Origin: Erysipelotrichaceae bacterium
GTDB taxonomy: Bacteria; Bacillota_I; Bacilli_A; Erysipelotrichales; Erysipelotrichaceae
Assembly: GCA_017441765.1 (NCBI GenBank)
Contig: JAFRVK010000044.1
Span: 1 to 64,000 of the forward strand
Length of the DNA stretch: 64,000 nt
Direction: 5' to 3'
The notes under the pieces are model-generated. The model made no database searches. It worked only from the letters and a program-made list of their open reading frames with translations, and had not been told where the DNA came from. Below, piece after piece: positions 1 through 64,000 of this stretch. Position numbers and translations under genes: made by a program. Position 1 is the stretch's first letter, and the number at the start of each line of letters is the position of its first letter.

Positions 1-221
1 CCATCGATCAGACAGAACAATGTATCATCTCCACCCTTACCGACATTCGCACCAGGATGAACCTTTGTGCCTCTCTGACGATAAATGATCGAACCGGCTG
101 TAGCGAACTGTCCGTCAGCCAGCTTGGCTCCTAAACGTTTCGATTCGGAATCACGACCGTTCTTGGTCGAACCAACACCCTTTTTCGAAGCAAATCTCTG
201 GATATTAAGTATATACTTCAT
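1..221 (-). CDS. rpmA: 50S ribosomal protein L27, C-terminal end cut by window edge
   Basis: Structural protein of the large ribosomal subunit whose N-terminus reaches toward the peptidyl-transferase centre. The ATG is at 219-221, behind a GGAAG ribosome site, and about 73 codons are present before the window edge. The protein begins [19 protein letters not shown]. The stretch LNIQRFA before SKKG matches the extension that Bacillota L27 carries and that must be removed by the protease Prp. The body ([22 protein letters not shown], then [19 protein letters not shown]) is classical L27. It is the third gene of the rplU-prp-rpmA operon, 5 nt after prp, so the protease and its substrate are made together. 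Confidence 0.97.
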
Positions 222-226
222 CTTTT

Positions 227-535
227 TTACTTCCTTTCTTTGATTGTGATGAAATCTCCATAAGAGTATTCAATCGTTTTCAGCTGGATCAGAACCAGAT
301 CGATGTAGTTCTGAACCGTCTGATCATCGCTGAGGATCCTTATTTCGATATCATCGGGATTGTCATGCACCTCTGCATCCTTTGGCATCTCGTCCAATGC
401 ATTCATCAGTCCATAGAAGATGGAAGATACTGCTGCACAGATGAGATCCTGCCCCTCATTCGCAAATTCCGCATGACCTGTTACTTTCAGATAAGAATAT
501 TTATTCTCATCCGACTGATAACTGACTTTAATCAT
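227..535 (-). CDS. prp: Ribosomal-processing cysteine protease Prp
   Basis: Small cysteine protease (102 aa) that removes the N-terminal extension of L27 before or during ribosome assembly. The catalytic pair is visible: His in VTGHAEFA (about residue 21) and Cys in DLICAAVSS (about residue 33), with the usual glycine-rich loop between them. Length is normal for the family, formerly called YsxB. The start overlaps the stop of rplU (TAATG), so translation is probably coupled. It sits between rplU and rpmA, the standard Bacillota arrangement. Confidence 0.95.
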
Positions 536-843
536 TAAGCGATCTTTTCGACAGTCAGTTTGGTGTATGGCTGACGATGACCCTGTTTACGTCTGGTAGA
601 GCCTTTTTTCTGCTTATACTTGAAGATGATGATCTTCTTGGCTTTGTCTTGCTTATCGACTTTGCAGATGACTTTGGCGCCATCGACGTAAGGTGTACCT
701 ACAGTCAGGCCGTTGTTTTCGACTGCAACAACCTTATCGAACGTGTACTTGTCGCCTGCTTCCACATCGAGTTTTTCGACATAGATGGACTGGCCTTCTT
801 CGACTTTCAGCTGTTTGCCGCCGGTTTCAATAATCGCATACAT
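535..843 (-). CDS. rplU: 50S ribosomal protein L21
   Basis: Large-subunit ribosomal protein of 102 aa, the usual length. It begins [18 protein letters not shown] and carries the C-terminal basic motif [20 protein letters not shown] that contacts 23S rRNA. The start follows a clear AAGGAGG site. It is the first gene of the rplU-prp-rpmA operon and has a roughly 100-nt 5' leader behind a strong promoter, so expression may be controlled through that leader. Confidence 0.98.
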
Positions 844-851
844 CGTATTAA

Positions 852-946
852 CCTCCTTTTTTGTACGGACTCGCCATGAAGGTGATCATTCGATACTTAA
901 AACCTCTTCTGAGCGGTTATAACCCCCGAAAGAAGGGACTACAACA
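852..946 (-). ncRNA. Candidate L21-type leader of the rplU operon
   Basis: Between the predicted start of transcription (near 945) and the rplU ribosome site lies about 95 nt with small hairpins. One is CCC-TTCTTTC-GGGG followed by GTTATAACC, and another pairs AACC with GAGGTT. Bacillota commonly carry a conserved L21 leader here, thought to mediate feedback by L21. Position and size fit, but I could not match the consensus structure base by base, so this is an inference from location. Confidence 0.35.
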
Positions 947-951
947 TGAAT

Positions 952-980
952 ATCATAACAGATAAGCCTTATATTTTCAA
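952..980 (-). promoter_or_regulatory. Promoter of rplU-prp-rpmA
   Basis: On the minus strand TTGAAA (975-980) and TATGAT (952-957) are separated by exactly 17 nt, a near-consensus housekeeping sigma promoter. It gives a leader of about 100 nt before rplU. Confidence 0.8.
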
Positions 981-1022
981 TAATAAAATATTATAAAAAG
1001 GATCTTGCGATCCTTGCATGAT

Positions 1023-1580
1023 TTATGCTCTGCCAGAGTATTTTCCATCGATCGTCGAAACGATGACATGTTCTCCCTGTTCGATAAACAATGGAACCTT
1101 GATCTGCAGTCCGGTCTCCGTGACAGCATTCTTCAATGCGGAAGTCGCGGTGTTTCCTTTGACTGCCTGTTCGCATTCCACCAGTTCCAGTTCCACCTTA
1201 TCCGGCAGGATGACTCCCAGGATCTCTCCCTCATAAAATGAGATATTCACATCCAGATTCGGGACAAGGAAACTCATTTCCCATTCGAGCCTGTCCTTTG
1301 GAATTTCCAGCTGTTCATAAGTCTCGGAATCCATAAAGACTGCCGCGTCTCCGGAATCATAGAGATACTGCATCGGACGTTTGTCGATATGCGCTTCTCC
1401 GACCTGATCGGAACCGATGAATGACAGTTCCTTGACAACGCCGGTCCGAGGCACTTTGACTTTGACCTTTACCTTCATCTTGGCCATCGCGGTCTTATTC
1501 AGCTGGATATCGATGCACTGATATAATTCGTTCTCCCAGGTAAAACAGGATCCCGGTTTGATTTCTGTACAACTCAACAT
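1023..1580 (-). CDS. efp: Elongation factor P with atypical modification loop
   Basis: EF-P (185 aa, normal length) binds between the P and E sites and rescues ribosomes stalled on polyproline. Three domains can be followed: the N-terminal KOW-like domain, the middle OB domain (MQYLYDSGDAAVFMDSETYEQ) and the C-terminal OB domain ending GKYSGRA. The loop that normally reads HVKPGKGAAFV and bears the modified lysine is instead QLNKTAMAKMKVKVKVKV, so the PGKG turn is absent. The start has an AGAGAGG site. Either a divergent EF-P subclass with another lysine at the tip or a specialised paralogue is possible. The family call is firm; the modification state is unknown. Confidence 0.92.
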   Translation of the reverse strand: MLSCTEIKPGSCFTWENELYQCIDIQLNKTAMAKMKVKVKVKVPRTGVVKELSFIGSDQVGEAHIDKRPMQYLYDSGDAAVFMDSETYEQLEIPKDRLEWEMSFLVPNLDVNISFYEGEILGVILPDKVELELVECEQAVKGNTATSALKNAVTETGLQIKVPLFIEQGEHVIVSTIDGKYSGRA

Positions 1581-1636
1581 GACTATAACCTCTCTTTACG
1601 TTTCTATTGTAATATAAGTCTTATCTTAAGGAAACA

Positions 1637-2146
1637 TCAGCCATGGGGATGATAGTTTCTGGCAATTTCGAACATCTTCAGGTCCACATGGCAATAGCCA
1701 TCCGGATTCTTGATGAGATAGTCCTGGTGGTAGTCTTCGGCTTTCGTAAATGATTCAAGCTTCAGGACTTCCGTGACGACCGGTTTATCATAATGGGAAG
1801 AGAGTTCTTCCATGGCCTCCTGAATGACTGGAAGATCCTGTTCATCGTCATAATAGATGCCGGTACGGTACTGATGCCCTATGTCATGCCCCTGCTGGTC
1901 CAGGACAGTCGGATCGATGATCCTGAAGAACATCTCCAGTATTTCCTTGAGTGCAATCACCGTTTCATCATAGACGGCTTCTACGGTCTCTGACGCGCTG
2001 GAACGGTGTGCCTTCAAGTCTTCATACGCGGGAGAAGGAATATCGCTGTTCGCATAGCCTACGGTCGTCTCCCTGATCCCTTCGATCAGTGACAGATAGT
2101 GCTCCACGCCCCAGAAGCATCCTCCTGCCAGATAAATCTTTTTCAT
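1637..2146 (-). CDS. msrA: Peptide methionine sulfoxide reductase MsrA
   Basis: Reduces the S-form of methionine sulfoxide in proteins. The chosen start gives MKKIYLAGGCFWGVEHY, with the catalytic Cys in the invariant GGCFWG motif at residue 10. A GYCHVDL segment near the C-terminus has the position of a resolving Cys. At about 169 aa this is a single-domain enzyme with no MsrB fusion. The reading frame extends upstream, but the AGGAG site sits just before the ATG at 2146, overlapping the end of the preceding gene, which suggests coupling. It is part of the oxygen-damage repair set seen elsewhere in this window. Confidence 0.95.
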   Translation of the reverse strand: MKKIYLAGGCFWGVEHYLSLIEGIRETTVGYANSDIPSPAYEDLKAHRSSASETVEAVYDETVIALKEILEMFFRIIDPTVLDQQGHDIGHQYRTGIYYDDEQDLPVIQEAMEELSSHYDKPVVTEVLKLESFTKAEDYHQDYLIKNPDGYCHVDLKMFEIARNYHPHG

Positions 2147-2156
2147 AATGTTGCTC

Positions 2157-2804
2157 CTATTCATCAAAAATCTCTTTAATGATTTCTTCTTCCGATTCTT
2201 CACTGATATAGTCATCCACGAAATGTTCCTGGAAAATGATCTTCATGCTCGAAAGCTGGGCATAGTTCATCTGTTCCTCCAGGATCTCTCCCCGGTTCAG
2301 CCAGAATACATTGATAAATTCCTCAAACATGAACCATGTCGGAATGATCAGGATGACATTGCTGGTAATCAGATCACGGAAATACAGATAAATTCCCAGA
2401 CAGATGATCCCGCCGATCAGCAGCATCATCGACAGCCTGAAATTATCCGCAAGATCCTCCTGTACGACACCAAGCTTCATATTGTAGTAGTCCTGTACCG
2501 ATTCAATGATCGTTTCCTGTTCCTCATCACTGAAAGCCTGGCCTGTGATCTTTAATACGATCGGATATTCACTGGGAATGTGTTCCGCATTATCTTCGAT
2601 AAACGAAATGAAACGAAGATTCATATCTTCATAATTCGGGACTGAATAACGGTCCAGGATCTCTTCCATACTGTTTACATGACAGGAGATATAAGCGAAA
2701 TCATTTTCGACATAATAATCCCTGATGTATCTCTTGTAATCGACAGTCTTGTTCTTAAAGAAATCGACGGCATGTTTCTTTTTATTCTTTTTTAACCGGA
2801 ACAT
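2157..2804 (-). CDS. Unknown membrane protein, paralogue of its upstream neighbour
   Basis: A 215-aa protein I do not recognise. It has a basic N-terminus (KKNKKKH), a soluble segment (about 20-120), two hydrophobic segments near 125-145 and 150-170, and an acidic C-terminal tail. It aligns along its length with the adjacent upstream product: shared blocks include YYVEN.FAYISCHV, YSVPNYED, FIEDNAEHIP.EYPIVL.ITG, DYYNMKLG, QLSSMK.IF and FVDD. The two are only 11 nt apart on the same strand, so this is a tandem duplication. The start has a GAGAGG site. Function unknown. Confidence 0.8.
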   Translation of the reverse strand: MFRLKKNKKKHAVDFFKNKTVDYKRYIRDYYVENDFAYISCHVNSMEEILDRYSVPNYEDMNLRFISFIEDNAEHIPSEYPIVLKITGQAFSDEEQETIIESVQDYYNMKLGVVQEDLADNFRLSMMLLIGGIICLGIYLYFRDLITSNVILIIPTWFMFEEFINVFWLNRGEILEEQMNYAQLSSMKIIFQEHFVDDYISEESEEEIIKEIFDE

Positions 2805-2815
2805 GTTTCACCTCT

Positions 2816-3472
2816 CTATGGCCTGTCTGTGACATTGTCTTCAAGGATCTCGTCAATGATCTGCTGTTCGACGGTAAGAGGCACTTCGTCATCAACGAAT
2901 TTCTTTCGGAAAAGAACCTTCATGCTGGAAAGCTGTCCGTAAGAGTTTTTCTTGTCCTTGATCACCTGTCGATCGAATAGGATCGTTTCCGCCAGGAACC
3001 AGATGAAATACCAGGATAAGAAATCGATCATAAAGATATAGTGATGATCTACATCTAAAGCAAAATAAAGTGTCCAGGCGATCACGGATAAAACAACAAG
3101 AAGCAGGCAGCGCTTGTTGTTGTCGTTCATATCCAGCTGGGTATCACCCAATTTCATGTTGTAATAGTCGTTGATCGTTTCTATGATGATCTGTTTCTGT
3201 GTCATATTAAAGACATGTCCCGTTATTTCCAGTACGATCGGATATTCCAACGGAATATGTTCAGCATTTTCTTCGATGAAAGCCACGAAATCAGGATTCA
3301 GATCCTCATAATCAGGAACGGAATAATGATCTATGATATCATCATAGCTTTCAACATTGCAGGAGATATAAGCCAGTTGATTATCGACGTAGTAGTCTTT
3401 CAGATATTTGGAAGTATCGACTTTTTTGCGCCGGAAATGGCTGATATTTCTTTTCTTTCTTCTTCTCAGCAT
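2816..3472 (-). CDS. Unknown membrane protein, paralogue of its downstream neighbour
   Basis: About 218 aa starting MLRRRKKRNISHFRRKK. An in-frame ATG further upstream exists, but the one at 3472 has AGGAG at proper spacing, so I use it. Architecture matches the downstream copy: arginine/lysine-rich start, conserved soluble domain (YYVDNQLAYISCNV, YSVPDYEDLNP, FIEENAEHIPLEYPIVL), two membrane segments (about 120-165), then a QLSSMKVLF motif and an acidic tail. Divergence between the copies suggests an old duplication. No family recognised. Confidence 0.78.
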   Translation of the reverse strand: MLRRRKKRNISHFRRKKVDTSKYLKDYYVDNQLAYISCNVESYDDIIDHYSVPDYEDLNPDFVAFIEENAEHIPLEYPIVLEITGHVFNMTQKQIIIETINDYYNMKLGDTQLDMNDNNKRCLLLVVLSVIAWTLYFALDVDHHYIFMIDFLSWYFIWFLAETILFDRQVIKDKKNSYGQLSSMKVLFRKKFVDDEVPLTVEQQIIDEILEDNVTDRP

Positions 3473-3532
3473 AAAAACTCCTGCTATTATTGTAGCATTT
3501 TTCAATGATCCGGGAATTCTTACAGTCTGATA

Positions 3533-3565
3533 TAAAAGCAGGGGGTTCGAAGATGAAGACCCTGC
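3533..3565 (-). terminator. Intrinsic terminator after the methyltransferase gene
   Basis: On the minus strand GCAGGG and CCCTGC arms (3538-3543 and 3560-3565) close a hairpin with further TTC/GAA pairing inside, followed by TTTTATA. It lies just past the stop at 3573. Confidence 0.6.
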
Positions 3566-3572
3566 CTTCTTT

Positions 3573-4205
3573 TTATTTTTTCTTTCCGATATAAGTGAAC
3601 CCCGGAGATAGATGTCCGTTCATCGTCGTATAGACGATATGATCATATTCCTTTGTTTCAAAATCCTTCAGCAGTTTACGGACATGTTCCTCACTGTGAT
3701 GTCGGCAGGTCGCCCCTTCCGGCAGTCTGAAAGCTCCAAAAACGCCGAATTCCTCTTCATATTTCCGGTAGCGTTCCTGATTTCTCTCATCGGGATTGAG
3801 CAGATAGTCATTCACATAGAGGATGCCTCCCGGTCCCAGGATCCTGCAGATCTCTCTGATCAGATCTTCCTGTTCCTCATCCGAAACGATACAGGTCAGC
3901 ACTGCGAATAAGATCACCGCATCAGTACTTCCGTCTTCCAGAGGGATCTTTCCTTCCTCCATCGTCTCAAAACGGATCTGCGGACATTCCCTTCTGGCCC
4001 GTTCGATCATCGACGGTGAAAAGTCATAGCCTGCCAGATCCCCATATCCTTCATCCGAAAGGATCCTTAAGACCCTGCCATAACCACAGCCGACATCGAC
4101 GATAACAGCATCCTTCTTTACATACTTCGAGAAGCTTTCGCTGTCAAAAGGGAGCGTAAACGTCTTTGTTTCCGATACACTGTTCCAGTATTCTTTCTGA
4201 TCCAT
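3573..4205 (-). CDS. Class I SAM-dependent methyltransferase
   Basis: About 210 aa starting MDQKEYWNSVSE. The SAM-binding glycine loop is VIVDVGCGYGRVL, followed by the acidic residue of motif II in LAGYDFSP. Motif VAVLTCI and the post-motif segment ICRILGPGGILYVNDYLL fit the small-molecule methyltransferase family (Methyltransf_11 type). The start at 4205 is preferred because AGGTG lies 6 nt before it; longer in-frame starts would run into the gapA terminator. The substrate cannot be deduced. It follows gapA but is separated from it by that terminator. Confidence 0.85.
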   Translation of the reverse strand: MDQKEYWNSVSETKTFTLPFDSESFSKYVKKDAVIVDVGCGYGRVLRILSDEGYGDLAGYDFSPSMIERARRECPQIRFETMEEGKIPLEDGSTDAVILFAVLTCIVSDEEQEDLIREICRILGPGGILYVNDYLLNPDERNQERYRKYEEEFGVFGAFRLPEGATCRHHSEEHVRKLLKDFETKEYDHIVYTTMNGHLSPGFTYIGKKK

Positions 4206-4229
4206 GCCATTCACCTGTATTTTCATTAT

Positions 4230-4258
4230 AAAAGAAAACGGACAGATATGATCCGTCC
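4230..4258 (-). terminator. Intrinsic terminator of gapA
   Basis: Hairpin with arms around 4240-4246 and 4252-4258 (GGACGGA / TCTGTCC on the minus strand), followed by a GTTTTCTTTT run, about 30 nt after the gapA stop. Confidence 0.75.
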
Positions 4259-4287
4259 ATTTCATTACTTAATAAGCTTTTTACTCT

Positions 4288-5358
4288 TTAGCCCAGTTCA
4301 GCGAAGTACTTGATCGTTCTTACCATCTGTGATGTGTAAGAGTTCTCGTTGTCGTACCAGGATACGACCTGTACCAGATATGTGCCATCGCCCATATCGG
4401 ATACCATTGTCTGGTTGGCATCGAACAGTGAACCATATCTCATGCCGATGATATCGGAAGAAACCAGTTTTTCTGTCGTGTAACCGAAGGATTCATTTGC
4501 CTGAGCCTTCATTGCTTCGTTGATTGCTTCAACCGTGACATTTTCGCCTTTGACTACAGCGTGCAGGATCGTGGTTGAACCAGTGATTGTCGGAACTCTC
4601 TGTGCCGCGCCGATCAACTTGCCATTGAGTTCAGGAATAACCAGACCGATCGCTTTTGCAGCACCGGTGGAGTTCGGAACGATGTTGGCAGCGCCAGCTC
4701 TCGCTCTCTGCAGGTCGCCTTTTCTGTGAGGTCCATCCAGAATCATCTGGTCGCCTGTGTATGCATGGACAGTGGTCATGATACCAGACTGGATCGGGAA
4801 TGCATCATTCAGAGCCTTGGTCATCGGAGCCAAGCAGTTAGTCGTGCAGGATGCTGCAGAAATGACAGTATCATCTTTAGTCAGTGTTTCATGGTTGACA
4901 TTGTAGACAATCGTCGGCAGATCGTTTCCTGCCGGAGCAGAAATGACGACTTTCTTCGCGCCGGCATCGATATGAGCCTGTGCCTTTGCTTTGGAAGTAT
5001 AGAAACCTGTGCATTCCAGAACGACATCAACATTCAATTCGCCCCAAGGTAAATCAGCAGCGTTCGGCATTGCATAGATCGTGATCTCTTTGCCATCAAC
5101 AGTGATAGAGCCAGGAACTTTTACGGTCTTGCCATCTTCTCCCAGTTCCGGTTCCTTGCTGGAAACAGTGTGAAGATTCTCACCGATGACGCCACAGTAT
5201 CCACCCTGCGCTGAATCATACTTTAATAGATTTGCCAACATTTTCGGGCTGGTTAAATCGTTGATCGCAACGACTTCATAGCCTTCAGCTCCAAACATCT
5301 GACGGAAAGCAAGTCTTCCGATACGTCCGAAGCCATTAATTGCAACTTTTACTGCCAT
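4288..5358 (-). CDS. gapA: Glyceraldehyde-3-phosphate dehydrogenase
   Basis: NAD-dependent phosphorylating GAPDH of glycolysis. The NAD fold begins [14 protein letters not shown]; Asp in AINDLTS is the usual NAD-selecting residue; the catalytic Cys is in [12 protein letters not shown]; the substrate His is in [10 protein letters not shown]. The C-terminus has [15 protein letters not shown]. At 356 aa it is about 20 residues longer than the common form because of an insert around residues 65-90 ([16 protein letters not shown]), which some other Gram-positive GAPDHs also have. Strong AGGAGG site. It stands alone here, away from pgk or tpiA, with its own promoter and terminator. Confidence 0.98.
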
Positions 5359-5393
5359 AATGAATTTTCCTCCTATTTTATGACTACATCTAT

Positions 5394-5399
5394 ATTATA
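5394..5399 (-). promoter_or_regulatory. -10 element of gapA promoter
   Basis: A perfect TATAAT on the minus strand lies about 35 nt upstream of the gapA start. The -35 region is AT-rich with no clear TTGACA. Confidence 0.55.
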
Positions 5400-5434
5400 A
5401 GGTTTTTTCTTAAAATATAAATAAGCAATTGCTT

Positions 5435-5458
5435 AAAAAAGGAAGGTTCCCCTTCCTT
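5435..5458 (-). terminator. Intrinsic terminator of the 5466-6272 lipoprotein gene
   Basis: Minus-strand hairpin AAGGAAGG-GGAA-CCTTCCTT followed directly by a run of T, starting a few bases after the lipoprotein stop. Confidence 0.85.
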
Positions 5459-5465
5459 TAAACGA

Positions 5466-6272
5466 TTATTTGACAGTTACTCCCGTGATATGCGGATTGG
5501 CTCCGTTATACCAGTATAAGAAACCTTCCAGATCGACTACATCGCCGATATTCAAAGCTTCTACTGCTTCATAGACATCGGAACCGTCATAGCACAGATA
5601 AGATTCGACAACGAATGTATAGATATCCGTCTTACCATCGGTAACGTTGAAATACAGATCGCTGCCAGGTTCACCGGAACCGTCCCAGTTGTACAGGAAA
5701 GGAACATCTTCGCCACTCGCATTCTGGCTCGCAACAACGATCAGATCCTTGAATGCGACTTTCTTGTTCATGTGATCAGCCAAAGCATCCGTTCCTAACA
5801 GAGCTGTGACATCCTCAGCCGGAGCCAGATACTTGTCTCCGCCTTCGACCAAAGTAACGGTAGCATCTGTAATTTCGACTTCTCCGGACCATTCGCTCTT
5901 GGTACCTTCGACATGGACTTTCGCACCATTGGCCAGGCCTTCCCAGCCATCAACGTATTCGGTCGAGCCAACCAGCGTTGCATAGTCTTCTTCCGAAATC
6001 TTGCCGCCATAAACGAAATATGCGCCATCTTTATCCTGAAGATACATCGTAGCGCCTTCCCAATAAGACTGGACAGCTTGTACATATGCTTCGATGACAA
6101 CTTCTGCAGAACCGTCAGCCGGTAATGCGGCGTATTCGGCATAAGTCATAACCGGTTTTGCATCTGATGGAGCTGGAGTTGGTTCTGGATCGACAGTTTC
6201 CTGTTTCTTGGTGCAACCGAACAGAGCCATAACCATTAGCAGACTAAGTAATACGGTAAATAGTTTTTTCAT
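5466..6272 (-). CDS. Lipoprotein with predicted OB-fold-like domains
   Basis: 268 aa with a lipoprotein signal: MKKLFTVLLSLLMVMALFGC, Cys at position 20. It is followed by a Pro/Glu/Thr linker (ETVDPEPTPAPSD). The mature part contains segments such as VVIEAYVQAVQSYW, YLQDKDGAYFVYGG, GAKVHVEGTKSEWSGEVEI and later IGDVVDLEGFLYWYNGANPHITGV. These resemble the repeated OB-fold modules of secreted Gram-positive lipoproteins (predicted from pattern only). No enzyme motif seen. It probably sits on the outer face of the membrane. Ribosome site GGGAG. It has its own terminator and follows the ABC transporter operon by 65 nt. Confidence 0.8.
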   Translation of the reverse strand: MKKLFTVLLSLLMVMALFGCTKKQETVDPEPTPAPSDAKPVMTYAEYAALPADGSAEVVIEAYVQAVQSYWEGATMYLQDKDGAYFVYGGKISEEDYATLVGSTEYVDGWEGLANGAKVHVEGTKSEWSGEVEITDATVTLVEGGDKYLAPAEDVTALLGTDALADHMNKKVAFKDLIVVASQNASGEDVPFLYNWDGSGEPGSDLYFNVTDGKTDIYTFVVESYLCYDGSDVYEAVEALNIGDVVDLEGFLYWYNGANPHITGVTVK

Positions 6273-6337
6273 TTCTTCTCCCTTCTAAAGTTCCCTTCAG
6301 AACAATATTATTCTAACACAATCAATAAGCTGAAACA

Positions 6338-7918
6338 TCATTTTGAAGCTTTTCGACGTTTCATCAGGACATAGATCCCGATCATGCACCAGGTCAATCC
6401 CAGAGTACCCAAAAGGAGTCTGGAAGTCGCAGGCAACGGTCCAAGATCCCTGTTTCGTCCGACAGGACTGATCTGGTCAAGATGATACAATGAAGTCGTT
6501 TCTTTGAACAGATCATCGACATAGGCATCGTCAACGGTTTTTTTCTTACGTACTGCTTTGCATACGCTTTCGATCAGGTTGCCTGCGGCATCCCGCAAAG
6601 AAGCAGAGCCATTGAAAACAGCGGTCACAAAGGTATGTTCCGTATTCTCCAGCAAGAGTTCCGAAGCCTTGATCTTGATATCATAATAGGTCACATTATC
6701 CTCTCCGCAACGGTTCAGATAGTCCTGATAGATATCGGAATCCTGCGCTTTCTTTGTGACCGGCACATAACCTTCCGTCTGCGCATATGCGATCTGGACC
6801 TCGTTTGTCAGAAGATACTGAGCAAACAGCCAGGAAGCCAGGACTTCATCGGGATCTTCTTTGTTGAAGACACACAAGGATGGTCCCTGGGAGATCATAT
6901 AAGTATCATTCGGATCATACTGCGGAATCGGTCTGACAACCGTTTCAAAATCCAGAATGCTTTCTTCCGGAATATCGATCAATGGAGCTTTCGAACCCAT
7001 CCAGGTCGCTCCCGCAGTCGAATCGATCGCAAAGATGCATTGACCGGCATTCAGGAAGTTCGCAGGATAGCTGGAAATCTTGAAGGTAGAGAATTCCCCT
7101 TTTGCAGCATAGACCGCAATTTCCTTGAGGATTTCCTTCGTTTCATTATTGAACAGTGATATCGACCCCTGATCATCCGAATAATCCGCATGAAGCTGTT
7201 TCAGCATTGTGATCATCATGTTGTCTGTCGACTTATAGATGAACGGAATCAGCACTTTCTGGCCATTGACCAGATAGTTCCCCTCATCATCCTGTTTCAT
7301 TGCTGCATCACAGATCTCCCATACCTGATCCCAGGTCAGTACATCAGGAATCGTATAGCCCAGCTGTTCGACATATGTCTTATTGATATAAAGAGTCTCT
7401 GTCGAACGCATATAAGGCAAAGCATAGTAAGAGCCATTGATGATGCATTCATTCAGGAATTCACTGATGATTTCATCCTTCTTCGGACCATCATAGCGCA
7501 ATTCTGAACCGCCTAACCCATAATTTTCATCATCCATCAGTTCATCCAAAGCGACGACCGTATCCTTGCCCGTCATATAGGTTGCGATATGGTCCGGATA
7601 CGTGATGCAGACATTCGGTGTAGTGTCTGTTGCGATATTGGTGATGACATCGTTATAGATGCGAGAGTAATCGGTATAGAGTTTCATATTCACCGTGATA
7701 TTCGGATAAAGCTCCATGAAATCGCTGATAGCCTTCTTATAGATGTTGACTTGGTTGATATTGGTATCATTCTTGGCCCAGAAAGTGATTTCATAGTGCC
7801 TGGAAACATCGAATGTTTCAGGGATCACGAAAGAGCGCGATTCTTTCGAACCATGGCAGGAAGAAAGAGAAAGACATAAGATACATGCCATTAGAATAAC
7901 GAAAAGTTTCTTCATCAT
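6338..7918 (-). CDS. Extracellular solute-binding lipoprotein with C-terminal membrane anchor
   Basis: Substrate receptor of the sugar-type ABC importer encoded upstream. It starts with a lipoprotein signal (ILCLSLSSC, Cys about 21). The body is a family 1 extracellular solute-binding domain (about 40-440), with YEITFWAKND near the start and long segments typical of UgpB/MalE relatives (YALPYMRSTETLYINK). Unusually, it ends with a single hydrophobic segment (LLLGTLGLTWCMIGIYVLM, about 498-518) and a basic tail RRKASK, so it may be held in the membrane at both ends. The start overlaps the stop of the permease gene (ATGA), with GGAGG 9 nt upstream. Substrate unknown; sugar or glycerol-phosphate is likely. 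Confidence 0.88.
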   Translation of the reverse strand: MMKKLFVILMACILCLSLSSCHGSKESRSFVIPETFDVSRHYEITFWAKNDTNINQVNIYKKAISDFMELYPNITVNMKLYTDYSRIYNDVITNIATDTTPNVCITYPDHIATYMTGKDTVVALDELMDDENYGLGGSELRYDGPKKDEIISEFLNECIINGSYYALPYMRSTETLYINKTYVEQLGYTIPDVLTWDQVWEICDAAMKQDDEGNYLVNGQKVLIPFIYKSTDNMMITMLKQLHADYSDDQGSISLFNNETKEILKEIAVYAAKGEFSTFKISSYPANFLNAGQCIFAIDSTAGATWMGSKAPLIDIPEESILDFETVVRPIPQYDPNDTYMISQGPSLCVFNKEDPDEVLASWLFAQYLLTNEVQIAYAQTEGYVPVTKKAQDSDIYQDYLNRCGEDNVTYYDIKIKASELLLENTEHTFVTAVFNGSASLRDAAGNLIESVCKAVRKKKTVDDAYVDDLFKETTSLYHLDQISPVGRNRDLGPLPATSRLLLGTLGLTWCMIGIYVLMKRRKASK

Positions 7919-8781
7919 CCTTTCGTTCCTCCTCTTGATACACCTTCCATGATCTTCTTATGGAAGAACAGGAACAGTAAGATGAGCGGTACCGAAATGA
8001 CGACTACGGCAGCCATCATTGCCGGAATATTCTCTCTGCCGAAACCGGATTCCCTGATCGTCTGTATGCCATTCGATACCAGGAAGTAATTCTCATCATC
8101 CGTGATCAGCCTCGGCCATACATAGGAGTTCCAGCATTCGATGACTTTCAATATGACGACGGTGATGATCGTCGGTTTGCAGATGGGGATCATGACTTTC
8201 CATAAGTATTTGAAATCACTGGTTCCATCCACCTTGGCAGCCTTATACAATTCATCCGGGATCTGTTCGAAGTTCTCTTTCAGGAGATAAATATAGAAAA
8301 TGCTGGTGATGCTTGGCAGGATCAGACCAAGGAAACTGTTTCTCAGTCCCGCATTCGTGATGGTTACGAAATTGGTAATGATGACCAGCTCGTTCGGAAT
8401 CATCATCAGTGACAGGAACAGGGTAAACACCAGATTCTTTCCTTTGAATTCCAGACGCGAAAAAGCAAATGCCGATAAGACTATGATGATCAGCATCAAT
8501 CCTGTCGTGATCAGCGTAAAAATGAGCGTATTGGCAAAGTATTTCGCCAGCGGTACCGCGGTAAATGCCTGGATATAGTTGGCGATGGTTGGCGACAGGG
8601 TAAAGAATTTCGGAATATATTCCGCGTTATATGAACTGTATGATTTTACCGATGTCAGCAGCATCCAGTAGAACGGGAACAGTACGATGATCGCCCATGC
8701 GATAAGCAATGCGAAAATCACGGTCTTCCAGAGCGTATTTCTTATCCTGCTTTTTCTTTCCAGTTTTCTTATCTCATCCAT
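7915..8781 (-). CDS. ABC sugar-type importer permease (MalG/UgpE family)
   Basis: Inner-membrane permease of 288 aa with six predicted helices. The cytoplasmic EAA loop that docks with the ATPase is DELYKAAKVDGTSDFKYLWK, close to the family consensus. The N-terminal cytoplasmic tail is short and charged, as in MalG-like subunits. It starts 2 nt after the stop of the partner permease without a clear ribosome site, implying reinitiation, and overlaps the solute-binding gene. Confidence 0.93.
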   Translation of the reverse strand: MDEIRKLERKSRIRNTLWKTVIFALLIAWAIIVLFPFYWMLLTSVKSYSSYNAEYIPKFFTLSPTIANYIQAFTAVPLAKYFANTLIFTLITTGLMLIIIVLSAFAFSRLEFKGKNLVFTLFLSLMMIPNELVIITNFVTITNAGLRNSFLGLILPSITSIFYIYLLKENFEQIPDELYKAAKVDGTSDFKYLWKVMIPICKPTIITVVILKVIECWNSYVWPRLITDDENYFLVSNGIQTIRESGFGRENIPAMMAAVVVISVPLILLFLFFHKKIMEGVSRGGTKG

Positions 8782-8783
8782 GA

Positions 8784-9680
8784 TTACTGATAATGTACAT
8801 TCTCTTTCGAAACCAACAAATTGATTACCGTGATCGTCAATACGATCGCGAACAGAATCAAAGCAGCTGCCGAAGCAAACGAAGGATAGCCTCCGGAATT
8901 GCCATAAAGCATGTCGTATACATAACCGACAATGGTATTCATGCCTGCGGCATTGAGATCCGTTCCAAACAGAGCGACGACATCCGAGTATGCTTTGAAT
9001 GCCCCGATGAAACCGGTAATGATCAGATAGAACAGCGATGGCGAAATCATCGGTAACGTGATCTTAGTGAAAATACGAAGCTTGCTGGTGCCATCGATAC
9101 GGGCGACATTGTAGTAGTCTTTATTGACAGAAGCCAGAGCGCTGGTCAGGATCAGGATCTTGAAAGGCAAGACGACCCAAATCGTATAGAAACACAGAAC
9201 GAACATCTTGGCCCAGTACGGTCCTTCGATGAAATCTACCGAAGACAGACCGAAACTGTTAAGCAAAAGGTTGATCAGTCCCTCTGAATAGGCTGTCTTT
9301 TTAAACAGGATCATGAATACCAGACCGACAGCCAGTGTATTGGTCACGTAAGGCAGAAAGAAGACGGTCTGAAACAGATCCTTGAGTTTCGTCAATGAGT
9401 TTAAAGCAAGCGATATCAGCAGTGCGAATCCGGTCGATAATGGTACCGTGATGATGACCAGAATGAATGTGTTCTTGATCGCCTGCAGGAAATAGGGATC
9501 ATGCAGGACATAAGAATAGTTGTATAATCCGATGCCATTGTAGGTCTGTGAAGCAAAATTGTAGCTTTCTTCAAATGAATATACCAGCACATCCAGCAAA
9601 GGATAGACCATGAAAACTCCTACGAAGACCATTGCAGGCAACAGATAGAGCCATCCTTTGAGATTATTCTTATTATTCAT
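8784..9680 (-). CDS. ABC sugar-type importer permease (MalF/UgpA family)
   Basis: 298 aa, six predicted membrane helices beginning at WLYLLPAMVFVGVFMVYPLL, the usual UgpA-like first helix. EAA loop: DYYNVARIDGTSKLRIFTKI. It pairs with the downstream permease to make the heterodimeric channel. The start lies inside the end of the ATPase gene (8-nt overlap) with AAAGGTG before it. Confidence 0.93.
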   Translation of the reverse strand: MNNKNNLKGWLYLLPAMVFVGVFMVYPLLDVLVYSFEESYNFASQTYNGIGLYNYSYVLHDPYFLQAIKNTFILVIITVPLSTGFALLISLALNSLTKLKDLFQTVFFLPYVTNTLAVGLVFMILFKKTAYSEGLINLLLNSFGLSSVDFIEGPYWAKMFVLCFYTIWVVLPFKILILTSALASVNKDYYNVARIDGTSKLRIFTKITLPMISPSLFYLIITGFIGAFKAYSDVVALFGTDLNAAGMNTIVGYVYDMLYGNSGGYPSFASAAALILFAIVLTITVINLLVSKENVHYQ

Positions 9681-10758
9681 CGATCACCTTTTCATCCATT
9701 GAAAAGACATATGTTTTATGAACTTTCAGATTGAAACGGATGACCTTGTCCTTATGTGTATACAGATCATCATCCACGATCGCCCGGATATCTTCATCGG
9801 AGATGCAGTTCTCATTATGGCAGACGACGCTTGTATCGCGTCCGGTCGTTTCGATCCGATCGAACCGGCATGTAAATACTCCTTTTTCTGAAGGAACGAA
9901 ACCTTCCGGACGGATGCCTACATAGACTTCCTGATCCGAAGCCTTGGTATCCATGATCGCATCCTCACCAATATAGACTTTATGGTCCTTGATCTGACCT
10001 TTGAATACATTGATCGCAGGCGTACCTAAAAAACGTGCGACGAACAGATTGACCGGAGCATTATAAACTTCCTGCGGCTTTCCTACCTGCTGAATGATGC
10101 CATCTTTCATGACGATGATCAGATCGGAAATGGACATCGCTTCTTCCTGGTCGTGTGTGACAAAAATGGTCGTGATCCCGGTCTCTTTCTGGATACGGCG
10201 GATCTGTTCCCTGGTCTGCAAACGAAGACGGGCATCCAGATTGCTCAGAGGTTCATCCAGAAGTAGAACTCCAGGTGTCTTCACCAGAGCTCTCGCAATG
10301 GCGACACGCTGCTGCTGACCGCCCGACATTTCCGATGGCTTACGATCCATCAGCGTCTCGATCTGTACAAGTCTGGCGACTTCCATGGCTTTTTCTTCCA
10401 TCGCCTCCTTGCTCATCTTATCAGGACCTTTCAGATTCTCCAAAGGAAACACGATATTCTGCCGCACTGTCAGGTGCGGATACAAGGCATAATTCTGAAA
10501 CACCATACCCACTCCCCGATTCTCCGGAGGAAGATTCGTGACATCGATATCACCGAAATAGATCTTCCCTTCTGTCGGTTCTTCCAGGCCGCAGATCAGA
10601 TTGAGCGTCGTCGACTTGCCACATCCGGATGGACCTAAAAGACCAACAAGCTTGCCATCGGGGATTTCGATATTGAAATCATTGACCGCAATCACGACGC
10701 TGTTTTTATGATCACGGGAGATAAACTTTTTTGTCAGATTTTCCAGAATGATTTTCAT
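9673..10758 (-). CDS. ABC importer ATPase (UgpC/MsmK/MalK family)
   Basis: Powers the sugar-type importer. 361 aa: nucleotide-binding domain (1-235) with Walker A GPSGCGKST, Q-loop VFQNYALYPH, signature [15 protein letters not shown], Walker B VLLLDEP and H-loop FVTHDQEEAM. This is followed by the C-terminal TOBE/OB region (about 240-361) that characterises the MalK/UgpC branch. ATPases of this branch sometimes serve several importers, but here the gene sits directly ahead of its permeases. It is separated from the histidine kinase gene by 24 nt, which suggests one transcript with the two-component system. Confidence 0.95.
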   Translation of the reverse strand: MKIILENLTKKFISRDHKNSVVIAVNDFNIEIPDGKLVGLLGPSGCGKSTTLNLICGLEEPTEGKIYFGDIDVTNLPPENRGVGMVFQNYALYPHLTVRQNIVFPLENLKGPDKMSKEAMEEKAMEVARLVQIETLMDRKPSEMSGGQQQRVAIARALVKTPGVLLLDEPLSNLDARLRLQTREQIRRIQKETGITTIFVTHDQEEAMSISDLIIVMKDGIIQQVGKPQEVYNAPVNLFVARFLGTPAINVFKGQIKDHKVYIGEDAIMDTKASDQEVYVGIRPEGFVPSEKGVFTCRFDRIETTGRDTSVVCHNENCISDEDIRAIVDDDLYTHKDKVIRFNLKVHKTYVFSMDEKVIDE

Positions 10759-10782
10759 AACACTTGTTCCTATTTAACATCA

Positions 10783-12189
10783 TTATATATCAGCTTCAAC
10801 AGCTTTAACATCGAAATAGAAACGGGAATATTCGTTCTCTTGAGACTCTGCACCATAGTTCAATCCATGTGCTTTCAACAATTCTCTGGATAAAGACAAA
10901 CCGATTCCGGAACCGATCAGATGACGTTTGTGTTCCTTGTCGACTTTATAATATCTATCCCAGATGTTTTCAAGATCCTCTTTAGAGATACCACAGCCAT
11001 TGTCATAGACAAACACCCTGTATGCATCCTCATGTTTCTCAGTACCAAGGATGATCTTCTGATCATCTTTATCGTTATAGTTCAAAGCATTGTTGATGAA
11101 ATTATAAAGAACCTGACGGATCCGTTTTTCATCCAGTTCCACTTCGATATCATCATCAAGTTTCAGCTCAAAGGAGATTCCTTGTGTTTCACAGTATTTC
11201 TGATACTGATGATAGACAGAAGTCAGCAGATCGTTGAGCTTTATTACCTGTTGATTCAGTTCGACACTATCATCTTCGATCTTCGAGATATCGATCAGGT
11301 CATCGACCAAAGCAGACAAACGTTTCGCTTCCTCAATGATGATATCGATGTTGGCATCGTTCTTCTCTTCAGGAATGTCTTTCATCATTTCACCATAACC
11401 GACGATCATTGTTAATGGCGTTCTCAAATCATGTGAAACATTTCCTAACAGTTCTTTTCTGGCCTTATCAGCTTTGAGAATATCTTCATTGGCATGGATC
11501 AGCGTATGATTCAGTTCATCATATTCCTTGGAACTGGTCCGTATCCTGTTTCCGTCATAATGTCCTTTGGATAGATTCTGTGATTCTGTATTGATCTGAA
11601 CGATCGGTTTCAAGAGAAAACGCGACAGCAGCAATGCCAGTATGACCGACATGATGACGACGATCAGCGCAATGATGAAATATTGAGATTTTAAGGTGGA
11701 AATCGTCACATTCAAAGGCGTGATCGCACTGGATACCAGGACCATGACATCTTCATCGGCATACTTCAACATCTTCGCAAAGATATAGATATCTTCCGGC
11801 TTGGAATCGAAGGGCCGCTGATATTTGAAGTCATCAAACATCTTTTCATCGCCGTTTTCAATCGTCTCTCCAGCGATCATGTTGATGGTGTAATTGTCCA
11901 GATTTCTCAATGTACAAGCCCCTGTGTAGCTCAAAGAATCATTATTGGAAACGACACGGACACAGACTTCATTGGACATGCCGACCTGATCCAGGATATC
12001 ATCGATGTTCTCCTGCCCGACATAGGAAGCCACATTGCGTCCGACATTCATCAATGTGGTGATCTTGTTTTTCTTGTAGAAGGAATCCAAAAAGTTCGTC
12101 TGAAACAGATAAATGACTCCCAGAACGGCTACGATAAACAGCACCATGTATAAGATCAGCTGCAGACGCAGGCTATATTTCTTTTTCAA
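10783..12189 (-). CDS. Membrane sensor histidine kinase
   Basis: 468 aa: first membrane segment (about 10-29), extracellular sensor (about 30-168), second membrane segment (about 170-190), HAMP, dimerisation domain with phospho-accepting His in GNVSHDLRTPL (about 253), then HATPase with NALNYND, DNGCGI and GSGIGLSL. The start is TTG within the end of the response-regulator gene, with an AGGGGTAGG site. It should phosphorylate the adjacent regulator. Its proximity to the ABC importer suggests that it senses the importer's substrate or binding-protein state; this is inferred only from gene order. Confidence 0.93.
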   Translation of the reverse strand: MKKKYSLRLQLILYMVLFIVAVLGVIYLFQTNFLDSFYKKNKITTLMNVGRNVASYVGQENIDDILDQVGMSNEVCVRVVSNNDSLSYTGACTLRNLDNYTINMIAGETIENGDEKMFDDFKYQRPFDSKPEDIYIFAKMLKYADEDVMVLVSSAITPLNVTISTLKSQYFIIALIVVIMSVILALLLSRFLLKPIVQINTESQNLSKGHYDGNRIRTSSKEYDELNHTLIHANEDILKADKARKELLGNVSHDLRTPLTMIVGYGEMMKDIPEEKNDANIDIIIEEAKRLSALVDDLIDISKIEDDSVELNQQVIKLNDLLTSVYHQYQKYCETQGISFELKLDDDIEVELDEKRIRQVLYNFINNALNYNDKDDQKIILGTEKHEDAYRVFVYDNGCGISKEDLENIWDRYYKVDKEHKRHLIGSGIGLSLSRELLKAHGLNYGAESQENEYSRFYFDVKAVEADI

Positions 12190-12838
12190 AGCGGTAGCCT
12201 ACCCCTCGTATCGTCGTAATATAGGATCCATATTCTTTCAGATCTTTTCTTAAGAGTTTCATATGTGTGTCCAAAGTACGGTCATCAGAATCGTATTCAT
12301 AGCCCCATACTTTGGAGATGATGGCCTGTCTGGTCAGGGCATTGCCTCTGTTCTTCAAAAGGAACAGCAGCAGTTCGTACTCCTTGTTTGCCAGATCAAT
12401 GCGTTCTCCATTGATCGTAACTGTATGTGCATCTTCATCGAGAATCAGACCATCGACTATGATCTTACCGCAGGCCTTTGTATCTCTTTTCAGAATCACA
12501 TTGATCCGCATCATGAGTTCTTTCAATGAAAACGGTTTGGTGACATAATCTTCTCCGCCAACATCAAAACCATAGACCCGATTATATTCTTCACCTAAAG
12601 CCGTCAGAAAGATGCAATGGACATCTCTGATCTCTTTCATTTTCTTTAATGTCTCATAGCCATCCATTTCCGGCATCATGATATCCATGATCACGACATC
12701 GAATTCATCGTTCTGAAACAGTTTCAGAGCCTCTTTTCCGTTGCATGCGAGAACGACCTCATGTCCCTCATGAGATGCGTACTTTGCGATCATTTCTCTG
12801 ATTTTTGCTTCGTCATCGACAATTAATAGCTTTGCCAT
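12173..12838 (-). CDS. OmpR-family response regulator
   Basis: 221 aa: receiver domain (1-115) with acidic pocket VDDE, phospho-acceptor Asp in VVIMDIMMPEMDG, Thr in FLTALG and Lys in VTKPFS. The winged-helix DNA-binding domain (about 125-221) ends DTHMKLLRKDLKEYGSYITTIRGVGYRFE. It is the first gene of the two-component/ABC-importer run. There is no Shine-Dalgarno before the ATG; instead TAAAAT ends exactly 6 nt upstream, so the mRNA is probably leaderless. Confidence 0.95.
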   Translation of the reverse strand: MAKLLIVDDEAKIREMIAKYASHEGHEVVLACNGKEALKLFQNDEFDVVIMDIMMPEMDGYETLKKMKEIRDVHCIFLTALGEEYNRVYGFDVGGEDYVTKPFSLKELMMRINVILKRDTKACGKIIVDGLILDEDAHTVTINGERIDLANKEYELLLFLLKNRGNALTRQAIISKVWGYEYDSDDRTLDTHMKLLRKDLKEYGSYITTIRGVGYRFEKEI

Positions 12839-12844
12839 ATTAAT

Positions 12845-12850
12845 ATTTTA
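12845..12850 (-). promoter_or_regulatory. -10 element placed for a leaderless transcript of the response regulator
   Basis: TAAAAT on the minus strand, then 6 nt, then the ATG at 12838. No ribosome site can fit between. One of the matching set of start regions described in the findings. Confidence 0.55.
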
Positions 12851-12893
12851 GCGTTTTTATGTGAACTTGTGCTGAATTCTGATAAAAATAGTG

Positions 12894-12899
12894 TATAAT
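12894..12899 (+). promoter_or_regulatory. -10 element of tRNA-Gln promoter
   Basis: Perfect TATAAT 13 nt before the mature tRNA 5' end. The -35 is unclear: TTGTGC lies 21 nt upstream. Confidence 0.5.
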
Positions 12900-12912
12900 A
12901 AGTAATGTTCCT

Positions 12913-12988
12913 TGCGGATTAGCCAAGCGGTAAGGCAGCGGACTCTGAATCCGCCATTTCGAAGGTTCGAATCCTTCATCCGCAGCCA
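12913..12988 (+). tRNA. tRNA-Gln, anticodon CTG
   Basis: Full cloverleaf: acceptor TGCGGAT pairs with ATCCGCA; D-arm GCC/GGC; anticodon stem GCGGA/TCCGC around loop CTCTGAA (anticodon CTG); T-arm GAAGG-TTCGAAT-CCTTC; discriminator G and encoded CCA. The variable loop appears to be 6 nt (CATTTC). The 3' 17 nt are repeated at 14622-14638, marking an integration site. Confidence 0.95.
12972..12988 (+). repeat. Left direct repeat (att-like) in the tRNA-Gln 3' end
   Basis: TCCTTCATCCGCAGCCA, identical over 17 nt to 14622-14638. A tRNA 3' end repeated at the far side of foreign-looking genes is the classic footprint of site-specific integration. Confidence 0.8.
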
Positions 12989-12998
12989 ATAGTGATTT

Positions 12999-13021
12999 AA
13001 GCCCAGTTTATGGGCTTTTTG
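12999..13021 (+). terminator. Terminator just after tRNA-Gln
   Basis: AAGCCCA-GTTTA-TGGGCTT hairpin followed by TTTTTG. It lies inside the inserted segment, so it may have arrived with it. Confidence 0.8.
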
Positions 13022-13047
13022 TTTAGTTTGGTTTATTATCATATTCT

Positions 13048-13071
13048 AAAGCACATCCGCAGATGTGCTTT
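13048..13071. other. Perfect 10-bp hairpin downstream of the acetyltransferase gene
   Basis: AAAGCACATC-CGCA-GATGTGCTTT. It could end the minus-strand higBA-acetyltransferase transcript, although the following T-tract is weak. Its CATCCGCAG core also occurs in the tRNA-derived direct repeats. Confidence 0.5.
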
Positions 13072-13125
13072 ATATCATTGATAGAATCTACTCCATCTCG
13101 ATAAACTAGGATTTGCCGGTCTATT

Positions 13126-13653
13126 TTACAGTTTCAGAACAGCGGGAACTTCATCCCACCCTTTTGGCAGTTCTTTTTCCTCAAACCCAAAAGAAGTGTA
13201 CAGTTTTCTAGCTGTTTCGTTTTCCGGCTCATACGAAAGCCAACAATACTCAGCTTTTCCGGCGGGGAAGGTGCGAATGTAGTCAATGACCAGTTGTAGG
13301 GCTTGTTTTCCATATCCTTTTCGCTGCTGCTTTTTGTCGATCATAAAACGCCACAACAGATAGTTTTCAAAAACGTAATCTGGAGTATCTTCCTCTTCGT
13401 CTTCTTCTTCATCGTCTTTTCTTATATACCCGATCATTAAGAATCCAACGGGGTTTTCGCCAACGTATATTCCAAAAGGTTGAGCAAAACCGCCTTCCGC
13501 AATAGTCGCGTAAGCTTCTGCCAGACTGTACATATTGCTGGCTACAAATTCTTTCTGCTCATCGAAAACTTTTAACCCAATCAGGTCGTCCAGATTGTCA
13601 GTATCGACTTTTACGAGCCGTACAGTCTCTTCTTTGCTGCTGTTATTGTCCAT
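13126..13653 (-). CDS. GNAT-family N-acetyltransferase, polyamine-acetylase-like
   Basis: About 175 aa from MDNNSSKEE; AAAGGAG before the ATG at 13653 decides the start. The N-terminal LKVFDEQKEFVASNMYSLAEAY block resembles spermidine/polyamine acetylases of the BltD/PaiA kind. The acetyl-CoA loop is RFMIDKKQQRKGYGKQAL (Q-x-x-G-x-G/A). It ends LYTSFGFEEKE. An acidic stretch DDEEEDEEED (about residues 80-92) interrupts the sheet region. It lies downstream of higBA inside the tRNA-bounded insert; cargo or a third islet gene is possible. The substrate is inferred only from the N-terminal motif. Confidence 0.85.
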   Translation of the reverse strand: MDNNSSKEETVRLVKVDTDNLDDLIGLKVFDEQKEFVASNMYSLAEAYATIAEGGFAQPFGIYVGENPVGFLMIGYIRKDDEEEDEEEDTPDYVFENYLLWRFMIDKKQQRKGYGKQALQLVIDYIRTFPAGKAEYCWLSYEPENETARKLYTSFGFEEKELPKGWDEVPAVLKL

Positions 13654-13724
13654 ATTTTCTCCTTTACTGTCGATCTTTATTCTTTTTTTATATTTTTCAC
13701 ACAAACGCCGATTTTACGAGCTCT

Positions 13725-14000
13725 TTATTTGAACTCTATAACAAGATTCTTGCCCAGACCTTCTGCAATCCTCTGCAATGTTCTGATAGAAGGATTGGCT
13801 GTACCATTCTCCAGTTTGGAGATATCCCCCTGGGTGATGCCGGTAATGGAAGAGAGTTCCTTCTGAGTGATGCCCTTTTCATTTCTTGCATCGATCATCG
13901 CTTTTATGATCTGGAATTCCGGTTCCAGAGATTCCCATTCTTTTTTGAAATCAGGATCCTTCATCAATTCTTTCAATGTATCTTTTGCATATCTTGCCAT
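13725..14000 (-). CDS. HigA-like antitoxin, XRE-family helix-turn-helix
   Basis: 91 aa. The HTH is ITQKELSSITGITQGDISKLENG (about residues 44-66), typical of Cro/XRE repressors. The N-terminal part (YAKDTLKELMKDPDFKKEWESL) is the usual segment preceding the HTH in HigA antitoxins. It begins 1 nt after the toxin stop, so the order is toxin then antitoxin as in higBA operons. It should neutralise the toxin and repress the shared promoter. Confidence 0.9.
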   Translation of the reverse strand: MARYAKDTLKELMKDPDFKKEWESLEPEFQIIKAMIDARNEKGITQKELSSITGITQGDISKLENGTANPSIRTLQRIAEGLGKNLVIEFK

Positions 14001-14001
14001 T

Positions 14002-14349
14002 TCATTTTCCTCCTCTTTTCAGGTAGTTCTCTCTGCGGTCCTTTGCCAGTTTCAGTTCTCCCGAGGGAGTCTTCTGACTTTTCTTTACGAAACCGTTTGT
14101 GAGAATGATCCTTTTATCCTTATAGAAGAAATACAGGACTCTGGTGATATCGGAACTCTGTTTGATCCTGAGTTCAAAGATATCATCTTCCAGATGCTCG
14201 GAATAAGGAAGCCTGAGCTTTGTCCCATATTCTTCCAGAAGCGAAATTATCCATAAGACTTTGGCTTTCATCTTATTATCCAGAGAAAGAATAAACTCTT
14301 CCACCGGATATGTTCCATCGTCCTTCTGGTAATATTCAGCTTTAAACAT
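14002..14349 (-). CDS. HigB-like toxin, RelE/Gp49 (DUF891) family
   Basis: About 115 aa from MFKAEYYQ; AAAAGGAG before 14349 is the best start. Family features: LSLDNKMKAKVLWIISLLEEYG, FELRIKQSSDITRVLYFFYKDKRIIL, then NGFVKKSQKTPSGEL, the conserved C-terminal motif of Gp49/HigB mRNA interferases that cleave mRNA on the ribosome. First gene of the pair, with a near-consensus promoter. Confidence 0.9.
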   Translation of the reverse strand: MFKAEYYQKDDGTYPVEEFILSLDNKMKAKVLWIISLLEEYGTKLRLPYSEHLEDDIFELRIKQSSDITRVLYFFYKDKRIILTNGFVKKSQKTPSGELKLAKDRRENYLKRGGK

Positions 14350-14368
14350 AAAACTCCTTTTCATTCAA

Positions 14369-14397
14369 ATAATATATGTTTTATCATATATTGTCAA
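14369..14397 (-). promoter_or_regulatory. Promoter of the higBA-acetyltransferase operon
   Basis: TTGACA (14392-14397) and TATTAT (14369-14374) with a 17-nt spacer on the minus strand. The AT-rich spacer would be a natural operator for the XRE antitoxin. Confidence 0.75.
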
Positions 14398-14621
14398 TGA
14401 GCATGTTGTTTCTCTTACTTACAATGTTGATGCCGTCAATGATCTGCAAGATTTCTGCAAGATCGGCATTACAATTCTCAGATTAACTCATCATTCATCT
14501 TAATACATCATAATAACAAAACATCTAAAACTACGATATAATCTCGTAGAATAAGGCTTTCACGAATAAAAGGATTTTTCTCATTTTTCAATCCAAAACA
14601 CATATATCGTTCCGGAGGGTC
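14398..14621. other. Non-coding right flank of the islet
   Basis: AT-rich stretch between the higB promoter and the right direct repeat. No supported gene and no integrase remnant is visible. Confidence 0.5.
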
Positions 14622-14638
14622 TCCTTCATCCGCAGCCA
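14622..14638 (+). repeat. Right direct repeat (att-like)
   Basis: TCCTTCATCCGCAGCCA, a perfect copy of the tRNA-Gln 3' end at 12972-12988, 1650 nt away and in the same orientation. Confidence 0.8.
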
Positions 14639-14646
14639 GAGTATTC

Positions 14647-14673
14647 AAAAGTGCCTGATTAAGGCACTTTTTT
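14647..14673 (+). terminator. Terminator beyond the right repeat, probably the original tRNA terminator
   Basis: AAAAGTGCCT-GATTA-AGGCACTTTTTT hairpin with T-run, 9 nt after the repeat. Its position relative to the repeat matches where a tRNA terminator would lie before insertion. Confidence 0.75.
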
Positions 14674-14766
14674 GTTGTTCTGGGATGAAAACACTTTCTT
14701 TACAGAATCTGCAAGATTAAATGCTTTTCCTAGCAATTTTAACTCAGGAATGAGACCTTTAGTCAA

Positions 14767-15915
14767 TCAATCCCACATTTTTGTGTAATTACCTGTACCG
14801 TTGCCATTTGTTTTATAATAATCATCCATCAAAGAAACATATTGCCAGTTATCTGACCAGTGATCATTCGCTCCGGGTAAAAAATCCTTCAAATCGGATT
14901 TCTTGGAAGTGATGACCTCCAATCCATTATCCCAATACTGATGGGCGATATAAAGGTTCTCTTCATCGATACCGACAACGATCGCCGTCGTACCATCCCA
15001 CGCAATGATGTCTCCGCATTGGATTTCATCCGGGTCGATCTCATTCAGCCAGACAGCTCCTGCATCGCCATTGGACAGATCGGGAACACAGAAGACATCC
15101 CCTTCCGCATTATTACCTGCTCCGTAATCTCCAGGGTCGAATCCGGCCTGCACCAGACACCACGTTACAAAGCCACTGCAATCCAGTCCGTTCGGATGAA
15201 GTAGAACACCGCATGACATGTGCATCATAGAACCCCACATGCCAGGTCCTTCAATGATCCCTTTCGGGTCGATCAGAGAATATTTGTCTTCACTTAGATA
15301 CAAGCCTTTATGATAGAATCTTCCTTCTCCATCACAGTAGATCCCTCCGGTCATCCTTCCGTTTTCACAGAAATAAGGGATCTTGTAGTCGAAACACATC
15401 GACAGGAATCTGGCTGCTTCGACAACCGCCGCTCTGGTCTGATAGCCGACTTCATTGATCCTTGCTTCAAGAGCTTTGTCCAGGTAAGCAGCTTCTTCCT
15501 GCGTATAGGCATATTCATAGATATCCGTCTTGTAATTATCGATATGGGCTTTTGAATAGAGATTTGAAACAGAAACCTCTATCTTTTCATCCGTTTCAGG
15601 ACGATAGACAATACATTCGCCGGTTGCGACTGCTTTAAAAGACTCATCGTTGATTTCAAGCACTTCATCGCCTGAAAGGAACGTTACCGAATAGTCTCTT
15701 GTCTCTTCAAGACAGATATAAACGCTTTTTGAAACAGGCAGACTGTTAATGCGAGCAAGTTCTTTCTCTCTTGCGATTCTTTCTTCTTCTTCGATCCTCT
15801 TCTGTTCCTCGATAGCCAAAAAGTCGAGATATTTACCTCGATAATGGGAGAAAACAGGTATCAGCAGTACACAAATAAAAGCTAATACAACTATGACGGC
15901 CTTTTTATTTTTCAC
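14767..15915 (-). CDS. Membrane-anchored NlpC/P60-like protein
   Basis: 382 aa with an N-terminal membrane anchor (about 5-24), a Glu/Arg-rich linker (about 33-55) and a C-terminal NlpC/P60-like domain from about 245. The putative catalytic Cys is in NGLDCSGFVTW. NlpC/P60 enzymes cut peptidoglycan stem peptides. The position normally holding the first catalytic His (in HVGI-type motifs) reads TTAIVVGI here, while the later His is present in IAHQYW; the enzyme may be degenerate or use another residue. The start is GTG with no ribosome site, 6 nt after TAATAT. Confidence 0.82.
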   Translation of the reverse strand: MKNKKAVIVVLAFICVLLIPVFSHYRGKYLDFLAIEEQKRIEEEERIAREKELARINSLPVSKSVYICLEETRDYSVTFLSGDEVLEINDESFKAVATGECIVYRPETDEKIEVSVSNLYSKAHIDNYKTDIYEYAYTQEEAAYLDKALEARINEVGYQTRAAVVEAARFLSMCFDYKIPYFCENGRMTGGIYCDGEGRFYHKGLYLSEDKYSLIDPKGIIEGPGMWGSMMHMSCGVLLHPNGLDCSGFVTWCLVQAGFDPGDYGAGNNAEGDVFCVPDLSNGDAGAVWLNEIDPDEIQCGDIIAWDGTTAIVVGIDEENLYIAHQYWDNGLEVITSKKSDLKDFLPGANDHWSDNWQYVSLMDDYYKTNGNGTGNYTKMWD

Positions 15916-15921
15916 AAATCA

Positions 15922-15930
15922 ATATTAACA
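15922..15930 (-). promoter_or_regulatory. Extended -10 for a leaderless transcript of the NlpC/P60 gene
   Basis: TGTTAATAT on the minus strand (TG-n-TAATAT), followed by 6 nt and the GTG start. Confidence 0.6.
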
Positions 15931-16154
15931 CAATATGAAAAATGAAGATAATCAAACACACTGTAAAACAACTATATGAACCGAAAACAGAAGAGAAATA
16001 CGTTGTTACTGAACTTAAATAAGTCAAGCAGCATGAAAGAAACGGTTTATAACTATAAGAGGTTCCCTTATATTTCTTCATCTGTAACCAATGAAAGTGA
16101 AACATCTTGAAACGGACGTATTTTTTATCCGGCAATGTTCTTATTTTAGTCACT
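15931..16154. other. Intergenic stretch without a supported gene
   Basis: An open frame on the minus strand (15905-16177) crosses this area, but it lacks a ribosome site and overlaps both a terminator and the NlpC promoter. Nothing else recognised. Confidence 0.5.
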
Positions 16155-16201
16155 AAAAAAGACAGATAATGTGCCATTTCTGACTGCGTTTATCTGTCTT
16201 T
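16155..16201 (-). terminator. Terminator of the surface-protein gene
   Basis: 12-bp arms AAAGACAGATAA (16158-16169) and TTATCTGTCTTT (16190-16201); on the minus strand the second arm runs into CTTTTTTAG. Confidence 0.8.
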
Positions 16202-16228
16202 ACTGATAATGTGGTTTACTTTATGGCT

Positions 16229-17527
16229 TTATTTCTTCTTTCCCAGAACAACAGCACCTAACAGGCTGATGTTGCGGAGTGTGGAAGACTGTGGCCCTTC
16301 GATACCTGTCTTAGGAATCGGCGGATAGATGTCATCCTGATATACCGCATACAATGTTGTATTATCAGTGAGCGTGATTGTCTGGCCCGGCTGATATTGC
16401 GGAGACTTTGAGTTTGCGGTTTTAGCCCAGCCCAGGAATGTAGCATTCGGTTTTCTTGGCTGCGTAGTCGGAAGCGTTACAGTATCAGTTTCGACTTCCA
16501 TCGACTCAGGAGCATCCAGACCGCCGTTGGCATCAAAATCCAATACATAATAAATCGTAAGAGTTCCAAGATTCTCTTCTGTTACTTCATAATTCTTTTC
16601 TTTTGCAGTGCCCCAGTTGATCGTGTAAGTTGTTACAGGATGAGCACCAACTTCTTTAAAGGATTCCGGAGTTACAGTCGCTGTTTCCTGCTCACCATTC
16701 GTAGGAGTTACCAGGCCATCAATGGTGCCTTCCGGCGTGATATCAGAACCGGTATACTTTTCTCTCTGATCTTTAACTGTTACAGTTAACGGAGCTTCGG
16801 TAATCGTCATCGTAGCTGGTTTGATCTGTGTGAAAGTATCTTCGACCAATACCCACTCATTGTCCCAAGGCCACGGAACCCAGATCTCACAGTAAATCTG
16901 ACCTTTCGTAGGTGTTGAATAACTGCCAACATCTGTTCCTATTGCGTAGATATAGCGGATATCGGTATAACGCCAGACATTAAGTGAATACCAAAGATCC
17001 TGGTAGAAAAATCCTTCATCATAACCGTCGCCGTTGACATTCTTTCTATCTTTATCCGGTTTTTCAACGACACCTTTAATCATATGCTGATTCCCATCAT
17101 AGACATATGTTGTTCCATCACCTGCCGCTGTCAGAGTCTCGCCCCATTTGTTTTCGCCCCAAACGGCGTACAGTTTCATGCCATCCGTAGGTTCAAACGA
17201 CTGTTTAGGACGAAGGATCCCGGGAGAACTATATGTAGCATTTTTGTCTGTAGACCATCCACAGAATACATAGTCAAAAATCGTCCCTTCCCTGCTAGGC
17301 ATGTCTTCAATGACATTATATTCCGTAGTACCTTCAAATACCTGCGTTTTGTATAAATCATCGTCTCCTGACTTATAATTGTAATAATACTCTACGGTGA
17401 TTTTTCCATCATCACCTTCGCCACCTTCATCTTCCGCATGAACTGTCCTGCCTGTAAAAGATACAAGGCTGACAATCATTGCTAAAGATGACAACAAGAT
17501 TACGAGTTTCTTTGTGAAATCTTTCAT
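16229..17527 (-). CDS. Secreted surface protein with two InlB B-type repeats and a short LPXTG-like tail
   Basis: About 432 aa from MKDFTKKLVILL; AGAGGG before this ATG favours it over the longer frame. A signal peptide ends near VHA-ED. Two Listeria-Bacteroides (InlB B) repeats are visible: one near residues 38-100, ending MKLYAVW, and one near 335-400 (DFDANGGLDAP to TTLYAVY). Between them is an MBG-like module (TMTITEAPLTVTVKDQ). The C-terminus has IPKTGIEG, then only about ten hydrophobic residues (ISLLGAVVLG) and KKK. It resembles a sortase signal with an unusually short membrane segment. Likely a cell-wall adhesin or surface protein; the ligand is unknown. Confidence 0.85.
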   Translation of the reverse strand: MKDFTKKLVILLSSLAMIVSLVSFTGRTVHAEDEGGEGDDGKITVEYYYNYKSGDDDLYKTQVFEGTTEYNVIEDMPSREGTIFDYVFCGWSTDKNATYSSPGILRPKQSFEPTDGMKLYAVWGENKWGETLTAAGDGTTYVYDGNQHMIKGVVEKPDKDRKNVNGDGYDEGFFYQDLWYSLNVWRYTDIRYIYAIGTDVGSYSTPTKGQIYCEIWVPWPWDNEWVLVEDTFTQIKPATMTITEAPLTVTVKDQREKYTGSDITPEGTIDGLVTPTNGEQETATVTPESFKEVGAHPVTTYTINWGTAKEKNYEVTEENLGTLTIYYVLDFDANGGLDAPESMEVETDTVTLPTTQPRKPNATFLGWAKTANSKSPQYQPGQTITLTDNTTLYAVYQDDIYPPIPKTGIEGPQSSTLRNISLLGAVVLGKKK

Positions 17528-17791
17528 AATAGCCCTCTTAGCCCCCTTCAGTAAATCTTTCATTCGGGTATATTCTTCATACCAAAAAATAGATAATTCT
17601 CTATCTACTTAATTACATATATTTACATAGCCTAAAAGCAATAAAAACATCGGTAATTGTGCAAGAAAATCATATAAATATCACGATTGTATACGAAATC
17701 GTTGATTATGCAACCAAATAATCACATTATTTTAGAAGATACCAATAGCAAGAGATGTTTTATGCCTCTCTTTATGGATCCGAGTCTTTTC

Positions 17792-18757
17792 TTATAGACC
17801 GAGTCTTTCACGATATCTTACGATCTCCGAATCGATGATATTCCCTTTCTCGATCACGATCGCCTGATTCAATTCCTCAGCCATTTTCCCCATGATGATC
17901 CCATCAAGATAAGTGGAAAAACCTCTCGACAGTATTTCTGAAACAGTATAAGGAAACAAAGCCGGCGTATTATCGACTTCATAATGGATGACGCCATCGA
18001 TCTCATAGACAGGTTCGGTGATCGTCGTTGCTCTGGCAGTCTCGATCTCCATGCCCGGATCGCAGCTGATGTCGATGATCATTGTTCCGGGATTGAACTT
18101 TTTGAGATCTTCCCTGCAGATGATGTGATCGGTACGGGAGGTATCCCACATGATGCAATTGACGATGACATCATACTCGAACATCTTTTCTTTGAAGAGC
18201 TTTTCCAGTTTTCTTCCATAGACATCGACAGTCGCACCAAGTCCATGTAAAATACGCATGGCTCCTTTGGCCGTCTGTCCGTTGCCAAGGATGGCAACCC
18301 GGCATTCATAAGGCATTTTCCCGCAATATAGGAACGCTTGCAAAACGCCCGCTTCTCCGGCAAGCTCACGGTTGCGATAGAAAATATAACGCCCATCCTG
18401 AATGATCTTCTCCCAGGCAAGAATCGTATGTTTCTTCTGGATGCAGTCTCCGGTAAAATCCGTCTTCTGCACAGCGTGTGCCCAGCCGATCAGCATTTTC
18501 TCTTTTTCTAATTCATCAAGATAATCCGCATCGCTAAGTTTGACATCAACAAGGCAGTCGCATCTGTATATCTCTTCTCTTTCCGCGATATGCGCTCCGA
18601 AGTTCTCGTAATCAAGATCCGGAATCCGCAGCGTTTCCCCATATCCTTTTTCCACATAGATCTGATTCGTATATTTCACATTCAATAGATCTCTCGGAAG
18701 CAGAGCTCTTCTTTTTTCATTGTCCTTATGGCTGATCAGGAATCCTACCGTTCTCAT
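17792..18757 (-). CDS. ceo: N5-(carboxyethyl)ornithine synthase-like enzyme
   Basis: 321 aa of the alanine dehydrogenase/PNT superfamily, starting MRTVGFLISHKDNEKRRALLP. It has the N-terminal substrate domain with ERR-like motif (NEKRRAL) and a Rossmann segment VAILGNGQTAKGAMRILHGLGA. The closest family I recognise is N5-(1-carboxyethyl)-L-ornithine synthase, an NADPH-dependent enzyme known in lactococci that joins pyruvate to the side-chain amine of ornithine or lysine. Preceded by GGGAGG. It stands alone between a surface-protein gene and a MATE gene. Family is confident; the exact substrate needs assay, and alanine or saccharopine dehydrogenase relatives are the alternatives. Confidence 0.8.
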   Translation of the reverse strand: MRTVGFLISHKDNEKRRALLPRDLLNVKYTNQIYVEKGYGETLRIPDLDYENFGAHIAEREEIYRCDCLVDVKLSDADYLDELEKEKMLIGWAHAVQKTDFTGDCIQKKHTILAWEKIIQDGRYIFYRNRELAGEAGVLQAFLYCGKMPYECRVAILGNGQTAKGAMRILHGLGATVDVYGRKLEKLFKEKMFEYDVIVNCIMWDTSRTDHIICREDLKKFNPGTMIIDISCDPGMEIETARATTITEPVYEIDGVIHYEVDNTPALFPYTVSEILSRGFSTYLDGIIMGKMAEELNQAIVIEKGNIIDSEIVRYRERLGL

Positions 18758-18913
18758 CTTTAACCTCCCCTAAAACTACAAAAAGATCAAAAACAATCTG
18801 TATTTGATTAGCGTGAAAAAAATATAATCTAATTTTATCTTATTTTGTCTTCTTCTGCATTATGTCTCTTCCGGAAATCATAGTCAGTCATTTTCATAGA
18901 TCTTTTCATTGAA

Positions 18914-18935
18914 AAACGCCCTGAAATGGGCGTTT
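18914..18935 (-). terminator. Terminator of the MATE gene
   Basis: AAACGCCC (18914-18921) and GGGCGTTT (18928-18935) with loop ATTTCA on the minus strand and a short T-tract after it. Confidence 0.75.
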
Positions 18936-18964
18936 GTTTTCGTTATACAGTGGAAATAAATCTC

Positions 18965-20374
18965 TTATGCGGATTCGTTGTCATCCTCTTTGCTGTCGAT
19001 CAGATAGGCGACTCCGCTTCTGCCATAGCCGTAGTTATCCGCATTCATGACGACTGCGATCGCATAAAGCGTAAACGATAACGCTTCCGAAACAGGGAAG
19101 CAGAACCAGATGCTGCTGGCGCCGAACAGCTTCGGAATCAGCAAAGTCGTCGTCATCCGGAAAACGAAATTGCGTGACAGGGATAGGAATGTGGAGATCC
19201 TCTGTGCCCGCAGTGCCACGAACATCCGGTTGGCCATGATGCATCCGGCGGTAAAGATCGGCGCGAACAGTTCAATCGTCAGCCCGAAATAAGTCATGTC
19301 ATAGAATGACTGGGTAAAGGTATCCGGGTTCATGAACAAGCCTACCAGCGGTTTCTTGAGACACTGTCCGATGATGATCATCGCGGTACAGCCAAAGAAC
19401 CAGATCTTCAGATTGTTATAGAGGATCTTTTTCAGCATCTTCGGTCTGCCTGCTCCGTAATTATAGGCAATGATTGGACCTACAGTCGTCGCAAAACCGA
19501 CGAAGGCGGAATTCAGGATCATCCGGATATCGTTGACGATCGATCTGGCAGCGATGCCATCAGAGCCAAGATAATACAGGATAGTACGGTTGACCACAAA
19601 AGCTGTCATGCTCATGGTGAGGCTATTGGTGACTTGAGAGATCGAATAATGGGTCGATTCGAAAAGTGTCTTCCAGTAACCCTTCCCCGGCTTGACGAAA
19701 CCGATATCGTTATTACCTTTCAGATAAAAGACAATCCCGACGATGAAGTTGGCAATGAATCCCAGGCTCGTAGCGATTGCTGCGCCGGCAACACCCATGC
19801 CTAAAACGACGATGGTGATGTAGTCAGTAATGACATTTATCACGCCGGAAAGGATGCTGTTGAACAGACCCATCGAAGGTTTTCCGGCAGCGGAATAGAA
19901 GGAAGAAAAACACATGGATGCCAGCTTGAAAGGCAATATCACAAAGGTGATCGCGACATAGGTTTCCGTGTACTGCATGATGTCGCGTTCCGCTCCCAGA
20001 AAGGACAGGATCTGATCATCGAACGTGATCACTAAAGCAGCAAACGCTACACCGAAACCGATCGCCATCAGGATCATTCTGGTAAAGATCCGCTTTGCTT
20101 CCTCCTTGTTGCCCCTTCCCATTTCCGTCGCGGCATAGGTACAGGCGCCCAGACCGAAGATATGTGTCATTGCCAGGATCAGGCCATCGACCGGCATCAG
20201 GATCTTGATGCCTGCCAAGGCATTCTGCCCGACAAAGCGCGAAACAAAAAGCGCATCATCCAATGTTTCAAACAAACGGGATGACAGGCTGGTAAGAAGC
20301 CCCGGCAAAGCGAATTTCAGCAAGGATCCTAAACTGAAATCCTGACCGATTCTGGATGTGCCTTCCTTTTTCAT
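18965..20374 (-). CDS. MATE-family multidrug/sodium antiporter
   Basis: 469 aa, about twelve predicted helices in two six-helix halves. N-terminal LGSLLKFALPGLLTSLSSRLFETLDDALFVSRFVG and the second-half repeat around NSLTMSMTAFVVNRTILYYLG fit the MATE (NorM/DinF) fold, which exports cationic compounds in exchange for ions. The start ATG has no ribosome site; it is preceded by a GATA tetranucleotide repeat and a TATAAT 13 nt upstream, so the leader would be only a few bases long. The substrate cannot be told from sequence. Confidence 0.93.
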   Translation of the reverse strand: MKKEGTSRIGQDFSLGSLLKFALPGLLTSLSSRLFETLDDALFVSRFVGQNALAGIKILMPVDGLILAMTHIFGLGACTYAATEMGRGNKEEAKRIFTRMILMAIGFGVAFAALVITFDDQILSFLGAERDIMQYTETYVAITFVILPFKLASMCFSSFYSAAGKPSMGLFNSILSGVINVITDYITIVVLGMGVAGAAIATSLGFIANFIVGIVFYLKGNNDIGFVKPGKGYWKTLFESTHYSISQVTNSLTMSMTAFVVNRTILYYLGSDGIAARSIVNDIRMILNSAFVGFATTVGPIIAYNYGAGRPKMLKKILYNNLKIWFFGCTAMIIIGQCLKKPLVGLFMNPDTFTQSFYDMTYFGLTIELFAPIFTAGCIMANRMFVALRAQRISTFLSLSRNFVFRMTTTLLIPKLFGASSIWFCFPVSEALSFTLYAIAVVMNADNYGYGRSGVAYLIDSKEDDNESA

Positions 20375-20393
20375 CTATCTATCTATCATTATA
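20375..20393 (-). promoter_or_regulatory. -10 element and GATA repeat upstream of the MATE gene
   Basis: TATAAT (20388-20393) followed by GATAGATAGATAG directly before the ATG; no Shine-Dalgarno. The tetranucleotide repeat sits exactly where a change in copy number would alter the leader. Confidence 0.45.
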
Positions 20394-20538
20394 GCGATTC
20401 ATATAAAGAATAGATACGAATATAACCGAACTGCATGATTCCAGGAGCACAGACTTCCATTTCAACATACAGATTGTTTTCGATTCTAACAAAGTTTTCA
20501 TCTTCTATTTCTACGTATTTCCGGCAACAAACAAATAA

Positions 20539-20556
20539 AGAACCGATAACGGTTCT
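20539..20556 (-). terminator. Terminator of the 20583-21299 gene
   Basis: GAACCG-TTAT-CGGTTC hairpin on the minus strand followed by TTTATTTG, about 25 nt after the stop. Confidence 0.7.
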
Positions 20557-20582
20557 CTATAATAAAACTGATATGGGATGAT

Positions 20583-21299
20583 TCAGTCTTTGACCCAGTA
20601 TCGTTCAGTTCGATAAACCGCGTCATGATGGACGATCTCATATTCAGGGTCGTGCCAGACATCCTGATAGATAGCATCATGATGAATAAAATAGGAATCA
20701 TACGACTTGCAATACGGCTCATCGATCGCCACATATTCATTATGCCAGCCCGAATGGCCGGTCTGCGACAGGTGTTCATTGATCCCGCCCTGGAACTGAG
20801 CTCCGCAGGTATTGCATACTTCCATTTCGACCATTGTCGATCCAAAGATCGCACAATACGTGATCTCTTCATCCCAAGCTTCTGAAACAAGTATCTTTTC
20901 ATTGTATCCGTCTTTTACCAGAACCATTTCATCCCATGCTTCAGATACCAGGATATCGCGGTATTCCCAATGGCCTTTTTCATCAGGTTCGGATAGGAAA
21001 GAATCATCGGAAGATGGATCCTGTGCGGGATCGCAAGCAATAGACAGATCCTCTGATAAAGAGTGAATGTCTTCCCTTTCATTTTCAATATCGGCCGCAT
21101 ACGTTTCTGTTTCGGCATGATGCGGTTTCTTTCTTCTGCTGCCGATCTCCAGATATCCTTCATCCTTCGCCGTGTGTTGCGGAATGGATTCGTTCTCGCT
21201 TACGATCGCATCAAATCCTTTCTGTCTATACGCATAAGCGACTATCGCAAAAAACAATAAGGCCACCAGAAAAGCCTTCAGATATCTTCTGTTTCTCAT
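20583..21299 (-). CDS. Membrane-anchored protein with repeated ILVSEAWDE motifs and a Cys/His segment
   Basis: 238 aa; membrane anchor at about 8-24, then an acidic linker (about 30-105). From about residue 108 comes GHWEYRDILVSEAWDEMVLV, then the same motif again (KILVSEAWDEEITY). A CNTCGAQF knuckle is followed by HLSQTGHSGWHNEY (possible zinc site), and then HHDAIYQDVWHDPEY and IVHHDAVYRTERYWVKD, another repeated unit. It resembles a family of Gram-positive surface proteins with short tandem W/H-rich motifs that I cannot name. GGAG site and a good promoter. Function unknown. Confidence 0.72.
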   Translation of the reverse strand: MRNRRYLKAFLVALLFFAIVAYAYRQKGFDAIVSENESIPQHTAKDEGYLEIGSRRKKPHHAETETYAADIENEREDIHSLSEDLSIACDPAQDPSSDDSFLSEPDEKGHWEYRDILVSEAWDEMVLVKDGYNEKILVSEAWDEEITYCAIFGSTMVEMEVCNTCGAQFQGGINEHLSQTGHSGWHNEYVAIDEPYCKSYDSYFIHHDAIYQDVWHDPEYEIVHHDAVYRTERYWVKD

Positions 21300-21335
21300 A
21301 TGATATTCTCCTTATCTTTCCGCGACCGTGAAACC

Positions 21336-21365
21336 ATTATACATAAGGAAAAGAAGGCTTGTAAA
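21336..21365 (-). promoter_or_regulatory. Promoter of the 20583-21299 gene
   Basis: TTTACA (21360-21365) and TATAAT (21336-21341), 18-nt spacer, minus strand. Confidence 0.7.
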
Positions 21366-21401
21366 CTGTTTATGGCAGATGAGAAATCAGGAAACGGAAA
21401 G

Positions 21402-21419
21402 TATGTTTCAGGAAACATA
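21402..21419. promoter_or_regulatory. Perfect palindrome, operator-like
   Basis: TATGTTTC-AG-GAAACATA, 8-bp arms with a 2-bp centre, about 37 bp upstream of the -35 of the 21299 gene. It has the size and symmetry of a repressor site; no partner regulator is seen nearby. Confidence 0.4.
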
Positions 21420-21466
21420 AAATGACGTTCTTTCCTATGTCATTTCATAAGAAGGAACGTCATTTT
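21419..21466. terminator. Long near-perfect hairpin, probable bidirectional terminator
   Basis: 21-nt arms (21419-21439 and 21446-21466) around loop TCATTT, with one mismatch and one G-U pair; both outer ends are A/T runs. It lies 87 nt past the GH1 stop. Its length is more than a minimal terminator needs. Confidence 0.55.
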
Positions 21467-21552
21467 CAATAGTTGACAGATATCTGAGATAAACGGTTAC
21501 AAAATGTGTTTTTCCGGATATCCTTCTATTTCATTCTGTTTCTTATTCAGAT

Positions 21553-23034
<1,482 letters not shown>

Positions 23035-23042
23035 TTATTGCT

Positions 23043-23069
23043 AACAATTGTTTTTCTGTTTTCATTATA
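23043..23069 (-). promoter_or_regulatory. Promoter and possible operator of the GH1 gene
   Basis: TATAAT on the minus strand (23064-23069), with the palindrome AACAATTGTT (23043-23052) about ten bases downstream, where a repressor would block transcription. Confidence 0.45.
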
Positions 23070-23082
23070 ACAATTTTGTTTC

Positions 23083-23700
23083 CTATCCATTACGATACCT
23101 TGTAAAGTCATCGAACCACATACGCTGATCCGGATCATACAGATCGAAAGCATCCGCACAGAGAAACAGTTCCCTCATTCCCTCCAGCTTTCCTGCCATG
23201 ATCGTCAGGAAATCCGCCTTCTGTTCCGCCATGCCATAGATCGCGGAAAGGATCGGATAACGGTCCAGATCGAATTCGATATCCATCATTTCATCGCTGT
23301 CCTCCAGGTACAGGATACCGAACGGATGAACGATCTGACCCGCAAGGATGTCATAGACATCGCTGGAGAATTGTGCACGGTCGTAATCTTCGTCTTTGAT
23401 CCCGGAACGGAAATCGATGATCCAATCCAGATCTTCCACTTTCATGTATTGAACGGTACGGCTGTCAAGCGCGTCATTCAGATACAGTATCCTGCCTATG
23501 ACTTCCGCAAACTTCTTCATTTCCTGTTCATAATCTCCGATAAACAGTAAAGGAGGCAGGATCATCTCCTGCTTTGAAAGCATGGAAGACTGTTCATCAA
23601 GTCTTCGTACGGCTTTCTTATTCAGATAGAAACCGTCAATCTGATCCAGTTCTTTCAAAGCTTCTTTTTTCAGTTCGAGTATAACCTCACCTTCTTTCAT
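23083..23700 (-). CDS. Hypothetical acidic cytoplasmic protein
   Basis: 205 aa with no signal or membrane segment; rich in Asp/Glu/Leu. Visible segments include LLFIGDYEQEMKKFAEVIGRILYLND, LDWIIDFRSGIKDEDYDRAQFSSDVYDILAGQ and HPFGILYLED. No catalytic motif or family recognised. A GGGGGA site precedes the ATG. It is 69 nt upstream of the GH1 gene, which has its own -10, so co-transcription is uncertain. Confidence 0.7.
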   Translation of the reverse strand: MKEGEVILELKKEALKELDQIDGFYLNKKAVRRLDEQSSMLSKQEMILPPLLFIGDYEQEMKKFAEVIGRILYLNDALDSRTVQYMKVEDLDWIIDFRSGIKDEDYDRAQFSSDVYDILAGQIVHPFGILYLEDSDEMMDIEFDLDRYPILSAIYGMAEQKADFLTIMAGKLEGMRELFLCADAFDLYDPDQRMWFDDFTRYRNG

Positions 23701-23770
23701 ATGCGTTCCCCCAATGATGTTCCTTCATATACTACTTTACATGATTCATGATCAAGTTTAAGTAAAACAG

Positions 23771-23799
23771 TTGACAATTCGTTCCAAATCAACAATAAT
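23771..23799 (+). promoter_or_regulatory. Promoter of the riboswitch-controlled amino-acid importer
   Basis: Perfect TTGACA (23771-23776), 17-nt spacer, AATAAT (23794-23799). Transcription would begin near 23806, just before the aptamer. Confidence 0.7.
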
Positions 23800-23817
23800 A
23801 GTGACTATAAAAAATCT

Positions 23818-23976
23818 GTGTATAGAGGTAGCGATGCAGATGAGTAATGCAGCTAGTTGGCAAACGTTATGCTGCATGAAAGGCAATCATCGCCGAACAT
23901 TTCTATCAGGCATGATGGAAATGTGGGGTTACAGGGAATACCTGTATCACTCCTTCGCAAGAAGAGGTGCTATCAC
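23818..23976 (+). ncRNA. Lysine riboswitch (L-box) aptamer
   Basis: Conserved blocks in the right order: ATAGAGGTAGCG, then AGATGAGTAATGC, then TGAAAGGCAATCATCGCCGAA and a closing GGTGCTATCAC. The 5' GTGTATAG and 3' CTATCAC ends pair to make P1. The GAAAGG...CGCCGAA pair is especially close to known L-boxes. Size (about 159 nt) and position, ahead of an amino-acid importer, fit. Lysine binding should fold P1 and favour the downstream terminator. Confidence 0.85.
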
Positions 23977-23988
23977 TTTCGATGAATG

Positions 23989-24016
23989 TCGTATGTGGTA
24001 GTGCATACGATTTTTT
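23989..24016 (+). terminator. Riboswitch expression-platform terminator
   Basis: TCGTATG-TGGTAGTG-CATACGA followed by TTTTTT, between the aptamer and the ribosome site of the first gene; a standard OFF-switch terminator. Confidence 0.85.
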
Positions 24017-24036
24017 ATTGAAAGGAACAGAGAGTT

Positions 24037-24843
24037 ATGAAGAAAGTATTAGTAATCATGATGCTGATGCTGCTGGTCGGATGCGGTGCCCAAAACAATG
24101 CGTCCGATGAGAGCGTTTTACGTGTAGGTATGGAATGCGACTATGCACCATTCAACTGGACTCAGGTGGAAGACAGCGATACTACCGTACAGATCTCTTC
24201 TGTCGATTATGCGGATGGCTATGACGTGGTCATCGCGTCGATGATCGCGGAGGACCTTGGAATGCAGGTCGAGATCGTCAAGACCGATTGGGATGCCTTG
24301 ATTCCTTCGCTGAATGCCGGGGCGATCGACTGCATCATTGCCGGTATGACGGAAACTCCGGAGAGAGCGGAGGCTGTAAACTTTACCACTCCGTATTATG
24401 AATCGCAGATGGTCGTGGTCGTAAGAAAGGATTCCGAGCTCGTTGGTATCGATGATATCCAGCAGCTGAGCGGCTATAACGTACTTGGACAGGCCAATAC
24501 GACTTATGATGAAGTCATCGATCAGATCGAAGGAGTCAACCATATGGTTCCGTTGGCTACATATCCAAGAATGATCCTGTCGCTGCAGTCAGGAGAAGCA
24601 GATGCGATCACCGCAGAAATGCCGGTAGCCAATGGCGTGGTTGCGGCCAATCCGGATCTGACAATCGTTTCTTTTGCGGAAGGCAAGGGTTTTGTGGTCG
24701 ACACTTCCGTTTCCATCGCGGTTGCGAAAGAGAATACGGAGTTGCTGAATGCGATACAGAATTCTTTGAATAAGATCACTGAAGAACAGAGGCTGCAGAT
24801 CATGGAAGCCGCGATCGAAAGACAGCCGGCGACCGAGGAATAG
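24037..24843 (+). CDS. Amino-acid ABC importer, substrate-binding lipoprotein (probably lysine)
   Basis: 268 aa, family 3 solute-binding protein. Lipoprotein signal VLVIMMLMLLVGC (Cys 16). The mature domain starts LRVGMECDYAPFNWTQ, a typical polar amino-acid binder, followed by IVKTDWDALIPSLNAGAIDCIIAGM and TTPYYESQMVVVV. GAAAGGAA site. The lysine riboswitch upstream makes lysine (or a lysine-like cation) the best substrate guess. First gene of a three-gene operon. Confidence 0.92.
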   Translation: MKKVLVIMMLMLLVGCGAQNNASDESVLRVGMECDYAPFNWTQVEDSDTTVQISSVDYADGYDVVIASMIAEDLGMQVEIVKTDWDALIPSLNAGAIDCIIAGMTETPERAEAVNFTTPYYESQMVVVVRKDSELVGIDDIQQLSGYNVLGQANTTYDEVIDQIEGVNHMVPLATYPRMILSLQSGEADAITAEMPVANGVVAANPDLTIVSFAEGKGFVVDTSVSIAVAKENTELLNAIQNSLNKITEEQRLQIMEAAIERQPATEE

Positions 24844-24844
24844 A

Positions 24845-25606
24845 ATGTCGCTGGAGAACTGTTTCAGGATACTGGCCAAGTATTATCCAAGTTTTCTCTT
24901 AGGCATCCGGACGACGCTGATCGTATCGCTAAGCGGTACGCTGATCGGCTTGGTCATCGGTCTTCTGGTAGGCGGCTTCAGGGCAGTCAGGCTGGATAAG
25001 ACGGCGCCGAAAGAAACAAGATATCTCAAGAATGCGATCGATATCTCGCTGAAGATCTACATCGAATTCTTCCGCGGTACCCCGATGATGGTTCAGGCTG
25101 TTTTCATCTACTACATGGTCTATACCAACATCGTTCACTGGGATAAGATGATCGCGGCTGTCGTCGTCATTTCCATCAACACAGGAGCTTACATGTCGGA
25201 GATCATCCGTTCCGGTATCCAATCCGTCGATCCCGGGCAGAATGAAGCGGCCCGCTCTTTGGGTATGTCTTCGATGCAGACGATGATGGATGTTATCCTG
25301 CCTCAGGCGATACGTAACGCCTTCCCTGCCATCTGCAATGAGTTCATCGTCAACATCAAGGACAGTTCCGTGCTGATGATCATATCGATCACCGAACTGA
25401 TGTTCCAGTCCAATTCCGTAGCAGGAACGACCTATCGTTTTACGGAAACCTATTTCGTGACGGCAATGATCTATCTTCTGATGACATCGATGTCCAGTTT
25501 CCTCTTTCATCATATCGAACTGAGAATGAACCATACCAAGACTTCGTTTCCACAGTCAGATACGAATTTCTACAGCATGAAGATCGCCAAGGAGAAAACG
25601 CAATGA
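24845..25606 (+). CDS. Amino-acid ABC importer permease (HisM/GlnP type)
   Basis: 253 aa membrane protein. It starts [31 protein letters not shown], the usual first helices of the HEQRO-type permeases. [10 protein letters not shown] and the EAA-like loop [31 protein letters not shown] identify the family. It begins 1 nt after the binding-protein stop and overlaps the ATPase start (ATGA). Confidence 0.94.
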
Positions 25607-26331
25607 GCGTCATTGAAATAAAGAATGTGAAAAAGAGCTTTGAAGGCAATGTTGTATTAAGCGATATCTCATTCAACGTTGAAAAAGGAGAAGTCGTTTG
25701 TCTGATCGGAGCAAGCGGTTCCGGCAAGAGCACTTTATTAAGATGCATCAACCTTCTGGAAGACATCGACGAGGGACAGATCACCGTTCTTGGCCAGGAT
25801 ATCGGGAAGCTGCACAATATCAATGAATACCGCAAGAAAGTAGGCATGGTCTTTCAGCAGTTCAATCTCTTCAACAATATGAATGTTTTGGACAACTGCA
25901 TGCTGGCGCAGACCAGAGTCCTGAAAAAGAGCAAAGAAGAAGCCAGAAAAGAAGCGATACGTCAGCTGGAAAAAGTGGGACTATCCGATTTCATAAACGC
26001 CTACCCCGCGACCTTATCCGGAGGACAGAAGCAGCGTGTGGCGATTGCACGGGCATTATGTATGGATCCTGAGATCCTGCTGTTCGATGAACCGACATCC
26101 GCGCTTGATCCGGAAATGGTCGGAGAAGTGTTGAATGTCATCCGGGAACTCGCAGAAGAAGACATGACGATGATCATCGTGACTCATGAGATGAAATTTG
26201 CTGCAGATGTTTCGGATAAAGTGATCTTCATGGATGATGGTATCATCCTGGAGGAAGGAACGCCTTTTGAAATCTTCAATCATCCGAAGAATGAACGAAC
26301 CAGACAGTTTCTGGCAAGGATCATATCATAA
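25603..26331 (+). CDS. Amino-acid ABC importer ATPase (GlnQ/HisP type)
   Basis: 242 aa. Walker [11 protein letters not shown]-loop [11 protein letters not shown], signature [15 protein letters not shown], Walker [21 protein letters not shown]-loop IVTHEMKFA. The EMVGEVL segment is characteristic of the polar amino-acid uptake branch. AAGGAG site; last gene of the operon. Confidence 0.95.
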
Positions 26332-26355
26332 AAAAGCCCTTCAGGGGCTTTTTTT
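26332..26355. terminator. Bidirectional terminator between the importer and the CorA-like gene
   Basis: AAAAGCCC-TTCAG-GGGCTTTT with A-run before and T-run after. It serves the plus-strand operon and the convergent minus-strand gene. Confidence 0.85.
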
Positions 26356-26366
26356 CAGTCAGATCA

Positions 26367-27284
26367 TCACAGCCATTTCTTCTTCTTAAAGTACAGCAAG
26401 GAGATGACCACGATGATGATACAAATGATAAACACCAGCGGATAAGCAAACTGCTCATTCAGTTCCGGCATATACTTGAAGTTCATGCCATACCAGCCGG
26501 TAATCAGTGTCAAAGGCATGAATACGCTTGTGACGACAGTCAGAAGCGTCATTATATTGTTCTGTTTGACAGCGATCGATTCTCGATAAAAATCCCTTAT
26601 CTGTATCGAATAATCCCTAAGAGAAGCAGCATTGTTATATAAACGATCCAGACGGTTCATATAGGAACGGAAGTATTTCAGATTGTTTTCATCAAAGAAA
26701 GCATTCTCGTTCTCATCCAGTTCCTGTGCCACATCCATCAGCTGTTCATAGTGGATCAGCAGATAGCGGATTGCGCCGCGGATATAGTTCGCTTCATTCA
26801 GGGAGATCTCTTTATCATCATTCTGGATCTTGCTTTCCATTTCATCCAGCTCTTTTTCGAATTTTTCCATGATCCTTAAGTCGTCTATCACGATATGATC
26901 CAGGAAATCGTAAAGGAACCGTTCCAGACTCGGGGTATTCCATTTCTTGGTCCGGATGATGGTTTCGATCGCGTTCTTCACATAGCCGCTGTCATCCACA
27001 AAAACGATCCCTTTCTGATTCAAGGCATAGGCAAAGCAATAATCGTCATTGTCCATATTGGAACGGTCAGGAATCGAAAAAGTACCCGACAGGGAATCAT
27101 AGTTGACATTGGCTTCTGTCGTAAGCATTTCGTTCAATTCATTGTCGATTTCAGATGAAAACGGAAAATCGGCTTTTTCATTTCCCCATTGTTTTCTGTC
27201 AAAAACGGCGACATAGTGCTTCCTGCTATTCTTATATTCTTCTTTTGAGACTTCTTTCAGTGCCTGTTCGATCAGATAGTACAT
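26367..27284 (-). CDS. CorA-family divalent-cation transporter
   Basis: About 305 aa. Large cytoplasmic N-terminal domain with a long helix (about 130-240), then two C-terminal membrane segments with the signature YGMNF between them (GWYGMNFKYMPELNEQF) and a KKKKW tail. CorA proteins are pentameric Mg/Co/Ni channels. The start at 27284 has AGAGG at 8 nt; the ATG 6 nt earlier is too close to it. A second CorA-like gene lies at 55837-56769. The transported ion is not determinable. Confidence 0.9.
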   Translation of the reverse strand: MYYLIEQALKEVSKEEYKNSRKHYVAVFDRKQWGNEKADFPFSSEIDNELNEMLTTEANVNYDSLSGTFSIPDRSNMDNDDYCFAYALNQKGIVFVDDSGYVKNAIETIIRTKKWNTPSLERFLYDFLDHIVIDDLRIMEKFEKELDEMESKIQNDDKEISLNEANYIRGAIRYLLIHYEQLMDVAQELDENENAFFDENNLKYFRSYMNRLDRLYNNAASLRDYSIQIRDFYRESIAVKQNNIMTLLTVVTSVFMPLTLITGWYGMNFKYMPELNEQFAYPLVFIICIIIVVISLLYFKKKKWL

Positions 27285-27318
27285 AATCATTTCCTCTGAA
27301 ACTAGTATAACAGATAAA

Positions 27319-27340
27319 AGCGACCCTGTTCAGGATCGCT
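27319..27340 (-). terminator. Terminator of the PrsW-like gene
   Basis: Minus-strand AGCGATCCTG-AACA-GGGTCGCT followed by TTTTA, 8 nt after the stop. Confidence 0.75.
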
Positions 27341-27347
27341 TGTTTGT

Positions 27348-28067
27348 CTATGATTCTTCCGTTCCGGTAAAGATCGGACGATTGTAGTCCGGATCGTTTC
27401 GTTTCTTGCTGATAAAGAAGATCATGCAGATCATATAAATGAATTCCAGAGCGGTTTCCGTTACGACGACAAACGCGGACCAGTCAGGCAAATCATCTTT
27501 CAGCATAAAGTTGTACGTACCATGCAGAAGGACTGACAGGATAAAACCGAGAACACCAAACCATTTCTTTTTCTCAGCGATGCCTTTCCCATACAGTTGG
27601 CCCGTTAGCATCGCATAAGGGACATGTCCCATCAGGATGCCTCTTACGATGATCTGCCCGATATTCGTACTGAAGACATAGGCGATATCTTCCAGCAGGC
27701 CGAACGAAAGCGCAGCAATGACCAGATAGGATATCACATCGAGTTTCGAGGTTTTGGAGATGTCTTTTTTAATAGACTTATTTGCAGTCAGAAACTTGAC
27801 GCCTTCTTCGATCAGAGCATTGATGATGAAACATGTGAATATTTCATTGATCAAAGGGTATTTTTCTCCGATACCGGTCATATTCCACGGGATCTTAAGA
27901 GCGAGATCTCCCAAAAAGACGATCATGCAGATCAGAAGTCCTTTTCCTAAAAGGGCGTTGCAATCCTTACGATAAACCTCATCATCCTTCCGGTTGTTTC
28001 GCAAAAACAGAAACATCAGGATCGAGGGAATAAAAGACAGCAGCAATACTAAAACCATCACAGCCAT
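27348..28067 (-). CDS. PrsW-family intramembrane metalloprotease
   Basis: 239 aa polytopic membrane protein. Three motifs of PrsW are present: EEGVKFL (EExxK), GLLEDIAYVF and HGTYNFML. Together these hold the metal in the membrane. PrsW in Bacillus makes the first cut in anti-sigma RsiW; no sigma/anti-sigma pair is adjacent here, so the substrate is unknown. AGGAG site about 9 nt before the ATG. Confidence 0.88.
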   Translation of the reverse strand: MAVMVLVLLLSFIPSILMFLFLRNNRKDDEVYRKDCNALLGKGLLICMIVFLGDLALKIPWNMTGIGEKYPLINEIFTCFIINALIEEGVKFLTANKSIKKDISKTSKLDVISYLVIAALSFGLLEDIAYVFSTNIGQIIVRGILMGHVPYAMLTGQLYGKGIAEKKKWFGVLGFILSVLLHGTYNFMLKDDLPDWSAFVVVTETALEFIYMICMIFFISKKRNDPDYNRPIFTGTEES

Positions 28068-28082
28068 AACAGATCTCTCCTT

Positions 28083-29078
28083 TCAGTAACCGAAACTGAC
28101 GATATCCCAGTCTCCGTCTTCTCCACAAGCCAGCCACCACTGATAATCCGTATAATCATGGTCAGCTTCCATTGTACCGAAACCGTCCTTTGGCGTATGG
28201 AAATCGCTGAAGACTTCGATGATCCTGCTGTAGTTCGTACCGTTTATCGAATTCAGCCAGGCAAGATTTTCATCATTGTTGCAGGTATCTCCTGCATAGC
28301 GCAAAGCATGAAGCTCGACACCCTTCCACGAAGCAAACTGACATTTAATCCTGGTAAAGACTTCGTCCAGTTCCGCTTTGGTATACAGAACAGATTTTCC
28401 ATAATCGATGCTGACCTCGGTCTCATTGACAGTACCGAGATATCCTTCAAATGTGATGCCTTTCTCCATGATTTCCTTTGCGATCTCCTTGTCATTCACA
28501 TAACGGATATGCCACGGTTCATAAGCATAGCCTGTAATATGTTCCTTGTCCGGGAGATAACGGAGAATGAAACCGTAATCATCCAGTTTTTCATGAATTA
28601 CTTTCCAGATCTCCGGATACTGCATCATATCCTCGTTCTCGTCCACGTTGACGCCATCGATGATCAGATACAGATCCAAAGCCAGACCGGTATGGTGCTC
28701 GGAATAGCCCGGCTTGGCCACGACCTTCGCAGTATAGTCGGCGCCATACTGTTCGGTAAAGTCTTCGATGATCTGCTGCTGCTCGGCAATGCTTCTTCTG
28801 GCAGAATCCAGATCGACATAGATCCCTTCTTTCTTGAGATCTTTCTTCAGTTTCAGATATGCATCATAAGCCCGTTTTTCAACCTCGACATTATTACCTA
28901 CCGTATTGGTAAAGTTTACTGTCTTGATCTTGCCTTCCCAATCATCAGGCAACGGATTCAGCTTGTTTACCAGTACAAGATAATCAAGTTCGTATCCGTT
29001 ATCTGCCCTGTTTGTGCAGCCAGTAAACATGAACAGACTTAACAACAGCACCGATGCAGCAATCAATATTCTTTTCAT
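28083..29078 (-). CDS. VanY-like D-Ala-D-Ala carboxypeptidase lipoprotein with C-terminal extension
   Basis: About 331 aa from MKRILIAASVLLLSLFMFTGC (lipobox Cys 21); GGGGG before this ATG decides the start. Peptidase M15B domain at about 60-210: zinc motif GYSEHHTGLALDLYL and second motif YEPWHIRYV. Such enzymes trim the terminal D-Ala of peptidoglycan stems. After the catalytic domain comes an extra segment of about 110 residues with KCQFASWKGVELHALRY and ADHDYTDYQWWLACGEDGDWDI, which I do not recognise; it may be a binding module. Confidence 0.9.
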   Translation of the reverse strand: MKRILIAASVLLLSLFMFTGCTNRADNGYELDYLVLVNKLNPLPDDWEGKIKTVNFTNTVGNNVEVEKRAYDAYLKLKKDLKKEGIYVDLDSARRSIAEQQQIIEDFTEQYGADYTAKVVAKPGYSEHHTGLALDLYLIIDGVNVDENEDMMQYPEIWKVIHEKLDDYGFILRYLPDKEHITGYAYEPWHIRYVNDKEIAKEIMEKGITFEGYLGTVNETEVSIDYGKSVLYTKAELDEVFTRIKCQFASWKGVELHALRYAGDTCNNDENLAWLNSINGTNYSRIIEVFSDFHTPKDGFGTMEADHDYTDYQWWLACGEDGDWDIVSFGY

Positions 29079-29252
29079 AAAACCCCCTGTCATACAATCA
29101 TTATTTAACAAAAACTCTTTGATCCGTTCCTAAAACATCTGAAAAACAGTTCTTGTTTCAAGGATGAGCCTCAAAGAGCGAGTAACAAACCTTAGTTTCT
29201 ATAGTTCAACTTTACCTTATGAGAAAATCTTTGTCAAAGATAAGAAAAACAA

Positions 29253-30173
29253 TTACCAGTTCTGCAGGATAGACTGCAGTTTCTTTTCGATATCGATCCT
29301 GGTTTCTTTGCATTCCGAAGGGTGTTCTTTTGTGGAACGGAACATCAGTCCGAGAATCAGCTTCGAACCGATCGGCAGCATCATTTTCAGCATGCTTTCA
29401 GGAAAAATGAAATGCGTCCCATACCTGTAGCACAATGAATCATAGGTACAGGCATGTTTCTTTTCAGATAACCGTTCTTCCATCCTGCGGATATAACGGC
29501 AGGTATCCCACAGCACATCATCTTCTGCGCCGATGAAGACGATGTGACCCTGGATCTTTTCGACTCTGATCTTTTCTGCTTCCTGAAGCGGATGACGTTT
29601 TTCGCTTTCATCAAAGAGATGAACCGAGCTGATGAAATTTCCGCTTCCTTTGCTTTCTTCCTGGATCTTCTGCCAGTATTCCGGATGTCTGTAGGCGAAT
29701 GGCAGATAAGGCAACGGTTTCCCATCAAGCGATACAGTCGATTCGCCATCTCCTGGGCGTTCGGTCGCTCCATCTTTTCCGTCACGATAGAAGCCTTCCA
29801 TGACAAAATCGCTTGGTGAAAAAGCAAGCGTCATCGTGATATCCGGATAATAGGATGCCGTGATCAGTGCCAGCATTCCGGTCGTTGAAGCTCCGATGAT
29901 ACCGATCTTCCTGTTGCCCTGTTCTTTCAGGAATGCGATGGCTTTATCGAAACGTTCCAAGGGATAGTTGTGATGCCCATAGTCCGCTTTCGCCGGAGAC
30001 ATGGTCAGACAGTTGTATCCCCTTTTCTGCAGCCATTTCACGCCTGTCTTCGCCAAAAGATCATCGATATCATCTCCCAGCATAGCAATAAACGCATGAT
30101 CTGCTTTATCTATAGGAAAATATGCACCATAGAATCCATCTTTATCGACTGTAAAATACCGTTCTGCTTTCAT
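29253..30173 (-). CDS. Alpha/beta hydrolase, acyl-CoA thioester hydrolase (BAAT-C)-like
   Basis: About 306 aa from MKAERYFTVDKDGFYG; AGGAG supports 30173. Alpha/beta fold with nucleophile elbow IIGASTTGMLALITAS, and a late His in GTHFIFPESML. The segment after the elbow (YYPDITMTLAFSPSDFVMEGF) resembles the BAAT C-terminal domain of acyl-CoA:amino acid N-acyltransferases and thioesterases. The elbow GASTTG has one extra residue compared with GxSxG. Cytoplasmic. Substrate unknown. Confidence 0.78.
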   Translation of the reverse strand: MKAERYFTVDKDGFYGAYFPIDKADHAFIAMLGDDIDDLLAKTGVKWLQKRGYNCLTMSPAKADYGHHNYPLERFDKAIAFLKEQGNRKIGIIGASTTGMLALITASYYPDITMTLAFSPSDFVMEGFYRDGKDGATERPGDGESTVSLDGKPLPYLPFAYRHPEYWQKIQEESKGSGNFISSVHLFDESEKRHPLQEAEKIRVEKIQGHIVFIGAEDDVLWDTCRYIRRMEERLSEKKHACTYDSLCYRYGTHFIFPESMLKMMLPIGSKLILGLMFRSTKEHPSECKETRIDIEKKLQSILQNW

Positions 30174-30238
30174 GATCGCTCCTAATTGGTTAGTTATATC
30201 TAACATATATTTATTATATCAGTATCCATTGCTTATAG

Positions 30239-30262
30239 AAAAAGATGGCGAGCCATCTTTTA
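30239..30262 (-). terminator. Terminator of the propeller-phosphatase gene
   Basis: AAAAGATGGC-GA-GCCATCTTTT perfect 10-bp hairpin; on the minus strand it is followed by TTTTTC. Confidence 0.8.
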
Positions 30263-30283
30263 TTCTTTTTTTTAGAAACAGTT

Positions 30284-33200
30284 TCAGTCGGCTTTCCCTT
30301 TGTATTCGAGACACAGCATCGTCAGATCGTCGAACTGTTCCGCGCCTTTGGTAAAGACATCGACTGCCTTGCGGACAAGATGCATCGTCTGTTCCGGATC
30401 GGCGTTCAGATCGCTGTTCAGTGCATCGATCATCCGTTCTGTACCAAACATCTGCATCTGTGGATCAGTCGCTTCCGGCAAGCCATCGGTATAAACGAAC
30501 AGCTTGTCACCCGGCTGCAGCTGCAGTTCATATTCCTGATACTTCATGTTTTCCATCGAACCGACAACCAGGCCATGCTTATCTTTGAACAGTTCATATT
30601 TTTCTCCTAATCGCATGATGGCAGGATATTCATGGCCGGCATTGGCTGCGATCAGTTTTCCGGTGGAGATTTCCAGGATACCGATCCAGATCGTTACAAA
30701 CATATCCAGACGGTTATTCGAACAAAGCGTATTGTTTGCTTTTGTGAGGATCTGTGAAACGGACTGCCCTGCTGTCGCATAGCTCTTCAGAATGACCTTG
30801 GAGACCATCATGAACAGAGATGCGGGAATGCCCTTGCCGCTGACATCCGCCATGACCAGACAGAGATGATCTTCGTCAATCAGGAAGAAATCATAGAAAT
30901 CGCCGCCTACTTCTCTTGCAGGATCCATCACGGCATACAGATCGAATTCGTGACGATCCGGGAATGGCGGGAACTCATGCGGAAGCATGCTTCCCTGCAG
31001 ACGTCTTGCCATCTGCAGTTCATTGACGATACGTTCCTTCTCAGCTTCCTGACGGTGCTCCGCTTCCATTGCCAGCATCTTTCTGTTGATGTACCATTGG
31101 ACAAGCGCTGCCAGCACCATGGCACCATCGATGCCTGTCAGGACATAGAACCAGGTCTGCTCATACAGGGCCTTCTCTTTGATGATCGGAACCTCCAGTT
31201 TCTTGCTTCCCCGCCCCATCGCATCTTTCAGTTCCATCGTGAAACAGTAAGTTCCTCCCGGAAGGTTCGTATAAGAGACCGGATCCAGTTCGCTGCGGTT
31301 CACCGTCGTTTCTTCGCGATCGAAACCGACAAGCCGGTATGCGACCTGAGGATCGGTCAGAGAATAATTATAGACATACGCGTGGACCGTCAGTTTCTGA
31401 GTATCGGATGGTACCGTAAATGTACCTGTATCGTCCGGATAATAAAGTTTGCCATCCGCTTCGATATATGGCACCGACTGCCTGAGATCATCGATATCCT
31501 CCAGAGAGGAATCGATATTGACTTTCGCAACTCCGGTATTGCCTGCGATATACAGATCGCCGTTTTCTGTCAATGCGCTGTAAGAATTGCTGGTAGCGAT
31601 ACAAGGCATTCCGTTCGCCAAACCGTAATGGACCGGATTGAGCGTTTCATTTTCAACCAGTTCATCAGTCGGAACGACATAGATGCCATTGCCGCTGAGG
31701 ATCCACATATCGCCTTCGCTGTTTTCGTACAGATCAAAATTATTAGAATAAGGAAATTCCCTGATCGTATGCACCTGATAATCAGGAGTCATATAAGCGA
31801 TCGAATTGCTGGTGACGAGCCAGTAAAGATCACGCCTGCCATCGTATTTGATACGCATGACGATCCCTGAACTGAGTCCGTTCTCCTTGCTGATGCAACT
31901 GACACCGTCTTTGTCGATCACATAGATGCCCCCGCCATTGGAACCAAGCAGGATCGCATTGTCTGGACCTTCACACACGGTCAGACTCTCCTGATTCAAG
32001 ATGCCATCCTTTGCTCCATAACTGACAAGAACCCGGTCATCCTTGATCACGCTCACCCCGCCTGCAGCAGCTACAAGGATCCTGCCATCCTCCATTTCGC
32101 TGACCGCACGGATATGGTCGGATACCAGCCCGTCTTCTTCCGTAAAAGCCAATACGGATCCTTTTTCATAGCGCAAGAGACCCGGTCCGCGCCAGGTTGA
32201 AAACCAGAGATGGTTTTTACTGTCTTTGATGATGGAACGGATGCGGGTTTCATTCAGCAGTTCGATCAGATCTGTCGCTTCCAGATTCGTTCCTGAAACG
32301 GTCCTCGCGGATATTAATGGCAGCTGTGTAACCGGTTCTTCTTCATCTACGACCACTAAACCTGTATCGGTTGCGATGAACAGTCTATCCTCATAGATGC
32401 AAGTCGAATTGACGACAGCCGCAGAAAGACCGTATTTTGCGAAGATATCGGTAAACTGATTCTTGGTCACTTTCATTACGCCCTGGCGTGATGAAGTAAA
32501 CCACAGGTTTCCTTCATAATCCGTCATCACTTCACTGACCGAATTATTCATAGGCAGGTCATCCAGATAATGAAAACCCATGTCATTGATCATGCCGATG
32601 CCATTCCGCGCACAGATCCAGATCTCTCCGTTGATCTGCCTGATCCGGATGACGCTAGACAATGGCGAGATATCCGTATAATGTCCCGTATCGGCATCCA
32701 TCGCAGCATCCCCGTAATAGAAACGGGAACCTTCGACTCCCAGATAGATCATCCCCGGAGAGTTTTCATCAGGCAACAGACAAGTGATGCCCTGGATACT
32801 GGTTTGTTCATGGTTGATGTATTCAACCAGCTTGCCATCCCGCAGAGTGAAATAGTCATCTTCATTGGTCAGACAATACAGCAGACCGTCTTTGCCTTCT
32901 TTGATCTGTTCGATATAGGCATTGGCGATCTGAGGATCATCGATATTCTCATGGCTCATATCCGGATGAAACATCGTGATTCCTGATGTCGTTCCCACAT
33001 AGATGATTCCATTCCTGTCTTCTTCAATGGAACAGATGCGATCGGAACCGAGTCCATCATTCTCTGTCCAGAACGTGAGGACACCCTGTTCCATCAGGAC
33101 CAGGCCATCATCGTTCGTGCCGATCCACAGGCGATCTGAATCATCCACATAGAGGCAGACGACACTGCCTATGCCGGTAGTGGAATCGATACGTTCGAAA

Positions 33201-33472
33201 TCCTTGCCATCGTAACGGATCAGTCCGCTGTAGCTGCCGATCCAGATGAAACCTTCTTTGGTCTGAGCGATATCATTAGCTTCCGATGTTGGAAGGCCAT
33301 TCGTGTTGTCATAAAGAACAGCGGTATAGTTCTCTTCCAATGAAACAGGATCTGAGGTCGCATCGTCATCTGCATCGATTTCTGTCACACAAAGCATCAG
33401 ACCCAGTATCATGCATAAGAAAAGAGATATGCCTCGTTTGACATCGAACTGCATGATACGAACAGACTTCAT
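30284..33472 (-). CDS. Beta-propeller sensor fused to a SpoIIE/PP2C serine phosphatase
   Basis: 1062 aa. Signal/anchor segment at about 14-33. Extracellular part with many Reg_prop propeller repeats from about 50 to 680 (GFIWIGSYSGLIRYDG, DRLWIGTNDDGLV, GNLWFTSSRQGVMK, NHLWFSTWRGPGLL and others), then a Y_Y_Y-like domain (about 690-775) and a membrane helix near 780-800. The cytoplasmic SpoIIE domain (about 830-1060) has EVGGDFYDFF, VMADVSGKGIPASLFM, NAGHEYP, YTDGLPEATD and EQFDDLTML, so all metal-binding Asp positions appear kept. It probably dephosphorylates a partner protein in response to an outside signal. Last gene of the cluster from 38954; GGGGAGG site. Confidence 0.92.
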   Translation of the reverse strand: MKSVRIMQFDVKRGISLFLCMILGLMLCVTEIDADDDATSDPVSLEENYTAVLYDNTNGLPTSEANDIAQTKEGFIWIGSYSGLIRYDGKDFERIDSTTGIGSVVCLYVDDSDRLWIGTNDDGLVLMEQGVLTFWTENDGLGSDRICSIEEDRNGIIYVGTTSGITMFHPDMSHENIDDPQIANAYIEQIKEGKDGLLYCLTNEDDYFTLRDGKLVEYINHEQTSIQGITCLLPDENSPGMIYLGVEGSRFYYGDAAMDADTGHYTDISPLSSVIRIRQINGEIWICARNGIGMINDMGFHYLDDLPMNNSVSEVMTDYEGNLWFTSSRQGVMKVTKNQFTDIFAKYGLSAAVVNSTCIYEDRLFIATDTGLVVVDEEEPVTQLPLISARTVSGTNLEATDLIELLNETRIRSIIKDSKNHLWFSTWRGPGLLRYEKGSVLAFTEEDGLVSDHIRAVSEMEDGRILVAAAGGVSVIKDDRVLVSYGAKDGILNQESLTVCEGPDNAILLGSNGGGIYVIDKDGVSCISKENGLSSGIVMRIKYDGRRDLYWLVTSNSIAYMTPDYQVHTIREFPYSNNFDLYENSEGDMWILSGNGIYVVPTDELVENETLNPVHYGLANGMPCIATSNSYSALTENGDLYIAGNTGVAKVNIDSSLEDIDDLRQSVPYIEADGKLYYPDDTGTFTVPSDTQKLTVHAYVYNYSLTDPQVAYRLVGFDREETTVNRSELDPVSYTNLPGGTYCFTMELKDAMGRGSKKLEVPIIKEKALYEQTWFYVLTGIDGAMVLAALVQWYINRKMLAMEAEHRQEAEKERIVNELQMARRLQGSMLPHEFPPFPDRHEFDLYAVMDPAREVGGDFYDFFLIDEDHLCLVMADVSGKGIPASLFMMVSKVILKSYATAGQSVSQILTKANNTLCSNNRLDMFVTIWIGILEISTGKLIAANAGHEYPAIMRLGEKYELFKDKHGLVVGSMENMKYQEYELQLQPGDKLFVYTDGLPEATDPQMQMFGTERMIDALNSDLNADPEQTMHLVRKAVDVFTKGAEQFDDLTMLCLEYKGKAD

Positions 33473-33518
33473 TCGTTAACCTCCCCTTTGATCAAGAGAC
33501 CGCTGTATTTTATTTTCC

Positions 33519-36500
33519 CTAGGATGCCGTGATTTCACGCATATTGAAAGAACGGATCTTACGGTATGCGATCAGATTCACGATAAATGCAAACACTATC
33601 TCGATTCCTGAGGCGATCGCCCAGGCTTTGACATTGAATTCTGTGATGAACTGATTATCTGCAGACTGACAGAAAGATATCAGCAACGGTGCCAGGAAAT
33701 AACCCAGGATGATACCGAACACGATACCAAGTATGGTCGTCAGGATCGTTTCCCTGATCAGATAAACGATCGTATCCTTGTAACTGAAACCATTGATGCG
33801 CATGATGATGACTTCCTTGCGCTTCTTGCTGATATAGATATTCGTCATATTCAACAGGATCATGAACGAAAGGATGATCGCGATCACGATCATGATAATG
33901 ATAATGATGCTGTACATCTTGGAAATCGAAGAAGTACGCAAGACAAAAGAATCCGGAGTATCGAAACCGATATCCCTGTTGATTCCGGATAGATCTTCTT
34001 CAAAGGCAGTAATACTCTTACTATTCAGATTTACATAATAAGCATTGACATCCGCTTTTGTGCCAAAGACCTTTTCATATGCTTCAAACGAACTGATGAA
34101 ATAACGGCCGTAATAGTTCAGGAATGCACCGGAAATCGGCACATCGACAAGATGCAGACCGTCATCATACATCTTCAATGTTTCCCCTGTTTCATACTCA
34201 AACGCTTCCAGGAAACGGTGCTGTGCCAGTACGCCGTCTTTCGGCAGAACGATTTCTTTTCCGGTTTCCGGATCATTGATTCCGATGAAACGACCCAGAT
34301 CATCGGAACCGGTAATCATCGTCAAGGCACTTATCGAACCATTCTCGCTATACATCCGTGACTCATATCTAGCGGAAGCATATTCAATACCGTTGCCAGA
34401 GAAATAAGTCTCGATTTTCTGTCTGTTTTCTTCTGAAAGCGACTCCGGAAGATCGACCCGTATATCATAGGTATAGATATCGCTGACCTGATGGGAAACC
34501 ATGCCATCGAAGGCATTTTTCATGGTGAAACCTAAACCCACGATCAGACAGCTGCCTGCGATGATAGCGATCGTTACCAGCACCCGGGCTCTATCATTGA
34601 TCATATTGCGCAGGATCAGACGGGAATACAATGATTTCTGCGATTGTTTTTTAGCGCTGTTCTTCTTTTTACGGACTTTCTTGAGGATCTCGCCTTTCAT
34701 CAGCAAAGCTGCCGGTGTTCTGATCAGACCGCCGCATGCCGCAATCGTTACCAGCGTGCACATGATCACAGCGACCAGTACGACAGTCAGGATATAAGCA
34801 GGCGATATCGTCGGTTCTCCCATCTGGAAAGCATACATATTTGAGCGATCCATGATCGATAGAACGTTCTTTGCCAGAAGTTTTGCCAATACAACACCTG
34901 ATAATGAACCGATGACTGCAGCAGAAATACCGAAAACCAGATATTTTCCTAAAATCTCCCTGTTATAGAAACCAAACGCCTTGGTCGTACCCACCTGTTT
35001 CCGCTGGTCGTCGATGATGATGATCAGGGTCGAAGCCGTAACCATCGCTCCTACGATCAGGAACAAGACGCCTAATCCCATACCGGTCTTGCTGACAGAA
35101 TCGAAATTGGATTTCAGATCGAAGTAACCCATATTCGCATCAAGGTCTTCAACCAGCCAGACGGAATCGATCTCATCGATCTGCTTCTGTGCATCGCTGA
35201 TCTGGGTTTCATATTCCTTCTGTTTCTCTTCATATTCCTGCCGGTAGGATGCAAGCTGCTTATCTCCTGCAATCAGCCGGTCTCTGGCGGAAGCGATCTG
35301 TTTTTCTGAATCCTGGAACTTCTGAGCCAGATCAGCCTCATTCCACTCCAGTTCCCATTTGGCATCCGCCAGCTTTTCCAAACCCTCCTCATAAGCCTGC
35401 CATCCCTGTGCCAGACGTATTTCCGCATCTGACAGTTCGACGCCCATTTCAAACAGAATCTCATCAGCTTCAAACAGACATTCTTTTATCGCTTTCGCTT
35501 TGCCATATTCCTCGATCTTGTCAGCCAGTTCCTCATTCGATAGCTTCTGCAGTCCCAGCATCGTGGCACGCAGTTTCAGTAGATCTTCCTGGGTGTAGTA
35601 TTCTCCTAGTCCGTTTTCATCGATCATCCTTTTATACAAGCCCAGAAGCGTATCAACATCGATTTCCTGCAAGGTCCTGCCTTCGACTGTCTGCAAGAAA
35701 ACTTCCCTTGCTTCCTGGATCTGCTGATCTGCTTCTATCTGAGCATCTGTCGTATCTTCTCCATTCATCTCGCACCTGGCAACCGGCATATATGCTTCCA
35801 TTACCGCCTGAGCAAAAAGATCTGCAGCCTCATTATAGACTCTGACCTGTTCGACCGTTTCCAGCTGATGTTCATCCAGATCATCCTTTTCGTCTGCCCA
35901 GATTACCAGATATGTATTCAGTATAATCAGATCATCCCCATATTCGACAGGATCATCGACTGTCGCATGGTATTCTTGCAGACGGTCATATGCTTCATTG
36001 TATTCCGCACTTTTTTCTGCTAATTCATTTGAAGTGTGACATAATTCGCTCTTTGCATCGATCAGCTGATTTTCAGCAGTCTCGATTTTCGCCCTGGCCT
36101 CATCCAGCTGCATTTGCGCTTCTTTTTTGGCTGCATTCAGTTCACTGATCGCATCTTGAAGCTGCTGGTTTCCTTTTGCCAGTTCATCTTCTGAATCCTG
36201 CAGCTGTTTTGAAGCGTTCAGCAACTGCTTTTCCGCATCCAGTTTCTTTTCCTCAAACTGCTCGATGAATTCTCTCTTCAAGGTATCAGCCTGTTCCTTT
36301 GACAGAAGCGAAGCCAGACCCTGCAGTTTCTGATAGATGTTTTGGGCTTTTTCCAGATATTCCGCAGAGAAAACACTCTCTTCTCCATCGGCTGTCACTT
36401 TCAGATAGGCTCTGGTATAACGGTCATCCGTAACCGACTTATCAAACGCATTCTCATTCAGGAAAACGGCATATTTTGAATCCTGACGCAGATAGTCGGG

Positions 36501-37022
36501 ATGGGCGACCGTTCCCGAGATCCTGAATGATGTATTGTATAAGGCATCTTCATCAAAAACACTTGTGATCCTGATGATGACGGTATCTCCGACAGAAAGA
36601 TCCAGTTTTCTGGCCAGATCGATCGAAACAGCGCATTCATCAGGAACAGACGGTTTCTTTCCCTCATATAGATAAGGTGTCGAAATTCTTTCGGTCATCG
36701 AATCGATCTCGACCTTGGTCTGTTTCTCTCCATCGATCAGCTGACCTGAAACGACGATCGTTCCTTCGGCATCTTCCACATATTCCTGTTTCTTTATATT
36801 ATCAAGATCTTCCTGAGTAAAACCCAGAGAAGATACCAGTTCGAAATCCTTGAAATTGACTTCATCATAATATTCCAGCGCACCATTACGTATTCTATTG
36901 TTTTCTAGAAAGGCAGTCGAAAAGCCTCCTATTCCCAGCATGACGATGATACATACAGATAAATAGGAAATGATTTTTTTCTGGATATTACGTAATGAAT
37001 CGGTACGTTGCGTCTTCTTCAT
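33519..37022 (-). CDS. FtsX/MacB-like ABC permease with very long extracellular coiled coil
   Basis: About 1167 aa from MKKTQRTDSLRNIQKKIISYLS. First helix about 20-42; extracellular domain with a coiled coil spanning about residues 235-630 (KQLQDSEDELAKGNQQLQDA, QLDEARAKIETAENQLIDAK and more). Then come three helices (about 645-790), an ATPase-contact region, a fourth helix near 830, a second extracellular domain, and three C-terminal helices (about 1030-1150). This is the duplicated FtsX topology of Gram-positive lipoprotein/peptide exporters or mechanotransmitters. Starts 4 nt after the ATPase gene; no close ribosome site, so translation is coupled. Confidence 0.9.
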   Translation of the reverse strand: MKKTQRTDSLRNIQKKIISYLSVCIIVMLGIGGFSTAFLENNRIRNGALEYYDEVNFKDFELVSSLGFTQEDLDNIKKQEYVEDAEGTIVVSGQLIDGEKQTKVEIDSMTERISTPYLYEGKKPSVPDECAVSIDLARKLDLSVGDTVIIRITSVFDEDALYNTSFRISGTVAHPDYLRQDSKYAVFLNENAFDKSVTDDRYTRAYLKVTADGEESVFSAEYLEKAQNIYQKLQGLASLLSKEQADTLKREFIEQFEEKKLDAEKQLLNASKQLQDSEDELAKGNQQLQDAISELNAAKKEAQMQLDEARAKIETAENQLIDAKSELCHTSNELAEKSAEYNEAYDRLQEYHATVDDPVEYGDDLIILNTYLVIWADEKDDLDEHQLETVEQVRVYNEAADLFAQAVMEAYMPVARCEMNGEDTTDAQIEADQQIQEAREVFLQTVEGRTLQEIDVDTLLGLYKRMIDENGLGEYYTQEDLLKLRATMLGLQKLSNEELADKIEEYGKAKAIKECLFEADEILFEMGVELSDAEIRLAQGWQAYEEGLEKLADAKWELEWNEADLAQKFQDSEKQIASARDRLIAGDKQLASYRQEYEEKQKEYETQISDAQKQIDEIDSVWLVEDLDANMGYFDLKSNFDSVSKTGMGLGVLFLIVGAMVTASTLIIIIDDQRKQVGTTKAFGFYNREILGKYLVFGISAAVIGSLSGVVLAKLLAKNVLSIMDRSNMYAFQMGEPTISPAYILTVVLVAVIMCTLVTIAACGGLIRTPAALLMKGEILKKVRKKKNSAKKQSQKSLYSRLILRNMINDRARVLVTIAIIAGSCLIVGLGFTMKNAFDGMVSHQVSDIYTYDIRVDLPESLSEENRQKIETYFSGNGIEYASARYESRMYSENGSISALTMITGSDDLGRFIGINDPETGKEIVLPKDGVLAQHRFLEAFEYETGETLKMYDDGLHLVDVPISGAFLNYYGRYFISSFEAYEKVFGTKADVNAYYVNLNSKSITAFEEDLSGINRDIGFDTPDSFVLRTSSISKMYSIIIIIMIVIAIILSFMILLNMTNIYISKKRKEVIIMRINGFSYKDTIVYLIRETILTTILGIVFGIILGYFLAPLLISFCQSADNQFITEFNVKAWAIASGIEIVFAFIVNLIAYRKIRSFNMREITAS

Positions 37023-37026
37023 AAAG

Positions 37027-38211
37027 TTACCAGGACAGTTCCTCCGCATGTAACGGTTTATGATTGATCCTTACGCTCGAGATCTTGCCATTCTTCAGTT
37101 TGATGACCCGATCCGCCATCTTGGCGATTTCCACGTTGTGGGTGACCATGATGACTGTCTTGCCCCGTTCTCTGACAATCTTTTCGATGACTTTCAGGAC
37201 ACCCTGACCGGTCACGAAATCCAAAGCGGCAGTCGGTTCATCAGCCAGAATGATCATCGGATCCTTGACGATGGCTCGGGCGATGCAGACACGCTGCTGC
37301 TGGCCTCCGGACATCGATGAAGGATAACGGTTCCAGCGGTCAGCCAGTCCGACCTGTTCCAAAGCTTCTTCGGCATCAAGAGGATCTTTCGCGATCTCCG
37401 CAATGAATTCGATGTTTTCCAGGGCATTCAGATTCGGCATCAGATTGTAGGACTGGAAGATATAGCCGATATAATCACGACGATAATCCGTCAGTTCCTT
37501 CTCGCTCGGATGAGAGAAGTCCTTTCCCTCTACCAGCATCTTCCCTTCCGTCAGTTCATCCATGCCTCCGATGATATTCAGCATCGTCGATTTACCGCAT
37601 CCTGACTCGCCCAATACGACCAGAAGTTCTTTCTCATAGATATCCAGATCGATCCCTTTCAGGATCCTCCGGATCTCTTCTCCGGACATGAATTCCTTGA
37701 TGACGCCGCGCAACGAAAGGATGACCTTTCTGTTGTCATCAAAAGAAAAAGTATCTTTATCTTCAAGGTCCAATGCGATCAATGAAGCGATATTCTCACA
37801 GACTTTGATCTCTTCCGGATTCAGTTTTCCTGGATAGTTGCTTAAAAGGATCACGCCATAGTCTCCATACGGAGAATGCAGCGGTACAGCTACGCAGGAG
37901 CCCTCGATGAAGCGTTTTTCTTCATCGCTGATCACGACATCCGCATCTCCGTTCGTCAGCGTACGGCCTTCAGAAGTGGCTTTCCCAACGATTCCTTCGC
38001 CATATGCCACACTGTAGCCCGTCAGATCCGTTTCTCCCGTATTTGCGATCACATAGATACGCCGGGTCTTGTCATCCTTGACCCAGCAGGATGCGTTCTT
38101 TACTTTAAAAGCATCTTCAAAAACCGTAAGCGTATTGCTTATGACTTCTTCCCACTGATTATTGGCATGCAGGTCTTCGACCACACGCCATAAGATTTCC
38201 GCAAATGTCAT
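37027..38211 (-). CDS. GAF domain fused to LolD/MacB-type ABC ATPase
   Basis: About 394 aa. The N-terminal half (about 10-150) is a GAF-like sensor ([57 protein letters not shown]). The C-terminal half (about 162-394) is an ATPase with Walker [10 protein letters not shown], signature [15 protein letters not shown], Walker [14 protein letters not shown] and H-loop MVTHNVEIA. Fusion of a GAF sensor to this ATPase class is uncommon; it could gate the FtsX-like partner by a cytoplasmic ligand. The ATG at 38211 lacks a clear ribosome site; a TTG at 38220 overlapping the previous stop is an alternative. Confidence 0.9.
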
Positions 38212-38216
38212 AGATA

Positions 38217-38954
38217 TCAAGCTGTTTTTCTCTTAAACAGCCAAGGCAGATACATCAGGAACAGTACCACCAGCACCAAAGCGACCAGTCCGACCAGATA
38301 GAATTTTCCGAAGATATTGCTTATCAATATCAAAGCAGGATTGTTGTTATGTCCTCTCAGGAAGAAGAAATTCGTCTTCACGAGACTGTTGACTACGAAT
38401 GCGACTCCTGCGGCACAGACCAGAAAGCCCAATACTTTGAGGATATTCTTCGGATTCGGACGGTAGCCTTCGCATAAGATCAGCCAAGGATATAAAATCA
38501 GCAGAACATGCATCAGTGCTGAATGGATGTGCATGAAATTAAACAGTGGAAGACAGATCCAGTTTGGCGACAGCAAAGCGACCAGTGCGGCAGGAATGCA
38601 GATGGAATAAAGCACTTCCTTCGCCGTTTCCGTCGGATGAAGCGTATGCCACAGGCAGACGAAAATATTGATGGAACACAGATGGAACGGCAGCAGCTGC
38701 CACTCGAACTGATGTGTCAGGATCGTCATGACATATTTGGCGACTTCATCGATCAGCATCAGCCAGGTCAGAATGACATAGACCTTGTGACGTTTTTCCT
38801 GACTCATCTTCGGGAAGAAGATCTTCCCTAAAACGCAAGCCAGAACCAGAAGGATCAGCCAGAAACAATACGTCGGGCCAAACATCTTGAAAGCCTGATA
38901 ACTGTTTCCTTTGATCTCACGCATCGTTGCGGGGGTGTACCAGAATTCATCCAT
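38217..38954 (-). CDS. YwaF-like (TIGR02206) polytopic membrane protein
   Basis: 245 aa with six to seven membrane segments. The conserved block EWQLLPFHLCSINIFVCLW and the W-rich start (FGPTYCFWLILL) match the TIGR02206/YwaF family, whose function is unknown. AGAGGTG site. First gene of the cluster with the GAF-ABC ATPase (overlapping or nearly so), which suggests a shared membrane role. Confidence 0.85.
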   Translation of the reverse strand: MDEFWYTPATMREIKGNSYQAFKMFGPTYCFWLILLVLACVLGKIFFPKMSQEKRHKVYVILTWLMLIDEVAKYVMTILTHQFEWQLLPFHLCSINIFVCLWHTLHPTETAKEVLYSICIPAALVALLSPNWICLPLFNFMHIHSALMHVLLILYPWLILCEGYRPNPKNILKVLGFLVCAAGVAFVVNSLVKTNFFFLRGHNNNPALILISNIFGKFYLVGLVALVLVVLFLMYLPWLFKRKTA

Positions 38955-39007
38955 AAAATCACCTCTTAATCGTTAAATCTATTTATTCTAATGATATTAC
39001 ATTATTT

Positions 39008-39928
39008 TTAAATCAATATAGAAAATACCGTCTGCAGTATCATCAGCATCAGACTCAGTATCACCATGAAACAGCTGAAGAACAGCAGATAAGTATTGCT
39101 GGCGGAATTCAGCTTCTGCACGTAGACTCTTTCATAACGTCCGGAAATATACAGGTAGATGCTGATAATGAAGACACCCGCCAGGCCATAGGCCATATAA
39201 CCGGCGATCGAAGACGGAATGACGCACAAAGAATAAATCAAGGCGTTGAACAGGATATGAATGATGATCGTCGGACCGATGCTGCGGTAACGCAGGGCGG
39301 TCTTGCCTAAAAGAACACCCATGCAGAAAGCAGGCAGATACTCTGCGAAATGCACATGCGCAAAAGCAAAGACCACCGCACTGGCATAGAGTCCGAAATT
39401 TTTTCCGTATTTTCCTAAAACGCTAAGCAGCACGCCTCTGAATGCATACTCCTCGATCATCGGTGTGACGATCACCAGCATGAATACGTACAGCAGATTA
39501 TCCAGATAACCGGCATCATAGCTCAGACCGATGCCACTGATCAGTTTCCCCTCCAGACCGAAATGCGCAAAGAGGATGTTGGAAACATAGGTCGAAACGA
39601 TACAGATCGTAAAAAAGACGATCGTCTGTACAAACAGGTTGACAAACGCTGTCTTTATTTTCGTATTGATCAGCCGCAGCGGTATCTTGAAAAACTGGCG
39701 CATCAGCCAGAATGGGATCACCGTTCCGAAAACGACGACCAGAAAATAGATCCCAAAATAAAGAAAAGTATCCTTCAGGATATAGGAATCCGTACTGACC
39801 AGATAGTAATGAAAGACAAAAGGAATGACCAGCACAAACAAGGTATAGACCGTCAGTAAAGTGCCGACGATATTGAAATGTCTGACTGCAGTCTTGCGGC
39901 TGATCCTTTTGCCTGAAATGTTGTTCAT
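39008..39928 (-). CDS. CPBP-family intramembrane metalloprotease
   Basis: 306 aa, about eight helices. CPBP (Abi, Rce1-like) motifs: EEYAFRGVLLSVLG (EExxxR), FAFAHVHFAEYLPAF (second motif with His) and HILFNALIY (third). Members process prenylated proteins, bacteriocin precursors or membrane substrates. No Shine-Dalgarno; TATAAT ends exactly 6 nt before the ATG, so a leaderless mRNA is likely. Divergent from htrA. Confidence 0.9.
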   Translation of the reverse strand: MNNISGKRISRKTAVRHFNIVGTLLTVYTLFVLVIPFVFHYYLVSTDSYILKDTFLYFGIYFLVVVFGTVIPFWLMRQFFKIPLRLINTKIKTAFVNLFVQTIVFFTICIVSTYVSNILFAHFGLEGKLISGIGLSYDAGYLDNLLYVFMLVIVTPMIEEYAFRGVLLSVLGKYGKNFGLYASAVVFAFAHVHFAEYLPAFCMGVLLGKTALRYRSIGPTIIIHILFNALIYSLCVIPSSIAGYMAYGLAGVFIISIYLYISGRYERVYVQKLNSASNTYLLFFSCFMVILSLMLMILQTVFSILI

Positions 39929-39934
39929 ATGAAA

Positions 39935-39940
39935 ATTATA
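39935..39940 (-). promoter_or_regulatory. -10 element for a leaderless transcript of the CPBP gene
   Basis: Perfect TATAAT on the minus strand, 6 nt, ATG. Confidence 0.65.
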
Positions 39941-40016
39941 TAACTTTTAGTGTTATTTAGAAACTTCAGTTAAAGTTCACATAACGGTCCTATAGTATTC
40001 AATGGAGGTGATGAGT

Positions 40017-41120
40017 ATGAAAATAAATGTAAAATCTCTTATCATATTGTTCCTGGTCGCCTTACTAGGCTCAGGAATCGGCACATTCGGTGTCTTGTCC
40101 TATTATGACCGTAATGTCCGTAACGTCACGGAAACGCAGGATAATGTCGTTCTGAATGAAGTAGAATATACGAATATCGAAAAAACCGATTATACCATAG
40201 CGATCGAAAAAGCTTATAACACTGTCGTAGAAATCAGCTGTAAAGTGGAAACATCCATGAGCGGCAATTATTTCATCTTCGGAGGCGGAACCACGACATC
40301 TACTTCAACCGGTTCCGGTGTCATATTCTCATCCGATGGCTATATCGTCACCAACGAACACGTGATCGACGGTCTGACCGATGAAAACACGATCGAAGTC
40401 AAGCTTTATACCGGAGAAGTTTGCGGTGCCAGACTGATCGGCTATGATGAAAGAACGGATCTTGCCGTGCTGAAGATCGACAAAGACAGTCTTCCATATG
40501 CTTCTTTCGTCGATTCGGATCAGCTGATGCTGGGCCAGGATGTCATAGCGATCGGCAATCCGTTAGGTTTAGGCATCTCCTGTTCCAACGGCATCGTTTC
40601 TGCCTTGGAAAAAGAGATCTATATCAACAATGTCTATATGTCAGTCATTCAGACCAATGCGGCAGTCAATGAAGGAAACTCCGGCGGAGGACTGTTTGAT
40701 ATCAATGGCAACCTGATCGGCATCGTCAATGCGAAGAAAATGTCTTCCATGACGACCACGGTCGAAGGTATGGGTTATGCCATTCCGGCAAATACAGTCA
40801 TTCGTATCGTAGATGAACTGATCGAGAACGGTTATGTCAAAGACAGAGCGGCCTTAGGTGTCAGAGTCTATACTTCCAATTCGTACTACAGTTCCAAAGG
40901 CGTACTGATCTCGGAAGTAATCGAAGGAGGCAGCGCACAATCTGCGGGAATCGAAGCAAACGATTCGATCATTGCGATCGATGGCCACGAGGTTGAAACG
41001 TATGCTGATCTGTCAAAAGTCCTCGATGGAAAACAGGTCGGCGACAAAGTCGATGTCACTATACTGCGTAACGATGAAGAATTGCACTTCGAAGTGATAC
41101 TTCAGGCAAGTTCAAGATAA
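40017..41120 (+). CDS. htrA: HtrA/DegP-type membrane-anchored serine protease
   Basis: About 367 aa from MKINVKSLIILFL; GGAGG fixes this start over the ATG 15 nt upstream. Anchor helix at about 7-25. The trypsin-like domain has catalytic His in IVTNEHVIDG, Asp in ERTDLAVLKI and Ser in NEGNSGGGLFDING (most family members have GNSGGPL). One C-terminal PDZ domain (about 270-365, GVRVYTSNSYYSSKGVLISEV). It degrades misfolded secreted proteins outside the membrane. It stands alone, divergent from the CPBP gene. Confidence 0.95.
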   Translation: MKINVKSLIILFLVALLGSGIGTFGVLSYYDRNVRNVTETQDNVVLNEVEYTNIEKTDYTIAIEKAYNTVVEISCKVETSMSGNYFIFGGGTTTSTSTGSGVIFSSDGYIVTNEHVIDGLTDENTIEVKLYTGEVCGARLIGYDERTDLAVLKIDKDSLPYASFVDSDQLMLGQDVIAIGNPLGLGISCSNGIVSALEKEIYINNVYMSVIQTNAAVNEGNSGGGLFDINGNLIGIVNAKKMSSMTTTVEGMGYAIPANTVIRIVDELIENGYVKDRAALGVRVYTSNSYYSSKGVLISEVIEGGSAQSAGIEANDSIIAIDGHEVETYADLSKVLDGKQVGDKVDVTILRNDEELHFEVILQASSR

Positions 41121-41145
41121 TCAGATTAAAAAACAGTAAAAAAAA

Positions 41146-41169
41146 AAAGACGGGTTCATGCCCGTCTTT
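41146..41169. terminator. Bidirectional terminator between htrA and the EF-G paralogue
   Basis: AAAGACGGG-TTCATG-CCCGTCTTT; preceded on the plus strand by a long A-run that becomes the T-run for the minus-strand gene. Confidence 0.85.
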
Positions 41170-43180
41170 AATCATCGTCTTCGTCTTTCCTTTCAGCAGC
41201 AGTAGCAGCGACGACTTTATCCGTTACATTCTGCGGAGCAGGTTCATAACGGTCGAAATCGATGACATAGGTTCCTCTGCCCTTTGTCATGGAACGAAGC
41301 TCTGTCGCATACTTCATCATTTCTGCCATCGGAACTTCAGCCTCGATCTTGGCTTCGCCCGGATCAGCAGAACCTGTATCCAGGATCATGCCACGACGCT
41401 TGTTGAAGTCGCCGATGATATCACCAGTATATTCTTCCGGACAGATGACCGTGACCTTGCCGATCGGTTCCAGCAGGATCGGATTCGCCTTCGGGATACC
41501 GGCTTTGAATGCCAGTCTAGCGGCTGCTTCGAAGGAGTTCGGCTTGGAGTCGACCGGGTGGTAGGATCCATCATACAATGTCGCTTTGACATTGACGACC
41601 TTGCATCCTGCCAGAGGGCCCTTGGCCATGCAGTTTCTCAGACCTGTTTCAACCGATGGGAAGAAGTTCTTCGGAACAGCTCCGCCAAAGATCTCTTCTG
41701 CGAATACGAGATCCTCAGAATCCGGATTCGGTTCAAATCTGACCCAGACATCACCGAACTGGCCTGCGCCACCGTTCTGCTTCTTATATTTACCCTGAAC
41801 CTCGGACTTGCCGCGGATCGTCTCACGATACTGAACTTTCGGTTCTTTCAGCTGAACTTCAACCTTGTATCTTGATTTCATCTTATTGACGATGACATCG
41901 ATCTGCTGATCGCCTACCGCATACAGCACCTGTTCACCGGTTTCCGCATTACGGACAAAGTTCAGAGACTTGTCTTCGACCAGTACTTTCTTTAACGCAT
42001 CAGACATCTTGTCTTCGTCATCTTTTGTCTTAGGAGATACCGCTACACCCAGCATCGGACGCGGATATTCGATATCTGCGAATACGACTTTCTTTTCTTT
42101 GACGCATAATGTATCATTCGTCTCGGTTGCCTGCAGTTTTGTCAAGGCACCGATATCACCGGTATGGACCTTTTCGATCGGAAGCTGCTGCTTACCGGAA
42201 ATGATGAACAGACCGCCGGCTTTTTCAGATGTATCCTTTTTGGAATTGAATAAAGGTGTCGTCATGGACAGAACGCCTGACATGACCTTGATATAGCTGA
42301 TCTTGCCGACGAAGGCATCGACAACCGTCTTGAATACGAGACCGGAGAATGATTCGCTGTCATCAGTCTTCAGTTCGGTACCCTGCGCATCCTTGACCGT
42401 TTTTCTCTCCACATAGACCGGAGCGTTTTCTTTGATGAAATCCAGCAGCTGTTCAACACCCTGCGAATTGACAGAACTGCCCGCAAAGACAGGTTTGACA
42501 TCGCCGGATGCCAGCGCAAGTTTCAGACCCATTGCTGTCTCTTCCGGAGTGAAAGCTTCACCTTCGAAAAATTTCTCCATCAGTGTATCATCCGCGGAAG
42601 CGATCGCTTCGGAAATCTGATCGTAATGCGGATTGGAAGTATCTTCCAGAACCTTGACGGAACCGGTCATCTTCTTGCCATCCATGGTCGGAACTTCAAA
42701 CGGAACAACGGAAGAACCGAACTTGTTTCTCAGATCATTTACCGTATTTTCAAAATTCGCATTGTCGTCATCGATCTTGTTGATGAAGAAAACGATCGGC
42801 AGATTATTCTTCTTGCACAGTTTCACTGAGCTTTCCGTACCGGATTCGATTCCTTCTTTCGCGGAGACCACGATCACTGCCAGGTCGGCAACAGCGGCAC
42901 CGGAAACCTTTTCACCCTCATAATCCAGGTAACCCGGCGTATCGATGAAATTGATCTTGGTGTTCTTCCACTCGATCGGAGCCAATGCCGTATATACGGA
43001 TAAGCCTCTCTTGACTTCTTCCGGGTCATAGTCCATGGATGAAGTGCCATCCACTGTCTTGCCCATACGATCGATCGCTTTCGTCAGATACAAAGCAGCT
43101 TCGACAAAAGCAGATTTACCGGAACCGGAATGTCCCAGCAATGCAACGTTTCTTACATCTTTTGATAAGTATTCTTTCAT
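41168..43180 (-). CDS. EF-G-like translational GTPase paralogue (FusA2 type)
   Basis: 670 aa, slightly shorter than standard EF-G. G1 GHSGSGKS, G3 DTPGYLD, G4 NKID and G5 SAK-like residues are visible. Domain IV is retained (YKKQNGGAGQFGDVWVRFEP) and so is the C-terminal EF-G domain (RRGMILDTGSADPGEAKIEAEVPMAEMM). The effector region is shortened (YDPEEVKRGLSVYTALAPIEW), as in the EF-G II group rather than the canonical enzyme. A primary fusA presumably lies elsewhere. The role of this group is not settled; ribosome recycling or stress translation are suggestions. GGGGA site; 10 nt after the ankyrin gene. Confidence 0.88.
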   Translation of the reverse strand: MKEYLSKDVRNVALLGHSGSGKSAFVEAALYLTKAIDRMGKTVDGTSSMDYDPEEVKRGLSVYTALAPIEWKNTKINFIDTPGYLDYEGEKVSGAAVADLAVIVVSAKEGIESGTESSVKLCKKNNLPIVFFINKIDDDNANFENTVNDLRNKFGSSVVPFEVPTMDGKKMTGSVKVLEDTSNPHYDQISEAIASADDTLMEKFFEGEAFTPEETAMGLKLALASGDVKPVFAGSSVNSQGVEQLLDFIKENAPVYVERKTVKDAQGTELKTDDSESFSGLVFKTVVDAFVGKISYIKVMSGVLSMTTPLFNSKKDTSEKAGGLFIISGKQQLPIEKVHTGDIGALTKLQATETNDTLCVKEKKVVFADIEYPRPMLGVAVSPKTKDDEDKMSDALKKVLVEDKSLNFVRNAETGEQVLYAVGDQQIDVIVNKMKSRYKVEVQLKEPKVQYRETIRGKSEVQGKYKKQNGGAGQFGDVWVRFEPNPDSEDLVFAEEIFGGAVPKNFFPSVETGLRNCMAKGPLAGCKVVNVKATLYDGSYHPVDSKPNSFEAAARLAFKAGIPKANPILLEPIGKVTVICPEEYTGDIIGDFNKRRGMILDTGSADPGEAKIEAEVPMAEMMKYATELRSMTKGRGTYVIDFDRYEPAPQNVTDKVVAATAAERKDEDDD

Positions 43181-43190
43181 ATATTTCCCC

Positions 43191-43865
43191 TTATTCCTTT
43201 AATAAATCGATTAATTCCTGATTGTCTCTGTCTCTCACATATTCCACGGCAGTTCTGCCGGCGTTGTCTTTAATCGTCTTATCGGCACCTCGCTGCAGCA
43301 GGAATCTGACTAAATCATTATATCCCCCATAGCTGGCTCTCATCAAGCAGGTACATCCTTCATTGTCTCTGGCGTCGACATTCGCTTTCTTTGTCAGCAG
43401 ATAATGGATCACATCGACCTTGAAGGCCAGTACGGCATCCATCAGTGCGGTACGTCCCTTTTCATCCACGGCATCCAGATCCGCCCCTGCTTCTGTCAGA
43501 TACTCAACGACTCCTGTCTCACCCAGGAAAGCCGCTCTCATCAGTGAAGTCCTGCCGCTGTTGTCATGTGCATTCACTTCGCTTCCTGCTTCTACCAGTC
43601 TCTCACAGATCTCGCGGTAGCCATGTTTGGCTGCTCCCATGAGTGCTGTATCATTGTTTTTGTCTCTCGCTCTGACATCCGCGCCATGTGCGATCAGCTG
43701 TTCTACGATTTCCAAATATCCTCTTTTCGATGCACGCATCAGACATGTCCTGCCATCACCATTCTTATGATTGACATCAGCTCCCTGTTCAATCAGTTCA
43801 TTGACTAAACCCAGTTTCCCGCTGCTGCATGCATCCAACAGTGCATCGTTCAGTGTTTGATCCAT
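43191..43865 (-). CDS. Ankyrin-repeat protein
   Basis: About 224 aa made almost wholly of six to seven ankyrin repeats of 33 residues (NGDGRTCLMRASKRGYLEIVEQLIAHGADVRARD, NNDTALMGAAKHGYREICERLVEAG and so on). No signal or catalytic domain. It likely acts as a protein-binding scaffold. AGGAGG favours the ATG at 43865. It is directly upstream of the EF-G paralogue on the same strand, probably co-transcribed. Confidence 0.92.
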   Translation of the reverse strand: MDQTLNDALLDACSSGKLGLVNELIEQGADVNHKNGDGRTCLMRASKRGYLEIVEQLIAHGADVRARDKNNDTALMGAAKHGYREICERLVEAGSEVNAHDNSGRTSLMRAAFLGETGVVEYLTEAGADLDAVDEKGRTALMDAVLAFKVDVIHYLLTKKANVDARDNEGCTCLMRASYGGYNDLVRFLLQRGADKTIKDNAGRTAVEYVRDRDNQELIDLLKE

Positions 43866-44073
43866 TGTCATAGCCTCCTTATCAAACGAATAAAAAAGTG
43901 AACGTTAAAACGTCCACCTGAAAAGATCATTTTTTATTTAACACAAGTAAAGTGTCATTTACCCCTGAGATCGTATTTCTCTTATTATCGAATCTTTTCA
44001 TATTGATCCTATCTAGGATAATTGTATCAATTAAACATAGGTCGTTTCAAGTCAAAAGAGAATGTAATTATTT

Positions 44074-44751
44074 TCATCCTTTGAGTTTTTTTCTGATCTG
44101 TTTATAGTCGGGAAGATTGTTGCTGACGATCTGATAGAAACGCTTAGAATGATTGGGAATGATCAAGTGGGTCATCTCATGGACCATGATGTATTCCAGA
44201 CATTCCAGAGGGAAATGGATCAGGTAGGAACTGATACAGATACGGTCTTTCGTCGTGTAACAGACGCCCCATTTTGAGGTCATCGCACGGGCTCGCAATT
44301 CAGGCGTTTTCAGATAGCCGTAGCCAATCAGAATGCTTCTCTGGTACTTGTAGAAGTATTCCCAGGCTTTCTTCAAAAGATCGGCATCAAAATGCTTGTA
44401 GAGGTATTTTATCGCCTTCTCTTTGTCAGGACCGTAAAGAAAGATCTGTTTCTCTTTGATTCTGACGCTGTTACGGCTGCCTTCCTGATAGAACAGTTCA
44501 TAGGGCTCTCCATATACATAAAACAGATCTCCTCCATCATAGAGATGCGATGCTTCTTTTCTTGTCTGCAGTCGGTTATAGGTATTGTAGATCCAGTCCC
44601 GTTTCCCTTCGATGAACTGATAGACCAGATATTTCGGCATCAGCAAAGGTGCGCTGACGCAGATTCTGTTGCCTTTCAGGCGCATATACATATGACGGAT
44701 ATTCTTGTGCTCGATCTCGACGTCGAAATGGATCCCCTTGATTTCGATCAT
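44074..44751 (-). CDS. YgjP/SprT-like zinc metallopeptidase (DUF45)
   Basis: 225 aa. The zinc site is in the C-terminal third: YIMVHEMTHLIIPNHSKRFY (HExxH plus downstream His). Upstream RARAMTSKWGVCYTTKDRICISSYLIHFP matches the DUF45/YgjP family (usual S.WGSC region). Cytoplasmic; the physiological substrate of this family is unknown. No ribosome site; TAGAAT preceded by TG ends 6 nt before the ATG, so leaderless translation is expected. Confidence 0.9.
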   Translation of the reverse strand: MIEIKGIHFDVEIEHKNIRHMYMRLKGNRICVSAPLLMPKYLVYQFIEGKRDWIYNTYNRLQTRKEASHLYDGGDLFYVYGEPYELFYQEGSRNSVRIKEKQIFLYGPDKEKAIKYLYKHFDADLLKKAWEYFYKYQRSILIGYGYLKTPELRARAMTSKWGVCYTTKDRICISSYLIHFPLECLEYIMVHEMTHLIIPNHSKRFYQIVSNNLPDYKQIRKKLKG

Positions 44752-44757
44752 AAATCA

Positions 44758-44766
44758 ATTCTAGCA
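44758..44766 (-). promoter_or_regulatory. Extended -10 for a leaderless transcript of the YgjP-like gene
   Basis: TGCTAGAAT on the minus strand, 6 nt, ATG at 44751. Confidence 0.6.
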
Positions 44767-44824
44767 TTCCCTTTTCAGATAATAAACCATCCCGATTTGC
44801 AGTATACGATATAGGGAAGCTTGT

Positions 44825-44830
44825 TATAAT
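44825..44830 (+). promoter_or_regulatory. -10 element of the MBL-fold gene
   Basis: TATAAT; a transcript would start near 44837, leaving about 25 nt before the ATG at 44862. Confidence 0.5.
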
Positions 44831-44861
44831 GGAAAGGTAAATGATAGATAAGGAAACAGCT

Positions 44862-45680
44862 ATGAAAACAAAAATCACCGTTATCAGCGATAATATCCCG
44901 AATGACAGACTCCAAGGAGAATGGGGCCTCTGCCTGCTGATCGAATATCAGGGAAAGAAGATCCTGGTCGATGCCGGAGCATCGGATCTATTCCTTCATA
45001 ATATGAAAGAACTGGGTTTCGATGTGAAAGATGTCGATTATGCAACGCTGAGTCATGCGCATTACGACCACGCAAACGGCATACCTGCTTTTTTTGAGAA
45101 TAATACGAAGGCAAAATTCCATATCAGAGAAACGACAGCGGCAGACTGTTACTCACGGAAGTGGATCTTTCATAAATATATCGGGATCCCTAAAAAGATG
45201 ATGAATGACTATCCGGATCGTATCGAGATCGTTTCCGGGGATTATAAAGTGACGGATGGCGTCTATCTGATCCCTCATAAAACTCCAGGATTATCTCGAA
45301 TCGGCAAACGTGAAAGCATGTACCGCAAGACAGCAAATGGCTGGGTCGTGGATGATTTCTCTCATGAACAGAGTCTGGTCCTGGAAACGGATCAGGGGCT
45401 TCTGATCGTCAATTCCTGTTCCCATGGCGGTGTCGTCAATATCATCAACGAGATCAAAGAAACCTTCCCGGATCAGAAGATCTATGGCTATATCGGCGGG
45501 TTCCACCTGTTCAACAAAACGGATAAGGAAATCAACGAAGTCGCAGATCATCTGCAAGAAACAGATCTCAGCTATATCTGTACAGGACATTGTACCAAAG
45601 AACATGCCTATGACTTGTTGAAAGAGAAAATGGGAGACAGACTGCATCAGCTTCAGGTCGGGCTGGTGATCGAAATCTAA
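44862..45680 (+). CDS. MBL-fold metallo-hydrolase
   Basis: About 272 aa from MKTKITVISDNIP, with AAGGA 8 nt upstream; an ATG at 44841 is possible but would leave almost no leader. Metal motif TLSHAHYDHANGIPAFF (HxHxDH), further His in NSCSHGGVVNII and a late His in TGHCTKEHAYDLL. The layout matches the family related to the archaeal dihydropterin ribofuranosyl-aminobenzene phosphate synthase branch, often annotated in bacteria without proven substrate. Stand-alone gene with its own terminator. Confidence 0.88.
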   Translation: MKTKITVISDNIPNDRLQGEWGLCLLIEYQGKKILVDAGASDLFLHNMKELGFDVKDVDYATLSHAHYDHANGIPAFFENNTKAKFHIRETTAADCYSRKWIFHKYIGIPKKMMNDYPDRIEIVSGDYKVTDGVYLIPHKTPGLSRIGKRESMYRKTANGWVVDDFSHEQSLVLETDQGLLIVNSCSHGGVVNIINEIKETFPDQKIYGYIGGFHLFNKTDKEINEVADHLQETDLSYICTGHCTKEHAYDLLKEKMGDRLHQLQVGLVIEI

Positions 45681-45692
45681 AAAAACCAGACA

Positions 45693-45720
45693 AAAAGCAC
45701 AGAACCTGTGCTTTTGTTTT
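45693..45720. terminator. Bidirectional terminator between the MBL gene and tRNA-His
   Basis: AAAAGCACAG-AAC-CTGTGCTTTT with T-rich sequence on both sides. Confidence 0.85.
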
Positions 45721-45725
45721 CCAAC

Positions 45726-45804
45726 TGGGGCGAACGATGGGACTCGAACCCACGCAATGCTGGAGCCACAATCCAGAGTGTTAACCAACTTCACCACGTC
45801 CGCC
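45726..45804 (-). tRNA. tRNA-His, anticodon GTG
   Basis: Minus-strand cloverleaf: G-1 opposite C73, acceptor GCGGACG/CGTTCGC, D-arm with GTTGGTTAA, anticodon stem CTGGA/TCCAG around TTGTGGC (anticodon GTG), T-arm GTGGG-TTCGAGT-CCCAT, encoded CCA. The extra G-1:C73 pair is the histidine identity mark. The variable loop is again about 6 nt. Confidence 0.95.
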
Positions 45805-45846
45805 ATGTGCTTATTTATTCTATCACAACACTAAAATCATTTTCAA

Positions 45847-47466
45847 TCACTGATCTTCGTAGCTCTCGCAGAGACTCTCAGCGACATTGACGATATGATC
45901 CCCTATCCTTTCGATATCGATCAGCAGTTCCGTATAGATGACGCCGGATTCCGCAGCTTCGGACGAATTCTTCATCCGATCGATCTCGACTTCCCGATTA
46001 CGGAAGCACAGATCATCCAGCTTATCCTCATTCTTATTGATCTGTTTCAACAGACTCGCATCTCCTGTCTGAATGATCGTATTGATCAGATGCAGGCTAT
46101 CCATGACCGTTCCGGTCAGTTCATACAGTTCATCATGGGTCTGAACGGAAAATGAAACATCCCTTTTCACAAGATCATCGCCTGCCTGAGCGATATTCAA
46201 AGCATGATCCGACATCCTCTCCAGATCCACATTGATCGAGAAAAGATTGCCTGCCTTTTTGGATTCCTGCATATTCGTATTGCTGGCCATCAGCAGTAAC
46301 AGGTTGCGGGAAATGCCGTTGTTGATGGTGTTGACTTCATCCTCGTTCCTGCTGACTTCCTCAAGCACGGAATAATGTTCCAGGATCGCTATCATGCTCT
46401 TCTGAATGCTGGTTTCAACCAGATCAAACATATTGCTGATTTCGATGTTGATACCGAAAATATTGAATGCCGTATTGTTTTCGATATTGGAAGCCTGCGT
46501 AACTTCCGGCTGCAGTTTCTTTTCCGTTCCCTGATCAGGAATGATCAGATAAGCGATCTTAGCCAGGAGTCTGGCAATCGGGAAACACAGCGTCGAAGTG
46601 ATGACGTTAGTGATCGTGTGCATCCAGGCAATCTGTTTGACGACACTGCCCGGAGCGATCATCTGATACCACTTGTCGAACGGCAGGAAGGAATACAAGA
46701 TCGTAAACAGGATCGCATTGACGATATTGAACGTAAAGTTGATGATCGATACACGCTTGGCGTCTCTGTTGAAACTGAGGGATGCCAGCATCGCTGTCGT
46801 GCAGGAACCGATATTCTGTCCTAAGTTAAAGAACATGACGTCTTTGATGCCTACAAGATTGCTCTTAGCCAGAGACTGGATGATACCTAAAGAAGCGCTG
46901 GAAGACTGGACGATGGTCGTCAGGACAAAGCCCACCAGGATACCGAACAGCGGGTTCTGCATATTTGACAGCAGATTCAGGAAGAACGGCGAATTGCCTA
47001 ATGGTTTCAAGCCTCCGGACATCGTATCCATGCCGATAAAGATGAAACCGAGACCCATCATGATCTCGCCGATCGCATTGAGTTTATCCTGCTTCACAAA
47101 CATGATCAGACAGACACCGATGAAAGCCAGGAAAGGCGCTACCAGTCCGACATCAAGAGCCATCAGGTGGCCGGTGATAGTCGTACCGATGTTGCTGCCA
47201 AGGATGACATAGACGGTCTGTGCCACTTTCATGATGCCGGCATTGACAAAACTCACCAGCATGCTGGTGGTCGCGCCGGATGACTGTACAAGAGCTGTTA
47301 CCAGCATACCTGACAGCAAGGCTACGATTGGTTTTTTCGTCAGTTTTTCAAGGAAATCCTGCAGTTTCCCTCCGGCCATATGTTTAAAACCGCTTCCCAT
47401 GACCTCCATGCCATACAGGAAGATAGCCAGACCGCTTAAGACTGCAAGAATATCTGTAAATTTCAT
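45847..47466 (-). CDS. Na/Pi cotransporter II-like protein with PhoU-like C-terminus
   Basis: 539 aa. Two inverted Na_Pi_cotrans repeats with the QSSGATTSM (about 62) and QSSSASLGI (about 190) motifs, about eight helices in the first 310 residues. A cytoplasmic helical PhoU-like domain follows (about 345-535). The NptA/YjbB-type family moves phosphate, in some cases outward. No ribosome site is seen; TATGAT ends 9 nt before the ATG, so any leader is very short. Confidence 0.9.
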   Translation of the reverse strand: MKFTDILAVLSGLAIFLYGMEVMGSGFKHMAGGKLQDFLEKLTKKPIVALLSGMLVTALVQSSGATTSMLVSFVNAGIMKVAQTVYVILGSNIGTTITGHLMALDVGLVAPFLAFIGVCLIMFVKQDKLNAIGEIMMGLGFIFIGMDTMSGGLKPLGNSPFFLNLLSNMQNPLFGILVGFVLTTIVQSSSASLGIIQSLAKSNLVGIKDVMFFNLGQNIGSCTTAMLASLSFNRDAKRVSIINFTFNIVNAILFTILYSFLPFDKWYQMIAPGSVVKQIAWMHTITNVITSTLCFPIARLLAKIAYLIIPDQGTEKKLQPEVTQASNIENNTAFNIFGINIEISNMFDLVETSIQKSMIAILEHYSVLEEVSRNEDEVNTINNGISRNLLLLMASNTNMQESKKAGNLFSINVDLERMSDHALNIAQAGDDLVKRDVSFSVQTHDELYELTGTVMDSLHLINTIIQTGDASLLKQINKNEDKLDDLCFRNREVEIDRMKNSSEAAESGVIYTELLIDIERIGDHIVNVAESLCESYEDQ

Positions 47467-47528
47467 TCTGTATTAATCATATCAAATATTTATCTTCAAT
47501 AGACAAAAATCATACCGAAATCAATAAA

Positions 47529-47553
47529 AAAGCCTATCGTTATGATAGGCTTT
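47529..47553 (-). terminator. Terminator of the ydjG-ydjH-ydjI-like operon
   Basis: AAAGCCTATC-ATAAC-GATAGGCTTT on the minus strand followed by TTTTATTG. Confidence 0.85.
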
Positions 47554-47573
47554 GATCGCTGACTAGTCAGATC

Positions 47574-48641
47574 TTAGACCAGTTGTTTGCCGCAGTTCGG
47601 GCAGAAGTTCGCTCCAGCAGGAACCGGCTTGCCACAGAATGGGCAGTAACCGCCGGAAGCGTCTCCGCTCTGCGTATTTTGCATCAGTCCGGAAGCGACA
47701 TTCTGAGCCATATTGACTCCCATGAAACCGGTGGCAGCGCCATTGGCATTATTTGCGGCATCTCTCATCGCATCAGCTGCAGCAGAGACAAGTGTAGCGT
47801 TGGCCATTTCCTTGTCCTTATTGACAGCAGCCATCTGCAGATCTCTGATTTTTCTTTCATCTTCATCCGGAATCGTGACAGAATTGACAGCGATATTGAC
47901 GAATTCGATGCCTCTGTCTTCCAGCCATTTCACATTCAGTTCCTGAGCCAATGCTTCTTTCAGCTCTGCTGTATGTGCAGGCAGCTCAGAATAACGGATA
48001 CCCAGTTCAGAAATCTTTGAGAATGCCGGATTGAGCTTATCCATCATTTCCGCTTTCATGATTGACAGAAGCTGTTCTTTCGTGAAACGGTCCGCCTTAT
48101 TTCCGGCAACCTTCTGATAGAACGTCAGAGGATTGCTGATACGGAATGTGTATTCGCCATTCATTCTGACTGCGACATCGACATCCAGACCGATATTGCG
48201 ATCAACGACACGGAACGGAATCGGCGTCGCTGTACCAAACATGTTGCCCATGATCTCCTTGGTATTGACGTAGTAGACACGCTGAGACTTGTTGACATCT
48301 CCGCCATAGGAGAATCTTTCCAATGCATCTTCGAAGGTCTTGCGGATGCCATCCATGCCGCCATCGAAAATCGTCGGAGAGATGCTGGAATCAAACGTAT
48401 ACTGACCAGGTTCAGCTGCAACTTCCAGAACGTTGCCGTTCTCGACGACCAGCGCGCACTGTCCGTCATTGACGACAATGCCTGAACCATTCGTGATCAC
48501 TTCATCTGATCCACTGTATCCTCTTTTGGTTCCTTTGACCATTAAGGTATTGTTATCCAATGAATCACAGACAAAATAGTCTTTCCAACTATCGGATAAT
48601 GTACCAACGACCGAACCGACAACTGCTTTAATTAAACCCAT
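47574..48641 (-). CDS. SPFH-domain protein with C-terminal zinc ribbon (YdjI-like)
   Basis: 355 aa. SPFH/band-7-like body (about 60-280: GQCALVVENGNVLEVAAEPGQYTF, VDVAVRMNGEYTFRI, ERGIEFVNIAVNSVTIPDEDE), a Gly/Ala/Asn-rich stretch (about 285-325) and a double-CxxC zinc ribbon at the end (YCPFCGKPVPAGANFCPNCGK). Such proteins are often labelled virion-core-like. With the two upstream genes it reproduces the Bacillus ydjG-ydjH-ydjI set, which works at the membrane with PspA. AGGAGG site. Confidence 0.9.
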   Translation of the reverse strand: MGLIKAVVGSVVGTLSDSWKDYFVCDSLDNNTLMVKGTKRGYSGSDEVITNGSGIVVNDGQCALVVENGNVLEVAAEPGQYTFDSSISPTIFDGGMDGIRKTFEDALERFSYGGDVNKSQRVYYVNTKEIMGNMFGTATPIPFRVVDRNIGLDVDVAVRMNGEYTFRISNPLTFYQKVAGNKADRFTKEQLLSIMKAEMMDKLNPAFSKISELGIRYSELPAHTAELKEALAQELNVKWLEDRGIEFVNIAVNSVTIPDEDERKIRDLQMAAVNKDKEMANATLVSAAADAMRDAANNANGAATGFMGVNMAQNVASGLMQNTQSGDASGGYCPFCGKPVPAGANFCPNCGKQLV

Positions 48642-48674
48642 GTGTTTTACCTCCTTTGATTTAATTATGATCTA

Positions 48675-49883
48675 TTAAAAGTGACCGCCATGACCACCAT
48701 GACTAGAACCACTTGATGACGTATGCGTGATAGAACCGCCTCCGGAACCGCTGCTTGTATTCGTCTGCGGAGGATTGTAGTGACGGCTGATCTTGCGATC
48801 GACCAGATAATCTGAATAGCCATTCAGATGGAAACTGTTCTGCACCAGATAGCTGTTGGCAAAATGCTGCCGTTTCGTTGATTTCATCTGTCCCCGCAGG
48901 AACAAGGAACTGAAGAGTGAAGACAGCGCTGCGACAAATGAGGATATGCCGACATTCAGCGCACCGAAATGTTTCTCTTTCTTTGTCGGAATCGGTGGAT
49001 CGGTATTGTTATCGATGATATTGCCGTTCTTGCCGTCGATGATATAGCTTTCCGTTTCATCCGCAAATGTCATGAACGCCTCATAATAATTTCCATCCGC
49101 CAGATCATCCATCATATCATCAACGATACAGTCGATGCCGTAATCCGTAAAATAATCGATTCCCTTGCCCTTGGTAGAGACATACCATGACCTGTCATCC
49201 ATGACCAGCAGCAGCAATAATCCATCGTCCTTATAACCGTTGTAGTCATAGAAATCATCGGCATAGTCATTGATCCACATGCCATCCGTCGCATCCGCAG
49301 TCACCACGACGACATCCATGTTCTGTTCATCGGAAATCTTCTTCAGACGTACCTGCAGATCGTTGCGTTGCACATCTGTCAGAAGATTTGCAGCATCATA
49401 GATCTTGACTTCATTGGATACCTGCGGAACATTCGTATGATAGACCTGTCCGTTGATGATCCTGACACAGGCCTGATAGAAGTCCCTGATGCCGTCATAA
49501 TAGGTCGTCGCAAGCGCGTATTTCGTCCATAAATCGGTTTCCTCGGCATAGATCAGATTCGCGCAGGAACCCTCTGCCACAAGTCCATAGGACCCCTTGT
49601 CATCGACGATCAGCACGACCTTTTCCGGAGCATAGCCGGTTCTTTGCATGATTTCGTATGCATAGGATTGCGCATCATTCGTTTCGATACCGATGCCGAA
49701 ATAGATCCCGATATCATAATTGTCTTCGATATAGCGAAGATCATCATTCAGTTCGCGATATTCATCTTCCGTCAGGAAATAACCGTTTTCACCCAAAAAG
49801 ATATGTTCCTCATCGGCACTGATACGGGTTATGCCGACACTCAGCAATAACAGAGTAAACAATATTGTAATGATCTTTTTCAT
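48675..49883 (-). CDS. TPM-domain membrane protein (YdjH-like)
   Basis: About 402 aa from MKKIITILFTLLLLSVG; AGAGGG 7 nt before supports 49883. Signal peptide, then a first, degenerate TPM-like region (about 30-150), and a clear TPM domain (about 165-285: IYDAANLLTDVQRNDLQVRLKKISDEQNMDVVVVTADATDG). A membrane segment near 315-335 follows, and the C-terminus is Ser/Gly/His-rich (SSSGSSHGGHGGHF). TPM domains occur in phosphatases and photosystem-repair proteins. Starts 4 nt after the zinc-ribbon gene. Confidence 0.87.
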   Translation of the reverse strand: MKKIITILFTLLLLSVGITRISADEEHIFLGENGYFLTEDEYRELNDDLRYIEDNYDIGIYFGIGIETNDAQSYAYEIMQRTGYAPEKVVLIVDDKGSYGLVAEGSCANLIYAEETDLWTKYALATTYYDGIRDFYQACVRIINGQVYHTNVPQVSNEVKIYDAANLLTDVQRNDLQVRLKKISDEQNMDVVVVTADATDGMWINDYADDFYDYNGYKDDGLLLLLVMDDRSWYVSTKGKGIDYFTDYGIDCIVDDMMDDLADGNYYEAFMTFADETESYIIDGKNGNIIDNNTDPPIPTKKEKHFGALNVGISSFVAALSSLFSSLFLRGQMKSTKRQHFANSYLVQNSFHLNGYSDYLVDRKISRHYNPPQTNTSSGSGGGSITHTSSSGSSHGGHGGHF

Positions 49884-49887
49884 TGGC

Positions 49888-50928
49888 TTACCCTCTCGTC
49901 GCAAAGAACTGAATCACGGTTAACACCAGTGTGACGATCACAAAGATGCTCAGCATGATGAAACGGTATTTCATTTCATCGATCGGAAGATCACCGATAA
50001 ACTTTCCGGTTTCGCCGTTCATCGCGAACGCATAGTTCTTATCCTTGTATTTCACATTCAGAAGCCACATCGGATACATGACATACTCCTGCTTGCCATT
50101 GTAGACACGGATATCTCTGGCAGCCGGGGTACAGGTATCGAAATTTGTTGTTGTCGACGCAAACATGCTTTCGGTCGAATTGATGATGCGGCTGTTTGCC
50201 AGCTTGCGGGAATCATCGACATCTTTGCTGTAACGGTCGGCATAGAATCCGGCAAAATAGTTGTCACTAAAGTCTTTGGCTTCTTTATAATCGAACGGTT
50301 CGACGGATTCAACCAGAGTCGTATCCATTTTTGCCGAAGCATTCACCGGGACGCTCTCGAAAGAGACCCTTCCGGAACGATACAGCTTATAGAATTCAGT
50401 TTCCGTCACATCATAATCGCCCTCGCGCCAACTGTGCCTGCGCGTCGCGTTGTACCACATCTGCGCATTGGCAGTCCCATCGAAGACCCAGAAAGGCACA
50501 TAGATGCCTTTGATCTCATCAAATGTCGCTTCGTTACGGAAAGCTTTGGGAAGCAGAATCTTGCCATGAAGGTGTTTCTTGAATTCTTCCTTGGCCTGTT
50601 CCTTGTCGTATTTGAAAGGAATGATCTTCTTTGGCTTGTAATCACCGGAAACATTGCCTTTTACGACGATCGGATTTCCGCAATACGGACAGCTGTCTGC
50701 AGCCGTATCCTCATCCGCCATGATCGTGCCTCCGCAAGATTTGCAGGAATAAACCAGATACTGGCCATCATCCCATTTCTCGTTATTGACAACATAGTCC
50801 TGGCCTTCATCAAAGACAGCGGGATCAAACTTGCCGTCACAGTAAGGACACTTCAACTGCTGAGATTCCGTATCGAATTCCAGACGGCCATCACAGTTGG
50901 GACATTTGAAGGTTTTCAGTTCGCTCAT
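49888..50928 (-). CDS. Double zinc-ribbon membrane protein (YdjG-like)
   Basis: About 346 aa from MSELKTFKCPNCDGRLEF; GGAGG supports 50928. A first zinc ribbon (CPNCDGRLEF to CPYCDGKFD) and a second (YSCKSCGG to SCPYCGNPIVV) in the first 90 residues, then a domain of about 200 residues with KIIPFKYDKEQAKEEFKKHL and YVPFWVFDG. One membrane helix ends the protein (FIMLSIFVIVTLVLTVIQFF). First gene of the ydjGHI-like operon. Confidence 0.88.
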   Translation of the reverse strand: MSELKTFKCPNCDGRLEFDTESQQLKCPYCDGKFDPAVFDEGQDYVVNNEKWDDGQYLVYSCKSCGGTIMADEDTAADSCPYCGNPIVVKGNVSGDYKPKKIIPFKYDKEQAKEEFKKHLHGKILLPKAFRNEATFDEIKGIYVPFWVFDGTANAQMWYNATRRHSWREGDYDVTETEFYKLYRSGRVSFESVPVNASAKMDTTLVESVEPFDYKEAKDFSDNYFAGFYADRYSKDVDDSRKLANSRIINSTESMFASTTTNFDTCTPAARDIRVYNGKQEYVMYPMWLLNVKYKDKNYAFAMNGETGKFIGDLPIDEMKYRFIMLSIFVIVTLVLTVIQFFATRG

Positions 50929-51021
50929 TGCTTCCCTCCTTTCTTCCACATAAATTATAATAGAATCTCTCTATGTGCACAACAAAGAAAAGAAATGGTC
51001 TCCCATTCCATTTCTATGTTA

Positions 51022-52401
51022 TCAATGATTACCGCCAAATGGATTTCCGCCTTCCGGAGGTCCGCCGGAGTCTCCACCAGGCATTCCAGGGAAACCATTC
51101 CCGAACTGATTGGTGATCTCCTCGGTTTCGACGCCATTGACAATGATCGTACCGCCATTATGCTCCGCCGTACTGTCATAATCGAACGGGAACTGTCCCG
51201 TGATATCCAAAGTTCCGCCATTGATATAGATGCTACCATTGGCATCCAGCCCATCCGTATCTCCCTGACCCATGACGATCGTGATATAACCGCCATTGAT
51301 TTCAATATTGGAAGCATAGCTGCTGGATTGCCTAGCCGCATTCATCCCGTCATCGGAAGCACTGATACTGATCGTTCCGTCATTGATCTGTATGTATGTC
51401 GCTTCGATGCCTTCTCTGGCTTTGATATTCAGCGTTCCGTTGTCGATCTGAACCTTTCCATCTGCGTGGATCCCGTCATCGGAAGAATCGATCTCATAGT
51501 TTCCTCCCGTAATCAGGATATCGCCATCGGAATGGATCCCGTCATCGATCGTTTTGATCGTGTAGCTTCCGTCATTGAGGACGATCTCCATTTCCGATTT
51601 CAAAGCCTTGAAGGAGTCCGCCGAACCGCCTTTGACGGTCGTTATATCAAATGTGCCGCCATCGATCTGCAGCAATCTGTAGGCATAGATCCCATCGGCA
51701 GATGACTGTATCGTAAAGTCTCCGTCGCTGATATAGACATAACCTCTCCCTTCATCTTCTTCATTATCCGAAGAGATCGCATCTTTCAAAGAAGTGAGAT
51801 CAAAGGTTCCTTTTGCGATCTTAACACAGTCCTTGCCCCGGATCGCTTTCCCCGCAACATCGATCACATAGGTTCCGCCATCGATGATCAGATCATCTTT
51901 GGAAACGATGCCATGATTGTATTCCGAAGAAAGATACAATGTTCCGCTTCCTTCGATCGTCAGATCCGCTTTGGAATAGATCAGGGCATCCACATCGTTC
52001 TCATCGATCTGGCTGTAGATGCTGCTGTCGCTGATTCTGTTTACACTTCCTTCCGGAAGACTGATAATGACTTCGTCGGCTTCGATCACATAGATTCCCG
52101 CAAAGTCTCCGGCATTGATCTCAATATGATTCAGTACCAGCTGTACCTTCTCGTCCTTGGATGCTTCAACGATGACAGTTCCATTCAACGTACCTTCTAA
52201 AATGTAAGTCCCCGCTTCAGTGATCCTGATATCCTCATTTCCCAGCTGGATATAGGTCGAACCATTCAGTTCGTAGGAATAATCCTCTTTCTTGAAGTCC
52301 AGATCCATATCCTCCGTCGCAGATGTCTGTTCCGAGATCACCGCATTGCATCCTGTCAGCAGACACAGCGTCAGCAGCAGGATCATCATTCTCTTCATCA
52401 T
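51022..52401 (-). CDS. Beta-helix carbohydrate-binding-type lipoprotein (DUF4353)
   Basis: About 459 aa from MMKRMMILLLTLCLLTGC (lipobox Cys 18). The body is built of repeated turns of a right-handed beta-helix (SDDGIHADGKVQIDNGTLNI, DGIHSDGDILITGGNYEI, SDDGMNAARQ and others), typical of the carbohydrate-binding DUF4353 group. It ends with a Gly/Pro-rich tail (GFPGMPGGDSGGPPEGGNPFGG). AGGGA precedes the ATG, which overlaps the stop of the DUF4956 gene. Third gene of a conserved-looking trio; its role at the surface is unknown. Confidence 0.88.
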   Translation of the reverse strand: MMKRMMILLLTLCLLTGCNAVISEQTSATEDMDLDFKKEDYSYELNGSTYIQLGNEDIRITEAGTYILEGTLNGTVIVEASKDEKVQLVLNHIEINAGDFAGIYVIEADEVIISLPEGSVNRISDSSIYSQIDENDVDALIYSKADLTIEGSGTLYLSSEYNHGIVSKDDLIIDGGTYVIDVAGKAIRGKDCVKIAKGTFDLTSLKDAISSDNEEDEGRGYVYISDGDFTIQSSADGIYAYRLLQIDGGTFDITTVKGGSADSFKALKSEMEIVLNDGSYTIKTIDDGIHSDGDILITGGNYEIDSSDDGIHADGKVQIDNGTLNIKAREGIEATYIQINDGTISISASDDGMNAARQSSSYASNIEINGGYITIVMGQGDTDGLDANGSIYINGGTLDITGQFPFDYDSTAEHNGGTIIVNGVETEEITNQFGNGFPGMPGGDSGGPPEGGNPFGGNH

Positions 52402-53072
52402 AATTCTTCCCTGTTGACGGAAGCTTTTGCACACATGATCTCCAGATTGCCGTTTCTGGTGCGCAGTTCATCGATCATCTGTTTCAACTGTCTCGGATCC
52501 TTCATCGTGATCACATATTCGACTCTGAATAAAGAACCCAGTGTCAGTGTCTTGATCGATTCCAGTTCATGCCTGCTGGTATATCTGTTCAGGATATCCT
52601 CGAATACTTCATCATAATTCAGTGATTCCGGTATCGTGATCTTCAGATATCTTTCATTCTCTGACATCTTTCCGAAGCTGAGACTTTCGAGTCCGAACAT
52701 GACTGCACACAGCAATAAAGTATACAATACCGCCAGCATCACATAACCTGTGCCGCAGATGATGCCGATTGTCATCGCCAGGAAGATCGCTGTCAGTTCC
52801 TTGGCATTGCCTTTCACGGAACGGAAACGAATCAGGGCGAATGAGCCAGCCACAGACAGGCCTACGCCGATATTGTCGTTCACCAGCATGATCACAACGG
52901 TTTCGATCGCCGGTACCAGTACCAGTGCGCTGATGAAGGATTTTGTATAAGTGTTTCTATACATAAAGACCAGAGCCAGTACCAGTCCAAGAATGATGCT
53001 GGCGCATACTGCAAGCAGGAACAAACCCACGGTCAGTGTTCCGTTAAATATCGATCCAAATAAGTTACTCAT
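52398..53072 (-). CDS. DUF4956 membrane protein
   Basis: 224 aa. Three to four helices in the first 130 residues (VGLFLLAVCASIILGLVLALVFMY onward), with the motif GSFALIRFRSVKGNAKELTAIFLAM. A cytoplasmic C-terminal domain (about 140-224) with KITIPESLNYDEVFEDILN follows. This family is regularly found next to VTC-type polyphosphate polymerase genes, as here. Overlaps the next gene by 4 nt. Confidence 0.88.
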   Translation of the reverse strand: MSNLFGSIFNGTLTVGLFLLAVCASIILGLVLALVFMYRNTYTKSFISALVLVPAIETVVIMLVNDNIGVGLSVAGSFALIRFRSVKGNAKELTAIFLAMTIGIICGTGYVMLAVLYTLLLCAVMFGLESLSFGKMSENERYLKITIPESLNYDEVFEDILNRYTSRHELESIKTLTLGSLFRVEYVITMKDPRQLKQMIDELRTRNGNLEIMCAKASVNREEL

Positions 53073-53076
53073 ATTC

Positions 53077-53754
53077 TTACTCTCCTTTAATTTCTTTCAG
53101 AAAGGCTGCCCCCACTTTGGAGAAGCCCCTGGGATAGGCATGCACCTCATCCAGAATCCCGCTCAGCCATAGCGGCATGGCTCCGGGAATCTTCAGTTCC
53201 ATCACGATCTGATCCGTCAGGAGCTTATCCGCAAGCTTTTTCTCCAGTGACAGATCTTTCATACGATAGCGGATATCGGTATCGAAAGTGATCCTCAGTT
53301 TTTCATCTTCTTTCCCTATAAAAGAAGACCGTGAGGTTCCGATATAGATCTTCGGTGATAGATGACCGTAATACTGCAAAGCATAGCGGATCTCTTCGCC
53401 GACCTGCCGGTCAAGGAAGTCGCTGCTGTAGATATCGGTCAAAGCTTGCTCATATGGCGCTTTCGTTCTTCGCTTATAGACGATGCCATCGTACTTCTTC
53501 TTGAATTCGACATAGACCAGGTCATTCTCTTTCAGGTTGCCATAGCTTCGGATCCGCAGCTTTTCTTTGTACAAAGGCTTTTCGATCGATCTGCGGATGA
53601 GCTCATACTGATTCGTGTCACAGTAGATCGACCTGAGATCGCTGTGATGGTAGCGATCCGGTTGGATGTATCCTTCGAGCAGACGCAGGATCGTTTCGTA
53701 CTGTTCCATGCTCAGCAGATACTTTTTTTCGGATCGCTGGAACGTCTCATTCAT
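53077..53754 (-). CDS. VTC-domain protein, polyphosphate polymerase-like
   Basis: About 225 aa from MNETFQRSEKKYLL; AGGAGG 8 nt upstream supports 53754. VTC tunnel-fold features: FQRSEKKYLL, SIYCDTNQYELIRRS, EKLRIRSYG, VYVEFKKKYDGIVYKRRTKA, then VMELKIPGAMPLWL near the end. These Lys/Arg/Glu residues bind triphosphate and polyphosphate in the VTC4 family. It probably makes or binds polyphosphate at the inner membrane with its DUF4956 partner; activity is not proven by sequence. Confidence 0.88.
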   Translation of the reverse strand: MNETFQRSEKKYLLSMEQYETILRLLEGYIQPDRYHHSDLRSIYCDTNQYELIRRSIEKPLYKEKLRIRSYGNLKENDLVYVEFKKKYDGIVYKRRTKAPYEQALTDIYSSDFLDRQVGEEIRYALQYYGHLSPKIYIGTSRSSFIGKEDEKLRITFDTDIRYRMKDLSLEKKLADKLLTDQIVMELKIPGAMPLWLSGILDEVHAYPRGFSKVGAAFLKEIKGE

Positions 53755-53840
53755 AGGCAGCACCTCCTTTCACATACAACCATAATAATAAAGTGTGAAC
53801 TTTTCTTGAAGAATCCGTGAATCTCTGTTGAAAAAAATAT

Positions 53841-53846
53841 TATAAT
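53841..53846 (+). promoter_or_regulatory. -10 element for a leaderless transcript of the methyltransferase
   Basis: Perfect TATAAT, then ATATCC (6 nt), then the ATG at 53853. No ribosome site upstream. Confidence 0.65.
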
Positions 53847-53852
53847 ATATCC

Positions 53853-54485
53853 ATGAGCAGCAAGACAGATTACGAAGAATACTATGCATCTGAAGATTAT
53901 TACTGGGGGACGGAACCGGCAGATTTGTGTCATGAACTGATCAGGCTTCTTCCTCCTGAAGAAGGGATCAAAGTTCTGGATATCGGTTGCGGTGAAGGAA
54001 AGGATGCGGTTTTCATGGCAAAACAGGGCTATGAAGTCACGGCATTCGATATCACGGAAAATGGTATCACCAAGACAAAAAGAATGGCAAAAGAAAACGG
54101 CGTCGAAGTGAATGCCTTCATTGCGGATATCAACGATTTCGAGATCGATGAAATGTTCGACATCATCTACTCTACCGGAACGATACAGTATCTCGAGACA
54201 GATAAGATCCCTGCTTTCTTTGAAAAAGTCCAGAAGATGACAAAGCCAAACGGCTTGAACTGGTTCAACGTGTTCGTAGACAAGCCCTTCATCCCTCTTC
54301 CTCCGGATTGGGACAGATATGAACAGCTGTGGCCATCAGGAATGATGTTTACTTACTATCCCGACTGGAAATTCGAAAGGATCGATGAAACGATATTCGA
54401 ATGCCATTCCTCGGGGATCCCGCATCTTCATTGCATGGATATCCTGGTCGCCAGGAAAGAACAGAGGGACATCATACTTCCATAA
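53853..54485 (+). CDS. Class I SAM-dependent methyltransferase (TehB-like)
   Basis: 210 aa. SAM loop VLDIGCGEGKDAVFMA, acidic motif II VTAFDITENG, motif III FIADINDFEI and IIYSTGTIQYL. Overall similar to small methyltransferases of the TehB/YcgJ kind; an aromatic N-terminus (YEEYYASEDYYWG) precedes the fold. Start chosen from the full family length; it lacks a ribosome site and is one of the leaderless set. Confidence 0.88.
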   Translation: MSSKTDYEEYYASEDYYWGTEPADLCHELIRLLPPEEGIKVLDIGCGEGKDAVFMAKQGYEVTAFDITENGITKTKRMAKENGVEVNAFIADINDFEIDEMFDIIYSTGTIQYLETDKIPAFFEKVQKMTKPNGLNWFNVFVDKPFIPLPPDWDRYEQLWPSGMMFTYYPDWKFERIDETIFECHSSGIPHLHCMDILVARKEQRDIILP

Positions 54486-54498
54486 ATACAGATATGAA

Positions 54499-54530
54499 AA
54501 TGCGCAACCTGATGTTGCGCATTGTTTTTG
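54499..54530. terminator. Bidirectional terminator between the methyltransferase and the deaminase
   Basis: AATGCGCAAC-CTGAT-GTTGCGCATT followed by GTTTTTGTTT on the plus strand. Confidence 0.85.
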
Positions 54531-54531
54531 T

Positions 54532-55827
54532 TTAACCGTAAAAGTCTTTGACTGCAGTTTTGAAATCCTGTACGATCTTTTCTTTATCCAGAGTAAGATA
54601 CTGTCCGTTTTCGTATAGGATCTTCCCATCGACCATCGTCATGCAGACATCGGAACCCTGTGCGGATTTGGTTAGGATGGAAGGATATTCGAAAACCGGA
54701 TACAGATGGATCTTGTTGAGATCCAAAGCGATGATATCGGCACATTTGCCTACCTCTAAAGATCCCGTATCGGAGCGTCCCTGAAGCTTCGCTCCATTCC
54801 TGGTCGCCATATCGATGACCTGAGAGGATTTGATATTGGTCGCATCCAGATGATAGCCGTTATGAACGATAGCAGCCAGATGCATCTCCTCCAGCATATT
54901 CAGATTGTTGTTGGAGGCGGTACCATCCGTGCCCAGTCCGACATTGATGCCCAGATCCAGCATCTCTCTGACCGGGGCAAATCCGCTGCCGATCATCAGA
55001 TTGCTGGAAGGATTGTGCATGACTGATACATCATGTTTCTTGAGAATCTTAAGATCATCTTTCATCGGCCAGACGACATGCGCTGCACAGGTCGGATTCT
55101 CAAAGGTTCCTAACGATTCGAACCATTCGACCGGCGTCTGCTTATACTTTTCGATGCATTTTTCGACTTCCGATCTGGATTCACTCAGATGGATATGCAT
55201 GATCGCATCATGTTTCTTACATTCTTCGGAATAAGCGTTGACGATATGAGGCTGGTTCGTGTATTCCGCATGAATGGAAAAATCGACTTTCAGTCTGCCA
55301 TCGCAGGTATCGTTGTATTTATCGAAGAATTCGATCGAAGGACCGATCATGCTTTCTTCAATCGTCTGATTCGGATCGAAACAGAGGATATATTTGTTCA
55401 GATTGGCCTTGATGCCGGAATCCTTGATAGCCTGGGCGGTCTCTTCCGGGAAGAAATACATGTCCGTAAAGGATGTCACGCCGGAAGCCAGAAGTTCCAG
55501 TATGGCATAGTAGCTCGATACTCTGATCTGTTCCGCTGTCAGTTTCGCTTCGATCGGAAAGACCCGTTCATTGAGCCATTTATCCAAAGGAAGCCCATCC
55601 GCGATCCCTCTCAAGAAAACCATCGGAATATGGCTGTGTGCATCGATCAGTCCAGGCATCAGCAGTTTATCTGTATAATCCTTTTCCTCATCGTAGCGTT
55701 TCACAGGCTTCTCTGTACCGATATGATCGATATATCGCCCTTCTACACCCAGATAGGCATCTTCCAGGACTTCATAGTCGTTTTCGTCTCTTAAAAGGAT
55801 CTTGGCGTGTTTCAACAGGATGGACAT
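54532..55827 (-). CDS. mtaD: Amidohydrolase, MTA/SAH deaminase-like
   Basis: 431 aa of the TRZ/ATZ amidohydrolase group. Metal ligands: HSH in MPGLIDAHSHIPMVFLRG, His in MHIHLSESRSEVEKC, and the Asp in VGLGTDGTASNNNLNM; the Glu of HLSES is the usual proton shuttle. Closest named activity is deamination of 5-methylthioadenosine or S-adenosylhomocysteine; other members deaminate cytosine or guanine analogues. AGGAG site. It is 9 nt after the CorA-like gene, so the two are likely co-transcribed. Confidence 0.85.
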   Translation of the reverse strand: MSILLKHAKILLRDENDYEVLEDAYLGVEGRYIDHIGTEKPVKRYDEEKDYTDKLLMPGLIDAHSHIPMVFLRGIADGLPLDKWLNERVFPIEAKLTAEQIRVSSYYAILELLASGVTSFTDMYFFPEETAQAIKDSGIKANLNKYILCFDPNQTIEESMIGPSIEFFDKYNDTCDGRLKVDFSIHAEYTNQPHIVNAYSEECKKHDAIMHIHLSESRSEVEKCIEKYKQTPVEWFESLGTFENPTCAAHVVWPMKDDLKILKKHDVSVMHNPSSNLMIGSGFAPVREMLDLGINVGLGTDGTASNNNLNMLEEMHLAAIVHNGYHLDATNIKSSQVIDMATRNGAKLQGRSDTGSLEVGKCADIIALDLNKIHLYPVFEYPSILTKSAQGSDVCMTMVDGKILYENGQYLTLDKEKIVQDFKTAVKDFYG

Positions 55828-55836
55828 AGAAATCTC

Positions 55837-56769
55837 CTAGAACATTCTCTTTCTTGAAAAATACTGGTAGACCAGGAAAGAAGCAAACAGCGCCAGGATG
55901 ACGATGATCGGAAAAGCCATCGGAGAATTCTCGAACGGTACGCCCTCGATGTTCATACCATAGGCATCGAACACCATGCTGGGGATCGAAATGACCACGG
56001 CAGCGATCGCGATGAATTTCTGGATCACGTTCATATTGTTAGAAATGATCGAAGAATAGGCATCCATCATTCCATTGATGACGCCGGAATAGGTATCCGC
56101 CATCTCTCCCGCCTGTTTCGATTCGATCATGACATCCTCGAACAGGTCTTCATCTTCCTCGTATCTGGTAATGGCGCTGACCTTGTTCAGTTTTTCCAGT
56201 ACGGCATTGTTTCCTTTGATCGAAGTCGTAAAATACAGAAGGCTTCTTCCCAGCTCCATCATCTCCAGCAGTACCGGGTTCTCAATGGAACGTTTGAGCT
56301 TTTCCTCCAGCTGTTCCGATTCTTTATTGATCTGTCTCAGATATTTCAGGAACAGTTTTGCATCTTCCAGCAGTATCTGAAGCAGCAGTCTTGTCTTCAG
56401 CTTGGTATTGATGTTTCTGCTCATCTTATCGTTGAAGCGAAGAATCGGCGTGCTTTCCAGACATACCGTGATGATCGCTTCATTCGCAACGATGATACCC
56501 ATCGGGATCGTCGTAAAACGATTCTTTCCGTTCTTATCTTCAATCGAAGGAATGTCCACAAGAACGAGGGTATAGTCATCTTCCTTGGTAAAACGGGAAG
56601 CTTCTTCTTCATCCAGAGCGGCTCTCAGATCGTCTGATTCGATATGATACTTCTCTTCGACTTCCTGAAGCTCTTTTTCCGTGGGGTGCACAAGATTGAT
56701 CCAACACCCTTTCTGCGGCTTGTCGATCGTTTCCAGTTTTCCGTCTTTTGTCAGATATATCTTCATCAT
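55837..56769 (-). CDS. CorA-family divalent-cation transporter
   Basis: About 310 aa from MMKIYLTKDGKLETID; GGGAGG supports 56769. Cytoplasmic domain with a long helix (about 130-250), then two membrane helices with the selectivity loop YGMNIEGVPFENSP. Second CorA-like gene of the window; the two share only the family pattern, so they are not a recent duplication. Confidence 0.9.
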   Translation of the reverse strand: MMKIYLTKDGKLETIDKPQKGCWINLVHPTEKELQEVEEKYHIESDDLRAALDEEEASRFTKEDDYTLVLVDIPSIEDKNGKNRFTTIPMGIIVANEAIITVCLESTPILRFNDKMSRNINTKLKTRLLLQILLEDAKLFLKYLRQINKESEQLEEKLKRSIENPVLLEMMELGRSLLYFTTSIKGNNAVLEKLNKVSAITRYEEDEDLFEDVMIESKQAGEMADTYSGVINGMMDAYSSIISNNMNVIQKFIAIAAVVISIPSMVFDAYGMNIEGVPFENSPMAFPIIVILALFASFLVYQYFSRKRMF

Positions 56770-56859
56770 AATCCCCACCTCCCGATAAAAAATCGAATAT
56801 ACAATAATATTATATTTTAAGACCAAAAAAAGACAATATCATCAGTAACGCAATGAGAA

Positions 56860-56890
56860 TAAAAAGGATACAGATGCATTCTGTATCCTT
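56860..56890 (-). terminator. Terminator of the desulfoferrodoxin gene
   Basis: AAGGATACAGA-ATGCA-TCTGTATCCTT on the minus strand, 11-bp perfect arms, followed by TTTA. Confidence 0.85.
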
Positions 56891-56925
56891 GGTTCCAAAT
56901 CAAAAACCCGATCGTTTTGAAGGCT

Positions 56926-57300
56926 CTATGCTTTCCAGAGTCCGTGCAGGTTGCAGTACGCATAGACTGCCAGGACCTCGTCATCCTCCAGAATCGCGAA
57001 GACAGCTTTCGGTTCCTCTTCCGGTTTCAGCGCCTTGCGCTGATTGCCGTTCTTCGTCTGAATGGCGATCCATTCGATATAGTGTTCTGCCAGCATCGGA
57101 TGTTCAACTTCACCGACGGTCACAAAGACCTTGTTGTCTTTGACTTCATAGACCGGCACATGTTTCTCGACAGCAGCATCTGTCGTTCCCGGGATGATCT
57201 CTTCCATAGGCTCGCCGCAGCACATGATCGGGCAAGCTTTCTTTTCTACAATCGCGACCATCTGTCCGCATTTCTTGCAACGATAAAATTTCATTTCCAT
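56926..57300 (-). CDS. dfx: Desulfoferrodoxin (superoxide reductase)
   Basis: 124 aa, two-iron form. The N-terminal rubredoxin-like centre I has CKKCG and ACPIMCCGEPM (four Cys). Centre II ligands: His in EKHVPV, HPMLAEHYIEWI and Cys/His in YCNLHGLWK. It reduces superoxide to peroxide without making oxygen, typical of anaerobes. GAGGAG site. Pairs functionally with the rubrerythrin gene at 61315. Confidence 0.95.
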   Translation of the reverse strand: MEMKFYRCKKCGQMVAIVEKKACPIMCCGEPMEEIIPGTTDAAVEKHVPVYEVKDNKVFVTVGEVEHPMLAEHYIEWIAIQTKNGNQRKALKPEEEPKAVFAILEDDEVLAVYAYCNLHGLWKA

Positions 57301-57336
57301 TCGTTTACGCTCCTCTTTCTTTCATTATAACAGACT

Positions 57337-57813
57337 TCATTTCTTTTCATCGATCAGGCAAACACATTCCGCCATGACGCCTTCTTTATGTCCTACAAAG
57401 CCCATGCCTTCGCCTCTGGTCGCCTTGACATTGACTCTGCTTTCATCAATATGAAGATGTTTCGCAATATTCCTGCGCATCTGATCGATATGCGGAGCCA
57501 TTTTAGGTTGTTCGATGACGATCAGCGAATCCAGATTGACGATCTCATAGCCGTTCTCTTTCAGCATCTTCCTGGTTTCATCCAGCAGCAGTAATGATGA
57601 GATCCCTTCATAACGCGGATCGGTATCCGGGAAATGGGTTCCGATATCCTTCAGCCCCATCGCTCCGATCAGAGCTTCGATGATCGCATGAAGCAGGACA
57701 TCCGCATCGGAATGCCCCAACAAGCCTTTCTCATAAGGGATTTCCACTCCCCCGATGATCAGTTTCCTTCCTTCTACCAGACGATGCACATCTTTTGACT
57801 GTCCGATTCTCAT
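57337..57813 (-). CDS. ispF: 2-C-methyl-D-erythritol 2,4-cyclodiphosphate synthase
   Basis: 158 aa, step five of the MEP route to isoprenoids. Metal ligands Asp and His in SKDVHRL, then HSDADVLLHAIIEALIGA, and the C-terminal VNVKATRGEGMGFVGHKEG (normally TTxEGLGF). GGGAG site; the start overlaps the HAD gene stop by 4 nt. The presence of ispF shows that the MEP pathway, not mevalonate, is used. Confidence 0.96.
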   Translation of the reverse strand: MRIGQSKDVHRLVEGRKLIIGGVEIPYEKGLLGHSDADVLLHAIIEALIGAMGLKDIGTHFPDTDPRYEGISSLLLLDETRKMLKENGYEIVNLDSLIVIEQPKMAPHIDQMRRNIAKHLHIDESRVNVKATRGEGMGFVGHKEGVMAECVCLIDEKK

Positions 57814-58433
57814 AGCTCGATCTCCCTGATATCATCTACGACATCTTCCGTTTCCTGCAGCAGGATCTCCTTATCCTGATGACCGTTTGCCACAAGGATG
57901 CAACGTACGTTCATTTCTTTGGCTGTCTCGAGATCATGCAGAGTATCCCCGATCATCAGACATTCCTCAGGATCTTTATCTCTGATCCAGTTCAAAGCGA
58001 TATTGGTCTTCGATTCCGCATAGATATTATCGATCCCCAGAACTTCATCGAAATATTCCGCAATTCCCAGTTCTTCCAGCTGTTCCTCTAAAGCAAGCTT
58101 GCTGGAAGCGCTCAGCAGGATATTCCGGTAGCCTTTCTGATGGTTCTTTTTCAGAATATCGATCACGCCTTCATGGACCGTATAGTCATTTTTAAATCTC
58201 CGGTAACAGGAAAACCAGTAGGCTCCGACTTCTTCATAGGAGTTCCTGCTCCAATCGAAACCGACAGCTTCATAATAATCCTTCACCGGAAAAGTGAAGA
58301 TCTTTTTATATTCTTCCAAAGTCAAAGGCTCCCGATCCAGACCGAAATGCTTCATCGTCTCATTCTCTGCCTCGATGCAGACCATCGTATCATCCAGGAC
58401 CGTCCCATTGAAATCGAAAATCACATACTTCAT
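57810..58433 (-). CDS. HAD-family phosphatase (phosphoglycolate-phosphatase-like)
   Basis: About 207 aa from MKYVIFDFNGTVLDDT. HAD motif I DFNGT has Asn in place of the more common Asp/Tyr between F and G but keeps the nucleophile Asp. Motif II Ser in LLSAS; motif III Lys in ESKTNIAL; motif IV GDTLHDLETA. The reading frame extends far upstream through rpoE, but this start is where the fold begins. No ribosome site; TATAAT ends 6 nt before the ATG. Substrate unknown. Confidence 0.88.
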   Translation of the reverse strand: MKYVIFDFNGTVLDDTMVCIEAENETMKHFGLDREPLTLEEYKKIFTFPVKDYYEAVGFDWSRNSYEEVGAYWFSCYRRFKNDYTVHEGVIDILKKNHQKGYRNILLSASSKLALEEQLEELGIAEYFDEVLGIDNIYAESKTNIALNWIRDKDPEECLMIGDTLHDLETAKEMNVRCILVANGHQDKEILLQETEDVVDDIREIEL

Positions 58434-58439
58434 AGTTTT

Positions 58440-58445
58440 ATTATA
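58440..58445 (-). promoter_or_regulatory. -10 element for a leaderless transcript of the HAD gene
   Basis: Perfect TATAAT, 6 nt, ATG at 58433. A possible -35 (ATGACT) lies in the arm of the rpoE terminator. Confidence 0.65.
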
Positions 58446-58469
58446 ATAAAAATGACTCCTAAGAGTCAT
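58446..58469 (-). terminator. Terminator overlapping the end of rpoE
   Basis: ATGACTC-TTAG-GAGTCAT followed by TTTTTATT on the minus strand; the rpoE stop codon TAG lies in the hairpin loop. Confidence 0.75.
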
Positions 58470-58779
58470 ATTCATTTTCCGTATCCGTAAGGATCTCGTT
58501 ATCTTCATCCGTTTCTTCCGGTTCATCATCTTCCAGTTCGATCTTGGAGATATCGATATGGGATTCATCGAATTTGCGACGCTCCACGAGATCCCACTTG
58601 TTGTCCTTGAGACAGACAAAACGGGGATCAAAAGTCAGATCGGAATAGAACTGGGCAACATGGTCATTGCCATAGCCGGAAGTCTTGGCGACTTCGTCCC
58701 ACATCTTGATGAACTGGACCGCTCTTTTCTTTCTCTTCAAAATATCGTAAGCAATGTCTGCCATAGATCTTGTTGTCAT
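58459..58779 (-). CDS. rpoE: DNA-directed RNA polymerase delta subunit
   Basis: 106 aa, shorter than the Bacillus protein but with the same plan. An N-terminal HARE-HTH domain (MADIAYDILKRKKRAVQFIKMWDEVAK, IAQFYSDLT-like AQFYSDLTFDPRFVCL, WDLVERR) is followed by an acidic tail (ELEDDEPEETDEDNEIL). Delta speeds RNA polymerase recycling and adjusts response to the initiating nucleotide. AGGAG site. Delta is restricted to Bacillota, which supports the lineage call. Confidence 0.9.
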   Translation of the reverse strand: MTTRSMADIAYDILKRKKRAVQFIKMWDEVAKTSGYGNDHVAQFYSDLTFDPRFVCLKDNKWDLVERRKFDESHIDISKIELEDDEPEETDEDNEILTDTENEYDS

Positions 58780-58791
58780 ATGATGGTACTC

Positions 58792-59130
58792 CTAATAATA
58801 TCTGATTTCTATCGTTTTTGCCTCATCATTTACGATGTAGTGCACTACTAATATATCATTATAATTCTGAAAATCAACTATTTTTGCAACAAATTTCAAT
58901 ACTCCTTCTTCGGTCGTGACCGCTGCGTAGGCGTCATCTTTCAGATGAAGCTCCAGCAGATGATCCTCACATTGGCGGAAAAGACACAATCCGTCTTCAT
59001 AGATACATAATTCGCAGTTGCATGATTCGTTGTCGGTATAAGTGAAACAGTTGCGGTCTTCGACGTTTTCAATAATCACTTCGTCTGCCGTTCCCGTATC
59101 TGGATCTTTCAGGGTTACTGCTGCAGTCAT
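58792..59130 (-). CDS. Small beta-barrel protein, probably DUF1934 (YwiB-like)
   Basis: 112 aa, predicted all beta, cytoplasmic, acidic. Segments LCLFRQCEDHLLELHLKDDAYAAV and ILVVHYIVNDEAKTIEIRYY resemble the calycin-like DUF1934 proteins. In Bacillus ywiB is near rpoE, and here it lies 12 nt upstream of rpoE, supporting the call. No ribosome site; the -10 (TTAATA or TAATAT) lies 5-6 nt before the ATG behind a TTGACT -35. Confidence 0.6.
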   Translation of the reverse strand: MTAAVTLKDPDTGTADEVIIENVEDRNCFTYTDNESCNCELCIYEDGLCLFRQCEDHLLELHLKDDAYAAVTTEEGVLKFVAKIVDFQNYNDILVVHYIVNDEAKTIEIRYY

Positions 59131-59135
59131 AGCTT

Positions 59136-59166
59136 ATATTAAAGCTCAAAGGTTTCCTAAAGTCAA
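59136..59166 (-). promoter_or_regulatory. Promoter of the DUF1934-like gene
   Basis: TTGACT (59161-59166) with TAATAT or TTAATA (59136-59142), 18-19-nt spacer, ending 5-6 nt from the ATG. Confidence 0.5.
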
Positions 59167-59173
59167 CAATAAA

Positions 59174-59182
59174 TGTTAGAAT
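59174..59182 (+). promoter_or_regulatory. Extended -10 for murD
   Basis: TGTTAGAAT, ending 6 nt before the GTG at 59189, within the 55-bp divergent gap. Confidence 0.55.
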
Positions 59183-59188
59183 TAGGTG

Positions 59189-60526
59189 GTGGATTACAAG
59201 AATAAGAAAGTCCTGGTGATCGGTCTGGCCAGGTCAGGAATGGCAGCATTGAGAGTCTTGCATATGCTTGGTGCAGAGCTTTTTTTGTCGGAAAAGAAAG
59301 GACCGGACGAAGAAGAAAAGAAACAGCTGCAGGACTTGAATGTGACAGTCTATGATCAGGATATGTCGGTATTCGAGAAAGATTTTGACCTGGTCATCAA
59401 GAATCCGGGTGTCCCTCCCGTTTCACCGATCGTGAAACGTCTGGAAGAAAGGAAGATCCCGATCATTACGGAAATCGAGCTGGCATATGATGTATCGATG
59501 CCTCAGCACTATATCGCGATTACCGGAAGCAATGGCAAGACCACAACGACGACCATCGTCTATGAACTGCTCAAAGCGGCATTCAAGGAGAAAGCTCTGG
59601 TAGGCGGAAATATCGGTACTCCTTTATGTGAGCTTGTGCTCGAACATGATCTGATGCATAACAGCGGTTACTATATCTCACTGGAAATCTCCAACCATCA
59701 ACTGGTCGATATCGACCGCTTCCGTCCCGAGATCGCGACCATCATCAACCTGAGCCCCGATCACCTGGAGACTATGGGATCTTTGCATAATTATTACAAA
59801 TCCAAGACGGAAGTCTATCGCAATATGAAGGATCAGGATCTTTTCCTTTTGAATGCAGATGATGAAACGCTGAAAGAATACACGGAAAGGTATCCGATCC
59901 ACTGCGGGATACAGACATTCTCATTAGATAACAATGTTACCTATGGATGCATCCGGGACGGATATATGTATGTGAACGAAGAAAAGGTACTTTCTCTGGA
60001 TGCGATCGCCCTGGTGGGTAGACACAATCAGCAGAATATCCTGGTTTCGGTCATGATCGCCAAAGCGCTGGGAATCGACAATGGAACGATCATCGAAACG
60101 ATCTCAAATTTCAAAGGTGTCGAACATCGCATCGAATTTGTAAGGGAACTCGATGGTGTACGCTACTACAACGATTCCAAGGGCACGAATATTGATGCGA
60201 CGATGACCGCTCTTGATGCGTTCGAAAAGAATGTGATCCTTCTCGTAGGAGGATATGAAAAATGGCTCGATGTCACACCATTAAAGGATCATCTTGGTTG
60301 TGTCAGAAAAATCATCGGCTACGGCTTTTCCGGGCCAAGGATCGCTATGGAACTGGCGGATGATCCGCTGATCGTAGAAGATCTGGCTCAGGCGGTCCAC
60401 GAGGCGCATGAGATGGCTGTCCCGGGAGATATCGTTCTGCTGTCTCCGACCACTTCCAGTTTCGATCAGTACACGGGTTATGAACAGCGCGGCAGGCATT
60501 TCAAGGAACTGGTGAATGCTTTATGA
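59189..60526 (+). CDS. murD: UDP-N-acetylmuramoyl-L-alanine--D-glutamate ligase
   Basis: 445-446 aa. Adds D-glutamate to the growing peptidoglycan stem. N-terminal Rossmann VLVIGLARSGMAAL, ATP loop ITGSNGKTTTTTIVY, LSPDHLETMG with the metal-site His, and the C-terminal domain YYNDSKGTNIDATMTAL with the substrate region SSFDQY. Two GTG codons in a row (59186 and 59189) can start; the second fits the 6-nt spacing of the extended -10. It overlaps murI, which makes the D-glutamate it uses. Confidence 0.95.
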   Translation: MDYKNKKVLVIGLARSGMAALRVLHMLGAELFLSEKKGPDEEEKKQLQDLNVTVYDQDMSVFEKDFDLVIKNPGVPPVSPIVKRLEERKIPIITEIELAYDVSMPQHYIAITGSNGKTTTTTIVYELLKAAFKEKALVGGNIGTPLCELVLEHDLMHNSGYYISLEISNHQLVDIDRFRPEIATIINLSPDHLETMGSLHNYYKSKTEVYRNMKDQDLFLLNADDETLKEYTERYPIHCGIQTFSLDNNVTYGCIRDGYMYVNEEKVLSLDAIALVGRHNQQNILVSVMIAKALGIDNGTIIETISNFKGVEHRIEFVRELDGVRYYNDSKGTNIDATMTALDAFEKNVILLVGGYEKWLDVTPLKDHLGCVRKIIGYGFSGPRIAMELADDPLIVEDLAQAVHEAHEMAVPGDIVLLSPTTSSFDQYTGYEQRGRHFKELVNAL

Positions 60527-61299
60527 AACGCATCGGAGTCTTTGATTCGGGATTAGGCGGTCTGACCGTCGTCAAAGCGATACTCTCGGAAATGCCGAAA
60601 GAGAATATCGTCTTTTTTGCGGATGCCGCGAATATGCCTTATGGCGATAAAACTCCGGAAGAAATTATCGCTTTTTCGAAACACAATGCTTCCCTACTGA
60701 ACGAATATGATCTCAAGGCCATGGTGATCGCCTGCAATACTTCCGATTCCATTGCCGGAGATCTTTTGAAACAAAGCTATGACATCCCTGTATCAGGCGT
60801 CATCAAGGCGGCAGCGAAAGAAGCTGTAAGACAGACCGGAAACAGAAAGATCGCCGTCCTGGCGACAAAAGCGACCGTATCCTCCGGTTCCTATCAGAAA
60901 CAGATCGCAGAACTTGATAAAGAGATCGAAGTGACAGCGATCCCCTGTCCCGATCTGGTCCCGTTGATCGAAGAAGGAAGGTTTGCCACAAAAGATGAAC
61001 TTCTTGATCAGAGTATCGAAACCTATCTTGAAAAAGTACGTCGAAGCGGAGCGGATACCGTCATTCTTGGCTGTACACATTATGACCTGATCTATGATCT
61101 CGTTCAGGAAAAGATGCCTGATGTCAGAATCGTTTCCTCTTCCCGAACCCTCGTTCAGGAATTAAAAGAGATCCTGACAGGATCCCATAGATTAAGCAGA
61201 CGGAAAGGAAAAGACATTTATCTGAGCAGCTCCTGTTCCGAACGTCTGGATCAGATCGCTGCCAAGATCATTCCTGATATCAGATTGCAAAAAAAATAG
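60523..61299 (+). CDS. murI: Glutamate racemase
   Basis: 258 aa. Makes D-glutamate for the wall. Catalytic Cys residues are in VIACNTSDS and LGCTHYDLI; the N-terminal DSGLGGLTV motif and Asp/Ser pair are standard. The start overlaps the murD stop (ATGA), so racemase and ligase are translated together, linking supply of D-Glu to its use. Confidence 0.95.
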   Translation: MKRIGVFDSGLGGLTVVKAILSEMPKENIVFFADAANMPYGDKTPEEIIAFSKHNASLLNEYDLKAMVIACNTSDSIAGDLLKQSYDIPVSGVIKAAAKEAVRQTGNRKIAVLATKATVSSGSYQKQIAELDKEIEVTAIPCPDLVPLIEEGRFATKDELLDQSIETYLEKVRRSGADTVILGCTHYDLIYDLVQEKMPDVRIVSSSRTLVQELKEILTGSHRLSRRKGKDIYLSSSCSERLDQIAAKIIPDIRLQKK

Positions 61300-61316
61300 G
61301 CCTAAGCCTATTTTTT
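61291..61316. terminator. Bidirectional terminator between murI and rubrerythrin
   Basis: AAAAAATAGGC-CTAA-GCCTATTTTTT, perfect 11-bp arms with A/T ends. It overlaps the rubrerythrin stop. Confidence 0.88.
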
Positions 61317-61854
61317 AGTAGTTCTCAGCATTGACTTCGAAGTAGGACTGAGGATGCTGGCAAGTCGGACAGATCTCCGGCGCTTTTTCGCCTACCACGA
61401 TATGACCGCAGTTGCGGCATTCCCATACCTTGACTTCGGATTTCGCGAAGACTTCCTGTGCTTCGACATTCTTCAGCAAAGCTCTGTATCTTTCTTCATG
61501 ATGCTTCTCGATTGCGCCAACCAGTCTGAAACGGGCAGCCAGTTCCGGGAAACCCTCTTCCTGAGCGGTCTTCGCAAAATCTTCATACATGTCGGTCCAT
61601 TCATAGTTTTCGCCATCGGCAGCAGCAGCAAGGTTCTCTGCTGTCGTACCAATGCCGTCCAGTTCCTTGAACCACAGTTTGGCGTGTTCTTTTTCGTTCT
61701 CAGCGGTTTTTAAGAAAAGCGCAGCGATCTGCTCGAACCCTTCTTTTTTCGCCTTAGACGCAAAATAAGTGTACTTGTTTCTGGCCTGAGACTCGCCCGC
61801 AAAAGCAGCTTTCAGGTTTTCTTCGGTTTTCGTACCAGCGTATTTATTTGCCAT
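61315..61854 (-). CDS. rbr: Rubrerythrin
   Basis: About 179 aa from [28 protein letters not shown] fixes 61854. Ferritin-like diiron domain (Glu in [33 protein letters not shown]) plus a C-terminal rubredoxin-like domain with CRNCG and CPTCQHP. NADH-peroxidase-type detoxification of hydrogen peroxide in anaerobes, the logical next step after desulfoferrodoxin. Confidence 0.96.
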
Positions 61855-61899
61855 ATTATTCCTCCTTTGCAAATGATTTCTATCGCTCTTAACTATATA

Positions 61900-62724
61900 T
61901 TATTCTTCATCCTCTTCATCGTCAATTTCCGTGATCTCTTCGACCGTTTCTTCTTCAGGCTCCCAGGGGCACGCTGACGAATACGCATTTCCGGAAATAT
62001 CCTCGAAATAATAACAGATCTGCGTATCTTTCACATAACTCGATTTGATGTTATGGTAATGATTCAATATAGGCAAGCCATAGACTGATGTGAAAATATA
62101 GTTGCCGTCCCGCATGACCAGCTGGACATTCTGATACTTCAGTTCAGGGAAAGGATGCATCTCCGAAATCTCGTTGATCGTTCCCTGGTCGCAGTCCCTG
62201 AGGTTTTTGGCAATCAGTTCGATCTCTTCTTCGCTGAAGCCATCAAGATAAGGCACATGATCGATCACATAAGGATAGTTCTCTGTGTTAAGCTGTTCAT
62301 TGCCTTCCAGCAGTACGGTATAGCCTTCATCACCTTGCAGATATGCCAGCATCTTTTTCTCTTTGACTTCGATATCGATCAGCCGTCCGTCTTTCTTGGC
62401 GATACGGGCTGATTCGATCAAAGGATCGGCTGCGATCTTTTTTTCATAGATTTTCGGCAATACCAGCAGAAATTTGTGCTTTGTTGTAAGCTGGCTCATC
62501 GCGATGATATCTTCATCTTTCAGATAACGGTTCCCACTGACTGCAATCCGATAGACATTGGAAGCGGAACTTAAAAAATAAACCAGACCGATGATCAGCA
62601 ATCCCGAAACAATACTAAAAACGAAAGAGCGATTCTTCGCCCGATCGAACCTGCTTTGATCCTTGCGTTTCCTTCTCAGATCAAGCAATACATTCTTTTT
62701 TAAGATTTCTTCTTTCCCTAGCAA
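61900..62724 (-). CDS. ftsQ: Cell-division protein FtsQ/DivIB
   Basis: 274 aa bitopic membrane protein. Basic cytoplasmic tail (about 1-30), one helix (about 33-52, VSGLLIIGLVYFLSSAS), POTRA domain (VYRIAVSGNRYLKDEDI to IEVKEKKMLAYL) and an extracellular beta domain, ending in an acidic tail (EEETVEEITEIDDEEDEE). It organises the divisome with DivIC and FtsL. The frame opens at a TTG overlapping the murB stop; a later TTG near residue 12 is possible. Confidence 0.9.
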   Translation of the reverse strand: MLGKEEILKKNVLLDLRRKRKDQSRFDRAKNRSFVFSIVSGLLIIGLVYFLSSASNVYRIAVSGNRYLKDEDIIAMSQLTTKHKFLLVLPKIYEKKIAADPLIESARIAKKDGRLIDIEVKEKKMLAYLQGDEGYTVLLEGNEQLNTENYPYVIDHVPYLDGFSEEEIELIAKNLRDCDQGTINEISEMHPFPELKYQNVQLVMRDGNYIFTSVYGLPILNHYHNIKSSYVKDTQICYYFEDISGNAYSSACPWEPEEETVEEITEIDDEEDEE

Positions 62725-63605
62725 TTGAATTTCTCGACTTCCATGACCAGTCTGATGTCATATTTTTCTTTGACTTTATCCTGTATCTCATAGGCGATCT
62801 GCAGATAGTCTTCGGCAGAACCGTTGCCATTGTTTATGATGAAATTGGAATGCTTATCGGAAACGCTGACATCGTTGATATGATAACCGCGGTAGCCGAT
62901 GCCATCGATCAGTTTCCAGGCGAAACCATCCTCAGGATTGCGGAAACAGGATCCTGCGCTTGGCTTATCCAATGGCTGTGTCTCTTTGCGTCTCTTCAAG
63001 CGATCCGCCATCAGCGCTTCGATCTCTTCTGTCGGTTTTCTTACCAGTTTCAGTTCCGCTGCAAGAATCACCCAATGCGGATGGTCGTGGAACAGGGAAT
63101 GGCGGTAGGAAAACCGCAGTTCATCATTGTTCATCCAGATGAATTCATCATCTTTCAGAACCAGAACGCGTTTGATCACATTGGCCATCTCGCTGCGATA
63201 TGCCCCGGCATTCATATAAACCAATCCGCCGATACAGCCCGGGATCCCGGAAGCGAACTCCAGGCAGCTCAGTCCCTGTCTTGCCAGGATGGCAGCCAGC
63301 TGAGGAGCCATGAAACCTGCTTCCACATAAACTTCATCGTTGCGGATCTCGTAACTGTTCAGATTCTTCAGACAGATGACAACCCCATCGTATTCGGATT
63401 CTCCGCAGATCAGATTGGAACCATTGCCGAGGACCTTGAACGGAATATGATTACGTTTGAGATAATAGACAATCTCCTTGACATCCTCCATATGATAAGG
63501 CAACACAAAATGCCGGATGTGTCCGCCCATCTTGATTGTCGTCAGCTCTTTAAAACGGCAGTCATCATGGTAAGAGCCATGCTGCTGCAGGAAGTCTTTG
63601 ATCAT
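62718..63605 (-). CDS. murB: UDP-N-acetylenolpyruvoylglucosamine reductase
   Basis: 295 aa, FAD-dependent second step of UDP-MurNAc synthesis. FAD region VLGNGSNLI and ASGIPGCIGGLVYMNAGAY; proton-donor Ser in SAGSCFRNPE; C-terminal Glu in VMEVEKF; INDVSVSDKHSNFIIN is the type II signature. It overlaps the murG stop (ATGA) and the ftsQ start, so the three genes are translationally coupled. Confidence 0.96.
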   Translation of the reverse strand: MIKDFLQQHGSYHDDCRFKELTTIKMGGHIRHFVLPYHMEDVKEIVYYLKRNHIPFKVLGNGSNLICGESEYDGVVICLKNLNSYEIRNDEVYVEAGFMAPQLAAILARQGLSCLEFASGIPGCIGGLVYMNAGAYRSEMANVIKRVLVLKDDEFIWMNNDELRFSYRHSLFHDHPHWVILAAELKLVRKPTEEIEALMADRLKRRKETQPLDKPSAGSCFRNPEDGFAWKLIDGIGYRGYHINDVSVSDKHSNFIINNGNGSAEDYLQIAYEIQDKVKEKYDIRLVMEVEKFNC

Positions 63606-64000
63606 ATGCTCTCTATTTCCTTAATCATATCATCCAGCACATGGGGATTCCCTGCCTTGCGGGCATTTTCCGCCATGGCTTTCAGCCGTTCATCATCATG
63701 AATCAGCCCATTCACTATATCATTCAATCGCGGTCCATTCAATTCTTTTTCTTCGATCATGATTGCTGCATCTTCATTAGCCAATGCCTTTCCATTATAG
63801 TACTGATGATTGTTTGGCACATAAGGAGACGGAATCAGGATGGACGGGATACCGATCGCCTGGATCTCCGCCAGAGTGGTCGCTCCGGCTCTGGAGATGA
63901 TCAGATCCGCATTGTTCATGACCTGAACGCCATCGATCCTTTCACAGATCTTCAGATGATCCTTATGCAGGAAACGTTCCTCCACTTCATCGATATGAGA
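63602..64000 (-). CDS. murG: MurG N-acetylglucosaminyltransferase, C-terminal part, cut by window edge
   Basis: About 132 codons before the window edge; the upstream part is missing. The C-terminal UDP-GlcNAc domain is clear: VMNNADLIISRAGATTLAEI, then PSILIPSPYVPNNHQYYNGKAL, the highly conserved donor-binding and acceptor stretch. It converts lipid I to lipid II at the inner face of the membrane. First visible gene of murG-murB-ftsQ. Confidence 0.93.
   Translation of the reverse strand, partial: SHIDEVEERFLHKDHLKICERIDGVQVMNNADLIISRAGATTLAEIQAIGIPSILIPSPYVPNNHQYYNGKALANEDAAIMIEEKELNGPRLNDIVNGLIHDDERLKAMAENARKAGNPHVLDDMIKEIESI

Follow-up and report, generated by a model that had tools for sequence, protein, structure and literature searches.

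A conserved EF-P with methionine at the loop tip in an Erysipelotrichaceae bacterium and its relatives

The EF-P locus and its surroundings

The window, by which we mean the whole 64,000-nucleotide stretch of Erysipelotrichaceae DNA that was analysed, carries an EF-P gene whose product has methionine where EF-P usually bears a modified residue (Table 1). The three Pfam EF-P domains of this protein (KOW, OB and C-terminal) pass their curated cut-offs, the TIGR00038 efp equivalog model scores 199.1 bits (cut-off 185.8), and solved EF-Ps can be aligned with the sequence over its full length. The structure predicted by AlphaFold2 (mean pLDDT 88.4) has the EF-P fold, and its Foldseek matches in the PDB are headed by EF-P entries. 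The gene is intact and purifying selection acts on its protein: five of 12 comparisons yielded a dN/dS value, ranging from 0.03 to 0.10, and three of these five have dS > 1. We hold with high confidence that the Met-tip EF-P is both intact and native, and it is likely to be functional in translation.

The nearest neighbours of the gene in the window are msrA upstream and the rplU unit downstream, with an L21 leader RNA separating the EF-P gene from rplU. Within the set of loci examined, msrA neighbours efp only in the window's species and its nearest relatives (genomes G000, G006, G017 and G010 and loci L033-L035), and two of these loci, L033 and L034, are nearly identical to that of the window (97%) and carry the label Erysipelotrichaceae. 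We rejected a functional link to msrA, such as redox control of Met32, because the adjacency is confined to this small group. A link to rplU was rejected as well, since that adjacency occurs only in the closest relatives and a terminator-like site and the L21 leader intervene; terminator-like sites in the stretch number two against a shuffle mean of 2.1, which is no excess over chance.

Table 1. Features at and around the Met-tip EF-P gene, in positions of the window.
Feature	Position	Strand	Basis or remark
Met-tip EF-P gene, 185 aa	1023-1580	-	Pfam EFP_N, EFP, Elong-fact-P_C and TIGR00038, all above cut-off
Codons for the beta3-beta4 loop, residues 29-35, KTAMAKM	1476-1496	-	sequence; limits from AlphaFold2 model
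DNA pattern match for residues 28-35	1476-1499		pattern search
Met32 codon ATG, tip residue replacing the usually modified lysine	1485-1487	-	alignment
Lys34 codon, basic residue at +2 from the tip	1479-1481	-	residue 33 Arg or 34 Lys in 84/84 Met-tip proteins
AGAGAGG, likely ribosome-binding site	1589-1595	-	read from sequence; 8 bases before the EF-P start codon
Terminator-like hairpin	998-1015	-	hairpin search; directly past the EF-P stop codon
Ribosomal protein L21 leader RNA	857-928	-	RF00559, 37.5 bits (cut-off 36); opens the next unit
rplU	535-843		Pfam match; in the unit after the L21 leader
prp	227-535		Pfam match; same unit as rplU
msrA	1637-2143	-	ends 56 bases upstream of the Met-tip efp, same strand

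A rewritten loop with methionine at the tip

In an ungapped alignment to canonical EF-Ps, the segment QHVKPGKGAAFVRxK corresponds to QLNKTAMAKMKVKVK in the window protein. KTAMAKM thereby aligns without gaps to KPGKGxA, Met32 takes the position of the lysine, and the divergence spans approximately residues 27-36. The structural model places beta3 at residues 18-28, the loop at 29-35 and beta4 at 36-42, and because the usual seven residues lie between beta3 and beta4 the loop appears rewritten rather than missing; seven residues is also the canonical EF-P loop length given in the available text of PMC11611912. The preliminary description had proposed that an HVKPGKGAAFV-type segment was replaced within an otherwise ordinary EF-P, and the ungapped alignment, with M32 where lysine is expected, upholds the first point as the Pfam domains, the TIGR00038 score and the modelled fold uphold the second. 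Its wording, an EF-P "without the PGKG loop", holds for the PGKG motif and the tip lysine, which are gone, but not for the loop itself, which is present at seven residues with a different sequence.

Compared with the canonical lysine-tip EF-P (E. coli K34, B. subtilis K32), the window protein shares the three-domain fold, the length, the seven-residue loop and the ungapped alignment, but the Met-tip form lacks Pro at -2 and Gly at -1, bears Met at the tip and has a basic residue at +1 or +2. With M32 and T30 it falls outside the lysine type as defined by a tip Lys and Pro at -2, and with M32 outside the arginine type as defined by an Arg tip. The arginine-tip EF-P that is rhamnosylated by EarP is nearer in that Pro at -2 is likewise missing in the Met-tip form and that sister proteins of the Met-tip form carry NKxxR loops, which presumably resemble the Pseudomonas EF-P loop. 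The Met tip separates the window protein from this type, and the EarP search matched 0 of 64 genomes, a weak test as no control genome matched either. A further point of comparison is EfpL (YeiP), an EF-P relative described in the available literature as working with an unmodified tip and coexisting with a lysine-tip EF-P. The window protein lies far below the cut-offs of both EfpL models (NF003392, 112.1 versus 216; TIGR02178, 104.6 versus 264.05), and its loop (residues 29-35) has seven residues and a Met tip, unlike that of EfpL, which is two residues longer and has an Arg tip according to the portion of PMC11611912 at hand.

N28, K29, T30, A31, M32 and M35 (NKTAM..M) are invariant across the 84 distinct Met-tip proteins, a set that makes up 16 clusters at 70% identity, and the Met32 codon is ATG in all 13 sequences compared. 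Locus L063, from Erysipelotrichaceae bacterium NK3D112, has the loop form NKTAMRQM; its record bears no MAG label, and the strain may be a cultured one. Since NKTAM..M is constant in all 84 proteins and across the 16 clusters, the Met tip is neither chance nor a sequencing error.

Distribution of Met, Arg and Lys tips

The family survey comprised 225 distinct EF-Ps of at least 165 aa from the fetched loci, with 84 Met, 40 Arg and 101 Lys tips; the sample is weighted to the window's relatives and leaves out shorter proteins and identical copies. Odd loops make the tip call dependent on the alignment for L256 among the 40 Arg-tip rows and for L101, L243 and L263 among the 101 Lys-tip rows. These three Lys-tip rows are Anaeroplasma-type EF-Ps with a shortened loop, HVLQNK-VAYVR, that lacks PGKG and is one residue shorter, and L256, from genome G123, has the very odd loop NVPTKRGSV-LQ and is the sole EF-P match in a genome that is 97% complete.

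A DNA pattern for NKTAMxxM matched 84 of 392 genomes sampled from the phylum, against 6 of 392 for a reversed control pattern, and part of the NKTAMxxM matches were confirmed inside EF-P genes. Two matches, in G045 and G179, were set aside as chance, as residues 33-34 would read Q-L and S-A there and the known EF-P of G045 is lysine-tip. The pattern is thereafter found in 26 of 41 genomes of the window's family (f1), 46 of 48 of f8, all 8 of f19, and one each of f29 and f30. All 14 genomes using genetic code 4 (f5 and f16) whose tip was read have an Arg-tip EF-P, and among the 392 genomes searched no f5 or f16 genome showed the NKTAMxxM pattern; in-frame TGA codons and small genome size lead us to assign these two families to the Mollicutes. 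On both grounds the idea of an NKTAMRQG loop in Mycoplasma EF-P was set aside.

Separate origins of the Met/Arg and lysine copies

In a 75-row tree, from which the loop columns were removed and five odd or long rows dropped (L101, L106, L112, L256 and L263), all Met-tip and Arg-tip proteins form one clade with 100/98 support, f5 and f16 included. The lysine copies of Erysipelotrichales form a separate clade, also with 100/98 support, beside the proteins of G109 and f12, and a 115-row tree gives the same split of Met/Arg from lysine. Forcing the Met/Arg set together with the Erysipelotrichales lysine copies was rejected by the AU test at p-AU 0.018, a value that is flattering as the groups were named after the 115-row tree had been seen. 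On this value, and because the two copies take separate places in both trees, we rejected the possibility that the canonical copy had recently been duplicated within Erysipelotrichales. Within the Met/Arg clade, the Met-tip proteins as one side of a branch received 39/78 support, and the Arg-tip proteins as a single clade were not rejected (p 0.27).

The gene neighbourhoods follow a similar division. Among loci with at least 2.9 kb of upstream sequence, 40 of 65 with a Met tip have comG-type genes upstream in the same orientation, leaving 25 without, as do 17 of 33 with an Arg tip; the corresponding numbers are 0 of 38 for Erysipelotrichales lysine-tip loci and 1 of 20 for other lysine-tip loci. 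Some places enter this count both as a named and as an unnamed locus. "ComGA" and "ComGC" here are labels for proteins with the Pfam domains T2SSE and N_methyl. Downstream, among loci with 2.9 kb on that side, Asp23, NusB or XseA genes follow at 17 of 34 loci with an Arg tip, 4 of 22 other lysine-tip loci, 1 of 55 Met-tip loci and none of the 39 Erysipelotrichales lysine-tip loci. The order comG, efp, nusB, xseA is known from B. subtilis too. Given the separate clades and the comG-type neighbours of the Met/Arg loci, the Met/Arg copy looks native and the lysine copy acquired.

A second, lysine-tip EF-P and its SDR

The window's genome (1.5 Mb, 77% complete) has one further EF-P, at C52, with HVKPGKGAAILK. 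The second efp gene for which a check had been proposed is thus present, in canonical lysine-tip form. The preliminary description had also named the pairing of a canonical second EF-P with a dead odd copy, and of this only the first half was found, the Met-tip gene showing no sign of death in its dN/dS values.

A short-chain neighbour travels with the lysine-tip gene. An SDR at least 60% identical to that of locus L001 is encoded in 31 of 64 chosen genomes, all 31 of which have an HVKPGKGAAIL lysine-tip EF-P, and no lysine-tip EF-P was found in the remaining 33, in 31 of which the tip was read (all except G075 and G125). The SDR gene begins within about 30 bases after the lysine-tip efp on the same strand in 30 of the 31 genomes, the two lying on separate contigs in G016. 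At L001:370-1683 the SDR gene follows the lysine-tip efp by nine bases, a pair conserved in many Erysipelotrichales and in G109. Across the class the SDR was found in 13 of 198 genomes; two of these, G109 and G201, belong to families other than f1 and f2 and have two EF-Ps apiece, and in G201 an ORF stands between the lysine-tip efp and the SDR gene (L345). Further lysine-tip EF-Ps of 186 aa, with no adjacent SDR, occur at L198, L199, L201 and L202, and such a protein is the third EF-P of its genome in G018 and G004.

YmfI, the EF-P 5-aminopentanone reductase, belongs to the SDR type. The efp-linked SDR matches the same SDR-type model (NF047420, 169.5 bits, E 9.6e-50) but stays under its cut-off of 238, other SDR models score higher, and its gene adjoins that of its presumed substrate. 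No protein of the 64 genomes exceeded 238 bits, and one control genome did. Other SDRs match the YmfI model better in many genomes, reaching 231 bits, among them the Met-only G215 and G175 and the Arg-only G247 and G037; L203 and the other best matches near the cut-off (at most 231 of 238 bits) are not separated from FabG-like enzymes. In B. subtilis, as stated in the available part of PMC5885033, YmfI catalyses the final step in modifying the EF-P lysine. By its association with efp, the linked SDR is likely an EF-P modification enzyme of its own kind.

The presence of two EF-Ps in the window's genome and many of its relatives lends itself to a division of labour, in which the lysine-tip copy would do the bulk of polyproline work and the Met-tip copy would serve a subset of motifs, much as E. 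coli, in the literature available, has EfpL beside EF-P as a second factor with a motif range of its own. Such a specialised paralogue gives no account of the species that have the Met-tip copy alone, and as a general explanation it is possible but doubtful to us, although it is compatible with our preferred reading, a native EF-P that works unmodified, within the window's own species.

Genomes with a single EF-P

We searched 198 genomes of the class with TIGR00038 for EF-P copy number. A single EF-P match together with the Met-tip pattern was found in 29 of them (7 f1, 18 f8 and 4 f19), at 96-100% completeness, and for 14 of the 29 the Met tip was also seen in the protein sequence itself. The bacteria of these near-complete genomes appear to live with the Met-tip EF-P alone, which suggests a way of working without tip decoration. 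The converse was also seen among 61 relatives: only a lysine-tip copy was found in G045 (100% complete) and G031 (93%), and likewise in G019 and G023, whose genomes are less complete. Loss of the Met/Arg copy is therefore possible. In G182, 48 residues of a further EF-P remain at L264, with a TAA stop in frame, and an intact Met-tip copy lies elsewhere in that genome.

That losses such as the lysine-only G045 and G031 and the stopped fragment of G182 occur in the group, and that a canonical EF-P is present in the window's genome, might speak for the Met-tip gene being a redundant copy decaying after the canonical one was gained. The low dN/dS, the loop motif held in all 84 proteins and the 29 genomes in which the Met-tip protein is the only EF-P found run against this, and we regard decay as scarcely credible.

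Valyl-tRNA synthetase is known for its PPP motif. It was recovered above cut-off in 27 of 28 genomes, and PPP was retained in all 27 (17 Met-only, 6 Arg-only and 4 with two tip types), which implies that the demand for Pro-Pro bonds persists; the Met-tip EF-P would then serve it. Alternatively, the Met-tip protein may have ceased to rescue polyproline stalls and taken another role at the ribosome, its former work passing to ABCF ATPases and YebC-type proteins. The K34M variant of E. coli EF-P shows no activity in vivo (PMC6544042, in the part available), and other bacterial polyproline factors have been reported in the literature as far as accessible, but the ValS PPP was kept in all 17 Met-only genomes checked, NKTAM..M is invariant, and in 29 near-complete genomes no EF-P besides the Met-tip protein was found. 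A lost polyproline role is in our estimate quite improbable.

Is the Met-tip copy modified?

Among known modification enzymes, EpmA was above cut-off in 0 of 64 genomes and in two control genomes; weaker matches in 56 genomes fall in ORFs of 494-685 aa, a length expected of lysyl-tRNA synthetase. Deoxyhypusine synthase was found in 0 of 40 genomes and in 7 controls. The accessible portion of PMC4014445 reports that none of the mollicutes analysed has YjeK, YjeA or YfcM homologues.

Positions 33-34 of the Met-tip proteins read AK in 48, RQ in 31, RK in 4 and RG in 1, so that residue 33 is Arg or residue 34 Lys in all 84, and none of the 40 Arg-tip and none of the 101 Lys-tip proteins has a basic residue at either position; as the Met group may go back to a single origin, these counts do not represent independent events. 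The pattern suggests, as far as sequence can tell, that a positive charge near the tip may be kept by other means. The inactivity of E. coli K34M shows that Met at the tip alone is insufficient, and that variant is without the neighbouring basic residue; it therefore fits with the neighbouring residue mattering, and it is at the same time the strongest point against a simple reading in which methionine by itself works. As described in the text available of two papers, Arg33 of EfpL is unmodified by mass spectrometry and was proposed from docking to contact the CCA end (PMC11611912), and B. subtilis EF-P without modification, K32R included, stays active for swarming (PMC5885033).

A modification at some other loop residue, by an enzyme not yet known, could act on the amine of K34 or K29 or, in the RQ forms, on the guanidine of R33. 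The basic residue at 33 or 34 in every Met-tip protein and the invariant K29 would suit it, as would the statement, in the part of PMC6544042 at hand, that more than half of bacteria encode no known EF-P modification enzyme. However, residue 34 is Lys in only 52 of the 84 (31 have Gln and one has Gly), and a single enzyme acting on a single residue would therefore misfit the family; K29 is conserved about equally in Lys-tip EF-Ps (97 of 101); and among the loci examined we noticed no gene that regularly accompanies the Met-tip gene, msrA and rplU adjoining it only in the closest relatives. We consider this unlikely.

The preliminary description had left three ways for the protein to act. Use of another lysine is weakened by the counts at residues 34 and 29. 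Working unmodified suits the data best of the three, though it is argued from the absence of known enzymes only, namely EpmA, deoxyhypusine synthase and, in the search without a positive control, EarP (0/64), and we put its chance only a little above even. A specialised role could apply only in genomes that have both copies, the Met-tip EF-P being the sole one found in the 29 near-complete genomes.

Discussion

The Met-tip protein belongs to a Met/Arg-tip clade apart from the lysine-tip copy, and it is the sole EF-P found in many near-complete genomes. The explanation we prefer, and think somewhat likelier to be right than wrong, is that of a native, functional EF-P that lost its modifiable lysine long ago and works unmodified, beside an acquired lysine EF-P modified with the help of an SDR. 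The lineage's native EF-P would first have lost the modifiable tip lysine, and the Met-tip protein would work unmodified with the positive charge shifted to residue 33 or 34. The window's species would have acquired the lysine-tip EF-P and the adjacent SDR reductase together, the SDR may take part in modifying the lysine-tip EF-P as YmfI does in Bacillus subtilis, and the cell would run an unmodified and a modified EF-P side by side.

A broader proposal is that Met-tip EF-Ps form a third working class, in which modification is dispensed with and the tip charge has moved to Lys34 or Arg33, some lineages having then taken in a lysine EF-P and SDR cassette. We offer it tentatively, at slightly less than an even chance, and the charge shift as its working principle is a guess that we would place no higher.

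Met tips have been catalogued before. In the available text of PMC6544042 (2019), Met makes up 0.77% of 1166 EF-P tips, never with Pro at -2; the Met-tip EF-Ps appear there as a count together with the inactive K34M, with no family, genome context or role given in that text. Methionine is also named among EF-P tip residues in PMC11611912, and paralogous EF-Ps with an Ala or His tip are described from other bacteria in PMC2821294, both as far as their accessible text goes. In titles and the beginnings of abstracts, a search that mostly leaves subscription papers outside, we found no description of a Met-tip family or of Erysipelotrichales EF-Ps.

The efp-SDR pair is a candidate EF-P modification unit carried beside its own substrate. 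The mechanism of EF-P is usually told around a modified tip residue, and a family that has neither Lys nor Arg at the tip, and that is the only EF-P found in several groups, makes it directly testable whether EF-P needs tip chemistry or merely a charge nearby.

Follow-up and report, generated by a model that had tools for sequence, protein, structure and literature searches.

A very probable integrase-less, CIME-like derivative of a tRNA-Gln integrative-element family in an Erysipelotrichaceae gut bacterium

A 1.65-kb islet at the tRNA-Gln(CUG) gene of an uncultured Erysipelotrichaceae genus is very probably an integrase-less, CIME-like derivative of a family of integrative elements that occupy this gene and carry a tyrosine integrase. 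It has a core at either side, arm-type sites at its right end, HigBA next to that end and a single cargo gene, but no genes for integrase, relaxase or replication and no left arm sites. Since full, integrase-bearing elements lie between the same repeats in sister species, the islet is most likely a stripped-down family member that is unable to move alone; these elements also give direct comparative support to the proposal of a preliminary description that it is the remnant of a larger element. The window, that is, the whole 64,000-nt stretch of DNA that was analysed, is contig C17 of a draft metagenome assembly of a gut bacterium (genome G000; 1.5 Mb, 77% complete), and it was compared with 36 genomes of the genus, all of them draft assemblies.

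The 17-nt sequence TCCTTCATCCGCAGCCA forms the 3' end of the tRNA-Gln(CUG) gene and, as had been described, is perfectly repeated 1,650 nt downstream (Table 1). Both copies were located and are identical, and no third copy with up to two mismatches is present in the window, where 0.01 would be expected by chance. The open reading frame listing and Pfam agree with the earlier claims that only higB, higA and a GNAT gene lie between the copies and that no integrase is found among them; all of these genes lie on the minus strand, and every open reading frame of the islet is open. Relatives of the GNAT gene (59–65% identical, with 64% for the nearest) are located on other contigs of sister genomes. 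The GC content of the islet is 0.39 versus 0.41–0.44 in the flanks, a comparison that is not informative. A terminator does stand just outside the right copy, as was stated, but it is not peculiar to that copy, since the left one is followed by a terminator as well. The statement that each gene has its own regulatory sequences does not hold, for higB and higA, separated by one base, make up an operon under one promoter/operator.

Table 1. Features of the islet and its immediate flanks (positions in the window)
Feature	Position	Strand	Evidence or remark
tRNA-Gln (CUG; anticodon CTG)	12913..12988	+	ARAGORN; intact target gene, 3' end restored by left core
Left 17-bp core (attL side)	12972..12988	+	Repeat search; without arm-type sites downstream
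Intrinsic terminator behind left core	12999..13017	+	
Left-end segment with hairpin AAAGCACATCCGCAGATGTGCTT	13017..13113	+	76% identical to left end of integrase-less islet L245 (G041)
GNAT acetyltransferase, 175 aa, cargo	13126..13653	-	Pfam Acetyltransf_1, 1.8e-10
Module of higBA and operator	13708..14398	-	DNA 90.4% identical to right end of G013 element
higA antitoxin, Xre-type HTH, 91 aa	13725..14000	-	HTH_3, 5e-15; PDB 6af3 HigA, 3e-11
higB toxin, Gp49/RelE type, 120 aa	14002..14364	-	Gp49/HigB, 4e-26; PDB 6af3 HigB, 2e-10
higBA promoter, TTGACA-17-TATTAT	14369..14397	-	Overlaps palindrome AATATATG-TTTTAT-CATATATT
Paired 11-bp direct repeats TCTGCAAGATT TCTGCAAGATC	14443..14464	+	End 157 bp before right core; probable right arm-type integrase sites
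Right 17-bp core (attR side)	14622..14638	+	Repeat search
Terminator behind right core	14647..14671	+	
Single arm-type repeat TCTGCAAGATT outside islet	14708..14718	+	Where full elements have left arms
Right-flank gene, 382 aa, no Pfam match	14767..15915	-	Directly follows empty site in G010

The orthologous site was recognised in about 20 congeners by a response-regulator gene to the left of the tRNA gene. Exact matches to the 17-mer number 33, spread over 20 of the 36 genus genomes (reversed control, 0); all copies that were examined are tRNA-Gln 3' ends or repeats at right ends, and a terminator-like hairpin follows nearly every one. As a negative control, three species with a different tRNA-Gln 3' end have that 17-mer just once, and no integrase of the family was found in these species. 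Four matches to the 17-mer in viral contigs were rejected as chance, all lying inside unrelated sequence without arm pairs. Among the plasmid matches listed, similarity to islet DNA was confined to the stretch of the tRNA gene, and a search of plasmids for the family integrase gave none, with one weak match of 29% identity. In G010, the tRNA-Gln end and a terminator are followed directly by the right-flank gene of the window (89% amino acid identity), and this locus, the sole empty site found and part of a 57% complete assembly, is an empty site with one repeat. Such sites in relatives had been proposed as a check on the islet, and the presence of the same genes at this site in all relatives as the counter-evidence. 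Both comparisons turned out in favor of the proposed interpretation, since an empty site exists and the relatives do not have the GNAT–higBA combination here.

In sister species, the same 17-bp repeats enclose elements of 13–16 kb. The element of G017, the closest relative (response regulator, 92%), spans 13.8 kb between identical 17-mers (L032, G017:C12:76000-95700), with a tyrosine integrase adjoining the tRNA gene and with genes for a MobL relaxase, ParA, a ParB-like product and a phage-type replication organiser. It also contains two DNA-cytosine-methylase-like genes and a Vsr-like nuclease gene (read from sequence), which have the appearance of a defence block. In the same genome, approximately 7 kb separates the right repeat from the right-flank gene (L149, G017:C12:72000-82000); this stretch, which carries TIR-domain-like and leucine-rich-repeat-like genes (names from sequence) and no further repeat, is perhaps an older, decayed island. 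G013 (L037) harbors a 16.1-kb element, in which an integrase with two stops lies beside the tRNA gene and higBA is positioned at the far (right) end. Every match in the genus genomes to an integrase more than 40% identical to that of G017 adjoins a core; no integrase of this family was found in the 77% complete genome of the islet itself or in G005. Tandem elements are present at the tRNA-Gln site in G043 and G005 and are suggestive only as a sign of accretion; G043 (3.4 Mb) is probably a mixed assembly.

The HigB-type (Gp49/RelE) toxin gene of the islet is followed by an Xre antitoxin gene, as in the type II toxin–antitoxin system HigBA (PDB 6af3/6af4); a palindrome also lies over the promoter, both partners match in sequence, and no difference from the known pair was found at this level. 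The palindrome, located between the -35 and -10 elements and conserved in G013, is probably the HigA operator. The chromosomal flank of G013 is 74.8% identical to the window, against 90.4% for the module, and by this comparison higBA has evidently spread horizontally. Contig G041:C6 (L082) also has a higBA-bearing right end, but it was left out of the independent cases. Over 4.2 kb, extending past the right core, its DNA is 100% identical to that of G013, whereas the chromosomes of G041 and G013 are otherwise 77% identical at this locus; the contig is probably misbinned.

Full elements have paired 11-bp arm-type repeats near both ends, with two to three TCTGCAAGATT-like direct repeats about 50–80 bp after the core at integrase-bearing left ends and two repeats 147–160 bp before the core at right ends. 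Their position and form suggest that they are probably integrase arm-type binding sites. In the islet, G005, G044, G011 and G041, 157 bp separate the pair from the core, and in several of these cases the DNA between right arms and core is unrelated. For the arm pair motif GCAAGATTNNNGCAAGAT, the genus genomes gave 17 matches against 0 in the control; 14 are near an exact core, two belong to right ends whose core is mutated or decayed, and one is unrelated. The arm pair of the islet agrees with the G017 arms along 22 bp. A search for left arm sites in the islet gave a best score of 11/22, no better than random windows, and none was found in the other integrase-less islets (G005 and G041). The lone repeat beyond the right core is probably a relic of the left end of an older element. 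With it, the right copy has an attP-like layout; the left copy is attB-like.

The missing integrase and left arms, together with a GC content of 0.39 near the 0.41 of the flank, are also what would be seen if the islet were a degenerate and immobile relic, an old insertion whose genes are now ordinary chromosomal ones and whose HigBA is kept by addiction. This reading, a possible one that we do not favor, overlaps with a CIME-like derivative and differs from it solely in denying present mobility; against it speak the two cores, which are still perfect, the 22-bp agreement of the arm pair with G017, and the open state of every reading frame.

Apart from the islet of the window, G005 contains a complete islet of 1.5 kb built on the same plan, whose genes encode ParE as the toxin, a DUF6290 antitoxin and a DUF4256 protein. 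In G041 (L245, G041:C21:292000-295546), an islet with one mismatch in its core and a truncated left end has YoeB/YefM together with one other gene at its right end. Another left end comes after it, carrying genes for a histidine phosphatase and for a lone DUF6290 antitoxin; G041 thus has a partly decayed pair of islets. The place beside the right arms is taken by replication and ParA genes in the fuller elements and by toxin–antitoxin modules of differing families in the islets (HigBA, ParE/DUF6290 and YoeB/YefM), and has therefore been held repeatedly by different such families. DNA identity between the islet and G013 covers just higBA and its operator, beyond which only arm sites and core are common to both. 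The simple internal deletion of a G013-type element was rejected as the full story, as the right end beyond higBA and the left end differ. Because the DNA between its right arms and core is unlike that of all other right ends seen, the islet, as judged from its sequence, is a mosaic rather than a simple internal deletion, and no direct parent was found.

The recurrence of islets, or parts of them, that combine one cargo gene with different toxin–antitoxin genes (in G000, G005 and G041, the last including the lone antitoxin), the right arms held at exact spacing despite sequence turnover, and the left-end hairpin common to G000 and G041 are consistent with a maintained non-autonomous class, in which compact cassettes of core, terminator, cargo, toxin–antitoxin pair, right arms and core are moved in trans by resident integrases, as opposed to one-off decay. 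Such a class is nevertheless unlikely: none of the cassettes has left arm sites, complete examples number two, no identical cassette was found at two places, and neither G000 nor G005 has yielded an integrase of the family. Slightly more doubtful still is an extended proposal, according to which the genus hosts maintained integrase-less mini-cassettes, each with one cargo gene and an exchangeable toxin–antitoxin pair, that recombine in trans at tRNA-Gln. The left core of the window is armless and the right core has arm-type repeats on both sides, and therefore the two look like an attB/attP pair; on this view, an integration-type reaction that needs nothing but integrase could release the islet. 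That the right 17-mer is a duplicated tRNA fragment from a decayed tRNA array rather than an attachment site would fit its match to the tRNA end and the terminator behind it, but is extremely improbable and was ruled out as an array duplication, given that identity ends exactly at the core, that the upstream tRNA sequence is absent, and that integrase-bearing elements of relatives are flanked by this very core.

For the CIME-like derivative, the anatomy indicates that the parent element would have integrated at the 17-bp core, regenerating the tRNA end and bringing a new terminator. Integrase and left arms were probably lost subsequently through deletion or recombination between tandem neighbouring elements. 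HigBA, judging from its family, would counteract loss of the islet, in the way that stabilisation of an island by a toxin–antitoxin pair is described for HipAB in Shewanella (PMC8978831). Movement would be expected only if a related element integrated beside the islet (accretion in cis) or supplied integrase in trans. The CIMEs of Streptococcus thermophilus, S. salivarius and S. agalactiae are 1.2–13 kb long, carry cargo, lack integration and transfer genes while retaining their attachment sites, and form tandem accretions at one target gene (PMC5704250, PMC7563491). The islet is likewise bounded by attachment repeats, with both cores perfect and the right arms intact, and has cargo without genes for integration or transfer; descent from an ICE or IME is possible, with higBA and its operator shared with the G013 element and the arm sites shared with that of G017. 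It differs from CIMEs in that left arm sites are missing, that it is not currently beside a full element, and that its mosaic sequence does not fit an origin by simple deletion alone. Compared with an IME with a tyrosine integrase, the islet shares its site, its core and its right arm sites with the G017 element, but has neither the G017-type integrase nor the MobL relaxase, ParA or replication protein, and no relaxase gene lies between its cores. Tycheposons, which belong to another host phylum, resemble the islet in targeting tRNA 3' ends, in their modular cargo and in having integrase-less versions. The islet is thus most likely CIME-like in kind, a known type in a new place, and nothing categorically new is needed to account for it.

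The locus provides a well-resolved case of full integrative elements at one tRNA gene shrinking to a toxin–antitoxin pair, a cargo gene and one end, in a group of little-studied gut bacteria. The fixed 157-bp spacing of the arm sites offers a simple signature for remnants without an integrase. If the cassettes were indeed mobile in trans, they would represent a compact, integron-like shuffling of single genes with addiction modules.
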